DNA from: Gammaproteobacteria bacterium
GTDB lineage: Bacteria; Pseudomonadota; Gammaproteobacteria; Arenicellales; JAJDZL01
Length of the DNA: 64,000 nt
Direction: 5' to 3'
Assembly (NCBI GenBank): GCA_022823625.1
Contig: JAJEHQ010000037.1
Coordinates: 62,001 to 126,000, forward strand
Shown: one piece after another, positions 1 through 64,000 of the stretch
Numbering within the stretch: the stretch's first letter is position 1
Layout of the letters: every line of letters starts with the position of its first letter
Notes under the pieces: model-generated
Seen by the model: the letters and a program-made list of their open reading frames with translations, nothing else
The model's database searches: none
Told to the model about the DNA's origin: nothing
Program-made: the position numbers and the translations under genes

Positions 1-410
<410 letters not shown>

Positions 411-460
411 TCACACTACTTCCAATTTTAATTTTTGTCAGTGTCATCAGGTTAATTAGA

Positions 461-479
461 TTGGATTATAACAATCCAA
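461..479. repeat. Inverted repeat TTGGATT-N5-AATCCAA
   Basis: A perfect 7-bp inverted repeat with a five-base centre lies between the hydrolase stop (519) and the tmm start (344). It is flanked by TTAATT on one side and ATTAAT on the other. It could be a regulator-binding dyad for tmm or a weak hairpin ending the hydrolase transcript; no T-tract follows on the minus strand, which favours the first reading slightly. Confidence 0.4.
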
Positions 480-518
480 ATTAATATGTTGAATACACCG
501 TTTTTTTGAATTCAAATT

Positions 519-1352
519 CTATCGCCAGGGGGAAATGGGTCTCTTGGTGGCAATTGTTTGAATGAATTGAGTGCTACGGCTCAGAAGGGCATCTGGGTGC
601 GTTCGATGTGGTGCGTGACCGCAGCCAGGAATTTCCATATATTCTGAATTTGGCAGTTTTTGGATAATACTGTTGACCTGACCAACGGTACCGTATTCGT
701 CCTTTGTGCCTTGAACGATCAGCAAGGGAGATTGAATTTTATGCAATTCAGATTCAATGGACCAACTGCGAAACGCCTGATCAAGCCACACTTGAGACCA
801 GCCGCTAAAAGTAGCATTTGCGTCAATGTGGTGGGCTGAAAACTTGATTTTCATATCACCGGTTCCGTAAGTTTTTTTCAGTCTGTTGATGCTGTTCACG
901 GTAACTGCTTCAACCATAATGTGCGGCGCAACTACAATCAGTCCGTTGACAAAGTCAGCAAACCTGCTCGCATAAAGCAGGGCGATAGAGGCCCCATCGC
1001 TGTGACCGAATAGGTAAATCTGGTCCCGGCTACCATCAATACCAAGATTAGTAAGTAATGCCGGCAATACTTCATAGGCCTGCCGATGCATGAAGTCAGT
1101 GCCCCAAAATTCGTTTGTAGGAAATGGCGTTGACTGGCCATAGCCGGGCCGTGAGTATACAAGGCCACGGCATCGGGTGGCTGCACATAATCGGTTTGGA
1201 AAGTCTTTCCAAAGACGCAGCGATCCGAGACCTTCATGTAAAAAGACGATTAAAGGAGCTACTGGATTTTCGATTCCGACGCATGTGTATTCCAGTCTTA
1301 TGCTGCGTTGGTCCCAGTAAAGTTTGGTAAACGCAGGCTCACCAGCCGTCAT
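519..1352 (-). CDS. Alpha/beta hydrolase in benzoate-CoA ligase operon
   Basis: A 277-residue alpha/beta-hydrolase-fold protein. The oxyanion-side motif is FLHEGLGS (about residues 37-44), the nucleophile elbow is GHSDG with Ser as nucleophile, the acid is likely the Asp of GTKDEYG, and the catalytic His lies in GCGHAPH. Length is normal for the family. Its ATG overlaps the stop of the benzoate-CoA ligase by four bases (ATGA), so the two are almost certainly translated together. That context suggests a role in aromatic acid metabolism, for example hydrolysing an aromatic ester or a CoA thioester, but the substrate cannot be read from the sequence. It has no signal peptide and should be cytosolic. 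Confidence 0.85.
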   Translation of the reverse strand: MTAGEPAFTKLYWDQRSIRLEYTCVGIENPVAPLIVFLHEGLGSLRLWKDFPNRLCAATRCRGLVYSRPGYGQSTPFPTNEFWGTDFMHRQAYEVLPALLTNLGIDGSRDQIYLFGHSDGASIALLYASRFADFVNGLIVVAPHIMVEAVTVNSINRLKKTYGTGDMKIKFSAHHIDANATFSGWSQVWLDQAFRSWSIESELHKIQSPLLIVQGTKDEYGTVGQVNSIIQKLPNSEYMEIPGCGHAPHRTHPDALLSRSTQFIQTIATKRPISPWR

Positions 1353-2914
1353 GTTGATCGATCTTGTTCCCGAAGTTTAAAGCGTTGAATTTTCCCTGTT
1401 GCTGTTTTGGGTAAGGCATCAACGAATTCGATGAACCTGGGATATTTGTAGGGTGCGATTTTGTCTTTGACAAAATCTTTGAGTTCCTTGGCATCCGCGC
1501 TGGCGCCTTCTTTCAATACAACAAATGCCTTGGTTTTTGTAAGTCCATCAGCGTCTATATGGCCAATGACAGCGGTTTCGAGTACCGCTGAATGTTGAAC
1601 CAGAGTCGATTCAACTTCAAATGGTGAGACATAAACTCCGCTTACCTTCAGCATGTCATCCGTACGACCGGAATAAGTGTAAGTACCGTTGCTATTACGG
1701 ATATATTTGTCACCGCTTTTCATCCAGTCGCCTTGAAATGTTGAGCGGGTCTTCTCCCGATTGTTCCAGTACATCAAGGCTGCACTGGGACCTTTGACAT
1801 AGAGTTCACCGATCTCTCCATCTTCTGTCTGACTTCCATCCTCATTTCGAAGTTCAATTTCGTAGCCAGGTACCGGAACTCCTGTAGTTCCGTAGTGTAC
1901 ATTGCCTGGCTGATTTGAAAGATAGATGTGAAGCATTTCCGTAGAGCCGATGCCGTCAATGACTTCGGCACCAAAAGTCTCGGTGAATTTTCGTCCGATT
2001 CCCGCCGGCAGCGGTTCGCCTGCAGATGAAGCCAGTCTCAATGAAACATCGTTTTTTGATGGCAGATCAGCAGATGCGAGCATACCTGCGTAGCCCGTTG
2101 GAGCGCCGAAAAATACAGTCGGCTGGTCCTTCATCCAGCGGGTGAATACAGCACCTGGCGTGGGTCGCTCTGGCATCAGTACGACAGAGGCACCGACACT
2201 GAGTGGAAAACTTAATGCGTTGCCAAGCCCGTAGGCGAAAAACAGCTTTGCTGCTGAAAAGCAGATATCTGATTCGGTTAATCTGAGCACACCCTTGCCG
2301 TAGAGTTCAGCGGTCCAATAGAGATTTGCGTGACTATGTACCGTACCCTTAGGTTGACCTGTAGAACCCGATGAGTAGAGCCAGAATCCAGGTTCATCCG
2401 GGTGCGTTTCAGCAGCACTTTCCATTGGATCAGAATTCATCAGAAAGGCGTCAAATTCCACTGCTTTATCTGGCAAAAAATCCGCACTACCACTGACAAC
2501 GATCGTCGTTACATCGAGATTCTCATTATCAATAGCGGTAGTCAGTACAGATAGTAATGGCTCCGAGACAATGATCACTTTCGCTCGGCAGTCTTTCAGT
2601 ATGAACTGATAGTCGCTAGCGGTAAGCAAAGTATTGACAGCAACTGGAACGACACCAGCATACAGAGCGCCGAGAAAAGCAACCGGCCAATCACTGTTAT
2701 CGTGCATCAGGATCAAAACCCGTTCCTCTCTACGCATTCCACTTGACACTAAACCAGCAGCCATTCGCTTAGTCGCATCAGCAAGGTCACCGTAGGACAG
2801 ATCTTTTTGGTCATCTCGATATGCGAGTTTATCGAGCCGCCCGATATTGACTGAAATCAGATGTGCTGCAAAGTTAAACGGAATGTCAGGTGCTAGAGTG
2901 TTTTCAGTGTCCAT
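1349..2914 (-). CDS. bclA: Benzoate-CoA ligase
   Basis: A 521-residue member of the adenylate-forming acyl-CoA synthetase family. The P-loop-like AMP-binding motif is YSSGSTGQPKGTVH, and the C-terminal lysine segment ends PKTATGKIQRFKLR. The YSSGSTG form and the start (IPFNFAAHLI) match the benzoate-CoA ligase subgroup, which activates benzoate to benzoyl-CoA with ATP. An upstream GTG at 2944 is in frame, but the ATG at 2914 has GGAG about seven bases before it and is preferred. It lies first in a two-gene operon with the hydrolase and diverges from boxC-boxB. With boxBC next door the benzoate assignment is well supported, though related aromatic acids may also be used. Confidence 0.9.
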   Translation of the reverse strand: MDTENTLAPDIPFNFAAHLISVNIGRLDKLAYRDDQKDLSYGDLADATKRMAAGLVSSGMRREERVLILMHDNSDWPVAFLGALYAGVVPVAVNTLLTASDYQFILKDCRAKVIIVSEPLLSVLTTAIDNENLDVTTIVVSGSADFLPDKAVEFDAFLMNSDPMESAAETHPDEPGFWLYSSGSTGQPKGTVHSHANLYWTAELYGKGVLRLTESDICFSAAKLFFAYGLGNALSFPLSVGASVVLMPERPTPGAVFTRWMKDQPTVFFGAPTGYAGMLASADLPSKNDVSLRLASSAGEPLPAGIGRKFTETFGAEVIDGIGSTEMLHIYLSNQPGNVHYGTTGVPVPGYEIELRNEDGSQTEDGEIGELYVKGPSAALMYWNNREKTRSTFQGDWMKSGDKYIRNSNGTYTYSGRTDDMLKVSGVYVSPFEVESTLVQHSAVLETAVIGHIDADGLTKTKAFVVLKEGASADAKELKDFVKDKIAPYKYPRFIEFVDALPKTATGKIQRFKLREQDRST

Positions 2915-3191
2915 TACTGTTTCTCCGAAACCGGATGTGCTCACAGAGATTCACATCACCCATCAGAACAGGTAAATTAATCCAATACGGGTGTCGAGTC
3001 GATTTCAATTCAAATCATTTTATATCGGATATGCGACATCAGAATTAAACGCTGCCGACAGATTGTCCCTCAATGACAATACGATACATGGGGCCCATGT
3101 AGGTTGAAAATTGTGCAGTGATGAAATTCGAACCTATGAATGGATAATAATACGAAGATTGATCGAATCAGGAATTTAAGGAACCCCACCG
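2915..3191. promoter_or_regulatory. Divergent control region, bclA / boxC
   Basis: This 277-bp gap separates the 5' ends of two oppositely transcribed operons of the same pathway, so promoters for both must lie here. The strand is AT-rich around 3000-3030 (TTTCAATTCAAATCATTTTATA). I could not identify convincing paired -35/-10 boxes or a clear dyad for a BoxR/BzdR-type repressor, and no regulator gene is present in the window. Confidence 0.4.
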
Positions 3192-4847
3192 TTGCAAGAA
3201 TCCAACCAAGTTGACTACCAAACCGATCCATCGAAATATCAACATTGGAGAATCGCTATTGAAGCGCCAATCGCATTCCTGTCGGCGGATGTCGATGAAA
3301 ATGCCGGATTGCGCCCAGGTTATAAGCTTAAGCTGAATAGTTACGATTTAGGTGTCGATATTGAGCTTAACGATGCCTTGAATCGCCTTCGATTTGAACA
3401 TCCAGAAGTTCGAACAGTGATTATTACCAGTGCCAAGGACCGGGTATTTTGTTCAGGTGCAAATATTTTCATGCTCGGTTCAAGCAGTCATGCCTGGAAA
3501 GTCAACTTTTGTAAATTTACCAACGAAACCCGAAACGGCATAGAAGATTCATCTGCTAATAGCGGGCTTAAGTTTATTGCAGCAATCAATGGTGTATGCG
3601 CAGGGGGCGGTTATGAGCTTGCGCTTGCGTGTGATGAAATCATATTGATCGATGACCGCTCCAGTGCTGTCAGCCTGCCTGAAGTTCCACTGTTGGGGGT
3701 TTTGCCGGGTACGGGTGGATTGACGCGTCTAACCGACAAACGACAGGTTCGACACGATTTGGCCGACATATTCTGTACAACAGCAGAAGGTATTCGAGGC
3801 CTAAAAGCCAAGGATTGGCGACTGGTTGATGACATTGCCAAACCCGCGGTGTTCGATAAAAGAGTCAGAGAACGCGCGCTGGAAATGAGCGATTTGAGTG
3901 ATCGACCAGCCAACGCCCGCCCGGTCATACTGCAACCGGTTGAGCGCGAAGATACTGGAAATGAAATTCGCTACGAGCATGTCAGCGTCGAGATTGATCG
4001 AAAGGCGCGTACAGCAACATTCACAGTTTCAATGCCGACAGAATCAACTGCTGCAAATGTGGAAGAATTCGAGGAAGCTGGTGCTGACTGGTACCCGCTA
4101 CGGCTTGCCCAGGAATTGGATGATGCCATTCTATGGATGCGCACCAATGAACTAGAAACGGGAGTCTGGCTGATAAAAACGAGAGGAGAGATTGAATCGG
4201 TACTATCGATGGATCGAATCCTGCTTGAAAACCGGGACCACTGGTTCGTTCGGGAGACAATCGGTTATCTGCGCCGCGTCTTCGGTCGACTTGACGTCAG
4301 TTCAAGAAGTCTGTTTGCGATCATTGACGAAGGATCATGCTTTGCCGGCAGTTTCTTCGAGTTGGCACTCGCCTGTGACCGAAGCTATCACTTGTCCCTG
4401 CCAGGTGAAGACAGTGCACCGAACATAGCTTTGAGTGAATTGAATTTTGGCGCGCTGTCAATGCTTACTGGAGAAAGCCGACTGGTGAGAAGATTTTATG
4501 GAAACTCCAAAATACTGGAGTTACTCAAAGCAAAGGTGGGTAGAGCAATTGATGCTGATACCGCTTATGAACTGGGTTTGGTAACCATTAATCCGGATGA
4601 ACTTGACTGGGAGGACGAAATTAGAATTGCAATCGAGGAGCGTGTTTCCATGTCGCCGGACGCGCTGACTGGTATGGAATCCAATCTTCGGTTCAATGGC
4701 CAGGAAACAATGTTGACTCGAATATTCGGTCGACTGACAGCATGGCAGAACTGGATATTTCAACGTCCGAATGCAACAGGTGAATCCGGTTCACTCAAGG
4801 TGTATGGTTCGGGTGAGAAAGCAAAGTTTGACTGGGACCGCGTTTAG
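3192..4847 (+). CDS. boxC: Benzoyl-CoA-dihydrodiol lyase BoxC
   Basis: A 551-residue double crotonase-fold protein. It contains LRPGYKLKLNSYDLGVDIEL (about residues 41-60), CSGANIFMLG, and the oxyanion-hole region INGVCAGGGYELALACDE, with a second, weaker crotonase half ending near residue 500. This combination is specific for BoxC, the enzyme that opens the non-aromatic ring of 2,3-epoxybenzoyl-CoA hydrolytically to 3,4-dehydroadipyl-CoA semialdehyde and formate. The start is a TTG at 3192 with AAGGA nine bases upstream. It is followed after 27 bases by boxB. Length is as expected for the family. Confidence 0.94.
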   Translation: MQESNQVDYQTDPSKYQHWRIAIEAPIAFLSADVDENAGLRPGYKLKLNSYDLGVDIELNDALNRLRFEHPEVRTVIITSAKDRVFCSGANIFMLGSSSHAWKVNFCKFTNETRNGIEDSSANSGLKFIAAINGVCAGGGYELALACDEIILIDDRSSAVSLPEVPLLGVLPGTGGLTRLTDKRQVRHDLADIFCTTAEGIRGLKAKDWRLVDDIAKPAVFDKRVRERALEMSDLSDRPANARPVILQPVEREDTGNEIRYEHVSVEIDRKARTATFTVSMPTESTAANVEEFEEAGADWYPLRLAQELDDAILWMRTNELETGVWLIKTRGEIESVLSMDRILLENRDHWFVRETIGYLRRVFGRLDVSSRSLFAIIDEGSCFAGSFFELALACDRSYHLSLPGEDSAPNIALSELNFGALSMLTGESRLVRRFYGNSKILELLKAKVGRAIDADTAYELGLVTINPDELDWEDEIRIAIEERVSMSPDALTGMESNLRFNGQETMLTRIFGRLTAWQNWIFQRPNATGESGSLKVYGSGEKAKFDWDRV

Positions 4848-4874
4848 GTTCAATTACTTCATTGAATATTGACT

Positions 4875-6305
4875 ATGACAACTTCTATCAACTACAACGA
4901 AAAAATTCCAAATAACGTTAATTTAAGCGAAGATCGGGCGTTGCGACGCGCATTGGAGCACTGGCAGCCGAATTATCTGAATTGGTGGCAGGAGATGGGC
5001 CCGGACGGAACGGGCAATTATGACGTTTATCTTCGAACAGCAATCAGCGTCGACCCCAAGGGCTGGGCAAACTACGATTACGTGAAGATGCCGAGCTATC
5101 GCTGGGGCATATTTTTAAGCCCGCCAGAACAGGACAGAAAGATTCATTTTGGTGATCACAAAGGTGAAGATGCCTGGCAGACTGTACCCGGTGAACACCG
5201 AGCCAATTTGCGCAGAATCATTGTTACGCAGGGTGATACTGAACCGGCATCCGTTGAGCAGCAGCGCCACCTTGGACATACCGCACCGAGTCTTTACGAT
5301 CTTCGAAACATTTTTCAGATCAATGTCGAGGAAGGGCGTCATCTGTGGGCAATGGTATATCTGCTGCATAAGTACTTCGGACGCGACGGTCGAGAAGAAG
5401 GTGAGGCTTTATTGGAACGCCGAAGCGGAGAGGAAGACAATCCAAGAATACTGCAGGCGTTCAATGAGAGAACCCCCGATTGGCTGGCGTTTTTCATGTT
5501 TACTTACTTTACCGACCGCGACGGCAAGTTTCAGCTTTGTGCGCTGGCGGAATCGGGATTCGATCCATTGTCGCGAACAACCCGATTTATGTTGACTGAG
5601 GAAGCACATCATATGTTTATTGGTGAGTCGGGTGTTTCCCGTATTCTTCAAAGAACCTGTCAGGTAATGAATGAATTGAAGACCGATGACCCGCACACAT
5701 TGCGTGAAAATGGTGTCATTGATCTGGACACTGTGCAGCGCTATCTCAATTTCCACTACAGTGTGACAATTGACCTGTTTGGCGCGGATGAATCCAGCAA
5801 TGCTGCAATTTTCTACTCCAGTGGTTTGAAGGGACGATTCGAAGAAAGCAAGCAGGATGACGATCACCGACTGAGGGAAGACTGGTATGGCGTATTGGAA
5901 GTTCGCGATGGAAAGCTTGTCGAGCGTCAAGTGCCGAAACTGAATGCGCTGAATGAAGTTCTTCGGGATAAATTTATCACGGACAGCATCCGAGGAGTTA
6001 AGCGTTGGAATCGAGTAATGGAGAAGGCTGGTATTCCTTTTCGACTGGTATTGCCGCACAAGGCCTTCAATCGAAAAATCGGTTCATTGGCTGGCGTGCG
6101 AATCTCTCCGACAGGTCAGGTTATCACTGAATCTACCTGGAATGCTGAGATTGACAGTTGGCTGCCATCCGTTTCAGACCGCGCATTTGTTGCAAACTTG
6201 ATGGGTAGAGTTGCAGAACCAGGACAGTTCGCCAACTGGATTGCACCTCCGGCTTTCGGTGTCAATGGACAGCCAGCGGATTTTCAATACGTTCGATTCG
6301 ATTGA
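4875..6305 (+). CDS. boxB: Benzoyl-CoA 2,3-epoxidase subunit BoxB
   Basis: A 476-residue di-iron oxygenase that epoxidises benzoyl-CoA at C2-C3. The N-terminus INYNEKIPNNVNLSED followed by RALEHWQPNYLNWW is the BoxB signature. Metal ligands of the ferritin-like core are visible as EEGRH (residues 152-156) and TEEAHH (241-246). I prefer the ATG at 4875 over the TTG two codons earlier. The partner reductase BoxA, which normally passes electrons from NADPH to BoxB, is not found anywhere in the window, so it must be encoded elsewhere or replaced. The gene sits between boxC and the beta-oxidation genes in one orientation. Confidence 0.94.
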   Translation: MTTSINYNEKIPNNVNLSEDRALRRALEHWQPNYLNWWQEMGPDGTGNYDVYLRTAISVDPKGWANYDYVKMPSYRWGIFLSPPEQDRKIHFGDHKGEDAWQTVPGEHRANLRRIIVTQGDTEPASVEQQRHLGHTAPSLYDLRNIFQINVEEGRHLWAMVYLLHKYFGRDGREEGEALLERRSGEEDNPRILQAFNERTPDWLAFFMFTYFTDRDGKFQLCALAESGFDPLSRTTRFMLTEEAHHMFIGESGVSRILQRTCQVMNELKTDDPHTLRENGVIDLDTVQRYLNFHYSVTIDLFGADESSNAAIFYSSGLKGRFEESKQDDDHRLREDWYGVLEVRDGKLVERQVPKLNALNEVLRDKFITDSIRGVKRWNRVMEKAGIPFRLVLPHKAFNRKIGSLAGVRISPTGQVITESTWNAEIDSWLPSVSDRAFVANLMGRVAEPGQFANWIAPPAFGVNGQPADFQYVRFD

Positions 6306-6386
6306 TCCTATTCTACGTCTCTTCAAGAGCCTTGGCTCATCTGCCTTCCGGTTGGATTTGAGTGGAGAAGTGACATCTGCTTTGCG

Positions 6387-7898
6387 ATGAATTTTCGAGT
6401 GAACCTAAATCCTCAAAATACAAAAGTGTTTGTTGCAGGTGCTGGTGTAATGGGTATGGGTATTGCCCAACTGGTAGCGCAGTCGGGATACTCGGTATTG
6501 CTGTACGATGTCTGCCAGTCTCGGTCTAAATCGGCGAAAGAAAATCTTGGGAAAACATTCGAGCATTTGGTGAGCAGGGAAAAGTTAAGCTCGGAAGAAG
6601 CAACTCAGTTTTATTCGCGTATCGAACTTGCTTCAGACTTGGCTGATGCGAGTCAGGCCGGAATTGTCATTGAAGCGATTGTTGAAGACTCGGTGGTAAA
6701 AACGATGCTATTTCAATCCTTGGAAGAGTTCGTATCCTCGAAGTGTATTCTTGCTTCCAACACCTCATCATTGTCGATAACTGAACTCGGTAGCGGACTG
6801 AATTATCCAGACCGACTGGTTGGAATTCATTTTTTCAATCCAGCGCCTGTTATGAAACTGGTTGAGGTGATTTCGGGTATGCAGACTTCGTCTGCCGTTA
6901 CTGATCAGGTGGTTCATCTGGTCAAGACCTGGGGAAAGATTCCTGTTCGTGCGAATTCAACTCCTGGTTTCATCGTTAATCGGATTGCGCGCCCATTCTA
7001 TGCAGAAGCACTGGCTTTGCTTCAGGAACGCACAATTGAACCTAAGGATTTGGACCGCTGCTTCAGGGGTGCGGGTTTTCGCATGGGGCCTTGTGAACTC
7101 ATGGACTTGATCGGACACGATACAAACTATCAGGTCACAACGTCTATCTTTGAAGGAAATTATTTTGATCGTCGATTTACTCCATCCCTGATACAAAAAT
7201 CTCTCATTGATGCCGGATTCCTTGGTAGGAAGAGTGGGCGAGGATTCTACGACTACAGTAAATCTCAGGAAAAGTTTGAACCTGAAACTATCCCATCAGA
7301 ACCTGACAAGATTCCGGATTGGCCAAACCTGTTCTTACACGGTTCAAGTCCTGTTGCCGATCACATCGATTCCATACTCAGAAAATTCGGCCTTTCCTTT
7401 CAGAGAGAGAATGCTTCAGGCGGGTGTGAACTAGAATCCAATGGTACAAAATTGGTGCTAACAGATGGTCGAATGGCTTCTCAGTTGGGAAAAGAAGTGG
7501 CTGTGTTTGATTTGATATTTGAGCCCAATCAAAGTCCAATCGTTGCTTATGCCGTTTCAAACCATTCATCGAAAAACTTTGTCTCAGACGTTGAAAATTG
7601 GCTTCGGTTGTTTGGAATTCGACCGCTTTTGGTCCAAGACTCAGCAGGACTTTTAATTGCGAGAACGGTAGCCATGCTGATCAATGAAGCGTCAGATGCG
7701 GTTTTACAGGGTGTTTGTAGTGAATCGGATGCCGACATTGCAATCAAGGCAGGTCTCAACTATCCGGCTGGTCCGTTTGAGTGGTTGAATTTGGTCGGGG
7801 TTGACTACGTTGTAGACTTCATTGAAAATCTTGCTGAGGTATATCGGGGCGAGCGTTACCGGGTTAGTCCTTTCTTGCTTCGACAAAGATCGAACTAG
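6387..7898 (+). CDS. 3-hydroxyacyl-CoA dehydrogenase, PaaH-like
   Basis: A 503-residue NAD-dependent dehydrogenase with the nucleotide-binding GAGVMGMG at residues 18-25, SNTSSLSI at 124-131 and HFFNPAP at 148-154 containing the catalytic His. A first C-terminal 3HCDH domain follows (PGFIVNRIARPFYAEA) and a second one is appended after about residue 400 (LLIARTVAMLINEASDAV). The two-C-domain architecture of about 500 residues is that of PaaH/PaaC-type 3-hydroxyadipyl-CoA dehydrogenases. In this operon it would oxidise 3-hydroxyadipyl-CoA to 3-oxoadipyl-CoA, the step before the thiolase encoded next. No enoyl-CoA hydratase for the preceding step is present. Confidence 0.88.
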   Translation: MNFRVNLNPQNTKVFVAGAGVMGMGIAQLVAQSGYSVLLYDVCQSRSKSAKENLGKTFEHLVSREKLSSEEATQFYSRIELASDLADASQAGIVIEAIVEDSVVKTMLFQSLEEFVSSKCILASNTSSLSITELGSGLNYPDRLVGIHFFNPAPVMKLVEVISGMQTSSAVTDQVVHLVKTWGKIPVRANSTPGFIVNRIARPFYAEALALLQERTIEPKDLDRCFRGAGFRMGPCELMDLIGHDTNYQVTTSIFEGNYFDRRFTPSLIQKSLIDAGFLGRKSGRGFYDYSKSQEKFEPETIPSEPDKIPDWPNLFLHGSSPVADHIDSILRKFGLSFQRENASGGCELESNGTKLVLTDGRMASQLGKEVAVFDLIFEPNQSPIVAYAVSNHSSKNFVSDVENWLRLFGIRPLLVQDSAGLLIARTVAMLINEASDAVLQGVCSESDADIAIKAGLNYPAGPFEWLNLVGVDYVVDFIENLAEVYRGERYRVSPFLLRQRSN

Positions 7899-7966
7899 AA
7901 CGACTTCTTTATAAAAAGCAAACTTTGAATGTGCATTGAATACCAGGAATCGATGAGAATGGATCG

Positions 7967-9172
7967 ATGAGTGAAGCATACATCTGTGATGCAATCCGTA
8001 CGCCTTTCGGACGTTATGCCGGTGCCTTGGCGTCTATTCGTACCGATGACCTCGCTGCCATTCCGTTACATTCGATAATGGCTCGTAATCCGACAGTGGA
8101 CTGGCAGGCAGCTGACGAAGTCATTCTAGGCTGCGCTAATCAGGCAGGGGAGGACAATCGCAATGTTGCCAGAATGGCTGTTTTGCTCGCTGGGTTACCT
8201 GAATCTGTTCCAGCTTCCACCATCAATCGCTTGTGTGGTTCAGGTATGGATGCGGTTGGTTCAGCCGCTAGAGCGATCAAGTGTGGCGAGGCAGATCTGA
8301 TAATTGCGGGCGGTGTCGAAAGTATGAGTCGCGCACCCTTTGTGATGCCAAAGGCAGATCGGGGATTCAGTCGAAGCAACACCATATATGACACCACATT
8401 AGGTTGGAGATTTGTCAATGAAAGAATCAAAGCGCAATATGGTGTCGACTCAATGATTGCTACAGCTGAAAATGTTGCGTTTGAATGCGGTATCAGCCGA
8501 GAAGATCAGGATCAATTTGCATTCAACTCCCAGCTGAAAGTTGCTCGCGCCAAAGAAAACGGATTCTTTGAGAAGGAAATCGTTTCCGTTAGCATGCCCA
8601 CAAAAAAGAGTGCACCAACTGAGGTCAGCGAGGACGAACACCCTCGATTGTCTTCACTGCAGGACTTGGCAAAGTTGAAGCCGATTGATCGTTCCTATGG
8701 AACCGTTACTGCAGGGAATGCATCGGGAATTAATGATGGCGCATGTGCACTACTGATGGCCAGTGACGCTGCGGTCGCTCGGTTTGGTTTAATGCCTCGA
8801 GCGCGCGTGCTGGGAATGGCTACTGCGGGTTTGGCACCAAGAGTGATGGGATTGGGTCCAGTTCCAGCAACTCAGAGATTAATGGAAAGAATTGGCGTAA
8901 GTCTTTCTCAGTTTGGAATCATTGAAATTAATGAAGCATTTGCTGCTCAGGTAGTCGCTGTGATACGCGGTCTTGGAATTGCTGATTATGACGAAAGGAT
9001 CAATCCCAATGGCGGTGCAATTGCATTGGGACATCCTTTAGGTGCGAGTGGAGCTCGGTTGGCAACGACTGCGATCAACCAGATGCATTCGGCTGACAGT
9101 CGCTATGCATTGTGCACAATGTGTGTTGGTGTGGGACAGGGGATTTCAATCGCCCTTGAACGGGTAAGTTAG
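7967..9172 (+). CDS. pcaF: 3-oxoadipyl-CoA thiolase
   Basis: A 401-residue thiolase with the acyl-accepting Cys90 in NRLCGSG, the NEAFA motif, His356 in GHPLGASGARLATT and Cys386 in CVGVGQG. The segment TLGWRFVN is typical of the PcaF/PaaJ subgroup that splits 3-oxoadipyl-CoA to succinyl-CoA and acetyl-CoA. It closes the box operon, feeding both products to the citric acid cycle. The ATG at 7967 is 68 bases after the dehydrogenase stop. The symbol could equally be paaJ; the reaction is the same. Confidence 0.88.
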   Translation: MSEAYICDAIRTPFGRYAGALASIRTDDLAAIPLHSIMARNPTVDWQAADEVILGCANQAGEDNRNVARMAVLLAGLPESVPASTINRLCGSGMDAVGSAARAIKCGEADLIIAGGVESMSRAPFVMPKADRGFSRSNTIYDTTLGWRFVNERIKAQYGVDSMIATAENVAFECGISREDQDQFAFNSQLKVARAKENGFFEKEIVSVSMPTKKSAPTEVSEDEHPRLSSLQDLAKLKPIDRSYGTVTAGNASGINDGACALLMASDAAVARFGLMPRARVLGMATAGLAPRVMGLGPVPATQRLMERIGVSLSQFGIIEINEAFAAQVVAVIRGLGIADYDERINPNGGAIALGHPLGASGARLATTAINQMHSADSRYALCTMCVGVGQGISIALERVS

Positions 9173-9500
9173 TCTGACCTAAATATCATCAAAAAAAGAG
9201 TCAAAATCAAACAAAATCTCCCCTGACGCTAAAATACGATTCCTGTGTTCACTATGGCTTTTCCCTTGCCGCCTCGATAAGCAGTCAGCACAGGTCGAGA
9301 ACAGACCGGCAAATTGGAGCCTAGGGTTGTTCAAGCGAGAAATCCACAGAATTACCAGCGCATGTTCCCCAAACGACTGCGACCGCACCGTTCATCGCAA
9401 AATTGTTCGATAACTGTGCTGCGGGAATGTTCAACCGGTCTTTAAAGGGTCGAATTTGCTTCTCAGAGAGTGGAAATCAGCTATTGGTGCAATTTGCGGG
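9173..9500. other. Gene-free spacer with an unrecognised open frame
   Basis: This 328-bp stretch lies between the thiolase stop and the PIN-toxin stop. A minus-strand frame of 69 codons (9388-9179) is open and contains STCADCLSRRQGKSH, but it has no ribosome-binding site and I do not recognise a family. It could be a relic of a mobile or repeated element. No convincing terminator was seen for the box operon. Confidence 0.35.
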
Positions 9501-10059
9501 CTAGATTAATTCTATATAGTCTTGTAACAATTGTCCCGTGATTGGAAGACCCGACGTTGCTAAGTTGTCCAAGTAATCTACTGCGTTTATTTCAGGATTC
9601 TGGAGCCTTGCTCGAATTCGTTTGACACAAGAGATAACAGCACCTTGATTTAATAAATAATGGTGTTTGATAAACTCATCCGGATGAATCGCTTCTACGT
9701 CAAACGGGGATAGGTGATTTTTTGGAAAATCTTTAAGATTTGTTGTAACTATATGTTGAGCGCCACATTTCACTGCAGCCGCCAACACATGGCAATCCTT
9801 GGAATCTGGCAAGGTAATGCTGTCGATCAATGATTCGTAGTTTCTAACGATTGCATCTGGAATAGCCTCATCCATAAGCGACTTGGTTCTTTGAATTGAG
9901 TTCTCAATCTCAGGTCGTTTTTTTTACCAGATTGCCGACCCACTCTTGATGAATCTGATCTGTCCATTTGGCTTGCACCAAATCTGCAACTGCAAATTCC
10001 GAAAGGATATCTCTTACAGGTGCAGGATAAAGAACACATGCATCATATACCGCGATCAA
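9501..10059 (-). pseudogene. PIN-domain toxin, frameshifted at an A8 tract
   Basis: Read leftward from a TTG at 10059, the frame begins with AVYDACVLYPAPVRDIL and AKWTDQIHQEWVGNLVKK, the opening of a common PIN-domain RNase toxin family. It then hits a stop just after a run of eight A residues (T8 at 9918-9925 on the plus strand). Removing one A joins it smoothly to a second frame, RPEIENSIQRTKSLMDEAIPD, that continues with LPDSKDCHVLAAA and TTNLKDFP to the stop at 9501. The metal-binding acidic residues are therefore split across the shift. It follows the antitoxin by four bases. Inactivation, phase variation, slippage decoding or a sequencing error would all look the same here. Confidence 0.8.
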
Positions 10060-10063
10060 TTCG

Positions 10064-10543
10064 TTAGTATCCGAGATTAGCCTCTTGGGCTATTTTGACT
10101 AGTTCATCCATAGCGGTGGAACTTCGTTTCTTGATTACGTTCTTGTATGCCATCAAATCCTTGAGTTGTATACGTCTGTGGGTTCCTACCTTGGTGAATT
10201 GAAGTTCACCTCTCTCCAGCAATTTAATCAGATAAGGTCTGGATACATTCAAGATATCAGCTGCTTGTTGGGTGGTCAATTCTGCATGTAGAGGGACAAT
10301 CGTCACTTCATTTCCACGAGCCAATTCATCTAGCAGATTCCGAAGCAGTACAAGTGCTTGTACTGGTAGAACTAGGTCTTGCTCGTCGATTTCGATTTTT
10401 ACGTGAGATTGCTTTGAAACTGGAAATCGATCAAGAAAATGACTGAGTTCAGCCGCGCTCGCACGGGCTAGATTTGCCGTTTTGTCATCCGGCAAACGCT
10501 GATAATCTCGTTGAGCCATAACTGTTGTTTTCCTGTGCGTCAT
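10064..10543 (-). CDS. Excisionase-type HTH antitoxin
   Basis: A 159-residue protein whose C-terminal part holds an excisionase-family winged helix: LTTQQAADILNVSRPYLIKLLERGELQFTKVGTHRRI (about residues 89-125). This DNA-binding type is the usual antitoxin partner of PIN toxins that start VYDACVLYPA, and the downstream gene is exactly such a toxin. The N-terminal half (LVLPVQALVLLRNLLDELARG) probably binds the toxin or dimerises. The ATG at 10543 is preceded by AGAGGA. The protein likely also represses its own promoter, as is usual for this arrangement. Confidence 0.82.
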   Translation of the reverse strand: MTHRKTTVMAQRDYQRLPDDKTANLARASAAELSHFLDRFPVSKQSHVKIEIDEQDLVLPVQALVLLRNLLDELARGNEVTIVPLHAELTTQQAADILNVSRPYLIKLLERGELQFTKVGTHRRIQLKDLMAYKNVIKKRSSTAMDELVKIAQEANLGY

Positions 10544-10630
10544 TTAATCCTCTTTCGCCGTCGGCTTTGTTTGCTGAATCAATCCCACTAATATAGTGCT
10601 TAATCGAAATAAACGCAACAACCATTTTTT

Positions 10631-10876
10631 TTGGAGGGAGAATCAGCCAGCCGCGGGTGGCAGTCGGACCTAGCGATGAGGTTTGGCGGTCAAGTGTTTG
10701 TGATGGAGGCTAAGGTTGTTGAGGGCAAAGTCGAGCAGTCAGTCGCGGCGGTGCTTGACGCAGTGATTCAGCAGTTGAGGGAACGCCGTTATGAAGAAAA
10801 GTATGGCGGGCGGAATGACAAGGTGCATCTGCTGGCATTGGTGTTCGGGTCAGCGTCCAGAAATCTAGTCAGATAA
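10631..10876 (+). pseudogene. DUF1703/PD-(D/E)XK nuclease gene fragment
   Basis: About 80 codons resemble the C-terminal nuclease-like domain of AAA-ATPase-like DUF1703 proteins: SDLAMRFGGQVFVMEAKVVE, with the D and E-x-K of a PD-(D/E)XK core, then QLRERRYEEKYGG and VHLLALVFGSASRNLV. Full members have several hundred residues with an N-terminal ATPase; none of that is present upstream, where the antitoxin promoter region lies. The frame opens at a TTG after a T-rich run and lacks the usual final residues. It is therefore a remnant, not a working gene. Confidence 0.65.
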
Positions 10877-11285
10877 AGAGCGAGACTCTCTGATCGAAAT
10901 GAAAACTGGCGCGCAGTCAAGGCACGCTGGGGGTTGATTTTGCACCAACGGTTCTCCCAACTGCCTAATAGGTAGACTGGGATTCTCTGCAGGCGAAGAT
11001 AGACAGGCAATTCACAACGGGTGGCACCCGCATCAAGCTAAAGCACCTTTACCCGACATTAGTCGAATGAGTTTAGACTATTCTTATCCTCTGGTGCTAT
11101 TTCATCTTTGACATTGGACTGATGAAATACGATTCTGATGGCATCAAAATGTCTCCGATGACACTCTATTAAAAGCGTTGTGGCCATTTGATGGCCAACA
11201 CAGCGTCATTTTTACTTCCGTAGCTTTAAACGCTACGAAATTGTGATCCCAAAAATCACGCTACTGAAGATCGCGAACTAACCGT
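10877..11285. repeat. Gene-free spacer with three successive hairpins
   Basis: No gene is supported in this stretch. Three inverted repeats follow each other within 80 bases: TGGCCAT-TTG-ATGGCCA (11181-11197), CGTAGC-N7-GCTACG (11219-11237) and GTGAT-N7-ATCAC (11243-11259). The last two lie 26 to 67 bases beyond the cytosine deaminase stop on the minus strand and could act in 3'-end formation, although none has a proper T-tract. Confidence 0.4.
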
Positions 11286-12563
11286 TCAATTTATAGCAAG
11301 AAAGTCAACACCGAAATCGGACTCACCCAGCATCAGGTTAACCTGCATTGGGTCAGACTTGGCGATAACTGAACCGCGCCTAATAACGTAGAGCCGAGTT
11401 GCCCTTAGTCGAATTGCCTCAACTGGATCACGAGCCTGTAGAATGACAAGGTCTGCATCGCAGCCAGGTTTCAGGCCTATATGATCAAGGTGCATGACCT
11501 CCGCGCCGGTAGTGGTTACTCCCGCATACATGGCATTGATTTCGTCAACACCAGTCATCTGCCCTACGTGAACCGCCATGTGTGCGACTTCGAGCATATC
11601 ATGGCTACCGAGCCCATACCAGGGGTCCATTACGCAGTCGTGTCCCAGTGCCACAGGAATCCCCATGTCGATCATCTCTTTAACGCGTGTCATGCCTCGC
11701 CGCTTGGGGTAGGTATCCTGTCGACCTTGAATGGTTATGTTGATCAGAGGATTGGGGATTGCTGTAATTTCTGCTTCTTTGATCAGTGTCAACAGTTTGC
11801 TGACATAGTAATTGTCCATTGAATGCATTGATGTCAGATGCGATCCGGCCACGCGCCCATGCATACCCAGACGCTGCGTTTCGCAGGCAAGCGTTTCAAT
11901 GTGTCGAGAGTTTGGATCATCGGTTTCATCACAGTGCAAATCAACCAGCAACCCTCGATCTGCAGCAATTTGACACAGAACCTTTACTGATTCAGTTCCA
12001 TCTGCCATCGTGCGTTCAAAATGAGGAATCCCGCCAACGATATCTACGCCCAAATCAAGTGATCGAAGTAAATTTTCTTTGGCCGGTGGGTGTCTAAAGA
12101 GTCCGTTTTGTGGAAAGGCAACGAACTGAAGATCAATCCAGGGTGCTAGCTCTTCACGTAATTCGATTAGAGCTTCTACTGCCAGCAATGAATCGTCGGT
12201 TACATCTATGTGGCAGCGAATCGCCAGACAGCCTTTAGCAATTGACCAGTGACAGAGGGTGCGAGCTCGATGCTTGATGTCATCAGCAGTCAGAAGCGGC
12301 ACTAAATCTCCCCAGATTTCAATGCCTTCCAACAAAGTTCCGCTTTGGTTGATGCGGGGACGTCCGGCGCTCAGAGTGGAATCCATATGAAAGTGCGGGT
12401 CTACAAAAGGTGTAGATACCAGCCAGTGATCCAAATTCAGGGTTTGATGAGCTTCGGCTTCAATTTGAGTTTCAATTTCGAGAATTTTCCCTTTATCGAT
12501 TGCAATGTCTACGCCACTTTTCCCATCTGGAAGATTGGCGTTTCGAATAATGAGATCAATCAT
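11286..12563 (-). CDS. codA: Cytosine deaminase
   Basis: A 425-residue amidohydrolase-superfamily protein. Metal-binding motifs are PHFHMD (residues 56-61), LHCDETDD, GSHLTSMH and GHDCVMDPWY, the last containing the Asp ligand. The set, spacing and length match CodA-type cytosine deaminases, which convert cytosine to uracil and ammonia. It is the last gene of the cluster that includes uracil phosphoribosyltransferase, URC4 and URC1, so its product uracil would feed directly into that route. Related isoguanine or creatinine deaminases share the fold, but the neighbours favour cytosine. The gap to upp is 122 bases. Confidence 0.88.
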   Translation of the reverse strand: MIDLIIRNANLPDGKSGVDIAIDKGKILEIETQIEAEAHQTLNLDHWLVSTPFVDPHFHMDSTLSAGRPRINQSGTLLEGIEIWGDLVPLLTADDIKHRARTLCHWSIAKGCLAIRCHIDVTDDSLLAVEALIELREELAPWIDLQFVAFPQNGLFRHPPAKENLLRSLDLGVDIVGGIPHFERTMADGTESVKVLCQIAADRGLLVDLHCDETDDPNSRHIETLACETQRLGMHGRVAGSHLTSMHSMDNYYVSKLLTLIKEAEITAIPNPLINITIQGRQDTYPKRRGMTRVKEMIDMGIPVALGHDCVMDPWYGLGSHDMLEVAHMAVHVGQMTGVDEINAMYAGVTTTGAEVMHLDHIGLKPGCDADLVILQARDPVEAIRLRATRLYVIRRGSVIAKSDPMQVNLMLGESDFGVDFLAIN

Positions 12564-12685
12564 TTACAATGCTCCTAACCATGGTGGGTTTCGTCGACAA
12601 AGTTCCTATCATCTGCTTAGACGTTACCAGATAAGAGTAGCTTAAGCCTAACAGATCTGGTTGCGACTCATATTTTGATTCGAAA

Positions 12686-13315
12686 TCACTTCGTTCCATA
12701 GATTCTGTCACCTGCATCACCAAGTCCGGGGACAATATATGCGTGATCGTCCAGTTTTTCGTCAATAGCGGCTGTATAGATTGGAACGTCTGGATGTGCC
12801 GATTGAAAAGCCTTTATTCCTTCCGGAGCCGCAAGCAGGCAAGCCATCTTTATGTTTTGTGCCTTGGCTTCCTTGATTCGCTGCACTGCTGCAACCGAAG
12901 AATTTGCGGTTGCCAGCATAGGATCTAACACGATTACCGGGCGATTGATCAAATCATGAGGAACTTTGAAATAGTATTCCATTGCGACCAAGGTATGTGG
13001 ATCACGATACAGCCCGACATGCCCGACTCTTGCCGATGGCATAAGGTCGATCATACCTTCTAGTAAACCATTTCCAGCACGGAGGATCGAAATCAGCACA
13101 ATTTTCTTGCCTGACAGAAATGGCGCCTGCATTTCGGCAAGAGGAGTTTCGATTGTCTTGTATTCCAATTCAAGGTCTCGGGTTAGTTCATATCCGAGTA
13201 ACAAGGATATTTCCCTGACCAACTGTCGGAATCTTGCGGTACTGGTTTCTCGTTTTCGAAGCAACGATAACTTGTGTTGCACCAACGGGTGATTGATGAC
13301 GTTTACATTATTCAT
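12686..13315 (-). CDS. upp: Uracil phosphoribosyltransferase
   Basis: A 209-residue type I phosphoribosyltransferase that makes UMP from uracil and PRPP. It begins [18 protein letters not shown], contains [14 protein letters not shown], and carries the PRPP loop as [10 protein letters not shown], where many relatives have ATGG or ATGN. The C-terminal uracil-binding segment is [14 protein letters not shown]. Length is standard. In the fungal URC pathway the first step is also uracil phosphoribosylation (URC6), so here it may serve catabolism as well as salvage. It starts 22 bases after the URC4 stop. Confidence 0.93.
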
Positions 13316-13337
13316 GATTTACTCACAGGGTTGATGA

Positions 13338-14558
13338 TCAAAATAGAGTTCCATTCGACTGTACAGTGATAGGTGGATCGCCATCTGCTCGCTTTTCAAA
13401 CGCAAGTTGGCGGCCGGTCGCCCATGTTCCACCTTCAAGGATTGTGCTAAGTGGGAGGCTATGCTGACTCAGATTTAGTTCCTGCCTGATCAGTGGAGCG
13501 AGTCTGTCGAGAAGTGCGAGCGTCAATGCTCGCCATTCAACCACTAATTCAGAACCGGGAGAGTGGCTCTCGTGATAAACATCTGAGTTTCGTGGTGACA
13601 GTACGTCTAGATCAAGAAATAGTCCGCCATTTCGATATTCAGCCAGTCCAGTCAATGCCCCAGTGTTGCTAAGTCCAATGCCTGCTTCCTGCAGTGGTTC
13701 AATAAGCGAATAGGTCAGCCACTGGGTGAGTTTATGGAAAGGTACCAGTTCATTGGTTTCGTCGTTGCGCTGAATTGCGCTGTGGCGCCAGACATCGCCG
13801 AGGTTTTGGCCATTCAATTGAATTCTTTCTGGCCAAATTTCATTTAGCAGCTCAATTAGGATTGCCAGTACGTCATGCGCATTTGGCGACGGCATGATTT
13901 CAACAAGATAATCAACAAAAGTCCCAAGTCGCGGCGGGTCGCCAAAAATCGCAGGTTTGCTTTCTAGCAGACTACCCAGTGAATGCAGCAATTGGGCTCG
14001 TCCCTCAATACCTTCCATAAGATTATCCGGACTGACCTGAAAGGCTTGACCTAATTTGTCGGCATCGAAACTTTCGAGAGCTTCAGCATCTGTACGAAGC
14101 GGTTGGTTGGGATCGGACGAAAATGCGCCTAGAGAAAACATATCAAAAGATGCTATCGCCAGGCCTTCTGAGCGGCTGTATACGTTTCCGGTTTGATGTT
14201 CCCTGTACCGCCAGGAACTGCCGGCACCTGCGTCTAGCAGTACACTTGGGATCACCAGATCTAGTGCAATTCGGGCCCGTTCGAGAGGTTCAAAGTTGGA
14301 GCTGAGTTGATACCATCGATTGATTTCCGAAACTTCAAAGTGACGCCATCGGCTGTGAATTGGGATATTGAGATTCGGGTAACGACTTCGTGTTACTTCA
14401 GTCACCTTTTGAGCTGCGACAGTGAGACGTTCGGTTCGGACATCAAAATGTTCTAGGTTGCCACGTTCGCCGATTTCAAGCAATTCCGCGCATCGGACGC
14501 GAATTTCTTCAGAACTTCTCAGTTGCTTTAGCGCATCATCCAGCTCTATTTCATTCAT
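13338..14558 (-). CDS. URC4/Urg3-like uracil catabolism protein (DUF1688)
   Basis: A 406-residue protein recognised as DUF1688 by segments such as SRWRHFE, RARIALDLVIPSVLLDAGAGSSWRY, YSRSEGLAIASFDMF, FHKLTQWLTYSLIEPL and EYRNGGLFLDLDVL. The family includes fungal URC4, genetically required for growth on uracil as nitrogen source; its chemistry is not established to my knowledge. Its start overlaps the URC1 stop by eight bases and upp follows by 22 bases, so the three genes form one transcription unit. No signal peptide or membrane segment is visible. Confidence 0.85.
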   Translation of the reverse strand: MNEIELDDALKQLRSSEEIRVRCAELLEIGERGNLEHFDVRTERLTVAAQKVTEVTRSRYPNLNIPIHSRWRHFEVSEINRWYQLSSNFEPLERARIALDLVIPSVLLDAGAGSSWRYREHQTGNVYSRSEGLAIASFDMFSLGAFSSDPNQPLRTDAEALESFDADKLGQAFQVSPDNLMEGIEGRAQLLHSLGSLLESKPAIFGDPPRLGTFVDYLVEIMPSPNAHDVLAILIELLNEIWPERIQLNGQNLGDVWRHSAIQRNDETNELVPFHKLTQWLTYSLIEPLQEAGIGLSNTGALTGLAEYRNGGLFLDLDVLSPRNSDVYHESHSPGSELVVEWRALTLALLDRLAPLIRQELNLSQHSLPLSTILEGGTWATGRQLAFEKRADGDPPITVQSNGTLF

Positions 14559-15798
14559 GCAGCCCCCGTCCCTTAGCCACTTTCAATTTGTCATCAGAGG
14601 GGACTTTCAATGTGAAATAACCAGCCGCTTTTTTGGCATCCATCTCGACGCTGGCATCATCAGGTATCAGGTCATCCGGAAGCGCAACACGCTCAGAAAT
14701 ATCAATTCCCTGTTGGACGATTGCGTCGTACTTCATATCACTCATGGAGACAAAGCGATTGATGTGTTCGATTCCAAGCCAATGAAGTACATCTGGCATC
14801 AGCTCCTGAAATCTCATATCTTGAACGCCTGCGACGCATTCTGTACGCTCAAAATACGTTTCCGCCCGATCTCCGCCAGGTTGTCGTTTGCGAGCGTTAT
14901 AGACTAAAAATTTGGTTACTTCTCCTAGGGCACGGCCTTCTTTTCGGTTGTAAACGACCACGCCACAGCCACCTTGCTGTGCGGTTTCGATGCAAACCTC
15001 TATACCATGCGCGAGGTACGGGCGACAGGTGCAGATGTCTGAGCCGAATACATCTGAACCATTGCACTCATCGTGAACGCGACAGGCAACTTTCCGTTCT
15101 GGATCTGTAATCGCTTGTAAATCGCCAAATATATAGGCGGTTATGCCACCGATTGGCGGTAAGAATATTTTCAGATCATTACGAGTGACGAGTTCAGTGA
15201 ACATTCCACCTGTTTGTTCATATAGAGCACGTCTTAAATCACTTTCCTTGATTTTGAAACGCTCTGCAATGCCTGGTAGATACCATACGGGCTCAATCGC
15301 AGCTTTGGTTACTCGTGCTTCATTGCTTTCGGTAAGAATTTCGTTGTCGGCTTTAAGCCGACCGCTTGCAATTGCCTGATTCAACTCAGGCATATACAGC
15401 CGTGCTTTCGTTACTGCAATTGAAGGACGAATGTCCCATCCTTCTTCAAGCTGGTCTGCCCAAAATTGACTGACATTGTGTCCGTAGGGGTCTAGCGAGA
15501 TGATTTTGTCCGGCGAAGACCACTGTTTGTGTGGACCAAGTGGCTCTGCAGGTGCAGTATCGGTCAGATCAGGAACATGAACCTGGTCGAGTGTACCGGC
15601 AGCGATTGCGAGCGCTCGATAGATTGCATAAGAACCTGCGTGTGCGCCTATGGCATTACGTTTATCGGTGAGTGTCCCGACTACCGGGGCGCGTTCTGCA
15701 GGACTATCGGCTCCCCAGTTTAGAGGTGCCGGTTGCTTGTGGCTATCCGGGTGTGAGGAAAGTCGAATAGAGACAGGGCTGGACGGCTTTGTTTCCAA
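14551..15798 (-). CDS. URC1-like GTP cyclohydrolase II homologue
   Basis: A 415-residue protein with an N-terminal region of about 200 residues specific to the URC1 branch, joined to a GTP cyclohydrolase II-like domain. The zinc cysteines are visible as Cys245, Cys256 and Cys258 in RVHDECNG and DICTCRP, and the later motif is KEGRALGEV in place of the RibA QEGRGIGL. This divergence fits URC1, which acts in uracil breakdown rather than riboflavin synthesis. The start is TTG at 15798 with AAGG eight to five bases before it. It heads the URC1-URC4-upp-codA unit. Confidence 0.87.
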   Translation of the reverse strand: METKPSSPVSIRLSSHPDSHKQPAPLNWGADSPAERAPVVGTLTDKRNAIGAHAGSYAIYRALAIAAGTLDQVHVPDLTDTAPAEPLGPHKQWSSPDKIISLDPYGHNVSQFWADQLEEGWDIRPSIAVTKARLYMPELNQAIASGRLKADNEILTESNEARVTKAAIEPVWYLPGIAERFKIKESDLRRALYEQTGGMFTELVTRNDLKIFLPPIGGITAYIFGDLQAITDPERKVACRVHDECNGSDVFGSDICTCRPYLAHGIEVCIETAQQGGCGVVVYNRKEGRALGEVTKFLVYNARKRQPGGDRAETYFERTECVAGVQDMRFQELMPDVLHWLGIEHINRFVSMSDMKYDAIVQQGIDISERVALPDDLIPDDASVEMDAKKAAGYFTLKVPSDDKLKVAKGRGLHE

Positions 15799-15946
15799 AG
15801 TTGCCTTGTATTATCAAAAACATAATTTTATTGGTAGATTTACCATTGAATTAAATTTTTTACAAATTGGCCAAAAGTTGAGTTCCAGCCTCCGACCTTT
15901 TCAACTGGAAATTCACTTCATTCGACAGTTCATTTGAACTAGATGA

Positions 15947-16894
15947 TTAGGAACTGGATGCCGACTTCGTTTCAAGTGATGATTTTTTGCTTCGTAGTGC
16001 AATGATGATGCCGGCGACTACGATGCCAAAGATACCTAGAAAGCCAATTGGATCAGGCAGCTCACGCCACAGAATCCAAGCCCAGAAGCCAGCAAAGATC
16101 AGAAAGCTGTATTCAAACACAGCAATGTATGTGGGTTCCGCGACCTGATAGCCGCGGACCAGACCGGATACGGCAAATAGCGAACCGATCGCTTGAACAA
16201 ATGTCCAGAAAAGAAATCGCTCCGTCGGACTTACCCAGCCAGTAAAGAAGAATGGGGCAGTGGTTACCCAGCTTTCAGGAATGCTGACGAACGTAAATAG
16301 GACGGTTCCCAGCAAGCCGAAAATGCCAAGCGCGACAAAAAATCCAAGCAGCAAAAGAAAAGTGCTTTCATCCGCGCACAAATGACGGGTGGTTAATTGT
16401 CCAAGAGCATAGAGCAATCCAGCCAGAAATGGTAGTAGTGTGAAAGCGTTAAGGTTAGCCGGATCTGGTTTCAGTATCAGAAGCATCCCAATGAAGCCGA
16501 TAGCTACAGCGAGAATTCGCCAAAAATCAACACGAATCCCCAACAGCAATACAGAAAAGATAAGTACAAATATTGGAGAACTGAACAACGTGGCACCCGC
16601 TTCTGCAATAGGCATTAAGGTGATGGAACCAAAGTAAATCAGAAGCGCCATCGACATCAGTGCGGACCTTAGTGCGACCGCCCATAGTCTTTTCGGAAAC
16701 AGATTCTTTCGCCTGATAAGGCAAAAACACACAACAAGAGGGCAGGCAATAATGGAACGGGTCAAGTGAAATTGCCATAGACCGCCTTCTTCAGCAACGT
16801 AGCGCACGAAATTATCGATCAGCCCAATGAGTGACATTGCAGCCACAATCAGTAATGCGCCTTGCATCACATTTGAAGATCGATCACTAGACAT
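15947..16894 (-). CDS. DMT-superfamily (EamA) permease
   Basis: A 315-residue hydrophobic protein with about ten predicted membrane segments arranged as two EamA repeats (first about residues 12-145, second about 155-300). Family substrates range from amino acids to nucleosides and drugs. It is on the same strand as the pyrimidine operon, 148 bases upstream of URC1, so import of a pyrimidine or export of a breakdown product is possible but only inferred. The start at 16894 is an ATG. Confidence 0.8.
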   Translation of the reverse strand: MSSDRSSNVMQGALLIVAAMSLIGLIDNFVRYVAEEGGLWQFHLTRSIIACPLVVCFCLIRRKNLFPKRLWAVALRSALMSMALLIYFGSITLMPIAEAGATLFSSPIFVLIFSVLLLGIRVDFWRILAVAIGFIGMLLILKPDPANLNAFTLLPFLAGLLYALGQLTTRHLCADESTFLLLLGFFVALGIFGLLGTVLFTFVSIPESWVTTAPFFFTGWVSPTERFLFWTFVQAIGSLFAVSGLVRGYQVAEPTYIAVFEYSFLIFAGFWAWILWRELPDPIGFLGIFGIVVAGIIIALRSKKSSLETKSASSS

Positions 16895-17065
16895 TAGCTC
16901 AATTCGATGCGAAAAATGATAGTCTTGGAAAGAAATTATTGATTGAATGTGGCAACTCGTTCAAACGGTGTCCGATTCTACATTATTGGTGCAGTCAGAT
17001 TGAATTTCATTGATGAATACTTAGAAAGCTGATCATCATCTGTTGCCATTCTGCAATCGTCGGAT

Positions 17066-17080
17066 TTGATCAAAGATCAA
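17066..17080. promoter_or_regulatory. Dyad TTGATC-AAA-GATCAA upstream of the ABC operon
   Basis: A perfect 6-bp dyad lies about 90 bases before the substrate-binding protein start, in the 273-bp gap between two divergent transcription units. Its position suits an operator for the transporter operon. The only evidence is the symmetry and location. Confidence 0.35.
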
Positions 17081-17167
17081 CGCTAACAGCCTTTTTCAAA
17101 TTGGATTTGTGTATGCCTTCGTTTTGATTTATAAACAGTTGAGATTAACTTATTTGTGAGGATTGAT

Positions 17168-18442
17168 ATGAGCAAATATGAAACCAACGACTCAAGACGT
17201 AAATTCTTGAAACAAGTGGCAGCCGGTGCAACGACTGCGACGGCGGCCAGCATAATTCCAAGTCGCGCCTTTTCAGCGAATAAGCAACTCACCGTCGGAA
17301 TGAATATTCCCATGACCGGTGACCTTGCTCCTTGGGGGCTTCCGGGATATTACGGATGCGAAATTATTGCCAGAAACATCAATGCTGCCGGTGGCGTGAC
17401 CATTGGAGGTGAGACGTATGACATAAACATCGCCACCTATGATCATGGATACGAAACCGACAAAGCAGTACAGGGCATGAAGAAATTGGTACTCGAAGAT
17501 GATGCCAAGATGGTGATGATGCTTGGTGGAGCGACTGTTGCTGCCGTATTGCCTTGGGCAACTCGAAAAAAGGTTCTGACGACTACCCTGTTGCCGAGTG
17601 ATATCACACCGGACTCGAATTATCTAGTCGCGACATGTGAATCACATCCACTTTATAACGCGACGGGAGTCGAGTGGCTTGCGAGAAATTACCCTGAAGC
17701 CAAGACTGCCGTAATCGTTACAAATAACGACGTAGAGTATGGGTTGCAATCGACTGCACTTTACCAGGCAGCGTTTGAAGTTGCAGGTATCGAAGTTGTT
17801 GACACCAACCTGCACGGATTTGATGTTACGGACTTTGCTCCAATCGTCAGTTCGGTGCTGGATAAAGACCCGGATATCTTCTGTATGGCTACAAGTTTCT
17901 ATGTCACGCCAATTATGGAGCAGCTGTATCACCAGGGTTTTGATGGAAAAATCATCTCGTGTACGCTGGATTTTTATCACGAAATCATTGCAAAAACGAG
18001 TGTTGATTTTGTCAATGGTACGATTTTCCAATTTCCGGATTTTGATGATCCTGCTTTGGCAGATGTGAATTTTCCGGATCCAGGTGGATTCGATGCGGCG
18101 TTTCGAGCCGATCATCCGAATGATTGGTCTGCTGTTGCTTGGGAATATCCAGTCATTTTGCTGAACTGGATAGAAAACGCCCAGGCTGCTGGTAGCGTGG
18201 AATCGGAAGCTGTTACCGCGCAAATGACTGGTAGCGAACAGAATTTCGTCTTCGGCGGAGGCTCCTGGTGGGGCAGCCAGCTTTGGGGACTGGATAATGT
18301 TCTGGTTGGTCGCTGGCCGGTTGTTGTGGTCGAGGATGGAAGAGCCAGAATTCAGGAGTATGGAGATCTGGCAGCATGGCTGGATGCGAACAATGATGTT
18401 CTCATCAAGCACATGAAAGCGCTCGGCCTGAGAACAGTATAA
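17168..18442 (+). CDS. Tat-exported LivJ-type substrate-binding protein
   Basis: A 424-residue periplasmic-binding protein of the Peripla_BP_6/LivJ class. The N-terminus has a twin-arginine signal, SRRKFLK at residues 9-15, then a hydrophobic stretch and an AFSA cleavage site. Mature sequence starts with LTVGMNIPMTGDLAPWG and NINAAGG, which are typical of branched-chain amino acid, amide and urea binders. The ATG at 17168 has GAGG at a good distance; the GTG four codons earlier overlaps that site. The ligand is unknown. A strong terminator separates it from the permease genes, which would give the usual excess of binding protein. Confidence 0.88.
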   Translation: MSKYETNDSRRKFLKQVAAGATTATAASIIPSRAFSANKQLTVGMNIPMTGDLAPWGLPGYYGCEIIARNINAAGGVTIGGETYDINIATYDHGYETDKAVQGMKKLVLEDDAKMVMMLGGATVAAVLPWATRKKVLTTTLLPSDITPDSNYLVATCESHPLYNATGVEWLARNYPEAKTAVIVTNNDVEYGLQSTALYQAAFEVAGIEVVDTNLHGFDVTDFAPIVSSVLDKDPDIFCMATSFYVTPIMEQLYHQGFDGKIISCTLDFYHEIIAKTSVDFVNGTIFQFPDFDDPALADVNFPDPGGFDAAFRADHPNDWSAVAWEYPVILLNWIENAQAAGSVESEAVTAQMTGSEQNFVFGGGSWWGSQLWGLDNVLVGRWPVVVVEDGRARIQEYGDLAAWLDANNDVLIKHMKALGLRTV

Positions 18443-18462
18443 ATTCCGAAAAGCAGACGACA

Positions 18463-18500
18463 AGGGGAGGGTCATTTGTACTCTCCCCTATTTCTTTTTG
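18463..18500 (+). terminator. Intra-operon terminator after the binding protein
   Basis: Perfect 7-bp stem AGGGGAG / CTCCCCT with a 13-base loop, followed by ATTTCTTTTTG. It sits 21 bases after the binding-protein stop and before livH, so it probably lets only part of the transcription continue into the permease genes. Confidence 0.75.
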
Positions 18501-18527
18501 TAGCAAACAGATTTGAAGGTATAGCAA

Positions 18528-19397
18528 TTGGAATTGCTGATCCAAACGGTCGTTAACGGGCTTATTCAAAGCGGATTTTACGCGTTGGCCGCGATCGGCT
18601 TGGTTTTAGTATTCGGTGTCATGCGAGTGGTGAACTTCGCGCATGGCGAACTGGTCATGATCGGTGCCTATACGATTTGGTTTGTGCATGCGCAAAACGG
18701 TGTACCGTATCTCATCACAGTTGTGCTGGCAATTCTGCTCGTTACCGCCCTTGGCCTGCTGATGGAGCGATTTCTGTTTCGCCCCATGACCGGCGACCCG
18801 CTTGGGGGACTCATCTGTTCGATCGGTATGCTGTTCATTCTGCAAGTCATTGCGACTTACGTCGGTGGTGAAGGACCGTCAAAGCAGGTTCCGCCACCGT
18901 TTGAGGGAACACTCGTTCTTATGGATTCAGTTCGTATTCCTTACCAGCGCCTATTCAGCATCACAGTCGCTGTTTTCGCCTTGGGAATCTTGTGGTATTT
19001 TCTCACCCGCACTAAATTTGGTTGGGCGGTTAGAGCGGTTTCGATGGATCGAGAAGCCGCTGCATTGCAGGGAATCAGTACGATTCGGGTATCCATGATC
19101 GCTATCGGTGTCGGTGCCGCGATGGCGGGACTGGCCGGTGCACTGATGGCTCCGCTTACAAACATCAACCCTCATATGGGACATAACGTCATCATTGCCG
19201 CCTTTATTGTTACCATCGTCGGGGGTGTTGGCAGCCTTCCAGGGGCCGTAATTGCCTCTGTTCTGTATGCGCTGTTCCACACATTTGTAACGACCTACTT
19301 CAGCGGTACCATTGCTACGATTTCTGGGTTAGTCATCATGGTGCTGGTGCTGATTGTTCGTCCGACAGGCATTATGGGGCATCGAGTCAGTGAATAA
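18528..19397 (+). CDS. livH: Branched-chain-type ABC permease LivH
   Basis: A 289-residue inner-membrane permease with about eight hydrophobic segments and the family signature GLVLVFGVMRVVNFAHGELVM near residues 24-44. The later VGGVGSLPGAVIAS segment is the coupling region with the ATPases. The start is TTG at 18528 with GAAGG upstream. It pairs with the LivM-like protein encoded next. Substrate follows the binding protein and is undetermined. Confidence 0.9.
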   Translation: MELLIQTVVNGLIQSGFYALAAIGLVLVFGVMRVVNFAHGELVMIGAYTIWFVHAQNGVPYLITVVLAILLVTALGLLMERFLFRPMTGDPLGGLICSIGMLFILQVIATYVGGEGPSKQVPPPFEGTLVLMDSVRIPYQRLFSITVAVFALGILWYFLTRTKFGWAVRAVSMDREAAALQGISTIRVSMIAIGVGAAMAGLAGALMAPLTNINPHMGHNVIIAAFIVTIVGGVGSLPGAVIASVLYALFHTFVTTYFSGTIATISGLVIMVLVLIVRPTGIMGHRVSE

Positions 19398-20358
19398 CTT
19401 CATTCCAGCAAAATTCAGACCGGTTTTGTTCCTGTTGCTTCTATACGCAGGGCTGATCGTTCTGCCGCATTTTCTAAAGTACCATCAACAGGACTTTCTA
19501 ATCTTTCTCACCATCAATATTTTGGTCGTGGTAAGTTATCGCCTGGTAACACTGACCGGAGAATGGTCTCTGATTCATGCAGTCATGATGGGTGTTGGTG
19601 CGTACACCAGTGCATTGATTAGCAAGAATTTTGATATTTCGTTTTGGATTACATTGCCGCTTGCTGGTGTGATGGCTGGTCTGGTGGCATTGCTCCTGAG
19701 TTACCCGCTGTTTCGAATGACACAGTTTTATTTTCTAATTGGATCATTCGCTGCAGGTGAAGCAATTCGTCTGAGCTGGATACAGTTTATTAAACCATTT
19801 GGTGGAACGGGTGGAACGAGCGCAATACCATCTCCGGAATTGATGAACATCGATTTTCTTGAGCCCATTCCTTATTTTTACCTGGTTTTGATTGTGGTAA
19901 GCATATGTGTCTACCTGCTGTATCGAATTGAAAATTCCAGAATAGGTTTAACGCTTCATGCGGTTCACTGGAAAGGAGTGCTGGCCGAATCGGTTGGCGT
20001 GAATACTTGGAACTATCGAACTTTAGCGTTTGTCATAGGTTCTCTGTTTGTAGGAATTGCAGGAGCACTTAAAGTGCACTACATCGGAACTGTCGCTCCG
20101 AAACAGTTTGATATCGGATTTATGGTCTTTATTCTGATCTGGGTGATTGTTGGTGGATACAGAACATTTTACGGAGCAATTATCGGAGCTGTTGTGCTGT
20201 CTGTTCTGGATGAGATTTTGCGCGGCGTGGAGCAGCTGCGACCAGCAATTTATGGTGCGACTTTAATCTTTTTCATTCTTTACCTGCCTGGCGGACTTGA
20301 GAGCTTACCGCAGAAGATCAAACAGAAATTCCGGGCAAATCGAGAGAGTGCGACGTGA
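19390..20358 (+). CDS. livM: Branched-chain-type ABC permease LivM
   Basis: A 322-residue membrane permease of the LivM group with about eight to nine membrane segments. It includes NILVVVSYRLVTLTGEWSLIHAVMMGVGAY early and the conserved end GGYRTFYGAIIGAVVLSVLDEIL. I chose the GTG at 19390, which overlaps the LivH stop by eight bases; a TTG at 19354 is in frame but would overlap by 44 bases. Its own stop overlaps the livG start. Confidence 0.88.
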   Translation: MNNFIPAKFRPVLFLLLLYAGLIVLPHFLKYHQQDFLIFLTINILVVVSYRLVTLTGEWSLIHAVMMGVGAYTSALISKNFDISFWITLPLAGVMAGLVALLLSYPLFRMTQFYFLIGSFAAGEAIRLSWIQFIKPFGGTGGTSAIPSPELMNIDFLEPIPYFYLVLIVVSICVYLLYRIENSRIGLTLHAVHWKGVLAESVGVNTWNYRTLAFVIGSLFVGIAGALKVHYIGTVAPKQFDIGFMVFILIWVIVGGYRTFYGAIIGAVVLSVLDEILRGVEQLRPAIYGATLIFFILYLPGGLESLPQKIKQKFRANRESAT

Positions 20359-21110
20359 CGCCAATTCTCGAGGTCAAACACCTTACGATGCGTTTCGGCG
20401 GACTGCTGGCTGTCGATGATGTGAGCTTTTCTGTAAATGAGGGGGAGATTCGCGGCCTTATCGGGCCTAATGGCGCTGGTAAGAGTACCACGTTCAAGAT
20501 GATTGCCGGATTTCTGTCACCAACCAGTGGAGACGTCCTGTTTCGCAGCAATAACATTACAAACCAGAGGCCCTCGCGAATCGCATCGGCTGGAGTGGTG
20601 CGAACATTTCAGGAAACAACATTATTTCAAGAACTGTCAGTGTTCGAAAATGTCCTGATTGGTACACATAAACAGGCTCACACGAACATCATTTCCGCCG
20701 TACTGGGTCTTGATCGCCAAATGCAAAATGAAGCGATTGAAGCCACGACTGAAGTTCTCGAATTTATGGGTTTGGCTGAAAGGAAGAATCAACTGGCAGC
20801 GGAGCTTCCACTTGGACTGCAGCGTGCATTGGCGGTCGCCATTTCTCTTGCTGCGAAGCCGAGTTTGCTTCTTATGGATGAGCCTTTTGCAGGAATGAAT
20901 CCGGAAGAAACTCGACACATGATGGAACTGACCGAGCGAGTTCGCGAGTCAGGGATCTCAATAGTGCTGGTCGAGCACAACATGAAAGCTGTGATGGGAC
21001 TATGTGACCGACTGGTTGTCCTGAATTTTGGTACGGTGCTTGATGACGGTACGCCAGATCAGGTGCGACATAATCCCAATGTGATTCAAGCTTACCTGGG
21101 TGGAGGTTGA
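20355..21110 (+). CDS. livG: ABC transporter ATPase LivG
   Basis: A 251-residue ATP-binding subunit. The Walker A motif is GPNGAGKST, Walker B is LLLMDEPFAGMNPEE, and the switch His lies in VLVEHNMK. The signature region between them reads LPLGLQRALAVAISL, with LGLQR in place of the common SYGQQR, a variant worth noting. GTG start overlaps the livM stop by four bases. It works at the inner face of the membrane as one half of the LivG-LivF pair. Confidence 0.9.
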   Translation: MTPILEVKHLTMRFGGLLAVDDVSFSVNEGEIRGLIGPNGAGKSTTFKMIAGFLSPTSGDVLFRSNNITNQRPSRIASAGVVRTFQETTLFQELSVFENVLIGTHKQAHTNIISAVLGLDRQMQNEAIEATTEVLEFMGLAERKNQLAAELPLGLQRALAVAISLAAKPSLLLMDEPFAGMNPEETRHMMELTERVRESGISIVLVEHNMKAVMGLCDRLVVLNFGTVLDDGTPDQVRHNPNVIQAYLGGG

Positions 21111-21113
21111 AGA

Positions 21114-21821
21114 ATGGAACTCATAGTAAATGATCTTGTGGTTAACTACCACAACGTCGCAGCTCTGAGGGGTATCAGCTTTACCGCTTCATCCGGTTCG
21201 TCAATCACATTAATCGGCTCAAATGGAGCAGGCAAGAGCACCACCCTACGTAGCATTTCGGGATTGGTCAAACCCAGTTCCGGTGAAATATTGCTGGACG
21301 GAGAAAGGGTTGATCACATCGAAGCTGACCAATTGCTAGCCCGTGGAATCGCACATGTGCCTGAGGGACGGCGCGTGTTCAAAGATCTCACAGTCTTGGA
21401 AAATCTGATGCTAGGTGCATACATCTATAAGGACAAGCAGCGGATTAGTCAGGATTTGGAGTCGGTTTTCTCCCATTTTGGAAAACTGAAAGAGAGAATT
21501 GGTCAACAGGCCCGAACATTGAGTGGCGGTGAACAGCAGATGCTGTCAATTGGTCGGGCGTTGATGTCGAGGCCCAAAATTCTGTTACTTGACGAGCCAT
21601 CTCTGGGACTGGCTCCGCTGATCGTACAGGAAATTAGTCTGATCCTGCAGGAGATTCACCGAAGTGGCGTAACGGTCGTACTTGTTGAGCAAAATGCCGA
21701 CTTGGCGCTGAAAACTGTCGAGCGCGGATATGTTCTGGAAAATGGCAAGATCACCCTTGATGGAAGCGCCCAAAGTCTTGCCAACAATGAGCATGTAAAA
21801 AAGGCTTATCTTGGGATTTGA
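21114..21821 (+). CDS. livF: ABC transporter ATPase LivF
   Basis: A 235-residue ATP-binding subunit with Walker A GSNGAGKST, signature LSGGEQQML, Walker B LLLDEPSLGLAP and the H-loop region replaced by VLVEQNADLAL as is usual in LivF. The ATG at 21114 follows GGAGG. Last gene of the transporter operon; its 3' end faces the DUF1989-GcvT gene across 117 bases. Confidence 0.92.
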   Translation: MELIVNDLVVNYHNVAALRGISFTASSGSSITLIGSNGAGKSTTLRSISGLVKPSSGEILLDGERVDHIEADQLLARGIAHVPEGRRVFKDLTVLENLMLGAYIYKDKQRISQDLESVFSHFGKLKERIGQQARTLSGGEQQMLSIGRALMSRPKILLLDEPSLGLAPLIVQEISLILQEIHRSGVTVVLVEQNADLALKTVERGYVLENGKITLDGSAQSLANNEHVKKAYLGI

Positions 21822-21938
21822 CTTGGTAGTTGGTTCCTTAAAACCCTCTACTCAAATTTTCAGCCCGATCTAATTCTGCTAATGAGCTAATGGTGGCAAC
21901 CTAGTTGATGCCGCTACCGCAGAAGCAACACACTAAAT

Positions 21939-24308
21939 TCAGCTGTACAGACCACGTACGCGTTTCTTTTCCGGATCAAAATGCGGAAAGGGAACAACGA
22001 CTGCAGGAATACGCTTTTGATGGTGATCGAGTTTACCAATTTCGATTTCAGTTCCGATATCCGCATATTCGATATTCATCCTGCATAAAGCAATCGATTT
22101 GCCAAGGATCGGTGAAATGCAGGCGCTGGTGATTTCTCCAACTTTCTGGCGGCCGGTAAATACGCCATCACCGCCTCCAACTGCTTCGCGTCCTTCAATG
22201 TCCAGTCCAACCAGTTTACGTTGAGCATTTTCCTTTCGTTTGATCAATGCGTCTCGACCGATAAAGTCGTCCGTCTTTGATTTAATCGGAACTGTAAAGG
22301 GAATACCAGCTTCAAACGGATCAGTTTGTTCGCAAAATTCAGACCCGGCAAAAATTAGTCCAGCTTCAATTCTGAGAAGATCCAGTGCGCCAAGGCCCAT
22401 TGGCTTTAAGTTTTTCGCACTTTCAGCATTCGTTAAAATTCGCCAGACTTCAGCTGCGTCCCTTGGATGGCAGAATATCTCGTAACCTAACTCGCCCGTA
22501 TATCCAGTGCGTGAAAGAACAATCGGAATTCCACTGGCATCGTTCATTCTGGCGACAGAAAATCGAAACCACTTGAGCTCCTCAACACTTGCCTGATCGG
22601 GACGTGTCCAGACCGTTTCCTGCAGTATTGCGCGGCTGTCGGGTCCTTGGACCTGAAGATTGACAAGCTGACTGGTGGAGTCTCGTACCCAAACCTTCAA
22701 ACCGCGTTCCTCTGCCTGCTTACGGAGCCAGAGGCCGGAATCATCGCAGCCGCCCACCCAGCGGAAGTTTTCCTGTCCCAAACGAAACACAGTGCCATCG
22801 TCAATCATGCCGCCTGAAACATTACACATGGCTGTATAGGTGACTTGTCCGACTGATAGCTTCTTGATATCCCGGGTAACGCAAGTCTGTAGTAACTTCT
22901 CTGAATCAGGGCCTAACACTTCGTATTTACGAAGGGCTGAAAGATCAATTAATGCCGCACCTTCGCGGCACGCCCAGTATTCTGCGACTCCACCCAGGTT
23001 GGTATAAGTATTAGCCAGCCAAAATCCCGCATAATCAACGAAGTCTCTTGTTAGTTTCGAAGTTTCTGGATGAAATCCGGTTTCCTGGGTCATGATCGGT
23101 TCCTCATCAACTGTTTTACGTGTCGCAACGGTTCGCTTGAAAAGCTCTTTATCCCTGTAAACACGCACTTGAATATCCGTGGGGTTCCACGCATTCGCCG
23201 CGTCGATATCATCACTGCAGGATGACGAAATGCAAATCAAATCCCTAGTCGCACGCATTAGCACATAGTCTCCCGGTCTGGACCAGGGTTCGTCCATGTA
23301 AAGTTGGTAGTGGTCGTCAAAAAAAGAGTTGAAAAACAGATTAATTGCCATCCAGCCCTTTCGTGGACCGATGGGATATTGCTGAATCGCATAATTGAAA
23401 TTATCAGAGCAGTTGACGTGGCCCGGATATCCCATATCGTCGTAATATTTGCTGGCGCAGGCTAATCCGAAACTGTCGTGACGCCCACAGGTATCCTGGA
23501 TCACTTCGATAACTGGTTCTAGGCCGACATCAAAGAATTTTGAATATAAACCTGGCTTGGGATACGCAGAACCGACCATTGTACGGGTCGCAGTCGCATC
23601 AAGATTTCGCTCCAATCCGTGGTCCAGTGCCTTCGTATCAAAGCACTGGAAGTCTGAACATTGACGGCCGCTGATGTCGAGAATCTGGATGTATTCTCCC
23701 GCCTTGACTTCATAACTCTTTGCGGTAGCCGCCTTGATGGTAAAGTCTTGAATTGCATCCGCCAGGGGATCTGTCGGAATTTCGATTTCATCTTCCGATG
23801 TAGTACATCGAGTGACCCACAGTATCAGATCTGTCGGTGGATTTTGCTCAGCTGCGCTCATTGGACCACCGGGTGCACCGAAAATTCCAATACATTCTGT
23901 TTCCACGACTCGGCTGACCCTTGAACCGGGGTTGCTCTGCCCATCCAGCAATACAGCAGTTGGTGCAGATACAAGGTCGATACCAAAAAGTTTAAGTTTT
24001 TGCTTGATCTTTGTCGCTCCAGGTGATACCTGTTCCAACATCGATGCGAGCGTCGCACCGTTTGTCATCCGATCAGATGTGAATTGCCCTGAACTGAAAT
24101 TACCGCTGGCATCAAATGCGACGATGTGCACACACTGAAGACCTTCGGGGTCTACAATTTCAACCTGATCGCCGGTGTTCAGTGCAATGACTACCATTGC
24201 ACCACCCCGGATATAGTAGCGTTCTCGACCTTCCAATATGTTTTGAATGCCAGGCGCGAAAGATTTAGGGGACGAATTCAGGGTAGAGATTTTGATAGCT
24301 TCATTCAT
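21939..24308 (-). CDS. DUF1989-DUF1989-GcvT fusion protein
   Basis: A 789-residue three-part protein. Residues about 20-180 form a first DUF1989-like domain (GDQVEIVDPEGLQCVHIVAFD) that lacks the family cysteine/histidine cluster. Residues about 185-390 form a second DUF1989 domain with the full set: GRQCSDF, DTCGRHD (272-278), HVNCSDN (298-303) and SSCSDDID (362-369). Residues about 415-785 are a GcvT/aminomethyltransferase fold with ending SRTGYTGELGYEIF and GLGALDLLRIEAG. DUF1989 proteins are associated with urea/guanidine carboxylase genes and some are deiminase subunits; GcvT folds pass a one-carbon unit to tetrahydrofolate. The joint function is unknown; transfer of a C1 unit from a methylated or formylated urea/guanidine compound is one guess. 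Confidence 0.85.
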   Translation of the reverse strand: MNEAIKISTLNSSPKSFAPGIQNILEGRERYYIRGGAMVVIALNTGDQVEIVDPEGLQCVHIVAFDASGNFSSGQFTSDRMTNGATLASMLEQVSPGATKIKQKLKLFGIDLVSAPTAVLLDGQSNPGSRVSRVVETECIGIFGAPGGPMSAAEQNPPTDLILWVTRCTTSEDEIEIPTDPLADAIQDFTIKAATAKSYEVKAGEYIQILDISGRQCSDFQCFDTKALDHGLERNLDATATRTMVGSAYPKPGLYSKFFDVGLEPVIEVIQDTCGRHDSFGLACASKYYDDMGYPGHVNCSDNFNYAIQQYPIGPRKGWMAINLFFNSFFDDHYQLYMDEPWSRPGDYVLMRATRDLICISSSCSDDIDAANAWNPTDIQVRVYRDKELFKRTVATRKTVDEEPIMTQETGFHPETSKLTRDFVDYAGFWLANTYTNLGGVAEYWACREGAALIDLSALRKYEVLGPDSEKLLQTCVTRDIKKLSVGQVTYTAMCNVSGGMIDDGTVFRLGQENFRWVGGCDDSGLWLRKQAEERGLKVWVRDSTSQLVNLQVQGPDSRAILQETVWTRPDQASVEELKWFRFSVARMNDASGIPIVLSRTGYTGELGYEIFCHPRDAAEVWRILTNAESAKNLKPMGLGALDLLRIEAGLIFAGSEFCEQTDPFEAGIPFTVPIKSKTDDFIGRDALIKRKENAQRKLVGLDIEGREAVGGGDGVFTGRQKVGEITSACISPILGKSIALCRMNIEYADIGTEIEIGKLDHHQKRIPAVVVPFPHFDPEKKRVRGLYS

Positions 24309-24550
24309 AGACAGATACCGCAGTTAATCGAACTGTACAGACATCCAAATTTTGGGGTGATAAATCACGCCGCACGGAAATTTGATGAGGCACTGGTACT
24401 TCTATAAAGTATAGCGAAACGATGTCTGACGCAAAACAGGATTTCATCAGATATATTAACTGTTGGTCATTCCTAATGGGGCTGACGGCCGCAGGGTTCT
24501 AACTGCAGATATATCAGCAATTCATCCAAATGGTGAGGTAGAGCAAACTG

Positions 24551-25333
24551 ATGTCAAAGCGAATGTTATCTAATCAAGGCTTTCTGGCTGTTTTTGCATC
24601 ACTGTTTCTGTTTTCCCAGACGACTGTTGCAGAGACTTTGGATGGCAGAGTCTCTTTTCAATCTGTAATTGAAATTAATTCAATTTTGAGAGGCACAGTA
24701 GCCCAGGTTAATTCAAGTGTGGGCGACCGCGTGACGTCTGGTGATATTTTGATTGAACTTGATTCCACTCGACAGAAAGCAAAGGTAAGAATTGCTAGGA
24801 ATCAAGTTGCGAAGATGCAAATCGAAGTTGATGACGCGGATGCTAAATTTACAAGACAGCAGGATATGTATGATCGCGGTTCTTTGTCTCTGTTATTGTA
24901 TGAAGAGTCTGAAAACGCGCTAAAGAAGGCTCAGTTTGATCTTGCCATCGCTCAGGGAAGCCTAAATTTAGCTGAACATGAATTGTCGCTCACTCAACTG
25001 ACTGCTCCCTTCGATGCACTGGTTGTCAATACTAATGTTCACCTTGGACTGAATGTTGATCCAGAATTATCGCAAGCACCGTTGATGACTTTGGCGAGTG
25101 CAGGTCAGTACGTTGTGCAGGTTAACGTATCGCCCGAATTCTGGCAACGACTGAATACAAGTCAATCTGTTGACGTTGTTGTGGATGGGCAAAGTTACAC
25201 TGCATCAGTTCAAATTCCGACGCTATTTCCTCAAGTGTTCGTTGATGAACCCGAATACATTGTAAATTTGAGGTTTACCGAAAACGACAAGCTGCTTTTA
25301 CCGGGAACCTCAGCGGTTGTAAATTTCCAGTAG
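24551..25333 (+). CDS. Periplasmic membrane-fusion (HlyD/RND adaptor-type) protein
   Basis: A 260-residue exported protein: signal peptide to about residue 28 (LFSQTTVAE), then a biotinyl-lipoyl-like segment (LRGTVAQVNSSVGDRVTSGDILIELD), a short coiled-coil hairpin (about 75-145) and a beta-barrel. This is the core of efflux adaptor proteins. It is shorter than usual adaptors, and neither an inner-membrane pump nor an outer-membrane channel gene is adjacent, so it is an orphan. The ATG at 24551 has GAGGTAGAG upstream. Confidence 0.78.
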   Translation: MSKRMLSNQGFLAVFASLFLFSQTTVAETLDGRVSFQSVIEINSILRGTVAQVNSSVGDRVTSGDILIELDSTRQKAKVRIARNQVAKMQIEVDDADAKFTRQQDMYDRGSLSLLLYEESENALKKAQFDLAIAQGSLNLAEHELSLTQLTAPFDALVVNTNVHLGLNVDPELSQAPLMTLASAGQYVVQVNVSPEFWQRLNTSQSVDVVVDGQSYTASVQIPTLFPQVFVDEPEYIVNLRFTENDKLLLPGTSAVVNFQ

Positions 25334-25451
25334 TCCAGTAGGGTGCTTGATGTTTGCAACTGTACAGCAAGCAATTCAAAACAGCTAACCCGCATCAAGT
25401 CGGAGTACCCTGATTAAGATCTCCAATCGGGCGGGTGTTGCATATGCCTGG

Positions 25452-26291
25452 ATGACGGGCACACTTGTCTGCTACACCTCAGTTGCCATTGCGATCCGTG
25501 AAACAACATTCGAACTCGACGCTGCGACAATCGTTTTCTTCAGATCGGTCGTCTCAGTATTTTTGATCACTCTTCTGGTGGGGCTTTCCAGGGAAGGATT
25601 CCAGCAAATAAGAACGCAAAAAATTGGGGTGCACCTGATTCGAAATTGTGTTCACTTTGTTGGACAGTTCGGTTGGGTTTTTGCGATAGGAACAATTCCG
25701 CTTGCTCACGTATTTGCACTCGAATTCACAGTCCCTATCTGGATCGCGTTGCTTGCGCCAATTTTTCTGAAGGAGAAATTGACACTTGAACGATTTCTGT
25801 ATGTTCTGATCGGATTTACAGGAGTCGTGATTATTGTTCAGCCCTTTGGTTTCGAGGTGGAATTGGGTGCGCTCGTCATGCTAATAGGTGCACTCGGATT
25901 TGCCGGTGGTATGTTGGGCACACGGAAATTGACGCAAACCGAAACCCCGCTTTGCATACTGTTTTATATGTCTGTGCTCCAGTTGCCTTTGTCAACAGGG
26001 CTCATGTTCGCCATCGGAACTTACAAAACACCCGACCCGGTTACGTTTGGTTTGATCATTTTTGTCACGGCCGGGGTAATGGCCGCACATTATTGCATGG
26101 CGCGGGCGTTTAAGCTGATGGATTTGATTTCTATTGTGCCGGTAGAATACTTTCGTTTACCAATGATTGCAGTTGCCGGCCTTTTGCTCTATGCAGAACC
26201 AATCGATATGCCAACGATCATTGGAAGTGCTGCAATTCTGGCTGGCAATTATCTAAATATTCGACTGTCGGCCAAGCAAAATCCAACTTAA
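25452..26291 (+). CDS. DMT-superfamily (EamA) permease
   Basis: A 279-residue, ten-helix-type permease with two EamA repeats (about residues 1-130 and 140-275), including PLAHVFALEFTVPIWIALLAPIFLKEKL, a common family segment. The first membrane helix appears clipped at the chosen ATG, since the upstream frame stays open (RAGVAYAW) to about 25410 without an ATG, GTG or TTG; an unusual start there is possible. Substrate unknown. Confidence 0.78.
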   Translation: MTGTLVCYTSVAIAIRETTFELDAATIVFFRSVVSVFLITLLVGLSREGFQQIRTQKIGVHLIRNCVHFVGQFGWVFAIGTIPLAHVFALEFTVPIWIALLAPIFLKEKLTLERFLYVLIGFTGVVIIVQPFGFEVELGALVMLIGALGFAGGMLGTRKLTQTETPLCILFYMSVLQLPLSTGLMFAIGTYKTPDPVTFGLIIFVTAGVMAAHYCMARAFKLMDLISIVPVEYFRLPMIAVAGLLLYAEPIDMPTIIGSAAILAGNYLNIRLSAKQNPT

Positions 26292-26304
26292 CCCGTGGAG
26301 AGAA

Positions 26305-26379
26305 TGGTGGGCGATACTGGGATTGAACCAGTGACCTCTGCCGTGTGAAGGCAGCGCTCTCCCGCTGAGCTAATCGCCC
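26305..26379 (-). tRNA. tRNA-Val(CAC)
   Basis: Read on the minus strand the sequence starts GGGCGAT and ends ATCGCCC-A-CCA, giving a perfect 7-bp acceptor with encoded CCA. The anticodon arm is CTGCC-TTCACAC-GGCAG, anticodon CAC, and the T arm contains GGTTCAATCC. A second valine tRNA (UAC) is at 48053-48128. Confidence 0.95.
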
Positions 26380-26485
26380 GGAGTAAAAAATTATAAAATA
26401 CGGAATCTCTTTGATATTGATGGCTTCGCCACGAAGTTATTTCAATTCAGAGGCAAACCGATGGCTCACCAGTTTCCTTCTATAT

Positions 26486-27190
26486 ATGCCAAAGAATCTG
26501 AAAGCAATATTATTTGACGTGTTCGGTACTGTCGTTGATTGGCGAAGCAGTATCGCTAGGGAGATTGAGGCAGTACCGCAACTCAATCAAGTCGATGGTG
26601 AATTGTTTGCTGACCGGTGGCGTAGCAAGTACCAGCCTTCTATGGAACGCATTCGCAGCGGTAATCGACAGTTTGTCAAGTTGGATGATCTTCACTACGA
26701 AAACCTGAATGAAGTACTCGTCGATTTTGGAGTAAACGCGCTGGATGAATCCATCAAACAGCATTTGAACCGGGCCTGGCACCGCCTCAGTCCATGGGCA
26801 GACTCAGTGGAAGGCTTACGACGGCTGAAGACAATCTACATCATCGCAACGCTGTCGAATGGCAACGTTGCCTTAATTGTTAACATGGCGCGAAATGCCG
26901 GATTGCCGTGGGATATGGTGCTTGGTGCTGAAGTTGTCAGGCACTACAAACCTCAGCCGGAAAGCTATTTGAAATCTGCGGCCATGCTTGGTTTGGAGCC
27001 CGACCAATGCATGCTGGTTGCAGCTCACAATTCTGACTTGATTGCAGCAGCTAATTGTGGTTACAAGACTGCATTTGTACCAAGGCCAACCGAATATGGG
27101 CCGAATCAAACTGCAGACTTGGATCCAACTGCTCAGTACACGGTTGTAGCCAGGGATTTCATTGATCTTGCTTCACAACTTGGTTGCTGA
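26486..27190 (+). CDS. Haloacid dehalogenase, type II
   Basis: A 234-residue HAD hydrolase. The N-terminal motif LFDVFGTVVDWRSS carries the nucleophilic Asp, followed by TLSNGN (motif II Ser/Thr) and a KPQPESYL lysine. The FDVFGTVVDWR form is that of the (S)-2-haloacid dehalogenase type II subgroup. ATG at 26486 matches the family start; an in-frame extension upstream of 25 codons has no counterpart. Haloacids are the reference substrate, but many members act on other small carboxylates, so the true substrate is open. A related gene is at 40139-40864. Confidence 0.85.
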   Translation: MPKNLKAILFDVFGTVVDWRSSIAREIEAVPQLNQVDGELFADRWRSKYQPSMERIRSGNRQFVKLDDLHYENLNEVLVDFGVNALDESIKQHLNRAWHRLSPWADSVEGLRRLKTIYIIATLSNGNVALIVNMARNAGLPWDMVLGAEVVRHYKPQPESYLKSAAMLGLEPDQCMLVAAHNSDLIAAANCGYKTAFVPRPTEYGPNQTADLDPTAQYTVVARDFIDLASQLGC

Positions 27191-27222
27191 TCAACTAGCT
27201 GATTGCCAGAATAGTTGATCAG
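27187..27222. repeat. Perfect 11-bp inverted repeat before the MFS gene
   Basis: CTGATCAACTA and TAGTTGATCAG are separated by 14 bases; the left arm overlaps the HAD stop codon. No T-run follows, so a regulator-binding site or RNA hairpin is as likely as a terminator. It lies 26 bases before the MFS start. Confidence 0.55.
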
Positions 27223-27248
27223 TTGGTTCTGATAACAAGACATTCCTG

Positions 27249-28451
27249 ATGCAATTGTTCCCTGCTGGCTTGGGCGTAACACTGGCCATGATGTTCACCA
27301 TGGCTGTGGGAAGTTCCGCTATTCTCGCAGTTGCTGTGAGTGCGCCGGATTCTTTTCCAGATATTGGGATTAGCGATTCGTATGTCGGACTCTTTACTGG
27401 GTTTGTTTATTTTGTATCAATGTTCTTCGGGAGTTTTTGCACCCGCTTCATCACCCGGTATGGTCCAATTCGAATCTTGCAGATTTCTGCTATTGCTTCA
27501 ACGCTTGGGCTCTCATTTTTCACACTGGCCACTCCAACTGCGACAATACTGTGTGCAATTCTATTGGGTATTGCTTACGGTCCAATTAATCCATCACATG
27601 CGCCTGTTTTGCTCAGGGTCTCACATTCAGGCAATCGAGGCGTTTTCTTTTCTATTAAGCAATCCGGGGTGACGGTCGGCGGAGCGGCCGCGGCGGTCAT
27701 TGTGCCGTACATTGCTGTATTCTGGAACTGGCGGGCAGGTATTTTCGCCATTGCGTTAATGGGAATCATTTCAATTCTGATGTTGCAACCGATGCGAGCC
27801 GAGTATGATCGTGATCGTAGCAATACAAAGTTGACCTGGTCGTTTTCGCAATTAGTCCAACCAGTCATAGATGTTTTCAAGAATCCATTGCTTCGAGGAT
27901 TCGCATTAGTGGGATTTGTCTATGCAGGTGTACAGGTCAGCGTCGGCAGCTACTTTGTCGTATATCTGGTTACCCGGGAATTCAGTCTGGTAGACGCGGG
28001 AATCTGTTTCCTTTTTGTGAATATAGGCGGAGTGATTGGTCGCGTGGCATGGGGCGGGTTATCGGATAAATGGCTGACTCCCAAATACACATTGACGCTG
28101 ATTGGAGTTGTTTCAGCGGTTTCTCTTTGTGGAATGTATCTGGTCTCCGACAGTTGGAATGTTTTTCTACTCTACGTATTTTCTTTCGTGATTGGCGCAA
28201 GCACTCACGGATGGAACGGAATATTCCTGGCCGAAATTGCTGATCATGCACCGGCGGGTGAATCACACAATTGGACAGCCGGTGTACAGTTTGTCATATA
28301 TGCCGGTGTCGCGGTTATGCCGCCGCTTTTCGGTGGGATTATTCTTGCAACAGGTAATTACAGTATCGCTTTCTTTATGATTGCCGCCTTTACTCTTATT
28401 GCCAGTGCAGCATTGATTTGGCTATACCGCGTGTATCCTGGCTATCGCTGA
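27249..28451 (+). CDS. MFS transporter
   Basis: A 400-residue major facilitator with about twelve membrane helices. The loop 2-3 region is FCTRFITRYGPIRIL and the later counterpart is GRVAWGGLSDKWLTPK, the standard MFS loop motif. It likely moves an organic anion or amino-acid-like compound, but no specific subgroup is recognised. It follows the HAD gene by 58 bases and may be cotranscribed with it. Confidence 0.85.
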   Translation: MQLFPAGLGVTLAMMFTMAVGSSAILAVAVSAPDSFPDIGISDSYVGLFTGFVYFVSMFFGSFCTRFITRYGPIRILQISAIASTLGLSFFTLATPTATILCAILLGIAYGPINPSHAPVLLRVSHSGNRGVFFSIKQSGVTVGGAAAAVIVPYIAVFWNWRAGIFAIALMGIISILMLQPMRAEYDRDRSNTKLTWSFSQLVQPVIDVFKNPLLRGFALVGFVYAGVQVSVGSYFVVYLVTREFSLVDAGICFLFVNIGGVIGRVAWGGLSDKWLTPKYTLTLIGVVSAVSLCGMYLVSDSWNVFLLYVFSFVIGASTHGWNGIFLAEIADHAPAGESHNWTAGVQFVIYAGVAVMPPLFGGIILATGNYSIAFFMIAAFTLIASAALIWLYRVYPGYR

Positions 28452-28487
28452 TTTCAGTTAGATATTTCTGGAATTATTGCTCGAAGA

Positions 28488-29099
28488 TTACGATCCGTAG
28501 TTACTGGTGTAGGGAAGTTGATCGTATAGTTGTCTGACCCGGTCTTCGTTTTCAAGCAGAAGAGAAGTACTATCCCACAACCCCTTCCTCAGCGTATTCT
28601 TATGGTGTTCGGGCATATGCAACTCTGCTGACGCCTTAGCACTGGAGACTGTGGAGTTTTCAAGATTGACTGTCCAGATCAAGTTTACATCCTTCAGAGT
28701 CGCTGCCTGAAAAGCACGAATTCTCTCGCTGGATACAGTAACCGCTGGGATGCCGAGGGTAATGCAGTTTGATGCAAAGATTTCAGCAAATGATTCGCCT
28801 ACGATAGCGTCAATTCCCCATCTATTCAGAGATTGCGGTGCGTGCTCTCGGCTGGAGCCACAGCCAAAATTCTTGTTGACTAACAGGATCCTGGCATCTT
28901 GACAGCTCGGGTCGTTAAAGGGATGTGGCTTCTCTTTTAATTCAACATCAAAACGTTCGTCAAAAAATGGGTATTTACCAAGGTTGGTAAAGGTAATTTC
29001 TTTCAGAAAACGGGCTGGAATGATTCGGTCGGTATCAATATCATCGCCGGGTATGACGATTGCTTTCCCAGTAATCTGCACAATTTTGTTGTCCGACAT
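28488..29099 (-). CDS. leuD: 3-isopropylmalate dehydratase small subunit
   Basis: A 203-residue swivel subunit with DDIDTDRIIPARFLK at the start and the conserved NFGCGSSREHAP. It completes the LeuCD enzyme that isomerises 2-isopropylmalate to 3-isopropylmalate in leucine synthesis. The ATG at 29099 has AGGAGG ten bases before it; an upstream in-frame ATG overlapping leuC is less likely. No leuB follows; the downstream neighbour is the convergent MFS gene. Confidence 0.95.
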   Translation of the reverse strand: MSDNKIVQITGKAIVIPGDDIDTDRIIPARFLKEITFTNLGKYPFFDERFDVELKEKPHPFNDPSCQDARILLVNKNFGCGSSREHAPQSLNRWGIDAIVGESFAEIFASNCITLGIPAVTVSSERIRAFQAATLKDVNLIWTVNLENSTVSSAKASAELHMPEHHKNTLRKGLWDSTSLLLENEDRVRQLYDQLPYTSNYGS

Positions 29100-29109
29100 A
29101 CTTTTCCTC

Positions 29110-30516
29110 CTAGTGTGCAAAGCTCCGAACGTCAGTTACTTGACCATTGACTGCAGCCGCGGCGGCCATTTGCGGTGACATCAGTAGCGTTCTCCCATTT
29201 GGACTGCCTTGACGACCAATGAAATTTCGATTGCTGGTACTGGCGGAAATTTCATTACCTTCCAACCGGTCTGGATTCATCGCGAGGCACATGGAGCAGC
29301 CAGGTTCTCGCCATTCAAATCCAGCATCAATGAATACTTCATGTAATCCTTCACTTTCGGACTGTGTTGCAACTTGGCGGGAGCCTGGTACTACAATCGC
29401 CCGCACATGCCCCGGAACTTTCTGTCCTTTGGCAACAGTGGCTGCCGCTCGCAAGTCCTCAATGCGCGAGTTTGTACAACTGCCGATAAATACGACATCA
29501 ATTTTTACACCGTTCATCGATTGACCGGGTTTCAGGTTCATGTGTCGATAAGCTAGTTCTGCTGTCTGTCGTTCGCCATCGGGCAGTAATGTCGGATCTG
29601 GAAGCGATTCGTCAATTCCTACACTCTGTCCAGGATTGATTCCCCAGGTTACATGAGGGGCGACTTGCTCAGCGTTAATCTGAATTTCATCGTCATATCG
29701 GGCTTCCTGATCTGATTTGATTGTTTCCCAGTACTGGAGAGCCCGTGTCCAGGCCTCCCCGCTTGGTGCATACGGACGTCCTTCCAAGTACGCATAGGTT
29801 GTCGAGTCAGGGTTAACGTAACCAATTCTTGCGCCACCTTCAATTGACATATTACAGACTGTCATACGCTCTTCCATCGTCATCGCCTCGATGGTGGAAC
29901 CACAGTACTCATAGGCGTAGCCAATTCCGCCTTTCACACCAAGCTTCCGAATTACGTGCAGAATGACATCTTTAGCAAAAACGCCGGTTTGAAGGTTACC
30001 GTCAATTTGTACCTTTCTCACTTTGAGAGGGTCCATGCTCAAGCATTGGGTGGCTAGCACGTCACCGACTTGAGTGGTGCCAATGCCAAATGCCAGTGTC
30101 CCAAATGCACCATGTGTGGATGTATGAGAGTCGCCGCAAGCCACGGTCATACCTGGATGAACCATACCCTGTTCCGGGCCCATCACATGCACGATTCCCT
30201 GCTCAGCAGAGCCCACGCCAAAATACCGAATTTTGAACTCATCGGTATTGTCGTGCAGTGCTTGTGCCATGGCTTCCGCCTGTGCGTCGCGGTAGGGACG
30301 GGACTGATCAGTTGTCGGAATGATATGGTCGACAGTGGCTACCGTTCGGTCGGGAAACAGCACGGGCAGTCCTCTTTCACGAAGCATGTCGCAAGCCTGA
30401 GGGCTTGTAACTTCGTGAATCAGGTGCAGTCCGATAAACAGCTGGTGTTGACCGGTTTGCAATTGACACACCGTGTGCTTGTTCCAGATTTTGTTGTATA
30501 GCGTACCGACAGCCAT
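29110..30516 (-). CDS. leuC: 3-isopropylmalate dehydratase large subunit
   Basis: A 468-residue aconitase-family protein. The [4Fe-4S] ligand cysteines are in GSCTNSR and EPGCSMC, and [12 protein letters not shown] and [13 protein letters not shown] are intact. Starts [14 protein letters not shown] at an ATG with GAGGAG upstream, and is followed by leuD after ten bases. Standard length. Confidence 0.96.
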
Positions 30517-30825
30517 GGGTTGCTCCTCAAATTGCCATTACATAAAGACAATACTGTTGCATATGCTTTATTTCGTAAAAACGCACATTTTACCCGACCA
30601 CAATGAATAATTTGACGAGGCTGTTTGAAGTGTTTCATTCAAGAAAATACACATTGTTGCATGATTGATCTTTGGTATTTCTTTTTGTGTGAGTAATGTT
30701 GGCAGAAGAAATCAACAGAATAATTGAAACAGTAACATTTAATGCTTAATAAACAAACAAATAAAGATGGATTATGGCAATACAATGTATGAATAAAAAC
30801 TCATGCTACTAGGAAAAAATATCTC

Positions 30826-30853
30826 TTGAAAAATTGCAACTCGGTATTATTCT
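30826..30853 (+). promoter_or_regulatory. Candidate sigma70 promoter of the small membrane peptide
   Basis: TTGAAA (30826-30831), 16-base spacer, TATTCT (30848-30853). It would give a leader of about 90 bases before the 28-codon gene. The rest of the leuC-to-30952 spacer (436 bases) is AT-rich and shows no gene. Confidence 0.35.
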
Positions 30854-30952
30854 ATACACAAGTCAAAGGACGAGTCACGAGCGATTCAGTTAATCGAAAT
30901 CAACTCGGAAATAGACGAGTTACTTACGAAACATATACGGAGGAAAACTTAG

Positions 30953-31039
30953 ATGTTTCAGAAAATTCATGATAGAGTTGGAATTGCCTTTATCGGTGCG
31001 GTGGCGGTAATTTTTATTATCGTGAACCTGGTCGGATAA
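30953..31039 (+). CDS. 28-residue single-span membrane peptide
   Basis: A short frame preceded by a strong ribosome site (GGAGG nine bases before the ATG). The product starts MFQKIHDRVG, continues with a hydrophobic stretch of about 16 residues rich in Ile, Val and Ala, and ends NLVG. The positive residues at the N side suggest insertion with the N-terminus in the cytosol. I do not recognise the family. It is followed 52 bases later by a DUF1127 gene in the same orientation, and both precede one terminator at 31464, so they may share a transcript. Short length means the call rests on the ribosome site and composition. Confidence 0.6.
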   Translation: MFQKIHDRVGIAFIGAVAVIFIIVNLVG

Positions 31040-31091
31040 ACGGCTGGAAGCAAAATTATTTTTAACTGATGACTTTTATTGTTTATTTTGG

Positions 31092-31424
31092 GTGAACAAA
31101 GTGACCAATCTTAATCAAAATACAATTGATATCCGTCCATATCAACGGGCGAAAAGGTACATAATTATCGGGAATGCAATTGGCCGAGTCCTAACACAAT
31201 TAAATGAAGCTAGAATTCGACGCCAAACCATTCGAGAGCTCCAGGGATTGACTGATGCTCAGCTTGAAGACATCGGTATTCCGAGATACGAAATTCGACG
31301 TGCGGTAAATGCTAGACTAATCCGCAGTGCGAATACTGAACAGGGAAGGAATACTCGACCGCAAAGGCAGTCGAATTCCAGCCAGATTAGGTCTGCAAAT
31401 TATGAGAGGAAGTTAGCAGCCTAA
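31092..31424 (+). CDS. DUF1127 small basic protein
   Basis: A 110-residue protein whose middle part (about residues 43-75) is a DUF1127/YjiS domain: RQTIRELQGLTDAQLEDIGIPRYEIRRAV. The C-terminal tail is rich in Arg, Asn and Gln. Some DUF1127 proteins bind RNA and influence RNA turnover or phosphate/stress responses; the role here is not known. Start is GTG at 31092 or GTG at 31101; neither has a strong ribosome site. Confidence 0.8.
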   Translation: MNKVTNLNQNTIDIRPYQRAKRYIIIGNAIGRVLTQLNEARIRRQTIRELQGLTDAQLEDIGIPRYEIRRAVNARLIRSANTEQGRNTRPQRQSNSSQIRSANYERKLAA

Positions 31425-31463
31425 CGAAAGAATTGATCTAGTAGCTTTATCCTCCTACGATTT

Positions 31464-31492
31464 GGCCGTCAGCAATGGCGGCCTATTTTTTT
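31464..31492 (+). terminator. Rho-independent terminator after DUF1127
   Basis: Eight-pair stem GGCCGTCA / TGGCGGCC with one G-U pair, closed by a GCAA tetraloop, then TATTTTTTT. It lies 40 bases after the DUF1127 stop. Confidence 0.9.
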
Positions 31493-31958
31493 GAACGGAA
31501 AAATCGATCAGATCCCCACAAGAATTCGTTTTGAAGTTTCATTTGTTCTAAACGAAAAATTTCCACTACTTTTTAACTCTGTCCTCCCTGCGACAGAGTA
31601 CTTTTCATTGACTTGCGCGTTTTTGACGTGTGCAGACCATCAAACGCTTTCGCTTCAACAATCGCGTTTTTGTTGTTGAAAAACTATTCTGAATTAATTT
31701 CGGGTTTTTTCGGAATTATTCCAAAACCCTCTCTATCCTGTCTCCCGTGGCATGTTGGACTGCCCGACCATCTATTTATGATCGATCAGTATTCACAAAC
31801 ACGCCAACCAGACACACAACTAGTCGGTGATGGGATTTCGATGTGAACGGTAACGAAACTCATTCACCTCGCTAGAAGTGTGAATCAACAAAAACGCTGA
31901 CAATCATCAGAGTCAATATGAACGTCAGGCATAAAAGTAAAACACAAGGGAGGTACAA
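31493..31958. repeat. Gene-free spacer with two hairpins
   Basis: No gene is supported in these 466 bases; open frames here lack ribosome sites. Two inverted repeats are seen: ACTCTGTC-N8-GACAGAGT (31576-31599) and a longer hairpin GGGTTTT...AAAACCC with an inner GGAA/TTCC (31702-31729). The Rpn nuclease promoter must lie in the right part. Confidence 0.4.
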
Positions 31959-33008
31959 GTGTCTGGAAGTTCAGACGAAAACACACCAACGAAAAAGAGT
32001 ATCCGCGCGAATGTCCACACAGATTACTTCGAAATTCGGTTTCAAACTCAGGAACAGTTCAAATCGATCTTTAAACTCGCTTTCTCAGAGCGGATACTGT
32101 CATATTTTGATCTTGACACGATTCAGCCTGAAAGTACTCATTGGGTGAGGACGGAGCCAGAACGACTCAGTGAGCGTAGAGCTGACCTGGTTTTGTCAGT
32201 TGTACTCAAATCTGGTGATGAAGCTAATGTCGTCATCATCGTTGAGCATAAAAGCACTCCCGACCAGGGACTGATGGAGCAGTTGAATCGCTATCACGCC
32301 ATTTGTTCTGAACAGGGCAACAAGTTCATCATGCCGGTTGTAGTGTATCACGGGAAGCAACGTAGCTATCCAAAATCATGGGAGAGCTATCATGACTATT
32401 TGAAAACAATCTATCCTCCAGAATTGATCAATCTTTGTGCCAGTAGCATACAGAATTTTAAGCCAATAGTGGTTAACTTACGCGACCAGGCGACTTACAA
32501 GAGACTGTCATCTTTACCATTAGCAACCGGCCTGTCGCTGAAATTGATGGCAGAGGTTTGGGAAGCGAGCCTGGAGACATTTACCGAACTCACAAATAGT
32601 GCGATGGCACTGCAAAGTCAAGAGCGCTTCGAACTGATCACCCAGTCAGGTCTCTACTTGAGAGGTGCACGTTCGGAATCATTTACAATGAATGAAATCA
32701 AGAAAGTTGTTGAAGATAGAAATGTAGGAGACGAAATTGTGGAAAAGATCAAGAAAGAGTGGCTCTGGATCACAGAGCCCGGCACCGTAGGCGGCGCTTA
32801 CTATCAAGGTCGCAACGAAGGACAAATTGAAGGTCGGCAGGAGGGTTGGCAGGAAGGTGTGAAAGAAGGTCGGGAGGAAGGTGTGAAAGAAGGTCGGGAA
32901 GAGAAGAGTTATGAGGTTGCAACGAAAATGATTGCAGATGGAATGACTACTCAAAAAATCAGCGAAATTACAGGATTAAGCATCGCTCAGATCAATGCGT
33001 TGCGCTAA
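31959..33008 (+). CDS. Rpn-family PD-(D/E)XK nuclease / putative transposase
   Basis: A 349-residue protein of the recombination-promoting nuclease (RpnA, PDDEXK-type) family. The catalytic core is Asp76 in ERRADLVLS, and Glu96-x-Lys98 in IIVEHKST, followed by EQLNRYH. The middle holds YHGKQRSYPKSW typical of these proteins. A low-complexity segment near residues 286-317 repeats the unit EG(R/V)xEG, including an exact 24-base tandem repeat of GAAGGTGTGAAAGAAGGTCG type, before a small C-terminal helix-turn-helix-like end (MTTQKISEITGLSIAQINAL). GTG start with GGGAGG. Some Rpn proteins act in phage defence or recombination. A broken copy of its 3' end lies at 33735-34136. Confidence 0.8.
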   Translation: MSGSSDENTPTKKSIRANVHTDYFEIRFQTQEQFKSIFKLAFSERILSYFDLDTIQPESTHWVRTEPERLSERRADLVLSVVLKSGDEANVVIIVEHKSTPDQGLMEQLNRYHAICSEQGNKFIMPVVVYHGKQRSYPKSWESYHDYLKTIYPPELINLCASSIQNFKPIVVNLRDQATYKRLSSLPLATGLSLKLMAEVWEASLETFTELTNSAMALQSQERFELITQSGLYLRGARSESFTMNEIKKVVEDRNVGDEIVEKIKKEWLWITEPGTVGGAYYQGRNEGQIEGRQEGWQEGVKEGREEGVKEGREEKSYEVATKMIADGMTTQKISEITGLSIAQINALR

Positions 33009-33149
33009 TCTCAAGGAATCATCTGCAGATTATTTTTCTGTCTGAATCAATTTTCTTCAAACTGCTGAAAAAGAGTAGGAACCCCGCTGACCTTCTGAGC
33101 ACAGCTACAAGCTACAGGCAATTCATTCGTCTGAGCGGGTCAGCCTAAG

Positions 33150-33493
33150 TGGAGCTGGATGCGCCGAAGATCTTTGAGGCGAAAGGTAGGGACGGTCTGT
33201 ATGGGATGATAATATCTTTACCTGGGATACCGCGGCTGAGATTGTGTCTCACTAACAGGTTCGTTCTGTGGCAGACTGAGCAGACTGTTCGCATCAACTA
33301 GCATGATTTTAAGATTCGTCCAATGTTTCACTGGACGCCGCACAGGGTGCGTGCGCAAATTACAATTTCATTCATGACGCTGATGTGTATGCGTCATCTA
33401 CAGTATCGCATCGGACTTCAGCAGGTGCGATTGTCGGTGGAGACCATCCAGCGGGCATTGTTGGCAGCCAATTACGCCAACATAAGGGAGTAG
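33150..33493 (+). pseudogene. IS4/IS1634-type transposase remnant
   Basis: Decayed transposase C-terminus with frameshifts and stops. One frame from 33269 reads WQTEQTVRIN, stop, then HDFKIRPMFHWTPHRVRAQI and MRHLQYRIGLQQVRLSVETI before a double stop. The WQxExxFRxxKHDLKIRPxFHWTPxRVxAH pattern is typical of IS1634/IS4-type DDE transposases. An upstream frame holds AKGRDGLYG and EIVSH, which belong to the same family end. No terminal inverted repeats were identified. Confidence 0.72.
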
Positions 33494-33734
33494 TAGAGTG
33501 GCGGAAAAATTGCCGTTCCGATGTAGCTTAGTGGGACTAGAAGAAAACTGTATCGTGCGATGGCTATCGTGTGCGAAGACAGGGTCGATCATACCGCAGG
33601 AAGGCTAACTCATCGAGCGGACTTCAGCTGGGAAAATATGACAGCCATGTAGTACCTAATTTCCAATGGACATTCTATGAAATCAACTGGATAACTGCGA
33701 TATACCGTCGAAATCAGATTGGGTGGCAGCAATT

Positions 33735-34136
33735 TGGAATCAATTACAATAAATGGAGATTAAGAAAGTTGTTGAAGATTAAATTGCAGGAGACTAGGTT
33801 GTGGTAAAAATCAAGAAAGAGTGGCTCTGGATTACAGATCCTGGCACTGTAGGTGAGGCTTACCAAAAAGGTCTGAAAGATGGACGAATTAAAGCCCGGC
33901 AAGAGGCCCGGCAGGAAGGTCAGCAACAGATGAGTTATGAAATTGCTGCGAAAATGATTGCAGATGGAATGACTACTCAGAAAATCAGCGATTTTACAGG
34001 GTTAAGCATCGCTCAGATTGATGCGCTGCGCCAAATTCAAGAAATCATCCGCAGGTTTTTTCTGTCTGATTCAATATTCTTCAATCTTGCTCGACAGAAA
34101 TTTGGATTGAGTACTGAGAAAAATGATGCGCTGTAA
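33735..34136 (+). pseudogene. Broken second copy of the Rpn nuclease 3' end
   Basis: The stretch from about 33735 matches 32680-33060 at nucleotide level, including the KKEWLWITxPGTVG segment, the MTTQKIS...GLSIAQIxALR end, and about 50 bases beyond the first copy's stop. The frame is broken by a stop after VVED and a shift just before 33801; from there it is open for 111 codons because the first copy's TAA is CAA here. The EG-repeat segment is shorter and diverged (ARQEARQEGQQQ). It has no nuclease core. The transposase remnant lies between the two copies. Confidence 0.78.
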
Positions 34137-34239
34137 GAACTGACGGACGATACAGTAGGTAACGAATTCGCAAGATTCGACGCAACTCCTGCCATCATGA
34201 AAATGATCAGGAGACTATCCACAACTGCTGAATTTTGTA

Positions 34240-34260
34240 GGTGTTCGCCGTGCGAACACC
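34240..34260. terminator. Perfect 9-bp hairpin, possible terminator
   Basis: GGTGTTCGC-CGT-GCGAACACC followed by CCAATTTTTATAAATTTTT. The stem is strong and the tail is T-rich though interrupted. It would stop transcripts leaving the nuclease remnant. Confidence 0.55.
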
Positions 34261-34667
34261 CCAATTTTTATAAATTTTTCGCTAAAACTGTAGTTCAGCG
34301 ACATTCCAATCAATGCGGTCAAATACGAGTCAGACGCATCGAAAACTTGAACGATTTCATCGAAAACACCGACTGACACAATCACCCGAAACGGAGGAAT
34401 TGACCTTGATTCCCCACGAACAATTGAATCTGAAGGTGTCCCGCATTAAAAATCTTACTGCCTCCACTGCTTCTGAATTTGCCCCTTTTTACAACTCGAA
34501 GTGTTCGCTGTAGAGCATAGGTTCCAGCTACAAGTCCGACAAAAATAGTGTCGTTCATATATGCTATATTTCACTTTTCTACGAGATGCTAAGTCAACTT
34601 TTGTGATTTGGGTTTTGAATCCCGCTGTGAATTAGGTAGATATCATTTTTCAATAGGTACAAAGCGT
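34261..34667. other. Gene-free spacer before the HpaB-type gene
   Basis: These 407 bases hold one open frame of 66 codons (34313-34513) without ribosome site or recognisable family. The AT-rich block around 34555-34575 (CATATATGCTATATTTCA) may contain the operon promoter. Nothing else was seen. Confidence 0.35.
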
Positions 34668-36119
34668 ATGTTACGAACGGGACAGGAGTATAGAGAGTCC
34701 TTACGAGATGGACGAGTTGTCTGGATGGAAGGACAGCGCGTAGATGATGTAGCAAATCATCCAGCGTTCAAACCACTGGTCGATGTACGCGCCACCATAT
34801 TTGATATGCCACATCGTGAAAAGTATCGAGACCTTCTGAGCTACACCGACGATCAGGGAGAAAGTTTTGCCGAACTTCTGAAGATGCCTTATGTGCGCGA
34901 AGACTGGTACAAACGTCGACGAGGTGTTGATGCAGTACTGAACGAAATCGGTGGTGTGGTGACTCGCGTCGGTGATGAAACGGTCGGTGAGATGTGGTCG
35001 CTTTATGATGGTAGCGATGTACTGGCTGAAATCGATCCTCAGTTTGCTGAAAACATCAAGAATCACATCGACCGCGTAATTCGGGAAGATGTGTTTCACG
35101 TTTCTGCCAACACGGACCCCAAAGGGGACCGTTCCAAGCGTCCACAGGATCAGGATCCGGACATGCTGCTTCACGTGGTGAAAGAAACTGATGCGGGAAT
35201 TGTGGTTCGCGGAGCGAAATATGAAACTGCATCGGCGTATGCAGAGCAGGCCTTCGTTAAACCCACAATTGCGAACTGGGGCGATCAGAAGCTATCAGAC
35301 TATGCGGTGGGTGCGATCGTGCCGATGAATGCTGAAGGACTCATTCATATTTGTCGCACCGGTTTTGTCGGCAGAGGGGCGAGCGAAGACTATCCCCTTG
35401 CAAACCGATTTGATGAAATTGACAGCATGATGATTTTCAATAACGTGCTGATTCCCTGGGAAGATGTTCTGTTCTACCAGCATACGCGGGCGGCGACTTT
35501 TATTCGCGCGACACTGCATCGATACAGTGCGTTTGCATTTGTTCAGAGAATCCAAAAAACTGCGGACATGCTGATTGGAACTGCACTGTTGAATGTCCGT
35601 CAAACTGGCCTTGACAAGCAGCAGGCGGTTCGAGAGAAAATTGCTCAATTGGTCTGCTATCGCGAAGGCATCAATGCACACCTCACTGCGGCGATTGCCG
35701 AGGCTCAAGTCAGCCCCAAAGGACTGCTTATGCCAAACCCATCTTTACTGTATACAGGGCGCGTTTTAGCTTGCACTCAGTTACCTCACATGATGCACCT
35801 GGCACGAGAGTTGTGCGGTGGTCAGATTTGTCTCACACCGGACCTCTCCAGTTTTAATTCTGAAGAAATTAAGTTCTGGCTGGAAAAGTATTACTCCATT
35901 AACGATGAGTGGCAATTCGAAGACCGTCGCAGATTGCTGGCATTGGCTCGTGATTTGTTAAATTCGGATTATGCCGGGCATAAACTGACATTTCAACTGT
36001 TTGCACAGTCACCGCCATTTGCCCACCTTAATGCTGTTTATATGAATCACGACTTTTCCGATAGTTTGGAGTTCGTAAAAAAGGCTGCTGGACTTTCAGA
36101 CAATATCAAGCTTGATTAG
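34668..36119 (+). CDS. HpaB-type flavin-dependent monooxygenase
   Basis: A 483-residue member of the 4-hydroxyphenylacetate 3-monooxygenase (HpaB/PvcC) family. It begins MLRTGQEYRESLRDGRVVW and contains MPHREKYRDLL, SVxAxTDPKGDRSKRP-like VSANTDPKGDRSKRP, and the flavin-contact region near ALxRYSAFAF. These enzymes hydroxylate phenolic or related rings with reduced FAD from a partner reductase (HpaC); no reductase is seen nearby. The ATG at 34668 fits the family start better than the upstream TTG frame. It leads RidA, a class III aminotransferase and a TMADH-like enzyme on the same strand, suggesting a substrate with both an aromatic or heterocyclic ring and an amine group. Confidence 0.85.
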   Translation: MLRTGQEYRESLRDGRVVWMEGQRVDDVANHPAFKPLVDVRATIFDMPHREKYRDLLSYTDDQGESFAELLKMPYVREDWYKRRRGVDAVLNEIGGVVTRVGDETVGEMWSLYDGSDVLAEIDPQFAENIKNHIDRVIREDVFHVSANTDPKGDRSKRPQDQDPDMLLHVVKETDAGIVVRGAKYETASAYAEQAFVKPTIANWGDQKLSDYAVGAIVPMNAEGLIHICRTGFVGRGASEDYPLANRFDEIDSMMIFNNVLIPWEDVLFYQHTRAATFIRATLHRYSAFAFVQRIQKTADMLIGTALLNVRQTGLDKQQAVREKIAQLVCYREGINAHLTAAIAEAQVSPKGLLMPNPSLLYTGRVLACTQLPHMMHLARELCGGQICLTPDLSSFNSEEIKFWLEKYYSINDEWQFEDRRRLLALARDLLNSDYAGHKLTFQLFAQSPPFAHLNAVYMNHDFSDSLEFVKKAAGLSDNIKLD

Positions 36120-36135
36120 CAGATCGAATAAGACC

Positions 36136-36549
36136 ATGGCTGAACATATCAGATTACGAAAATTTAACACCAAAGACACGTATCCTGATCAGAATCTGGA
36201 CAACGACTTTTGTCAGGTGGTGCGAGCTGGCAATATGATTTTTGTCAGAGGTCAGGTGGGTAGTGATTTTGAAGGAAACGTAGTTGGCATTGGTGATCCA
36301 GCAGCTCAGACCGATCAGGCCATGAGTAATGTTGATCAATTACTCCGAGAGGCAGGCTCGAAATTAGGAGACATTTGTAAAATTACAGTGTTTATTACAG
36401 ATCGGGCTTATCGCGAGCCAGTTTACAGGCAGATTGGCAAATGGCTAAAAGGTGTTTATCCGGTATCGACCGGCTTGATTGTCCAGGGTTTAGCCAAACC
36501 CGAATGGTTGATGGAAATTGAGGTTATCGCCGTCACTACTGATGACTGA
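36136..36549 (+). CDS. RidA/YjgF-family protein
   Basis: A 137-residue member of the RidA family, with NMIFVRGQVGSDFEGN, QAMSNVDQLLREAGSKLGDICKITVFITD and WLMEIEVIAV. RidA proteins hydrolyse reactive enamines/imines; catabolic members often sit beside oxidases or aminotransferases that release such intermediates. Here it follows the HpaB-type gene by 16 bases and precedes an aminotransferase by 44 bases, which fits that role. The invariant substrate-binding Arg of the canonical RidA is not clearly at its usual place, so it may belong to a subgroup with different chemistry. Confidence 0.85.
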   Translation: MAEHIRLRKFNTKDTYPDQNLDNDFCQVVRAGNMIFVRGQVGSDFEGNVVGIGDPAAQTDQAMSNVDQLLREAGSKLGDICKITVFITDRAYREPVYRQIGKWLKGVYPVSTGLIVQGLAKPEWLMEIEVIAVTTDD

Positions 36550-36593
36550 GGCGATTCAGGTAGTACATAAAATTTAGAAGGAGATGTTCAAAA

Positions 36594-37994
36594 ATGGCAC
36601 TCAAACAAAAATATGACACACAGGACCTTTGGCAAAAGGATGTTGATCACTACATTCACCCCTGGACCGATTTTCGCGTGTTTCACGAAGAGGGTTCACT
36701 GGTAGTGGCAGAAGCTGACGGGGCTTATGTATTCGACAGCGATGGTGGCCGCTATATAGACGGAATTGGTGGTTTGTGGTGTGTCAATATTGGCTATGGC
36801 CGCGATGAGATGGCTGAAGCGATTGCTGACCAGGTCCGTGCGATTCCTTACTATTCTTCTTTCAATCATTTGACTACACCGCCATCTGCGGAACTCGCGT
36901 CAAAGCTTGCAGAGATATCACCCGATAATCTTAACCATGTCTTCTATGGAACAGGTGGATCGCAGGCGAACGATTCTGCGATCAGAATCATCCACTACTA
37001 TTTCAACAGACTTGGAAAAACGTCCAAGAAAAAAATAATTTCTCGGGTAGATGCATATCACGGCAGTACCTACCTTGCAATGACTTTGACGGGTGTCAAG
37101 GCTGATCATACCGGCTTTGACCTCGCTCCCGACTTGGTTTCCTATGTCTCCTGTCCAAATGTATATCGTAAGCCTGACAATTGTTCAGAGGCTGAGTTTT
37201 GCGACTCTCTCGTCGAAGAATTGGAGAATGAAATTCTGAGGTTGGGTGAAGACAATGTAGCGGCGTTTATCGCTGAACCCATCATGGGGGCTGGCGGCGT
37301 GATTGTGCCACCCGAAGGCTATCATCGTCGTACGCTGGAAGTCTGTCAAAAGTACGGCGTTTTATATATTTCGGATGAGGTTGTTACTGGATTCGGTCGA
37401 ATTGGTCATATGCTGAGTTCTGAACCGGTGTTCGGAATCAAACCTGACATCATTACAGCGGCAAAAGGTATATCGTCAGGTTATCTGCCGCTCTCGGCAA
37501 CCATGCTTTCAGATGAAATCTATGAGGTGATCAGTCAGCCCGCAGAAGATGGTTCGCTGTTTACCCATGGATTTACCTATTCCGGACATCCAGTCTGCTG
37601 CCGAGCCGCTCTAAAGAATATTGAGATTATTGAGCGCGAAGGAATTTGTGAACACGTTCGCGAGGTTGGCCCATATTTTGAAGAGCAATTGAATACGCTG
37701 CGTGATCTACCAATTGTGGGTGATGTACGTGGCAAGTGCTTCATGATGTGCGTCGAAAACGTGAAAGATGCAAGCACCAAAGAACTGTTCGATGATGAAG
37801 TTGTGATCGGCGATCGAATTGCCGCTCACTGCCAGAGGCTTGGTTTGATTGTTCGTCCAATTGCCCACCTCAACGTTTTATCGCCCCCGCTCATTTTGAG
37901 CCGCGATGATGTAGACGAAGTCGTCAGTATTCTGCGTAAGGGCATTGAAGCAACCATGGACGATCTTGTTCGAGAGGGTATTTGGAAGGGTTAA
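36594..37994 (+). CDS. Class III aminotransferase (omega-amino acid type)
   Basis: A 466-residue PLP enzyme. Landmarks are GGLWCVNIGYG, FYGTGGSQANDSAIR, YHGSTYLAMTLTG, AEPIMGAGGVIVPP, the ISDEVVTGFGRIG Asp and the PLP lysine in TAAKGISSGYLPLS. It resembles omega-amino acid or diamine:pyruvate aminotransferases. Strong ribosome site AAGGAG at 36578-36583. In the operon it would remove or move an amino group from a ring-opened or demethylated product; pyruvate is a likely acceptor by family. Confidence 0.88.
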   Translation: MALKQKYDTQDLWQKDVDHYIHPWTDFRVFHEEGSLVVAEADGAYVFDSDGGRYIDGIGGLWCVNIGYGRDEMAEAIADQVRAIPYYSSFNHLTTPPSAELASKLAEISPDNLNHVFYGTGGSQANDSAIRIIHYYFNRLGKTSKKKIISRVDAYHGSTYLAMTLTGVKADHTGFDLAPDLVSYVSCPNVYRKPDNCSEAEFCDSLVEELENEILRLGEDNVAAFIAEPIMGAGGVIVPPEGYHRRTLEVCQKYGVLYISDEVVTGFGRIGHMLSSEPVFGIKPDIITAAKGISSGYLPLSATMLSDEIYEVISQPAEDGSLFTHGFTYSGHPVCCRAALKNIEIIEREGICEHVREVGPYFEEQLNTLRDLPIVGDVRGKCFMMCVENVKDASTKELFDDEVVIGDRIAAHCQRLGLIVRPIAHLNVLSPPLILSRDDVDEVVSILRKGIEATMDDLVREGIWKG

Positions 37995-38051
37995 GCATGC
38001 TTCTGAACAGCCAGTGAAGAACTTCCACGGCAGAAGAAGCCCCTGAAGGCG

Positions 38052-40115
38052 ATGCGCGACCCCCGCTACGACATTCTCTTTGAACCGGTTCAAATCGGAC
38101 CGGTTGTTGCTAGAAATCGTTTCTATCAGGTGCCGCATTGCTGCGGTATGGGTTATGCACGACCCAAGACAGCGGCTGCGATGCGCGGGATGAAGGCTGA
38201 GGGTGGCTGGGCTGTTGTGTCAACCGAGGAATGTGATATTCACCATACCTCCGACATTTCACCATATATCGAACAGCGACTGTGGGATGATAACGACATC
38301 GAACAGCACTCCCTGATGGTGGAAGCTGTACATGCTCACAATTCACTGGCTGCAATTGAACTCGCACACAGTGGTCGCATGGCACCGAATCACTTTTCTC
38401 GCACGATTCCAATTGGCGCTTCAGGTGGACCGAATCCAGGCTTTGATCCGGTATCTGCGCGGCAAATGACACTGCGTGATATCCGTGAATTACGAGCGAT
38501 TTACCGCAGGGCTGCACTGAGAGCTAGGGCCATCGGTTTTGACATCGTATATGTTTATGCAGCACATATGCTCACTTTGCCAGCTCAATTCCTGTCAAAG
38601 CGATTTAATCATCGAACTGATGAATACGGAGGCTCACTAGAAAATCGTGTTAGATTCCTCAAAGAACTGATCATTGATGCCAAGGAAGCGGTGGGTGATC
38701 GTTGTGCCATTGCCGTCCGCTGGATGATGGACGAAATGATGGGTGAAGATGGGTTGCAGTGCGATGAAGAAGGGATTGAAGTAGTCAGCATGCTAGCTGA
38801 ATTGCCGGACTTATGGGATGTAAATGTCAGTGACTGGGACAACGATTCCGCAACTTCCCGATTTCAGCCGGAAGGATTTCAGGAACCATACATTCAACGG
38901 GTTAAGCAAGTTACCAGCAAACCGGTAGTGGGTGTCGGTCGCTTTACATCACCGGACACGATGGTTTCACAGATAAAGCGAGGCGTACTCGATATGATTG
39001 GTGCTGCGCGTCCTTCCATTGCTGATCCTTTCTTACCTAAAAAAATAGAGGAAGGACGGCTCGACGATATTCGTGAGTGTATCGGATGCAATATATGCAT
39101 AACCGGGGATTACACGATGACACCTGTTCGCTGTACCCAAAACCCCACAATGGGTGAGGAATGGCGGCGTGGTTGGCACCCGGAGATCATTCCAGCGGCG
39201 AAGTCAGCGGAGTCTGTACTGATTGTAGGGGCAGGTCCGGCTGGTCTTGAGTGTGCTGTTGCTTTGGGCAAGCGAGGTTATCAGGTTACTTTAACTGATG
39301 CCAATGATGATTTTGGTGGCCGAGTCCTGTTTGAGAGTGCACTGCCTGGATTATCCGCATGGCGCAGGGTGCTAGACTATCGAATGCAGCAGTTGCACAA
39401 ACTGTCGAATGTCGAGACTTATCTTTCAAGCGAAATGGATCTTGACAACATCATTGAATTCGGAGCTGACAGAGTCGTTATCGCTACGGGTGCGAATTGG
39501 CGAACCGACGGATTCGGACGCGAACGCTATATCCCGGTGCCAGGGTCAGATCAGTCCTGGGTTTATTCACCAGATGACGTGATGAATGGACTCACTTTGC
39601 AAGGACAGGTGGTGATCTATGATGACGATCACTTTTATATGGGAAGTGTCATGGCGGAAGTGGCGAGCAATCTGGGAGCCGAAGTCACAATCGTTACACC
39701 GGCGCCTGACGTATCCCACTGGACTCACTACACACTTGAGCAGCAGGCGATCCAGCAACATCTGGCAAAATTGGGAGTTGCTATTCGCGTGCAGTGGGAA
39801 ATTAAAGAAATTGGAGATCAATCGGTCAGCTTTGATTGTTGTTATTCGGAACGGCACATGCTGCTCTCCTGTGATCAAATCATTATGGTAACTTCAAGAC
39901 AGCCAAATGATGAGTTGTACCAGTCATGTGTAGATAACATGGACCAGCTGCGTAGCGCGGGTGTCTTAACGATTGACAGAATCGGTGATTGTGTTGCACC
40001 GGGTACCATTGCTGCAGCGGTTTACTCGGGTCACCTGTGGGCGAGGCAGCTCGGTGACGATGATTCAGATTCAGAACTGCCTTTCAGCCGAGAACTGATT
40101 AAAGTCAGTGCATGA
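38052..40115 (+). CDS. TMADH-like FMN/[4Fe-4S]/FAD-domain dehydrogenase
   Basis: A 687-residue protein of the trimethylamine/dimethylamine dehydrogenase and dienoyl-CoA reductase family. An N-terminal TIM barrel (1-340) holds VPHC with Cys30, the residue that carries covalent FMN in trimethylamine dehydrogenase, and Tyr169/His172 of the active-site triad in VYAAHM. Cys343, Cys346, Cys349 and Cys361 bind the [4Fe-4S] cluster. A pyridine-nucleotide/FAD-like half starts at VLIVGAGPAGLE (389-400). From memory, TMADH binds trimethylamine with Tyr60, Trp264 and Trp355; here the first and last positions look like Glu60 and Asp353, so the substrate is probably not trimethylamine. A methylated amino acid or betaine-type substrate is plausible. 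Confidence 0.85.
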   Translation: MRDPRYDILFEPVQIGPVVARNRFYQVPHCCGMGYARPKTAAAMRGMKAEGGWAVVSTEECDIHHTSDISPYIEQRLWDDNDIEQHSLMVEAVHAHNSLAAIELAHSGRMAPNHFSRTIPIGASGGPNPGFDPVSARQMTLRDIRELRAIYRRAALRARAIGFDIVYVYAAHMLTLPAQFLSKRFNHRTDEYGGSLENRVRFLKELIIDAKEAVGDRCAIAVRWMMDEMMGEDGLQCDEEGIEVVSMLAELPDLWDVNVSDWDNDSATSRFQPEGFQEPYIQRVKQVTSKPVVGVGRFTSPDTMVSQIKRGVLDMIGAARPSIADPFLPKKIEEGRLDDIRECIGCNICITGDYTMTPVRCTQNPTMGEEWRRGWHPEIIPAAKSAESVLIVGAGPAGLECAVALGKRGYQVTLTDANDDFGGRVLFESALPGLSAWRRVLDYRMQQLHKLSNVETYLSSEMDLDNIIEFGADRVVIATGANWRTDGFGRERYIPVPGSDQSWVYSPDDVMNGLTLQGQVVIYDDDHFYMGSVMAEVASNLGAEVTIVTPAPDVSHWTHYTLEQQAIQQHLAKLGVAIRVQWEIKEIGDQSVSFDCCYSERHMLLSCDQIIMVTSRQPNDELYQSCVDNMDQLRSAGVLTIDRIGDCVAPGTIAAAVYSGHLWARQLGDDDSDSELPFSRELIKVSA

Positions 40116-40138
40116 TACCAGCAAAAAGCTGTTCTCAA

Positions 40139-40864
40139 TCAGTCAGAACAAATCTCAGCCTTGTGTGCATTGACCATATCCGCTAGTGACACGAAACGCC
40201 AGTCGACGTCTACTTTTTGATTGACAGGCGGCGTAGCACCACTATCTTTTTCACCTGCCCGACGATCTATCCAGCAGGTGCTGAATCCAAGCTCGGTAGC
40301 AGGTACCATGTCGTGATAGAGGCTTTGAGCGGTATGCAGGATGTTTTTTTTCTCAATACCCAGTTCCGCCAGCTTTGACAACATATGGTGAAAATTGCCT
40401 CGATTCGGTTTGTAGGAACCTATGTCTTCGGCAGTATAGACGGCATCGAATTCAACCTGAAGATGGCGATTACTATATGTAAAACCTACGTTGTCAACAT
40501 TGGATAGAATGACGAGTTTATAGTGTTGCTTTAGGTACTGAAGCGCGTCGACTGAATCCGGAAACGCCGGCCAGTATTCGATTGAGCGAGCAAAATTCTG
40601 ATGCATTTCCTCGCTTGCATCAAGGCCCATCTGGTTTGCAATTTCCCGGTGAACTGCGGCGAGAAGGTCACGATAAAGCATGTTTGGGTCATATTCCTGA
40701 GCGGGGCCCTCGGCTTTTCGAAATGCAGTCATCGCGTCAGACTTTTCGAATGAACCACCAGCCATTTCGAAAAGCGGTTGCAAGGCATTGTACAACCCGG
40801 TCTCCCAATCAATCAGCGTACCGTAGCAGTCAAAAGTTAAAGTGGTAAATTGGCTAAGTTTCAT
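40139..40864 (-). CDS. Haloacid dehalogenase, type II
   Basis: A 241-residue HAD hydrolase with nucleophile segment LTFDCYGTLIDWETG, motif II ILSNVDN and the SYKPNRGNFHHML lysine. Similar in family to the protein at 26486-27190 but not close in sequence. It converges on the TMADH-like gene across 23 bases. FDCYGTLIDWE is the form seen in the type II 2-haloacid dehalogenase subgroup; the actual substrate is unknown and may belong to the neighbouring catabolic operon. Confidence 0.85.
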   Translation of the reverse strand: MKLSQFTTLTFDCYGTLIDWETGLYNALQPLFEMAGGSFEKSDAMTAFRKAEGPAQEYDPNMLYRDLLAAVHREIANQMGLDASEEMHQNFARSIEYWPAFPDSVDALQYLKQHYKLVILSNVDNVGFTYSNRHLQVEFDAVYTAEDIGSYKPNRGNFHHMLSKLAELGIEKKNILHTAQSLYHDMVPATELGFSTCWIDRRAGEKDSGATPPVNQKVDVDWRFVSLADMVNAHKAEICSD

Positions 40865-41016
40865 GTTACCTTCTCAAAAAAATGTGGACGGTTCATGGAA
40901 TCATACGGGCATATAATTTTATTCTTTTGAAATTATTGAAAAAGTTCTATTGATTATTTCACTCGAATCAGGCATGTTAGGAATGCCTGGCTCTGAAGTT
41001 AACACAATTCGCTGAT

Positions 41017-41101
41017 GCGAAAGTGGCGGAATTGGCAGACGCGCTGGTTTTAGGTGCCAGTGGGGCAACCCGTGGGAGTTCGAGTCTCCCCTTTCGCACC
41101 A
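41017..41101 (+). tRNA. tRNA-Leu(UAG)
   Basis: Acceptor GCGAAAG / CTTTCGC with discriminator A and encoded CCA. The anticodon arm CTGGT-TTTAGGT-GCCAG gives UAG, and a long variable arm (GGGGCAACCCGT region) marks a class II tRNA. T arm GGGAGTTCGAGTCTCCC is perfect. Confidence 0.96.
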
Positions 41102-41491
41102 AAATCATAAAATCAACCGTGAAATCGACTGAAAATAATGCATTTCTGAGTTCAAAGATTCAAGCGGTAATTTTTGTTCTACTGCAAACATTTGTTGAGC
41201 ATCTGATTGTATTCACTAGCTCATATTTATGCCCCGTTCCAATAACCCATAAATCGGGGACATGCGTAACACGGTTTTGAATTTAGCATCATTTGCTGAT
41301 CTGGATGGAGAATGTTGGATTGCTGAGAATTGAGCTAGTTGGAGCGATTTCTTTCTGAAATGGCAGGAAACTTATTTGTGTGATTCAGTCAGCATTCTGT
41401 TGAAATTGCAATTTCGCCTTCGTAATAAGGGGCGAGTGTGTTTAATGTCAAAAGAAAATTGAATATTGTGATTCCTTAAAGGAAGACGTAA
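41102..41491 (+). promoter_or_regulatory. Spacer upstream of tig
   Basis: These 390 bases carry no gene. A 14-bp palindrome GAAATTGCAATTTC is at 41402-41415, about 75 bases before the tig start. The tig promoter is expected here; I could not fix -35/-10 boxes. Confidence 0.4.
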
Positions 41492-42991
41492 ATGGAAGTG
41501 GTGATAGAAGAAGTTAATTCAGCAAGTCGTCGGATGAAGTTTGTTTTACCGGGTATCGAGGTAGGGCAGGAAGTCAACCAGATCGCGAAAAAAATGACAA
41601 AGACTGTGTCGGTCCCCGGATTTCGGAAAGGGAAAGTGCCGCTTGCAGTTGTCAAACGAAAGTTTTACGATCAGATTAAAAACGACGCAATTATGGCTCT
41701 GGTCGGAGGACGTGTAGAGGATGAGCTGAAGGAACGGGAGATCGAACCGTTCAGTCAACCTTATATAGAAGATTACACAGTCGATGATGAATCCGAAGAC
41801 TATCAAATCACAGTCTTTTATGAAGTGTTACCAGAGTTTGATGACCCGACGCTGGCTGGTGAAGACATAGTGAATCCGGTGGTGAAACTAACGGAAGACG
41901 ATGTTGACACGGTTATAGAGCGCTGGCAGAAAACTCACCAGGCATTTGAAACAGTTGATGAACCAGCGACCCAAAACGATCGAGTACTTTTACAGATTGA
42001 ACAGTTTAGAGATGGCAATTCTGCCTGGGGTGAAGCGCAGGCTTTTGTTCTTGATCTAGACGATGAAAAATCTGAGATTCCGGAAGTAGTCGAGGCATGT
42101 ATTGGAAAATCAAAAGGAGACAAATTCAGCGTACTTTTAAATTTGAGTGAGTCCGAACAAGGCGATGAATCCACTGAACCGGAGAAAACGGATATTGGTC
42201 AGAATTCAACGGAGTACAAAATTGAAATATTTTTCGTCCAGCGTCCGATAGCTGGTGAGTTTACTGATGAGTTATTAGAAACACTCGGTGTTTCGGGTCG
42301 GAATGACGAGAACTTTCGTACGCGAGCCCGGGAAAGAATTGAATCAATGTGCGATAAAGAGCGCTTAGAGTGCTTAAGAAATATGACATCAGCTTTATTG
42401 CTGATGCGAAATTCGTTTTCGCTGCCGGAGTCAATGGTGATATCCCGCAGTAACCAACTAATGAAGTTGTCTGGCTTAACGAAAGAAGTCATTGAGGAAG
42501 AGTTCAAAAAAGGCATCGAATCTGAGTTTATTCGAACCAGTTATTTCAGGGCTCTGGTGGATTTGAAACTGGAACTCATGATTGACCGATTGGTTGTAAA
42601 ACGAAATATTCCGATTGAAGGTGACGAAATTGAATCTTATATTGATGAAAAAATAAATAATTCAGATCTGTTGTCCGAGGATGATTCAGAAGATGAAAGA
42701 ATGAAAAAGATTGAACGCCTGCGACCATCGTATACCTTCGAGTATCTGCGAAATAAGGCGCTTGACTCGGTGCTGCTCGATGCTGAACCGGTTGAGAAAG
42801 AGATGGATTTGGAGGGGTTTGAAAATTGGGCTCAAGAAACTCGTCAATTCTTAGACCAGGGTCCTGACCAGGGTTCTGAATCCGATGAACCAATGGCATT
42901 GGAAGCTGATACAGATTCGGCTGAGGAAGAATCGACTAGTCTTATCGTTGATGCATCGGGTAATCCGATTGACAAGTCAAAATCAGTTTAA
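41492..42991 (+). CDS. tig: Trigger factor, long divergent form
   Basis: A 499-residue ribosome-associated chaperone. The ribosome-docking signature GFRKGKVP is at 43-50. The FKBP-like middle (about 155-245) is poorly conserved and contains an acidic insert ([14 protein letters not shown]), so prolyl isomerase activity may be lost. The C-terminal chaperone arms run to about 440, followed by an acidic tail ([21 protein letters not shown]). Typical trigger factors have about 430 residues. Its place before clpP-clpX-lon supports the assignment. ATG at 41492 after AAAGGAAG. Confidence 0.92.
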
Positions 42992-43007
42992 CGGGAAAAT
43001 ACTTCTG

Positions 43008-43631
43008 ATGACAGAAACATACAATAATGATCAAAGAATCGAATCATTGGGCTTGGTACCAATGGTTATCGAAACCACTGGCCGGGGTGAGCGCGCCTAC
43101 GACATTTATTCCCGCCTGCTGAAGGAAAGAGTGATCTTTCTAGTTGGTCCAATTGAGGATCATATGGCGAACCTGGTGGTTGCACAATTATTGTTTCTCG
43201 AATCAGAAAGTGCTGACAAAGATATCCATTTGTATATAAATAGTCCCGGAGGCACAGTCAATTCAGGTTTGGCGATTTATGATACCATGCAGTTTGTAAA
43301 ACCGGATGTTAACACAGTGTGTGTAGGTCAGGCAGCCAGTATGGGGGCATTAATACTCGCTGGAGGTGCAAAAGACAAACGAATGGCGCTGCCTCATGCC
43401 CGTATGATGATTCACCAGCCAATGGGTGGTGCCCAGGGACAGGCTAGCGATATCGACATTCAGGCCCGAGAAATACTGAGGTTGCGAGAACGACTCAATG
43501 AAATTATGGTGAAGCATACTGGCAAGAGCTTGAAAACAATCAATCGTGATACGGATCGCGATTATTTCATGGACACCAAGGAAGCGCTCGAATATGGCCT
43601 CATTGACAAGATAATCGCCAATAGACAGTAA
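43008..43631 (+). CDS. clpP: ATP-dependent Clp protease proteolytic subunit
   Basis: A 207-residue serine protease. The catalytic Ser is in VGQAASMGA, His in MMIHQPMGG and Asp in [10 protein letters not shown]. The N-terminus [31 protein letters not shown] is the standard ClpP start after an ATG at 43008; the same frame is open further upstream inside tig but that extension is not coding. It assembles into the 14-mer that ClpX, encoded next, feeds. Confidence 0.97.
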
Positions 43632-43677
43632 TCCGGCTTTAAGTAAATGTTTGCAACCACTTCATTCGCATTGAGGG

Positions 43678-44952
43678 ATGACAGATATGAGTAGCAGAAA
43701 GGGAGGCAAGGGCAATCGCGGACTGCATTGTTCTTTTTGTGGAAAGAGTCAACACGAGGTCAGGAAACTGATTGCGGGCCCTTCGGTATTTGTCTGCGAT
43801 GAGTGTGTTGAGCTATGCAACGACATTATTCGAAGCGAATCTGCTGCTGAACAGACAGATGATGTTGTCAAATCGAAATTTCCCAAACCTTCCGAAATTC
43901 GCAAAATACTTGATGAATATGTGATCGGCCAGGCGGATGCCAAGAAGATCCTTTCAGTTGCAGTTTACAATCATTACAAGCGCATTGATGACAACGATAT
44001 CGTCGACGACATCGAAATTGCGAAAAGCAACATCCTTCTTCTGGGACCAACTGGATCCGGGAAGACATTACTCGCAGAGACACTGGCCCGTGAACTGAAT
44101 GTGCCGTTCACCATGGCTGATGCCACTACCCTCACAGAAGCAGGCTATGTAGGGGAAGATGTTGAGAACATCATTCAGAAACTGCTGCAGAAGTGTGATT
44201 ATGACATTGAAAAAGCACAAGTCGGGATAGTCTACATTGATGAGATTGACAAGATTTCTCGCACATCTGAGAACCTGTCAATTACGCGGGATGTATCAGG
44301 CGAAGGTGTGCAATCGGCGCTTCTCAAGCTCATTGAAGGAACGGTCGCTTCAGTACCGCCTCAGGGTGGGCGCAAGCACCCGCAACAGGAATTTCTTCAG
44401 GTTGATACTCGTAATGTACTTTTTATCTGTGGCGGTGCATTCTCCGGGCTTGAAAAAGTCATTCGTGCGAGAACAGAGAAAAACAGTATCGGATTTGGTG
44501 CGGATATCACTGCGTCGGGCGGTGAGGAATTGGCAGAAACCTTGCGGCAGATGGAACCGGAGGATCTGATAAAGTTTGGATTAATTCCTGAGTTCGTAGG
44601 ACGTTTACCGGTTGTCGCAACACTTGATGAGCTTGACATTGAGGCTCTGGTGAAGATTCTGGTAGAACCCAAAAACGCACTGGTGAAGCAGTACAAGAAA
44701 CTGTTTGCACTTGAGAATGCTGAACTTGAGATTCGCCCCGAAGCGCTTGAAGCAGTTGCCAAACTGGCGATGGAACGCAAGACAGGTGCGCGAGGGCTGC
44801 GTTCAATTTTGGAACATGCCTTACTTGAGACAATGTATGAACTACCGTCCATTTCGGGCATCGCAAAAGTAGTGGTGGATGCGGAAGTCATCACAGAAGG
44901 CAAACGTCCATACTATATTTACTCTGAAGACGAAACTCGGCGTGCTTCCTGA
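43678..44952 (+). CDS. clpX: Clp protease ATP-binding subunit ClpX
   Basis: A 424-residue AAA+ unfoldase. The zinc-binding domain has Cys18, Cys21, Cys40 and Cys43; Walker A GPTGSGKT is at 123-130, Walker B is IVYIDEIDK, and the IGFGAD ClpP-docking loop (residues near 280) is present. It recognises tagged substrates and translocates them into ClpP. Standard length and position 46 bases after clpP. Confidence 0.97.
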
Positions 44953-45001
44953 ATGGCCAGAAGGCATAACATGGGCGGTATTTCTTGAATGCATATCAAT
45001 T

Positions 45002-45019
45002 TGCCCTCATATTAGGGCA
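45002..45019. repeat. Dyad TGCCCT-N6-AGGGCA between clpX and lon
   Basis: Perfect 6-bp inverted repeat 40 bases before the lon ATG and 50 bases after the clpX stop. No T-tract follows, so a lon operator or a weak hairpin are both possible. Confidence 0.35.
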
Positions 45020-45058
45020 GTCTGATGAAAATTCTTAAACGAAAAAATTGAAGAAATC

Positions 45059-47491
45059 ATGGTAGAAGTGACTGATTATTACGTACCCGAACCTCTAGAT
45101 TTACCATTGCTTCCGCTTCGGGATGTGGTTGTTTTCCCACAATTTGTAATTCCACTGTTTGTCGGCCGCAAGAGTTCGGTCAAGGCGCTGAATCAAATTG
45201 ATCTTGATCACCAGCCCCTGGTTATGCTGGTGGCTCAGAAAAATGCAGCTGTCGAAGAGCCGGGAGTCGATGACATTTACCAGATTGGAACAGTAGCAAC
45301 GATCAAACAGACGGTTGAACTGGCAGATAAGACAAAGAAAGTTGTAGCCGAGGGTATGTGGCGGGCAAAGGTGCACCATGTTTCGAGTGTCGATGGATAT
45401 TTCATGGCACACACCGAACCGCTTCATTGCAAGGAATTGAGTCCTTCGATGGCCAAATCAATGATGAAATCTTTGATGACGCAGTTTGAGCAGTTTGTCA
45501 AATCTGCCCAGAAAATATCACCAGAGATTGTCGAAAAGCTGGCTGACATTGAAAAGCCCGGTCATCTGATTGACATCATTGCTGCGCACCTTATAAGTCA
45601 AAGTGTCGCAGAACGACAGGCAATTCTTGAGTTAACTGACGAACAGGAGCGGCTTGAACAGGTGATGTCCGTGTTGGTCTCCGATGTGGAAATGTTCCAG
45701 GTCGAGAAAAAAATACGCGGGCGCGTCAAGAAACAGATGGAAAAAAGCCAGCGTGAATACTACCTGAACGAACAGTTGAAGGCTATCCATAAAGAACTGG
45801 GAAGCTCTGAAGACTCAAAAAGTGAGATTGATGAACTGGCAGAGAAGATTGCCAAGTCCGGAATGACTTCAGAGGCACAGGACAAGGCTACTAACGAGTT
45901 AAAGAAGCTCAAAATGATGTCTCCGATGTCAGCTGAAGCAACTGTGGTGAGAAACTACATAGACTGGCTGCTTTCAGTGCCGTGGAAAAAACGCAGCAGG
46001 ATCAACAGAAATTTGAATGCCGCACAGGAAATTTTGGATGCTGATCACTATGGCCTCGAAAAAGTTAAAGAACGTATTCTTGAGTTTTTAGCTGTTCAGC
46101 AGCGAGTCAAGAAACACAAGGGACCGATACTCTGTCTGGTTGGCCCCCCGGGAGTCGGTAAGACCTCACTGGGGCGATCGATTGCCAGAGCAACCAATCG
46201 GAAGTTTATGCGGATGTCTCTCGGCGGTGTACGCGATGAAGCAGAAATTCGCGGACACAGGAGAACATACATTGGTTCTTTGCCGGGAAAAATCATTCAG
46301 AATCTCGCTAAAGTGAAGTCCAAGAATCCACTGTTTATGCTGGATGAGGTTGACAAAATGTCTATGGATTTTCGCGGAGATCCTTCATCAGCGCTTCTGG
46401 AAGTGTTGGACCCTGAACAGAATCATACTTTTTCTGATCACTACCTGGAAGTTGAATATGACCTTTCCGAAGTGATGTTTATTGCCACCGCCAATACGCT
46501 GAATATTCCACCGCCCCTGCTGGACCGAATGGAAGTGATTCGAATTTCCGGTTATACCGAAGACGAAAAGATAAATATCGCAAAAGAATATCTGATTCCA
46601 AAGCAGTTAAAGTCCAATGGGCTTAAGCCCAATGATGTTTCGATTTCGGTCAAGGTATTGAACGACATCATTCGATATTACACCCGTGAAGCGGGAGTAC
46701 GCGGTTTGGAACGGGAGTTGTCGAAGATTTTTCGAAAGATTACACGACAGTTTGTACAGAAAAAAGTCAAATCTAAGCGAGTTCGGCTGATGCCGAAGAA
46801 CTTGGAAAAGTATCTTGGTGTTCGACAATTCAGGTATGGACGTGCTGATAAGGTAAATCAGGTTGGGCAGGTTACCGGTCTGGCATGGACGCAAACCGGC
46901 GGAGATCTGTTAAGTATTGAAGCGATCGTCATTCCAGGGAAGGGACGACACATCTACACCGGGAAGTTGGGTGACGTGATGCAGGAATCGATCCAGGCAG
47001 CCGTGAGCGTCGTTCGCGCGCGGGCACCGAACTATGGCATCAAACCAAATTTTTATCAGCGTAGAGATATCCATGTCCACGTTCCCGAGGGTGCGACACC
47101 AAAGGATGGCCCAAGTGCCGGTGTCGCCATGTCTGTTGCGATCATATCGTCGTTGACTCAGATTCCAGTTCGAGCCGATGTAGCAATGACCGGTGAAATT
47201 ACCTTAAGGGGAGAAATTTTACCGATCGGTGGACTCAAGGAAAAATTACTCGCTGCTCTAAGAGGAGGAGTTGATACCGTTTTGATTCCTGAAGAAAACG
47301 CAAAAGACTTGGTTGAAATTCCGAGCAAAATCAGGGATGAACTCAATATCATTCCAGTTCGCTGGATTGATGATGTCGTCAGTCACGCTTTGGAGTCACA
47401 TCCTGAAACTTTCGCGCTTTCTACAGGATTGAGTCTGGGTCTAGACGATGAAAGGAGCGGTGATGAAGGAGTTCAGGTTACCAAACATTAG
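45059..47491 (+). CDS. lon: ATP-dependent protease Lon
   Basis: An 810-residue protease. The N-domain begins LPLLPLRDVVVFP, the Walker A is GPPGVGKTS, the sensor region contains MLDEVDKM, and the catalytic dyad is Ser686 in KDGPSAG and Lys729 in GGLKEKLLAA, 43 residues apart as in the E. coli enzyme. It degrades misfolded and regulatory proteins in the cytosol. Usual gammaproteobacterial position between clpX and the HU gene. Confidence 0.97.
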   Translation: MVEVTDYYVPEPLDLPLLPLRDVVVFPQFVIPLFVGRKSSVKALNQIDLDHQPLVMLVAQKNAAVEEPGVDDIYQIGTVATIKQTVELADKTKKVVAEGMWRAKVHHVSSVDGYFMAHTEPLHCKELSPSMAKSMMKSLMTQFEQFVKSAQKISPEIVEKLADIEKPGHLIDIIAAHLISQSVAERQAILELTDEQERLEQVMSVLVSDVEMFQVEKKIRGRVKKQMEKSQREYYLNEQLKAIHKELGSSEDSKSEIDELAEKIAKSGMTSEAQDKATNELKKLKMMSPMSAEATVVRNYIDWLLSVPWKKRSRINRNLNAAQEILDADHYGLEKVKERILEFLAVQQRVKKHKGPILCLVGPPGVGKTSLGRSIARATNRKFMRMSLGGVRDEAEIRGHRRTYIGSLPGKIIQNLAKVKSKNPLFMLDEVDKMSMDFRGDPSSALLEVLDPEQNHTFSDHYLEVEYDLSEVMFIATANTLNIPPPLLDRMEVIRISGYTEDEKINIAKEYLIPKQLKSNGLKPNDVSISVKVLNDIIRYYTREAGVRGLERELSKIFRKITRQFVQKKVKSKRVRLMPKNLEKYLGVRQFRYGRADKVNQVGQVTGLAWTQTGGDLLSIEAIVIPGKGRHIYTGKLGDVMQESIQAAVSVVRARAPNYGIKPNFYQRRDIHVHVPEGATPKDGPSAGVAMSVAIISSLTQIPVRADVAMTGEITLRGEILPIGGLKEKLLAALRGGVDTVLIPEENAKDLVEIPSKIRDELNIIPVRWIDDVVSHALESHPETFALSTGLSLGLDDERSGDEGVQVTKH

Positions 47492-47766
47492 TCTTGCCGA
47501 ATAATCTTGGATGTTGAATCAGGGTGCGCTTGCCAACATAGTCAGTTCTTGGCCATCAATCAAGAAAAATTATTCGGCTGTTCTCATTTTCTTGCAGAAA
47601 GACAGTTTTACGATATAGTGATTATCTTTCTGAAAACTGTCTGATTTATTAGGTTTATGTTGTATAAATTTACTTTCATTTAGCATGTATAGACCCAGAC
47701 AACTTTAGTCTGAATTCAGTGAGTTGACCGGGGTAAAAACAATCAATTTTAATTGGAGGGGAAGGT

Positions 47767-48039
47767 TTGAAAAAAGCAGAATTTATCGGAAACATTGCTG
47801 ATAGTGCATCCTTGACGAAAGCAGACGCCGATCGCGCTGTTTCCGCAGTAATTAGTGAGATAACTAAGTGTCTGGCAAATAATGATTCACTGACTATTTT
47901 TGGTTTTGGCACTTTCTCAACCTATGCTCGTGCAGAGAAAAAGGGCAGAAATCCACAGGATGGTTCAGAAATAACGATTCCTGCATCTACTGGCATCCGG
48001 TTTAAACCTGCCAAAGCTCTAAAGGATGCCGTAAATTGA
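47767..48039 (+). CDS. hupB: DNA-binding protein HU
   Basis: A 90-residue nucleoid protein: MKKAEFIGNIADSASLTKADADRAV, FGFGTFSTYARAEKKGRNPQDGSEI and the DNA-contact arm ending FKPAKALKDAVN. TTG start with GGAGGGG about eight bases before it; many HU genes use ATG, so the weak codon tempered by a strong site is noted. The 275-bp spacer from lon to here is AT-rich and likely holds its own promoter. Confidence 0.95.
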   Translation: MKKAEFIGNIADSASLTKADADRAVSAVISEITKCLANNDSLTIFGFGTFSTYARAEKKGRNPQDGSEITIPASTGIRFKPAKALKDAVN

Positions 48040-48052
48040 TTTGAGGATTCAG

Positions 48053-48128
48053 GGGTGCTTAGCTCAGATGGGAGAGCATCGCCCTTACAAGGCGAAGGTC
48101 GCAGGTTCGAGCCCCGCAGCACCCACCA
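48053..48128 (+). tRNA. tRNA-Val(UAC)
   Basis: Acceptor GGGTGCT / AGCACCC, discriminator A, encoded CCA. Anticodon arm TCGCC-CTTACAA-GGCGA gives UAC; T arm GCAGGTTCGAGCCCCGC. Begins 13 bases after the HU stop. Confidence 0.96.
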
Positions 48129-48140
48129 AGCTACCATTTC

Positions 48141-48218
48141 GGGGCGGTAGTTCAGTTGGTTTAGAATTCCGGCCTGTCAAGCCGGGGGTCGCGGGTTCAA
48201 GTCCCGTCCGTCCCGCCA
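48141..48218 (+). tRNA. tRNA-Asp(GUC)
   Basis: Acceptor GGGGCGG / CCGTCCC with one G-U pair, discriminator G, encoded CCA. Anticodon arm CCGGC-CTGTCAA-GCCGG gives GUC; T arm CGCGGGTTCAAGTCCCG. Twelve bases after tRNA-Val. Confidence 0.95.
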
Positions 48219-48325
48219 TTAAATTGCATTGTGTATTCATGCAGTCGCGATGTTCGTGACTGCGTGGATACCCTCGTCTGTCTGTAAATCGTTTGCTGAC
48301 GAAAAAAATTTGAGAGTCTCGTTCA

Positions 48326-50227
48326 ATGCTGACCAGTATCCGTGACCGCGCTACAGGCTGGATTGCCTGGGCTATTGTTATTCTGATAACGATTCCTTTC
48401 GCCCTTTGGGGAATTAATTCATACTTCGAAGGTGGTGTTAATGTAAATGTTGCGGAATTTGATGGCGAAGAAATTGATTACCAGACTTATCAGCGCGCGA
48501 TTTATTCAGAAAGAGATCGGATGCGACAGGTCTATGGCAGCAATGCCACCGCAGAACTGTTGTCAGGCGAGGTGTTGGGCCGACAGGTCATCAACCGTCT
48601 AGTCAATGATGTTCTTTTACAAAGGGATGCGCGCGATCGAGGTTATCGAATCAGCGATGCACAACTTGCCGAAGCCATCCGAAATGAACCAAGCTTTCAA
48701 AGCGAACAGGGATTCAGCCGAGAACTGTATGAACGTATTTTGCAGTTTTCGGGCTACTCACCATCCGAATTTGAATCTGTGCAGCGGAATAACGCTGCAA
48801 CTCAGCAAGTGCAGACAGGATTTATTGAATCTATACTGCCGATCAATTCGACAGTAGAGGATCTCATTCAACTCTTACGCCAGCGTCGCACTGGCGAATA
48901 TGCGATTGTCGAACCATCAACCTTTCTTTCTGAGATTGAAATTACAGACAACGAAATTCGAGCGGAATACGAAGAAAACCAGGCAATTTATGTTGATGAA
49001 GAGAAAATCAGGATCGATTACATTGAACTCGCACCATCTGATTTTGCAGTGAACTTCGTACCTACCCAAGAAACCCTTCGACAGATTTATGATGCTGAAG
49101 CACAGCAATTTCGAGAAGAAGAGCAACGATTGGTGCGACACATTCTTCTGGAAGGTTCCGCTGGTGACAATACCGCTGCTATCGATCAGGCTAGTGAACT
49201 GATCTATCGACTGAATAACGGTGAAGATTTTGCTCACTTGGCTAGTGAATTTTCCGCCGATATTGGGTCGGCTTCCCAAGGCGGCGATCTTGGATGGATC
49301 AGTCGGGGAGCCACGGTGCCGTCTTTTGAATCAGTCGCATTTACTCTCTCCGAAGGCGAGATCAGCGAACCGGTCGAATCTGAATTTGGCGTTCATATCA
49401 TTCGAGTCGACGAAATTCAGGCGGAGAAGGCTAAGCCGTTTGAGGAAGTTCGAGATGAATTAGCCGAGCAGGCTATCCGTAATCAGGCTGAGATTGAGAT
49501 GTTTGAAATTGCCGAAGAGATGCGCAACGTTGCGTTTGAACAACCCGATAGCCTTGACGCGGCAAGCGATCTGTCTGGACTCAAGATTAAGGTGTCTGAT
49601 TGGTTCAGTCGGACTCAGGGGAGTGGAATTTCGTCCCACAGCAGTGTGCGAAATGCAGCGTTCAGCGCCACAGTACTGGAAGATGGATTCAATAGTGACC
49701 TCATTGCATTGGAAGATGGAAGACAGGTACTGTTGCGTAAGCGTGAACACCGTCCATCAGAGACTCTCAGTTTTGATTTTGTTAAAGCTGAAATCTCCGA
49801 AAAATTACTGTTTGAAAAAAGCGCAGCAAAAGCTCAGGAGTTTGCCGAAAACCTCTTGACTCAACTGACCGATGGTGCTGACTGGAACTCAACCATAGAC
49901 GACTACGGGCTTCAAACACGACCCGTTCCGGGTCGAACTGGAAACGAAGGTGATCAGGACTCCGCCGAAGTGGCGAGTTACGTTTATGCCTGGGAGAAAC
50001 CGGGTGTGGATGGCATTTCCTATGGAGGTGGTCCGATCAGTCAGGGACGATTTGCGATGTTCAGAATTACCGGTGTGGTTGAAGGTGATGTTGAATCAGC
50101 GTCAGTTGACGAACAGAATAATCTTAGAAATATCATGCAGTTGAGATTTGGAGCAGGCTTGTTTGAGAGTTATCTCAATCAATTGCGCGACGGTATCGAT
50201 GTATCGATTAATGACGAACTGCTCTAG
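48326..50227 (+). CDS. ppiD: Peptidyl-prolyl isomerase PpiD (SurA-type)
   Basis: A 633-residue membrane-anchored periplasmic folding factor. One membrane segment follows the start (WIAWAIVILITIPFALWGIN, about 12-31). A SurA-N-like region runs to about 250, then a parvulin rotamase domain (about 265-360) with VRHILLEGS, FSADIGSASQGGDLGW and EFGVHIIRVDE. It assists outer-membrane protein folding. Located after HU and two tRNAs as in many gammaproteobacteria. Confidence 0.93.
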   Translation: MLTSIRDRATGWIAWAIVILITIPFALWGINSYFEGGVNVNVAEFDGEEIDYQTYQRAIYSERDRMRQVYGSNATAELLSGEVLGRQVINRLVNDVLLQRDARDRGYRISDAQLAEAIRNEPSFQSEQGFSRELYERILQFSGYSPSEFESVQRNNAATQQVQTGFIESILPINSTVEDLIQLLRQRRTGEYAIVEPSTFLSEIEITDNEIRAEYEENQAIYVDEEKIRIDYIELAPSDFAVNFVPTQETLRQIYDAEAQQFREEEQRLVRHILLEGSAGDNTAAIDQASELIYRLNNGEDFAHLASEFSADIGSASQGGDLGWISRGATVPSFESVAFTLSEGEISEPVESEFGVHIIRVDEIQAEKAKPFEEVRDELAEQAIRNQAEIEMFEIAEEMRNVAFEQPDSLDAASDLSGLKIKVSDWFSRTQGSGISSHSSVRNAAFSATVLEDGFNSDLIALEDGRQVLLRKREHRPSETLSFDFVKAEISEKLLFEKSAAKAQEFAENLLTQLTDGADWNSTIDDYGLQTRPVPGRTGNEGDQDSAEVASYVYAWEKPGVDGISYGGGPISQGRFAMFRITGVVEGDVESASVDEQNNLRNIMQLRFGAGLFESYLNQLRDGIDVSINDELL

Positions 50228-50232
50228 ATTGA

Positions 50233-51021
50233 TTAAAGCATCGCTTCACTGAATCCAACCGAGTGAAATCCACCGTCTACATACAGGACTTCTGCAGTAA
50301 TTCCGGAAGCCAGATCTGAGCACAAAAAGGCAGCAGCGTTTCCGACCTCTTCAATCGTTACGCTTCGGCCAAGTGGAGTTGCTTTTTCGTAGTGATCGAT
50401 CATTGCCTTCATGCCTTTAATTCCTGCAGCCGCCAGAGTGCGTATGGGTCCTGCTGAGATGGCATTAACGCGAATTCCGCTTGCTCCCAGAGATTGAGCG
50501 CAGTATCGCACGTTCGCTTCAAGACTCGCCTTAGCCAGTCCCATGACGTTGTATCCGGGCATCGATCGCATCGAGCCAATGTAGGTGAGCGACAAAAGCG
50601 CTGCGTTTCGCCCGCTCATCATTGGTGCAAACGCTTTGGCCATTGCTGAAAAGCTGTAGGAACTGATCTCATGCGCAATCTGAAAACCATCACGGTCTAC
50701 CGAATCCAGAAACAGCCCTTCAAGCTGTTCACGCGGTGCGTAAGCAATTGAATGGACAGCAATGTCCAGGTAGTCCCAGTGCTTTTCGACGGTTATGCGA
50801 AGCTTTTCAATTTCGTCATCAGTCGATACATCGCAAGGTGCAATGAAACTGGCGCCTAGTTTTTCCGCAAATTTTTCGACTCGAGGTTTCAACCTGTCAT
50901 TCTGATAGGTCAGCGCCAACTCCGCGCCCTGTTCTGCCATCGCCTTGGCGATTCCCCATGCAATTGAACGGTCGCTTGCAATTCCGGTGATGAGTGCTCG
51001 TTTGTCCTTCAAAAATGCCAT
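50233..51021 (-). CDS. fabI: Enoyl-ACP reductase FabI
   Basis: A 262-residue short-chain dehydrogenase-like enzyme. The start [28 protein letters not shown] is the FabI dinucleotide site, and the catalytic Tyr-x6-Lys is in YNVMGLAK, followed by [14 protein letters not shown]. It reduces trans-2-enoyl-ACP in fatty acid synthesis and is the triclosan-target form rather than FabV. It converges on ppiD with a five-base gap. Confidence 0.96.
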
Positions 51022-51140
51022 AAGAATGTTCGCTTTAAGTCAGTGGTTGTTGTTGATGTATCCGATGAAAGTCCACGTATTATATTGAGATGGACCGTAG
51101 CCTGTAATTTGAGAATGATTGAATTGAACCATACAAGTGG

Positions 51141-51872
51141 ATGATTAATGTGAAAGATTCAGTTGCTTTGCTTCAGCGTCCTGGGTACGAGTCTAAGATC
51201 GAACAGATATCTTCAAAATATCAAATACCGATCGTCACAATTCAACAGAATTCTTCCATTCGTTTTTTGTTGGACATTGAAGATGGTATCCTCAAACTAA
51301 TGGAATCTGGGTCTGTAAGATTTCGTCCGATTTACTGTCATTCTGGTTCTCTGCAGCGAATAAGTCGGCGAACTTTACTAGGAAGGGCAATCGGGAGAAA
51401 GGCGCAAACTGTTATCGACGCTACTGCCGGTTTGGGTGGTGATGCTTTTTTACTCTCCAGAATGGGATATAGCGTTTTGGCCATTGAGCGTCAACCAGTC
51501 ATTGCAGCACTGTTGGAAGACGGAATATTGCGCATTTTGGAAAGCTCTGATCGAATCAAAATTGAATTCCGATTTGCAGATAGTAGAAAGACACTTTTCA
51601 ATATGAATGAATCACCTGATGTGATCTATCTCGATCCAATGTATCCAGCCGGGCGGAAATCTTCGGTTGCAGTTGCGCGGCCAATCAGAATTCTCAGAGA
51701 ACTGGCAGGTGATGATTCAGATATAGATTCGTTGTTGAATGCGAGTTTTAAATTCGCATCAAGACGAGTTGTGATAAAACGGCCTCACTTTGCAGAACCA
51801 CTTCGCAGAGATAAGCTTTCGGACAGTGTAATGGGAAAGCTGGTTCGCTACGACCTCTATCAGGTTACCTGA
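51141..51872 (+). CDS. rsmJ: 16S rRNA m2G1516 methyltransferase RsmJ
   Basis: A 243-residue SAM methyltransferase with motif [27 protein letters not shown], and the catalytic YLDPMYP. These are the marks of RsmJ, which methylates G1516 of 16S rRNA. The 3' end overlaps the valS stop by 13 bases on the opposite strand. Diverges from fabI across 119 bases. Confidence 0.9.
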
Positions 51873-54652
51873 CTGTCAGCGAGCTTATTCCTACGTTCAA
51901 GTAATACAGACTGAGATTTTTGTGACTCTGAAAGCTTGCTGCGTTCTTTTTCAATAATTGCAGCAGGCGCTTTTTCGAGAAACTGTACGTTGTTCAGCTT
52001 ATTCCTGGAGCGGGCGATTTGTTTGTCCAAGTCTTTCATCTGCTTATCTAGTCGTTCCAGCTGCTCTTCCAAGTTCTCAAGTTCACCAGTGGGAACAAAT
52101 ATTTTGAAATCACCGATTTGAGTTGAAACAAACTTTTTTGTATCGTCTGAGACATCTGAGTCCGAAAGAGGTGCGAAAAATTTCAATCGTGCAAGCTCAA
52201 TGACAAGTGTTTCATTGTCCGTCAGCCACTTGATATTTTGCTCAGAACCATATTGATGCATGGCAACAATCTTTTCGCCTGGTTTGATGTGGTTCTCACT
52301 TCTTAGATTTCGAATGCTGGATATCACCGCTTTTATCCAGTTGATTTCCGAGACGGCATCATCGGCTGGTGGATTGAAGTCATCTGTAAATTTCTCAAAC
52401 ATAATTGACTGATTGGATCTGTCATCCGCAATTTTGCGCCATATTTCCTCGGTGATGAATGGCATAAACGGATGAAGCATTCGTACTGAAGCATCGAGAA
52501 CGGACAGCAAAGTTTGCCGGACTGACTGCTGACGGTCTTCTTCGATTGTTGAGTCTCTCATCACAATTTTTGAGAACTCAATGAACCACGCACAAAATTC
52601 ATTCCAAATGTATTCATACAGATATTTTGAAGCAATATCAAAACGATAAACTTCAAAAGCTCGCTGAATTTCATCCGCAGTATGCTGCATTTCCGAAACG
52701 ATCCATTTTTCAATTGCAGTTTGACAATTAAGCTGATTGATTGGTAGAACTTCCACATCCTTGGTATTCATCAGTACGAATCTGGCGGCGTTCCACAGTT
52801 TATTGCAAAAGTTTCGGTAACCTTCAATTCGGCCCAGATCAAAACGAATATCACGCCCCTGAGTTGCTAGTCTTGCAAATGTGAAACGAAGTGCATCGGT
52901 ACCATAAGCAGGAATCCCGTGCGGAAATTCTTTACGCGTTGCCGCTTCGATGAGCGGTGCGAGGTCTGGCTGCATAAGCCCGGTCGTTCTTTTGTGAATC
53001 AATGGTTCCAGATCAATTCCATCAATCAAGTCGAGTGGGTCTAGAATGTTGCCTTTGGATTTAGACATTTTCTGACCTTCTGAATCCCTCACCAGGCCAT
53101 GAATATAGACTTCATGAAATGGAATATCGTCGGCGAATTTAAGACCAAACATAATCATACGCGCAACCCAGAAGAAAATAATATCGAAGCCGGTAACCAG
53201 CACATTTGTAGGGTAGAAAGTCTGATAGGCATCCGATTCCTGGGGCCAACCCAGCGTTGAAAAGGGCCAAAGTGCTGACGAGAACCAGGTGTCGAGCACA
53301 TCACTATCCTGACGGAGTTCAAATTCATCGTTTCCGTGAAATTCAACTGCCTGTTTGACGGCATCGTCGACTGAACGCGCTACAAAAATGTTGCCATTCT
53401 CGTCATACCAGGCTGGAACTCTATGTCCCCACCATATCTGCCGTGAAATACACCAGTCTTCGATGTTCTCCATCCACTCAAAGTACGTCCGCTCCCAGTT
53501 TTTGGGCACAAAGCGAATGGTTCCAGCTTTCACCGCTTCAATTGATGGTTCAGCTAAGGGTTTCGCTTTGACAAACCACTGATCCGTGAGGTAGGGTTCG
53601 ATAATTTGACCCGTTCGATCGCCGCGTGGCACTTTGTATTTATGAGGTTCAACTTTCTCAACCAGCCCCAGTTGTTCCAAATCTGCAACTACTGCATCTC
53701 TTGCCGCTTCCCGCGTCATTTCGTGGTACCGTGTGCCCGGAAGATCAATCGATGCCTGAGGTGTCATAACATTGACAATGTCAAGATCATGGCGCTGACC
53801 CACTTCATAGTCGTTGAAATCGTGAGCTGGAGTAATCTTGACGCAACCACTCCCAAACTCAGGATCAACATAGTTATCAGCGACAACGGGAATCACCCGA
53901 TTGACCAAAGGCAGGGTGACCGTCATTCCAACCAGGTGGTTGTAACGTTCATCGTCCGGATGAACTGCAACGGCTGTGTCGCCAAGCATGGTTTCGGGTC
54001 GGGTTGTGGCAATTACCACAAATTCGTTGTTGTCGGTGATGGGGTAGCGAAAGTGCCACAGATGGCCATCTTCTTCTTCTGAGTTAACCTCGAGATCAGA
54101 GATTGCTGTCAGCAGTACGGGGTCCCAATTGACCAACCTTTTCCCACGATATATCAGACCGTCTTCATAGAGTGATACGAAGACTTCTCGGACAGCGTTT
54201 GATAAGTCCTCGTCCATTGTGAAACGTTCACGCGACCAGTCAACAGAAGCGCCAAGACGTCGCAGCTGATTAGTAATTGTGCCACCAGAATTTGCTTTCC
54301 ATTGCCACACTTTGTCGATAAACGCATCACGTCCAAGGTCAACGCGGGAAACTCCATCAGAATTCAGCAGGCGCTCGACAACCATCTGTGTTGCGATGCC
54401 CGCGTGGTCAGTGCCTACCTGCCAGAGCGTGTTGCATCCTTTCATTCGGTGATACCGAATTAATGCATCCATCAGCGTGTTCTGAAAAGCATGTCCCATA
54501 TGCAGGCTTCCAGTAACGTTTGGCGGTGGAATCATAATGCAATACGGTGCGCCTGTATTACTCGGCGAGAAATTACCAGACTCTTCCCACTGCTGATAAA
54601 TGGTCTGTTCGATTAAGTGGGGGTCATATACGCTATCTAACTGTTTATCCAT
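51860..54652 (-). CDS. valS: Valyl-tRNA synthetase
   Basis: A 930-residue class I synthetase. The HIGH motif appears as [13 protein letters not shown] and KMSKS as [10 protein letters not shown]; the editing domain follows FRYPI and the C-terminal coiled coil ([28 protein letters not shown]) binds tRNA. I take ATG 54652 ([11 protein letters not shown]); earlier in-frame starts at 54658, 54667 and 54685 are possible. Downstream of holC in the usual pepA-holC-valS order. Confidence 0.96.
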
Positions 54653-54700
54653 AGACATTGGTGTCATTCGGTTGATTTGAAACACGCGTCAGAACGAACT

Positions 54701-55138
54701 TCAAATGTAATGGGTCTTGGGTTCGGATTCGAACAGTGACTGATACTGCGTGAACCTGACTTTCGCTTTCGCTTCATCCTCTGGGTGCGCATCGACTGGT
54801 TCAACGACCCGCTGAAACTGGTTGACAAATGACGGAACTTCGTCGTGAAGCGAAATTAATACATCATTGAATTTGTCTGGTGGATCCGACACTCCGATCA
54901 CCACTGGGAATTTCTCCAGATCTGGATCTTGGTCATCTGTCATTGAAGTATGTGGAATATAGCTGTTTGGTGAGAATGTCCATAACATCTGGTTCAACAT
55001 TTCACACTGGGTTTCATTCTGAACACTGACATACACTTTGTGGCCGTTCCGATATGCAGTGGATGCCAACTGGCACACTAATCGAGCTTTACCCAGATGT
55101 TGTGAAGTCTTGCGGTAATAGAAGGTGACAGTTGTCAT
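54701..55138 (-). CDS. holC: DNA polymerase III chi subunit
   Basis: A 145-residue protein with TVTFYYRKTSQ, a Rossmann-like core (RLVCQLASTAYRNGHKVYVSV) and a middle LWTFSPNSYIPH. Chi links the clamp loader to single-strand binding protein. Its place between pepA and valS supports the call. Confidence 0.92.
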   Translation of the reverse strand: MTTVTFYYRKTSQHLGKARLVCQLASTAYRNGHKVYVSVQNETQCEMLNQMLWTFSPNSYIPHTSMTDDQDPDLEKFPVVIGVSDPPDKFNDVLISLHDEVPSFVNQFQRVVEPVDAHPEDEAKAKVRFTQYQSLFESEPKTHYI

Positions 55139-55153
55139 GTAGATAGACAGGTC

Positions 55154-56653
55154 TCAACCGCCCATATTCAGATGATTGAGAATGTACTGAACAAATAACC
55201 CAACTGGTCGTCCCGTTGAACCTTTATTTCCGCCCGAGTGCCATGCGACTCCAGCGATATCGAGATGGGCCCAACGATATTCTTCGGTAAATCTGGCAAG
55301 AAAGCATGCTGCGGTCACGGCCCCTGCATCACTGCCACCAATATTGGCCATGTCTGCAAAGTTGCTTTTCAGTTGCGCTTGGTATTCATCCCAAAGCGGC
55401 ATGTGCCAGGCCCGGTCGTCGCTCATTTCACCGGCTTTGATAATTTCTGCTGCAAGTTCGTCATTATTACTGAAAAGACCAGCGCAGTGCTTTCCAAGCG
55501 CAACCACGCAAGCACCCGTGAGCGTTGCAGCGTCAATCACGGTTTGCGGTTTATAGCGCCCGATATAGGTGAGGGTATCGCAAAGGATTAATCGACCTTC
55601 GGCATCGGTGTTGAGAATTTCGATTGTCAGACCAGCCATGCTTTTGACAATGTCTCCGGGTTTATTTGCCGCTCCATCGGGGAGATTCTCACTGCTGGCA
55701 ACCGCACCGATTACGTTGACTGGAAGTTGTAATTGTGCGATTGCCTGCATCGCTCCGATTACTCCAGCTGCGCCACACATGTCAAACTTCATTTCATCCA
55801 TCGATTTGGCTGGTTTAATCGAGATGCCACCCGCGTCAAATGTCAACCCCTTACCAACCAGGGCTATTGGCGCACTTCCTGAAGGGTCGCCAGCGTAGTT
55901 CATGATGATCAGTTTTGCGGGCTCCCTGCTTCCTCTGGAAACAGACAGCAGCGAATTCATTCCAAGTTCGGCCATTTCCTCTTCTTCTAGCACTTCCACA
56001 CTTAACTGGTCATAAGTATCCAGTTCTTTTGCACTATTGGCCAGGTAGGTCGGCGTGCAGATATTGCCGGGAAGATTGCCTAAATCCCTCGATAAATTCA
56101 CACCTTCTGCTATTGCTTGACCCATGTTCGCACCATCGCGCGCCTCAGCCAAGTCCGACCTTGAATCCACAGCAATCTGAACCTGCCACTGTTTCTTTGT
56201 TTTATCGGCATCTTTTTTTAATTGGTCAAACGTATAGAGGTGAAGACTGAAAATTTCGACCACTCGCCGCGTCACCCAACTCAGACTACGTTCAGGCACC
56301 GTAATATCGCTGATAAACACCGTCGCTGTAGCGGGATTACCTGAAGTCAATTGGCTGGCAGCCCCACTAATTGCCTTGTTGAACTGGGCCTGATTGAATT
56401 CCGTACGCGGACCCAACTGAACAACAATCACACGTTTTGCTTTAATCCCATCAACCAGTGGTAACGTGACACAACTGCCGACTTTACTCTTTAGATCGTT
56501 GTTTGTAATTAGAGATTCGATAGCACCTGAGGTTTTATCGTTTAATTCACTGGCTGAAGGAGTAAAATCTTTTTTACCATAAACACCAGCAATGACATAG
56601 CCACTGGCGCAGGTGGAGGCTCGTGTGCTTCGAGTCGAAATTTTGATGGGCAT
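55154..56653 (-). CDS. pepA: Leucyl aminopeptidase PepA
   Basis: A 499-residue M17 metallopeptidase. The two-metal site is carried by LVGKGLTFDAGGISIKP, MKFDMCGAA and the signature NTDAEGRLIL. ATG 56653 (MPIKISTR) has GGAG ten bases before it; the in-frame upstream extension is ignored. In E. coli PepA also binds DNA; that role is not tested here. Divergent from lptF across 147 bases. Confidence 0.95.
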   Translation of the reverse strand: MPIKISTRSTRASTCASGYVIAGVYGKKDFTPSASELNDKTSGAIESLITNNDLKSKVGSCVTLPLVDGIKAKRVIVVQLGPRTEFNQAQFNKAISGAASQLTSGNPATATVFISDITVPERSLSWVTRRVVEIFSLHLYTFDQLKKDADKTKKQWQVQIAVDSRSDLAEARDGANMGQAIAEGVNLSRDLGNLPGNICTPTYLANSAKELDTYDQLSVEVLEEEEMAELGMNSLLSVSRGSREPAKLIIMNYAGDPSGSAPIALVGKGLTFDAGGISIKPAKSMDEMKFDMCGAAGVIGAMQAIAQLQLPVNVIGAVASSENLPDGAANKPGDIVKSMAGLTIEILNTDAEGRLILCDTLTYIGRYKPQTVIDAATLTGACVVALGKHCAGLFSNNDELAAEIIKAGEMSDDRAWHMPLWDEYQAQLKSNFADMANIGGSDAGAVTAACFLARFTEEYRWAHLDIAGVAWHSGGNKGSTGRPVGLFVQYILNHLNMGG

Positions 56654-56800
56654 CGGTATCTCCGCGCTTAATATTGCAGAATTGGACAGTAGATTCAAGA
56701 TTCAAATTTTAACAGATGAACGGAGTGTTTCGTTTCGCTCCGCTCCTTTCAGCAATCAGGTCAACTTTATGACCTTTGCCTGATCAGTTCACTTAAATAC

Positions 56801-57898
56801 GTGCAAATATTTAACAGAAGATTGCTTTCTGAAACCGCAGTGAGCTGCGGTATTGTCATGTTGATGACAGCAGGAATCTTTTCTGTCGTGAAACTTCTGG
56901 CGTTACTTCGAAGGGCAGTGCAGGGCCACCTTCCTTTTGAAGGATTGGGAATGATACTCACATTCAAGCTCACAACCTTCCTGGATGTGATTCTAACGCC
57001 CACTATTTTCATTGCAGTATTTCTTGTGTTGATGCGCTGGAACAGGGATAACGAGATCACTATTTTCGCTACTGGCGGAATTGGACCATTTGACTACCTT
57101 AGACCAGCCGCAACAGTCGCCACTGTAGCAGCATTTGTTGTTGCGGTGCTTGCCTTTTATGTTACGCCAGCAGCTGAACTGGGATACCAGCACGAGTTGG
57201 ATAAATATCAACTTTCAACAAAAAACGCACCATTTGAAAAGGGTCAGTTCCGCTCGTTGAATGGAGGCAGAGACATACTGTATTACAGCCCGTACTTGGA
57301 CCAGGTAAGGGATCCCGTAAGGTTGTTTTATTTACGAAACCAAGAGAATGAACAATCAATCATTGTGGCCGAGAAGGGAATTTATGATTTCAATTTTTCC
57401 GCTGGTGTTGAGAAAATTGAGATCAATACAGGGACACAGTACTGGCTGAACTTTGATTCACTTGAATTTCAGGAGACTAAATTTGATTCATTTGTCGATC
57501 AAATTCCAAATTTTTCTTTTTCGGAAAGTAAGCTTGATGTCAAGGCCAAATCCACTGCTGACATTATCGGATCTGATGACCCTCGTGACAAAGCGGAATT
57601 GAACTGGAGGATATCAAAAGTGTTGGCAATGGGGCTTGTGGTGATGCTTGCGTTCGCTTGGGGAACTGCGGCATCACGGTCCAAAACTGCTGTCAACTTT
57701 ATTGGTGCGATATTGGTCTACTTCGTTTATAGCAGCCTGCTCGGATTTGTAGCGGATCTTAATCGAGAGGGAGACATCAATTCAAACTGGCTCGTAGCTC
57801 TACCACATCTCGTCATGCTTACACTTATCTTTGTGATACTTTTGCGCAGAAGATACAACCGTTCGTTTACTTCTGTTGTTACCCCTAGACGCGCTTGA
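56801..57898 (+). CDS. lptF: LPS export permease LptF
   Basis: A 365-residue inner-membrane protein with about six helices and a periplasmic jellyroll domain in the middle (about 115-265). It begins QIFNRRLLSETAVSCG, and has FLDVILTPTIFIAVFLVLMRWNRDNEI and an Asp-rich loop. With LptG it extracts lipopolysaccharide for transport to the outer membrane. GTG start at 56801; a slightly longer N-terminus from a non-canonical codon is possible because relatives begin a few residues earlier. Confidence 0.92.
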   Translation: MQIFNRRLLSETAVSCGIVMLMTAGIFSVVKLLALLRRAVQGHLPFEGLGMILTFKLTTFLDVILTPTIFIAVFLVLMRWNRDNEITIFATGGIGPFDYLRPAATVATVAAFVVAVLAFYVTPAAELGYQHELDKYQLSTKNAPFEKGQFRSLNGGRDILYYSPYLDQVRDPVRLFYLRNQENEQSIIVAEKGIYDFNFSAGVEKIEINTGTQYWLNFDSLEFQETKFDSFVDQIPNFSFSESKLDVKAKSTADIIGSDDPRDKAELNWRISKVLAMGLVVMLAFAWGTAASRSKTAVNFIGAILVYFVYSSLLGFVADLNREGDINSNWLVALPHLVMLTLIFVILLRRRYNRSFTSVVTPRRA

Positions 57899-57911
57899 TA
57901 TAGCTTTGCCG

Positions 57912-58967
57912 ATGATATTGGACCGACATCTGGCCCGCGAAATTAGCGGCAAAGTATTGCTGGTGGGACTTTGGCTGTTGCTTGTGTATCTGTTTCTGTC
58001 GATGTTAGACGAACTTGAGGGAGGAGAGCACGGAGTGGTATCGCTCACATTTACATTGAGTTACGCAATTCCGCGAATGATTTATGAATTGTCGCCGATG
58101 ATCCTTTTGATCGGCACAATCCTGGCCCTTACAATTTTGTCCCGTCAAAATGAGCTGGTGGCATTTCAAGCTAGTGGAATTTCGAAATCTCGAATTATTG
58201 CTTCAATTGTGGGATATTCGTCTGTTTTTGCATTGTTGATTTTTTTCTGGGGTGAGTTGGTTGTGCCGTACACTGAGACGAAAAGTGCGCAATTCAGTCT
58301 GTCAGAAAATACCGATTCCGGGGATTATGACAGTGGACTTTGGTATCGCCATCAGAATAACTTTTTGTTGATTGATCATATTGATCGATTTCGGAATACC
58401 GGCGAAATAAAGGTTTACGAATTTGATCAGCAAGGTGAATTTACAGGATTGGTTAATGCCGAGTCGGGAAGAATTGCAGAAGACTTCAACTCGTTGATGC
58501 TGAAGTCCGTCGAAGAAATTCAGTTGCAGAACCTGCAGTTGGAAAAGACATTCTCTGATTCAAAAAAGATTCCGGTAAACTTGGATAGTCTTGCGGTCGC
58601 AAAGCAACGTGTGAACTATTCGGAATTGAACATAATCGAGTTGTATGAGCGATTTCAGATCCGCAAGTCGGCAGGTTTGAAAACTGAATTTGATGAACTT
58701 GAATTTTGGAATCGGTTGATCATTCCCCTCTCAATGCTCGTCATGGGAATATTTGCAATATTGTTTACCTTTCGATTGAAGCTGCGGTACAGTACAGGGC
58801 ATTTTGTACTTTTTGGTCTATTGTTTGGTCTGTTTTATTTTGCTGTACAGCAGTCTGTCGGGTACATTGCTATTCTCTATGGTTTGGCTCCAATACTGGG
58901 GATGGCATTGGTGTTCATACTGTTCTTGAGCTATGCATTGATGGCACTCTATCGCTTAAAAAACTGA
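57912..58967 (+). CDS. lptG: LPS export permease LptG
   Basis: A 351-residue LptF/G-family permease: MILDRHLAREISGKVLLVG start, SPMILLIGTILALTILSRQNELVAFQASGIS, a central periplasmic domain and closing helices. ATG 57912 is 13 bases after lptF. Partner of LptF in the LptB2FG exporter. Confidence 0.93.
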   Translation: MILDRHLAREISGKVLLVGLWLLLVYLFLSMLDELEGGEHGVVSLTFTLSYAIPRMIYELSPMILLIGTILALTILSRQNELVAFQASGISKSRIIASIVGYSSVFALLIFFWGELVVPYTETKSAQFSLSENTDSGDYDSGLWYRHQNNFLLIDHIDRFRNTGEIKVYEFDQQGEFTGLVNAESGRIAEDFNSLMLKSVEEIQLQNLQLEKTFSDSKKIPVNLDSLAVAKQRVNYSELNIIELYERFQIRKSAGLKTEFDELEFWNRLIIPLSMLVMGIFAILFTFRLKLRYSTGHFVLFGLLFGLFYFAVQQSVGYIAILYGLAPILGMALVFILFLSYALMALYRLKN

Positions 58968-59455
58968 TACAAATTCAGTTACTTAAACACTCCAGTAGCA
59001 GCTGATCAATCTTCAGCCAAGACGTCAAAATGACAGATTTTCTGTTGAGATATTCACAACATCGCTATTCGTGATTTAGGCATATAGTGAAGCGTCCTAT
59101 AGCATGAGGTCAGAATAATCATCTAATCTATTGATAATAAATGTATAAAAATAATCATAATTCGGGTGAAAAAATCAATCAGAGAAAAATTGAAAAATAA
59201 AATTTTTACGACTTTTTTCACAGACTTATTAACAGCTCCAATTGTCGCAATTTGTTTCAATACTTTAGGCGCATCCACTACACCTGACAGAATGAAATAC
59301 AGACCTAAAATTTGTTGCCCTGAATCAAGTGCTCAACAGCTCTTTTAACGAGCTGACTTGCAATCGCCTTTGTAAAAAATTTTTGGAAAATTGTGTCTTT
59401 CGGCCGAATAACTTACAGCAAGTCTCTATTGATTCGGTTTTATGAAATCCATTGA
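58968..59455. other. AT-rich gene-free spacer
   Basis: These 488 bases hold no recognisable gene. The block around 59130-59220 is strongly AT-rich (ATAAATGTATAAAAATAATC) and would suit promoter or nucleoid-protein binding. A 60-codon frame at 59166 has no ribosome site. No riboswitch fold was recognised. Confidence 0.45.
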
Positions 59456-61579
59456 TTGAACACCGGAACCATAAACAATTTGAAAGCTTCATTAGACCAA
59501 AACAAAATAAGAATCGGTGCAGACATCGGTGGTACATTCACAGACATTGCCCTTAGTGTAGGCGAAACCATCTATTCTGCGAAAGTACTAACCGATCAGC
59601 AGTCACCTGAGAACGCGGTTTTGGATGGGGTCTTCAGAGTTACCCAACAAGCTGGAATCAGTCTCTCTGACCTCGATTCGATTATTCACGGTACCACCCT
59701 AGCGACTAATGCATTGATTGAAAGGCGCGGCGCAAAAACAGCATTCATTACAACTGAAGGTTTTCGAGACGTTATAGAAATGCGTACCGAGAATCGTTTT
59801 GATCAGTATGATTTGAATCTCAAGATTAGCCCCCCTTTGATTCCTCGCCAACATCGTTATCCTGTCAGAGGTCGAATCGATTCGGAAGGACGGGAACTTC
59901 AGGCCCTGGATGAGTATGAAGTCGAGAAATTGGTCGGAAAAATTTTAGCGTCCAACTTCGAATCTGTAGCAATCGGCTTTATTCATTCGTATCTAAATTC
60001 ATCGCATGAAATGCGTGCAATGGAAATTATTCAATCTGCATTGCCCGATTTGCCAATATCGGTCAGTGCTGAAGTTGCACCACAAATGCGGGAGTACCCA
60101 CGATTCAGTACTGTCTGCGCAAACGCTTATGTGCGTCCGAGAATTGAACGATATCTGACACGTCTGGAAGAACTGCTGAAAGAAGAAGGAGCGGTGTGTC
60201 CTGCTTATGTCATTCATTCTGCTGGTGGTTTGATTTCCTTTGAAACCGCAAAAGAGTTTCCTGTCAGATTGATTGAGTCCGGCCCGGCCGGGGGTGTTAA
60301 TTTTGCGGCTGAACTATCCAAAAAATTTGGCATGGGAAAGGTCTTTTCGTTCGATATGGGTGGAACCACTGCGAAAATTTGCTTGATTGACGACAACGTT
60401 CCGGAAACAAGTCGGGAGTTTGAGGTGGCACGCAGTCACCGTTTCAAAAAGGGCTCAGGAATGCCAATTCTGATTCCGGTAATTGAGATGATTGAAATCG
60501 GAGCGGGTGGTGGTTCCATCGCCAAAGTGGACGACATGGGCAGGCTTCAAATTGGACCAGAATCAGCGGGTTCATATCCTGGACCCTCCTGTTATCAGCA
60601 AGGTGGTCAAAATGCAACAGTCACTGATGCAGACGTAGTGCTTGGTAAGATTGATGCGAGCAATTTCGCGGGCGGGACAATTCAATTGTCGAAGCCTGCA
60701 TCCGTTTCAGCAATAGAGTGTGATGTTGGAGGTCCTCTGGTGCTTGACGTAGTCACTGGAGCCTTTGGCATCAGTGAAATGGTTGACGAAAATATGACCA
60801 ATGCCACTCGAGTTCATGCAGTTGAGAGTGGAAAGAACATCGCTGAGTACGTGATGATTGCGTTTGGAGGTGCCGCTCCACTGCACGCTGCCAGAATTTG
60901 TGAAAAACTCAATATAAAGCAATGCCTCATACCACGCGGTGCTGGTGTAGGCTCTGCAATCGGATTTTTACAAACTCCATTCAGTTATGAATCTGTGGTC
61001 TCCAATGTAATGAGCCTTGAAGAATTCGATGCAGATGTTGCCAACAATTTGCTGGCTGAACTGATTGAACAGGCGGAGGGATTTGTCCGTATGGGGACTC
61101 AGGCAGCGACTTCTACTGAAATTACAGCATTCATGCGTTATCAGGGACAAGGTTGGGAAATTCCGGTTCTGTTGCCTCGTCGAGATTTTGAATTAATCGA
61201 TTATTCAGAATTGACGCGTCTTTTTGAAGAGAGTTACAAAAGCTATTTTGGTCGCACCATTGATGTGCTTGATGATCTCGAAGTAGAAGTGGTATCGTGG
61301 TCAGTCAGGGTTGTGGCAGAGCAGCGAGCAACTGATAAACTGAATTTGAAAGCAGGAACAGAACGGATGTTGCAGGCAGAGCATCGCTCCGTTTTTGAAT
61401 CTTCATCTGGCAAAATGATGGAGTGTAAAGTTTACGAGCGTGAGAGTCTCTTGGCGGGTGATAGAATTGCAGGTCCAGCCGTCATCGTTGAGCAGGAAAC
61501 CTCAACATTTGTCCCGAGATCGTTTGAAGCGATCATTCAAGACGACGGATCTATATTGTTAATCAACAGGTTTGAGTAA
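59456..61579 (+). CDS. Hydantoinase/5-oxoprolinase subunit A
   Basis: A 707-residue HyuA-type protein. The ATPase-like site is IGADIGGTFTDIAL, with GTTLATNALIERRGA, FDMGGTTAKICLI and GAGGGSIA. It uses ATP to open a lactam ring (hydantoin, 5-oxoproline or N-methylhydantoin) together with subunit B encoded three bases downstream. The start TTG at 59456 is uncertain. The N-methylhydantoin reading would link to creatinine breakdown; the sequence alone does not decide. Confidence 0.87.
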   Translation: MNTGTINNLKASLDQNKIRIGADIGGTFTDIALSVGETIYSAKVLTDQQSPENAVLDGVFRVTQQAGISLSDLDSIIHGTTLATNALIERRGAKTAFITTEGFRDVIEMRTENRFDQYDLNLKISPPLIPRQHRYPVRGRIDSEGRELQALDEYEVEKLVGKILASNFESVAIGFIHSYLNSSHEMRAMEIIQSALPDLPISVSAEVAPQMREYPRFSTVCANAYVRPRIERYLTRLEELLKEEGAVCPAYVIHSAGGLISFETAKEFPVRLIESGPAGGVNFAAELSKKFGMGKVFSFDMGGTTAKICLIDDNVPETSREFEVARSHRFKKGSGMPILIPVIEMIEIGAGGGSIAKVDDMGRLQIGPESAGSYPGPSCYQQGGQNATVTDADVVLGKIDASNFAGGTIQLSKPASVSAIECDVGGPLVLDVVTGAFGISEMVDENMTNATRVHAVESGKNIAEYVMIAFGGAAPLHAARICEKLNIKQCLIPRGAGVGSAIGFLQTPFSYESVVSNVMSLEEFDADVANNLLAELIEQAEGFVRMGTQAATSTEITAFMRYQGQGWEIPVLLPRRDFELIDYSELTRLFEESYKSYFGRTIDVLDDLEVEVVSWSVRVVAEQRATDKLNLKAGTERMLQAEHRSVFESSSGKMMECKVYERESLLAGDRIAGPAVIVEQETSTFVPRSFEAIIQDDGSILLINRFE

Positions 61580-61582
61580 GTA

Positions 61583-63205
61583 GTGACAGCTAGCAGTAAC
61601 ATTCAATTGCAGGTCATGTGGAATCGGCTCATTTCGGTCGTCGAGGAGCAGGCGATGACTCTGTTACGGACGGCTTTTTCGACTTCCGTACGCGAAGCCG
61701 GTGATTTGTCAGCAGGGGTTTACACAACGGATGGTCGGATGTTGGCACAAGCAGTGACGGGTACACCTGGACACGTGAATACGATGGCAGAGTCTGTACG
61801 GCATTTTCTGAACGAAATTCAACGGGACGAAATGTATGAAGGCGATTGCTATGTTACTAATGATCCGTGGAAGGGCACCGGACACTTGCACGATATCACT
61901 ATGGTTTCTCCCACATTTCTCAAAGGAGAGATTATTGCATTTTTCGCCTGTACAGCCCATGTCGTTGACATTGGAGGCCGGGGGTTTGGTGCTGATGCAA
62001 GATCTGTCTATGAAGAAGGGCTTTTGATTCCAATTCTGAAATTTGTTAATCGTGGTCAGGTGAATCGGGATTTGATCAAAATGATTCGCTACGGTGTTCG
62101 GGAACCAGATAAGGTTGTCGGTGATTTTTACTCGCTAGCTGCCTGTAACGAAGTGGGACATCAACGTCTGCTGGAAATGCTAAATGAAACTGGCTACGAA
62201 AATTTGGAAGAGTTGGGTGAATTCATTTTCTCGCGTTCGCGAAACGCCACCGTGGAGCGTATCCAGTCATTACTTCCCGAAGGCGTGTGGTCTAACAGCA
62301 CCATCGTAGATGGTTACGATGAACCGATCAAGCTGGCGGTCGAAATTAAACAGGTGAATCAGGAAATTGTGGTCGATTTTTCAGGCACTGATTCTGTAAG
62401 TAAATGGGGTATTAATTGTCCGATTAACTACGCTAAGGCTTATGCCAGTTATGCTCTGAAATGCATTATTGCACCAGAAGTTCCGAACAATTTCGCATCA
62501 CTTGAACCGTTCAAGATCACATCGCCTGTTAACATTCTCAACGCACAAAGACCTGCACCCGTTGCATTACGGCATGTTCTAGGTCATCTTATTCCAGATT
62601 TAGTGTTTGGAGCGTTAGCGAAGGTTTTGCCAGACTTGGTTCCTGCCGAAGGCGCTGCATCGTTGTGGAATTTGCACATATCTGTTCACCCGACTTCAAA
62701 TTGTGAAAGCAGGCAGCATGAGATTCTGATGTTCAATTCAGGAGGAACCGGTGCCCGCCCCAGTCTGGATGGGCTTTCAGCGACTGCATTTCCATCTGGA
62801 GTGCATACAATGCCAGTCGAGGCCACTGAACATACCGGCCCGATTGTGGTTTGGAGAAAAGAACTGCGTCCAGACAGTGGTGGAGATGGTCGTATGCGCG
62901 GCGGGCTTGGTCAGGTAATTGAAATTGCACCTAAAGATGGTTATGAATTCGATTTTTCGGCGATGTTTGACCGCGTCCATCACCCGGCTGCGGGTCGAAA
63001 TGGTGGATCTCCAGGTGCAGCAGGCGTTGTACAGCTTGACGACGGTACTCGTTTAAGGCAAAAAGGCTGGCAGCATGTTCCAGAGGGGAGGAGGCTGATA
63101 CTAAAAGCGCCCGGTGGTGGAGGTTTTGGGCCATCTGCCAAGAGAAGTGAGGAAAACAGGCAGTTAGACCAAGTAGCAGGCTATGTGACGGTGCCAGAAG
63201 AATAG
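61583..63205 (+). CDS. Hydantoinase/5-oxoprolinase subunit B
   Basis: A 540-residue HyuB-type protein with NDPWKGTGHLHDITM, HVVDIGGRGFG, DFSGTDSVSKWGINCPINYAKAY and the ending ILKAPGGGGFGP. Starts GTG three bases after subunit A. Partner of the previous gene. Confidence 0.87.
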   Translation: MTASSNIQLQVMWNRLISVVEEQAMTLLRTAFSTSVREAGDLSAGVYTTDGRMLAQAVTGTPGHVNTMAESVRHFLNEIQRDEMYEGDCYVTNDPWKGTGHLHDITMVSPTFLKGEIIAFFACTAHVVDIGGRGFGADARSVYEEGLLIPILKFVNRGQVNRDLIKMIRYGVREPDKVVGDFYSLAACNEVGHQRLLEMLNETGYENLEELGEFIFSRSRNATVERIQSLLPEGVWSNSTIVDGYDEPIKLAVEIKQVNQEIVVDFSGTDSVSKWGINCPINYAKAYASYALKCIIAPEVPNNFASLEPFKITSPVNILNAQRPAPVALRHVLGHLIPDLVFGALAKVLPDLVPAEGAASLWNLHISVHPTSNCESRQHEILMFNSGGTGARPSLDGLSATAFPSGVHTMPVEATEHTGPIVVWRKELRPDSGGDGRMRGGLGQVIEIAPKDGYEFDFSAMFDRVHHPAAGRNGGSPGAAGVVQLDDGTRLRQKGWQHVPEGRRLILKAPGGGGFGPSAKRSEENRQLDQVAGYVTVPEE

Positions 63206-63251
63206 GGCCACTCTCCTTATGTACATCTTATTTGAAGTTTCCAACTGAATC

Positions 63252-64000
63252 ATGCGGAAACATCGCTACGATGTTGTGATTGCTGGCGGAGCCGTTACCG
63301 GTAGTTCAGTCGCATACTTTCTAGCCGCAAATCCAGACTTTAACGGCTCTGTTGCGTTAGTCGAAATGGATCCGACTTTCAGCAAATCAGCGACCGCACT
63401 CAGTTCGAGTTCTATACGCCATCAGTTCTCGACTGCAATTAATGTGCAAATCAGTCAATTCGGAACTCAGTTTATTCGCGAATTTGCTGAAACAATGCGA
63501 GTCAATGAAACGAAGCCAGATCTTTTCTTTCGCGAAAACGGATATTTATTTTTAGCAGAGACTGAAGAGCAGGAACAAATTTTGCGCGCTAACCATAAAG
63601 TTCAAGTTAGCTGTGGTGCTGATGTAGTCTTATTTGACGCGAATGAACTTGCAAGTGCGTTTCCTCATCTCAATACTGATGACATTCGGTTGGCAAGTTA
63701 TGGTCGCTCTGGCGAAGGTTGGTTTTCAAATACAGGCCTGATGGACGGATTTCGACGAAAGGCCAGGCAATTGGGAGTCACTTATTTTGTGGACGAGGTT
63801 TGTGAAATCTCACGTCAATCAAACCGGATAACAGGAGTCAGTTTAAAAAGTGGTGATGTAATTGATTGCGAATTCTTGGTAAATGCGTCGGGTACAAGGG
63901 GTGCCAGAGTCGCTGCAATGGCTGGTTTGAAATTGCCAGTTGAACCGCGAAAAAGGACAATTTTCATTTTTGATTGTGCGAAATCTCCTCAAGGCTCAGC
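63252..64000 (+). CDS. FAD-dependent (DAO-type) oxidoreductase, 5' part
   Basis: Open from ATG 63252 to the right window edge (249 codons). The N-terminus YDVVIAGGAVTGSSVAYFL is the FAD-binding loop with GGAVTG, followed by LVEMDP. The body (LSSSSIRHQFST, YFVDEVCEI, NASGTRGARVAAMAG) fits the D-amino-acid/sarcosine/dimethylglycine oxidase family. It is 46 bases after HyuB on the same strand, so oxidation of an N-methyl amino acid released from a hydantoin-like compound is a reasonable but untested idea. Catalytic C-terminus is outside the window. Confidence 0.8.
   Translation, partial: MRKHRYDVVIAGGAVTGSSVAYFLAANPDFNGSVALVEMDPTFSKSATALSSSSIRHQFSTAINVQISQFGTQFIREFAETMRVNETKPDLFFRENGYLFLAETEEQEQILRANHKVQVSCGADVVLFDANELASAFPHLNTDDIRLASYGRSGEGWFSNTGLMDGFRRKARQLGVTYFVDEVCEISRQSNRITGVSLKSGDVIDCEFLVNASGTRGARVAAMAGLKLPVEPRKRTIFIFDCAKSPQGS

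Follow-up and report, generated by a model that had tools for sequence, protein, structure and literature searches.

In the window (the whole 64,000-nucleotide stretch of gammaproteobacterial DNA analysed here), a gap of 575 bases separates leuC (start at 30516, minus strand; assigned by NCBIfam as 3-isopropylmalate dehydratase large subunit) from a DUF1127 ORF (31092). Within this gap lies a plus-strand ORF, 30953 to 31039, that runs from ATG to TAA and encodes the 28-residue product MFQKIHDRVGIAFIGAVAVIFIIVNLVG. Its short N-terminus, with K, H, and R, is followed by one hydrophobic span. From 5′ to 3′, the features of the locus are as follows:

30789 to 30804, plus strand: palindrome ATGA-N8-TCAT, a predicted LysR-type regulator site, conserved in peptide-bearing loci
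30826 to 30853, plus strand: sigma-70–like promoter TTGAAA-N16-TATTCT (9 of 12 matches)
30939 to 30943, plus strand: Shine-Dalgarno sequence of the peptide, GGAGG, nine bases 5′ of the ATG
30953 to 31039, plus strand: single-span membrane peptide of 28 amino acids (profile matches, conservation, pN/pS)
31092 to 31424, plus strand: DUF1127 protein gene (PF06568, 41.1 bits against a cut-off of 23.3)
31450 to 31455, plus strand: UCCUCC, an anti-Shine-Dalgarno–like 3′-UTR element, conserved in related loci
31464 to 31492, plus strand: intrinsic terminator (hairpin 31464 to 31483 with eight pairs, six of them G-C, then a T-tract; supported by folds)

These features very probably make up a single module, ordered as palindrome, promoter, peptide (cistron 1), DUF1127, UCCUCC, and terminator. 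The sequence-only reading had pointed to the GGAGG-led ATG and its single hydrophobic span, to the long intergenic placement in front of a DUF1127 gene, and to a terminator behind that gene, all of which are borne out here. The 3′-UTR UCCUCC, the palindrome, and the LysR link described below go beyond that reading. From comparison with genome G002, GTG 31101 may be the true DUF1127 start. The window peptide had zero matches in Pfam and zero in PADLOC-DB, and the copy in genome G004 gave nothing at cut-off in Pfam and nothing in NCBIfam; the family looks unannotated.

The region 3′ of the operon carries an Rpn-family nuclease/transposase gene (31959 to 33008; TIGR01784, 59.1 bits against a cut-off of 52.1). 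By eye, a shorter ORF at 33801 to 34136 has C-terminal sequence in common with it and may be the remnant of a second Rpn-family copy.

A lack of conservation in relatives had been named as the result that would speak against the peptide; we found it in all six genomes examined of the genus. A DUF1127 protein is likewise encoded in all six, each time just 3′ of a peptide copy, and the other genus copies are also preceded by GGAG or GAGG. The G002 copy is three residues shorter, at 54% identity. The eight genus copies give 28 pairs, of which 2 are identical, 14 have pN/pS values of 0.23 to 0.42, and 12 have values of 0.61 to 0.77, all 12 involving one of two diverged G003 copies. Synonymous positions differ widely at low pN/pS; therefore, it is the protein itself that has been kept, and, by this comparison of sequences, the ORF at 30953 to 31039 is a conserved coding sequence. 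In G005, the nearest genome, identity extends to 97% across all 287 bases of the region, and thus the G005 pair alone proves nothing. DNA similarity over the region reached 4 of 41 genomes. On these grounds, the ORF almost certainly encodes a real, translated membrane protein.

Genome G003 has two copies of the module (G003:C1:84000-85500 and 2473500-2475000), whose peptides are identical and whose 3′ ends are nearly so; the DUF1127 protein of the second is the shorter as called (67 versus 109 amino acids). A third peptide copy, at 3331247, has no DUF1127 gene nearby, a palindrome one mismatch off, and one CCTCC 262 nt after the peptide start. At 61.9 bits, it is the best-scoring G003 copy on the genus profile, being also among the six sequences from which that profile was made. 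Thus, the peptide can exist without a DUF1127 gene in cis.

The pairing of peptide and DUF1127 extends beyond the genus. In an unbiased search of the order with a protein profile of the peptide, 18 of 109 genomes matched at E 0.1, some of them by chance. Outside the genus, all seven matches with E up to 0.012 adjoin a DUF1127 gene, as does one of the six weaker ones. The order matches in G016, G034 (C31), G040 (C50), G069 (C232), and G026 (C151) were set aside as chance or as another family. We also scanned all of the 106 DUF1127 matches listed, which come from 52 of the 109 order genomes, using a profile of genus peptides only; the stretch scanned opens 450 nt ahead of the DUF1127 start and closes 60 nt past it. 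At 5 bits, a peptide lies upstream of 35 of the 106 loci (28 of 99 outside the genus), against 0 of 106 on the antisense strand, 0 in shuffled sequence, and 3 of 106 downstream; two of these three are peptides that belong to the following gene of a tandem. At 3.5 bits, there were 38 upstream matches, against 2 antisense and 3 downstream of 106, and 0 shuffled. A hydrophobicity filter drops G108 and leaves 37 peptide-bearing loci in 34 genomes, 7 of them the genus loci used to build the profile. Note that these loci are related, and the counts are not independent events. Relatives have the peptide core [KR]-x-G-x-A-[FY]-[IV]-G-A in common, and G10 is invariant among 24 hand-picked, aligned diverse sequences.

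Two of the rejected order matches belong to another type of small ORF, MNF[WF]..WS[DE]LS.W.RVGL followed by a hydrophobic span (G034:C31:39873-39926 and G026:C151:12153-12200). These ORFs occur in two families, are not listed beside DUF1127, and may represent a family of small membrane proteins in their own right.

Farther afield, the pairing thins out. Among 369 genomes sampled from the class, five had a profile match: the window's own, two judged chance, and G321 and G201, which belong to another order and carry the peptide directly 5′ of DUF1127. Both of these genomes have peptide, DUF1127, palindrome, and UCCUCC together. The two class-level positives, L159 and L160, were identified through the peptide profile search; approached from DUF1127, none of 29 class-level loci examined among 46 matches listed was judged peptide-bearing, the best score on a wide profile being 4.0 bits (L179, judged not peptide-like). 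The 398 genomes of the phylum sample gave two matches besides the window's genome, both judged chance; the class and phylum matches so set aside, as chance or another family, are G366, G200, G736, and G628. Likewise, none of 30 phylum-level DUF1127 loci among the matches listed, several of them near-copies of one another, had the peptide (best score, 1.0 bit). Two of the phylum-level loci (L217 and L203) have an unrelated hydrophobic ORF upstream of DUF1127, and none of the 10 DUF1127 loci L022 to L031, all taken from named genomes, had an upstream hydrophobic ORF above the scan cut.

Transcription of the module would start at about 30860, which puts the palindrome centre at about −64, where LysR activator sites usually lie. 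The TTGAA of the promoter is aligned in seven of the eight genus copies. Promoter-like sites on both strands of the region number four against 4.2 expected, a chance level that also covers the minus-strand sites at 30878 and 31145. The palindrome was first seen as a shared element in upstream alignments. It is exact, and 113 to 149 nt before the peptide start, in 31 of the 36 peptide-bearing loci that have at least 120 nt upstream (one shorter locus of the 37 was left out). By comparison, it occurs in 0.7% of shuffles, at 1 of 37 loci downstream, and at 4 of 69 peptide-less loci. Three of these four are G072 and the first tandem genes of G024 and G063, which were counted as peptide-less and probably have diverged peptides. 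Counted over the window by itself, the motif does not stand out (5 found versus 2.37 expected).

A divergent, adjacent GcvA-like LysR gene was found by tblastn, which replaced an initial, overly strict regular-expression test (9 of 35), at 21 of the 35 peptide-bearing loci with at least 300 nt (two of the 37 were left out). One such protein, from G032, scores 339.9 bits on the GcvA model NF008352 (cut-off 288). The same kind of gene stands at 39 of 68 peptide-less DUF1127 loci; therefore, the LysR link is to DUF1127 in general, and seems to hold across the order. In the genus, the LysR orthologue is present in all six genomes (56 to 58% identity) at a place not adjacent to the operon. The palindrome lies within 300 nt upstream of this unlinked gene in five of the six, G003 having no exact copy there; these sites were looked for once the motif was already fixed. 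In a genome-wide pattern search allowing zero or one mismatch, G000 and G005 each had only two places, the operon and the LysR gene, and across the six genomes, 10 of 11 places were the operon or the regulator gene (overlapping strands merged). The pattern was written from known sites, and their perfect scores are partly by construction. With up to two mismatches, the pattern found 6 to 11 places per genome versus 0 to 5 for a reversed control. The presence of the palindrome at both the operon and the unlinked LysR gene speaks for a single trans-acting regulator of the two. LysR control of the operon is likely, with the regulator predicted to bind the palindrome.

At the other end of the module, TCCTCC falls no more than 70 nt from the DUF1127 stop on the sense strand of 29 of the 37 peptide-bearing loci, against 0 of 37 antisense and a shuffled mean of 1.6, and at 6 of 68 peptide-less loci. 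The eight peptide-bearing loci without UCCUCC include all four of family f8. The genomes G321 and G201 carry ATCCTCCTCC after DUF1127. Over 26 loci, CCUCC is predicted to be unpaired with a mean probability of 0.85, versus 0.46 for other 5-mers; the window element, at 0.61, is the lowest of the 26. In the folds, the motif is, by eye, mostly followed by a terminator hairpin, and the window 3′ UTR folds with z = −1.98. The UCCUCC region does not pair more strongly with its own peptide ribosome-binding site (−8.3 kcal/mol) than with swapped sites (−9.1), nor with its own DUF1127 site (−8.2 versus −8.4 kcal/mol), and thus gives no indication of cis-control through such pairing. Longer stretches of the window give −14.0 kcal/mol with the peptide ribosome site, a value that stands without a control. 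The simplest reading of the element, which we favor by a small margin, is that of an anti-Shine-Dalgarno 3′-UTR RNA.

In G002, the operon terminator is immediately followed by a group II intron match (RF02001; L125:1213-1401, 66.7 bits against a cut-off of 32). To the eye, the corresponding place in G004 looks similar, and G001 has a short similar start; the Rfam scan of L118 and L119 gave no RF02001 match.

The module resembles, by analogy, two alphaproteobacterial arrangements: the CIN1 locus, whose CcsR RNAs carry CCUCCUCCC, and VtlR regulation, in which the AbcR RNAs pair with ribosome sites. In the CIN1 type, as described for ccaF1-CcsR1-4 of Rhodobacter sphaeroides, a DUF1127 gene is followed by small RNAs and a Rho-independent terminator on one transcript (PMC10253847). 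Like this cuckoo RNA locus, the window has a DUF1127 gene (PF06568) with a CCUCC-type element 3′ of it on the same strand, the UCCUCC at 31450 to 31455. Unlike CIN1, it has just one UCCUCC after the stop codon and ahead of the terminator, in place of tandem CUCCUCCC hairpins, and a membrane peptide in front together with a palindrome. Two or more CUCCUCCC motifs do follow DUF1127 at the phylum-level loci L226, L218, and L209, which we infer to be alphaproteobacterial and which have no peptide; the palindrome occurs at 1 of 30 phylum-level loci among the matches listed. We do not class the module as CIN1, because the tandem CUCCUCCC is absent here and the CIN1-like loci are without the peptide.

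In Brucella and Agrobacterium, the LysR-type activator VtlR/LsrB is described as controlling DUF1127 genes and the AbcR small RNAs (PMC12595884, PMC7486931). As in that regulon, a LysR-type regulator, DUF1127, and a regulatory RNA would be connected here. The box given in those accounts is GCAT-N3-TG-N3-T, whereas ours is ATGA-N8-TCAT, and here protein and RNA element would share one predicted transcript; a membrane peptide goes unmentioned in the parts of those accounts used for this comparison (PMC12595884, PMC7486931). The VtlR box itself has one match at 30659 to 30671, with 16 in the whole window versus 13.9 expected. At L159 and L160, CAATGCAGC, just 5′ of the peptide ribosome site, matches the VtlR motif CAATGCAGCCATGCA (PMC12595884) over its first nine letters; because it lies inside the presumed transcript, coincidence is likely.

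Two further comparisons concern single parts of the module. Element order (short 5′ hairpin, UCCUCC, terminator) is like that of suhB/MmgR (RF00519). The Rfam scores are 19.2 bits for the window and up to 24.8 for the three loci that matched among 18 scanned (L118, L119, and L057), against a cut-off of 41, so the element is not a member; no Rfam family reached cut-off for the window 3′ UTR. In Sinorhizobium meliloti, a 29-residue uORF upstream of duf1127-1 is described as controlling that gene by attenuation (PMC12218461), and our short ORF, of similar size, also sits just 5′ of DUF1127. That uORF needs a C-rich start, which is absent here, the two being compared by description only (PMC12218461). 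Across open-licence full-text literature, we found no description of a peptide-DUF1127 pair.

Our comparisons of genomes demonstrate that the peptide is conserved and under selection, that it is linked to DUF1127, and that the palindrome, the UCCUCC, and the regulator gene accompany it. The explanation that we prefer is a LysR-activated operon that provides a membrane partner for DUF1127 together with an anti-Shine-Dalgarno 3′-UTR RNA, and we give this explanation as a whole a probability of about 0.6; the odds of the several explanations overlap, and their total may differ from one. A GcvA-like LysR regulator would bind ATGA-N8-TCAT at about −64 and switch the operon on. One transcript would carry the peptide, DUF1127, the UCCUCC segment, and the terminator. 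The peptide would span the inner membrane, N-terminus on the inner side, and use a set of conserved small residues (G10, A12, G15, and A16) to dock the DUF1127 protein, made beside the membrane-inserted peptide, or a membrane kinase or transporter on which DUF1127 acts. The 3′ end would be released as a small RNA and pair with Shine-Dalgarno sequences of target mRNAs. Partnership with DUF1127 at the membrane is the most tentative of these parts.

A less probable but possible role is that the peptide regulates some other membrane protein on its own, sharing its expression with DUF1127 without being the partner of DUF1127. The lone third G003 copy (61.9 bits, palindrome one mismatch off) would fit such a role, as would the precedent of other small membrane proteins that act on kinases, such as MgrB on PhoQ (PMC11707872). 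Against it, all seven of the stronger non-genus order matches adjoin DUF1127 (one of six among the weaker), as do both accepted class-level matches. It is improbable that the ORF serves as a cis-acting leader that tunes premature termination before DUF1127 in the style of S. meliloti duf1127-1, despite the similar position and size of that 29-residue uORF. The first ten codons here hold 2 C in 30 bases, whereas the S. meliloti uORF is described as needing a C-rich start, and scrambling its codons 17 to 24 is reported to be harmless (PMC12218461), whereas the hydrophobic span here has been kept as protein. A pN/pS of 0.23 to 0.42 in 14 of 26 informative genus pairs, conservation of the span across families, and the persistence of a G003 copy without DUF1127 also tell against a leader. 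An attenuator is not our leading view because C-rich codons are missing and conservation is at the protein level.

The sequence-only reading had left two roles side by side, a small regulatory membrane protein and a type I toxin-like peptide. Conservation, synteny, and selection uphold a small membrane protein in front of DUF1127 and the shared terminator, and the toxin half finds no support. Length, the single hydrophobic span, and the strong Shine-Dalgarno sequence do resemble type I toxins, yet a toxin paired with an antisense RNA antitoxin is very improbable: promoter-like sites are at chance level, and thus nothing points to an antisense RNA; the peptide is conserved beside DUF1127 and the palindrome in several bacterial families; and the window peptide has no PADLOC-DB or Pfam match. 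Scarcely credible at all is a chance ORF inside a conserved RNA leader. The 97% identity of G005 over the whole 287-base region would suit one, but the protein is kept while synonymous sites diverge, and the peptide is found in other families where a DNA search finds nothing.

What we favor, a LysR-activated operon with a membrane partner for DUF1127 and an anti-Shine-Dalgarno RNA, bears on a protein family for which published reports diverge. The Salmonella DUF1127 protein YjiS is described as loosely held in the inner-membrane fraction, the account giving no evidence of RNA binding (PMC11707872); DUF1127 proteins of Agrobacterium tumefaciens and E. coli are reported to bind the kinase PhoR (PMC12501420); and the Rhodobacter protein is reported to bind RNA and help mature the CcsR RNAs (PMC10253847). 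A conserved membrane peptide just 5′ of DUF1127 would link the membrane and RNA roles and provide a testable partner. It is possible, if doubtful, that the locus is a previously unrecognised gammaproteobacterial cassette in which three different regulators arise from one LysR-controlled transcript: a membrane peptide, a DUF1127 protein that binds RNA or a kinase, and an anti-Shine-Dalgarno RNA. The peptide would then tether DUF1127, and possibly RNA turnover, to the inner membrane. Such a peptide would further suggest that the alphaproteobacterial connection of LysR, DUF1127, and regulatory RNA has a compact gammaproteobacterial form, and an unannotated peptide family becomes testable as part of a gene-control circuit.
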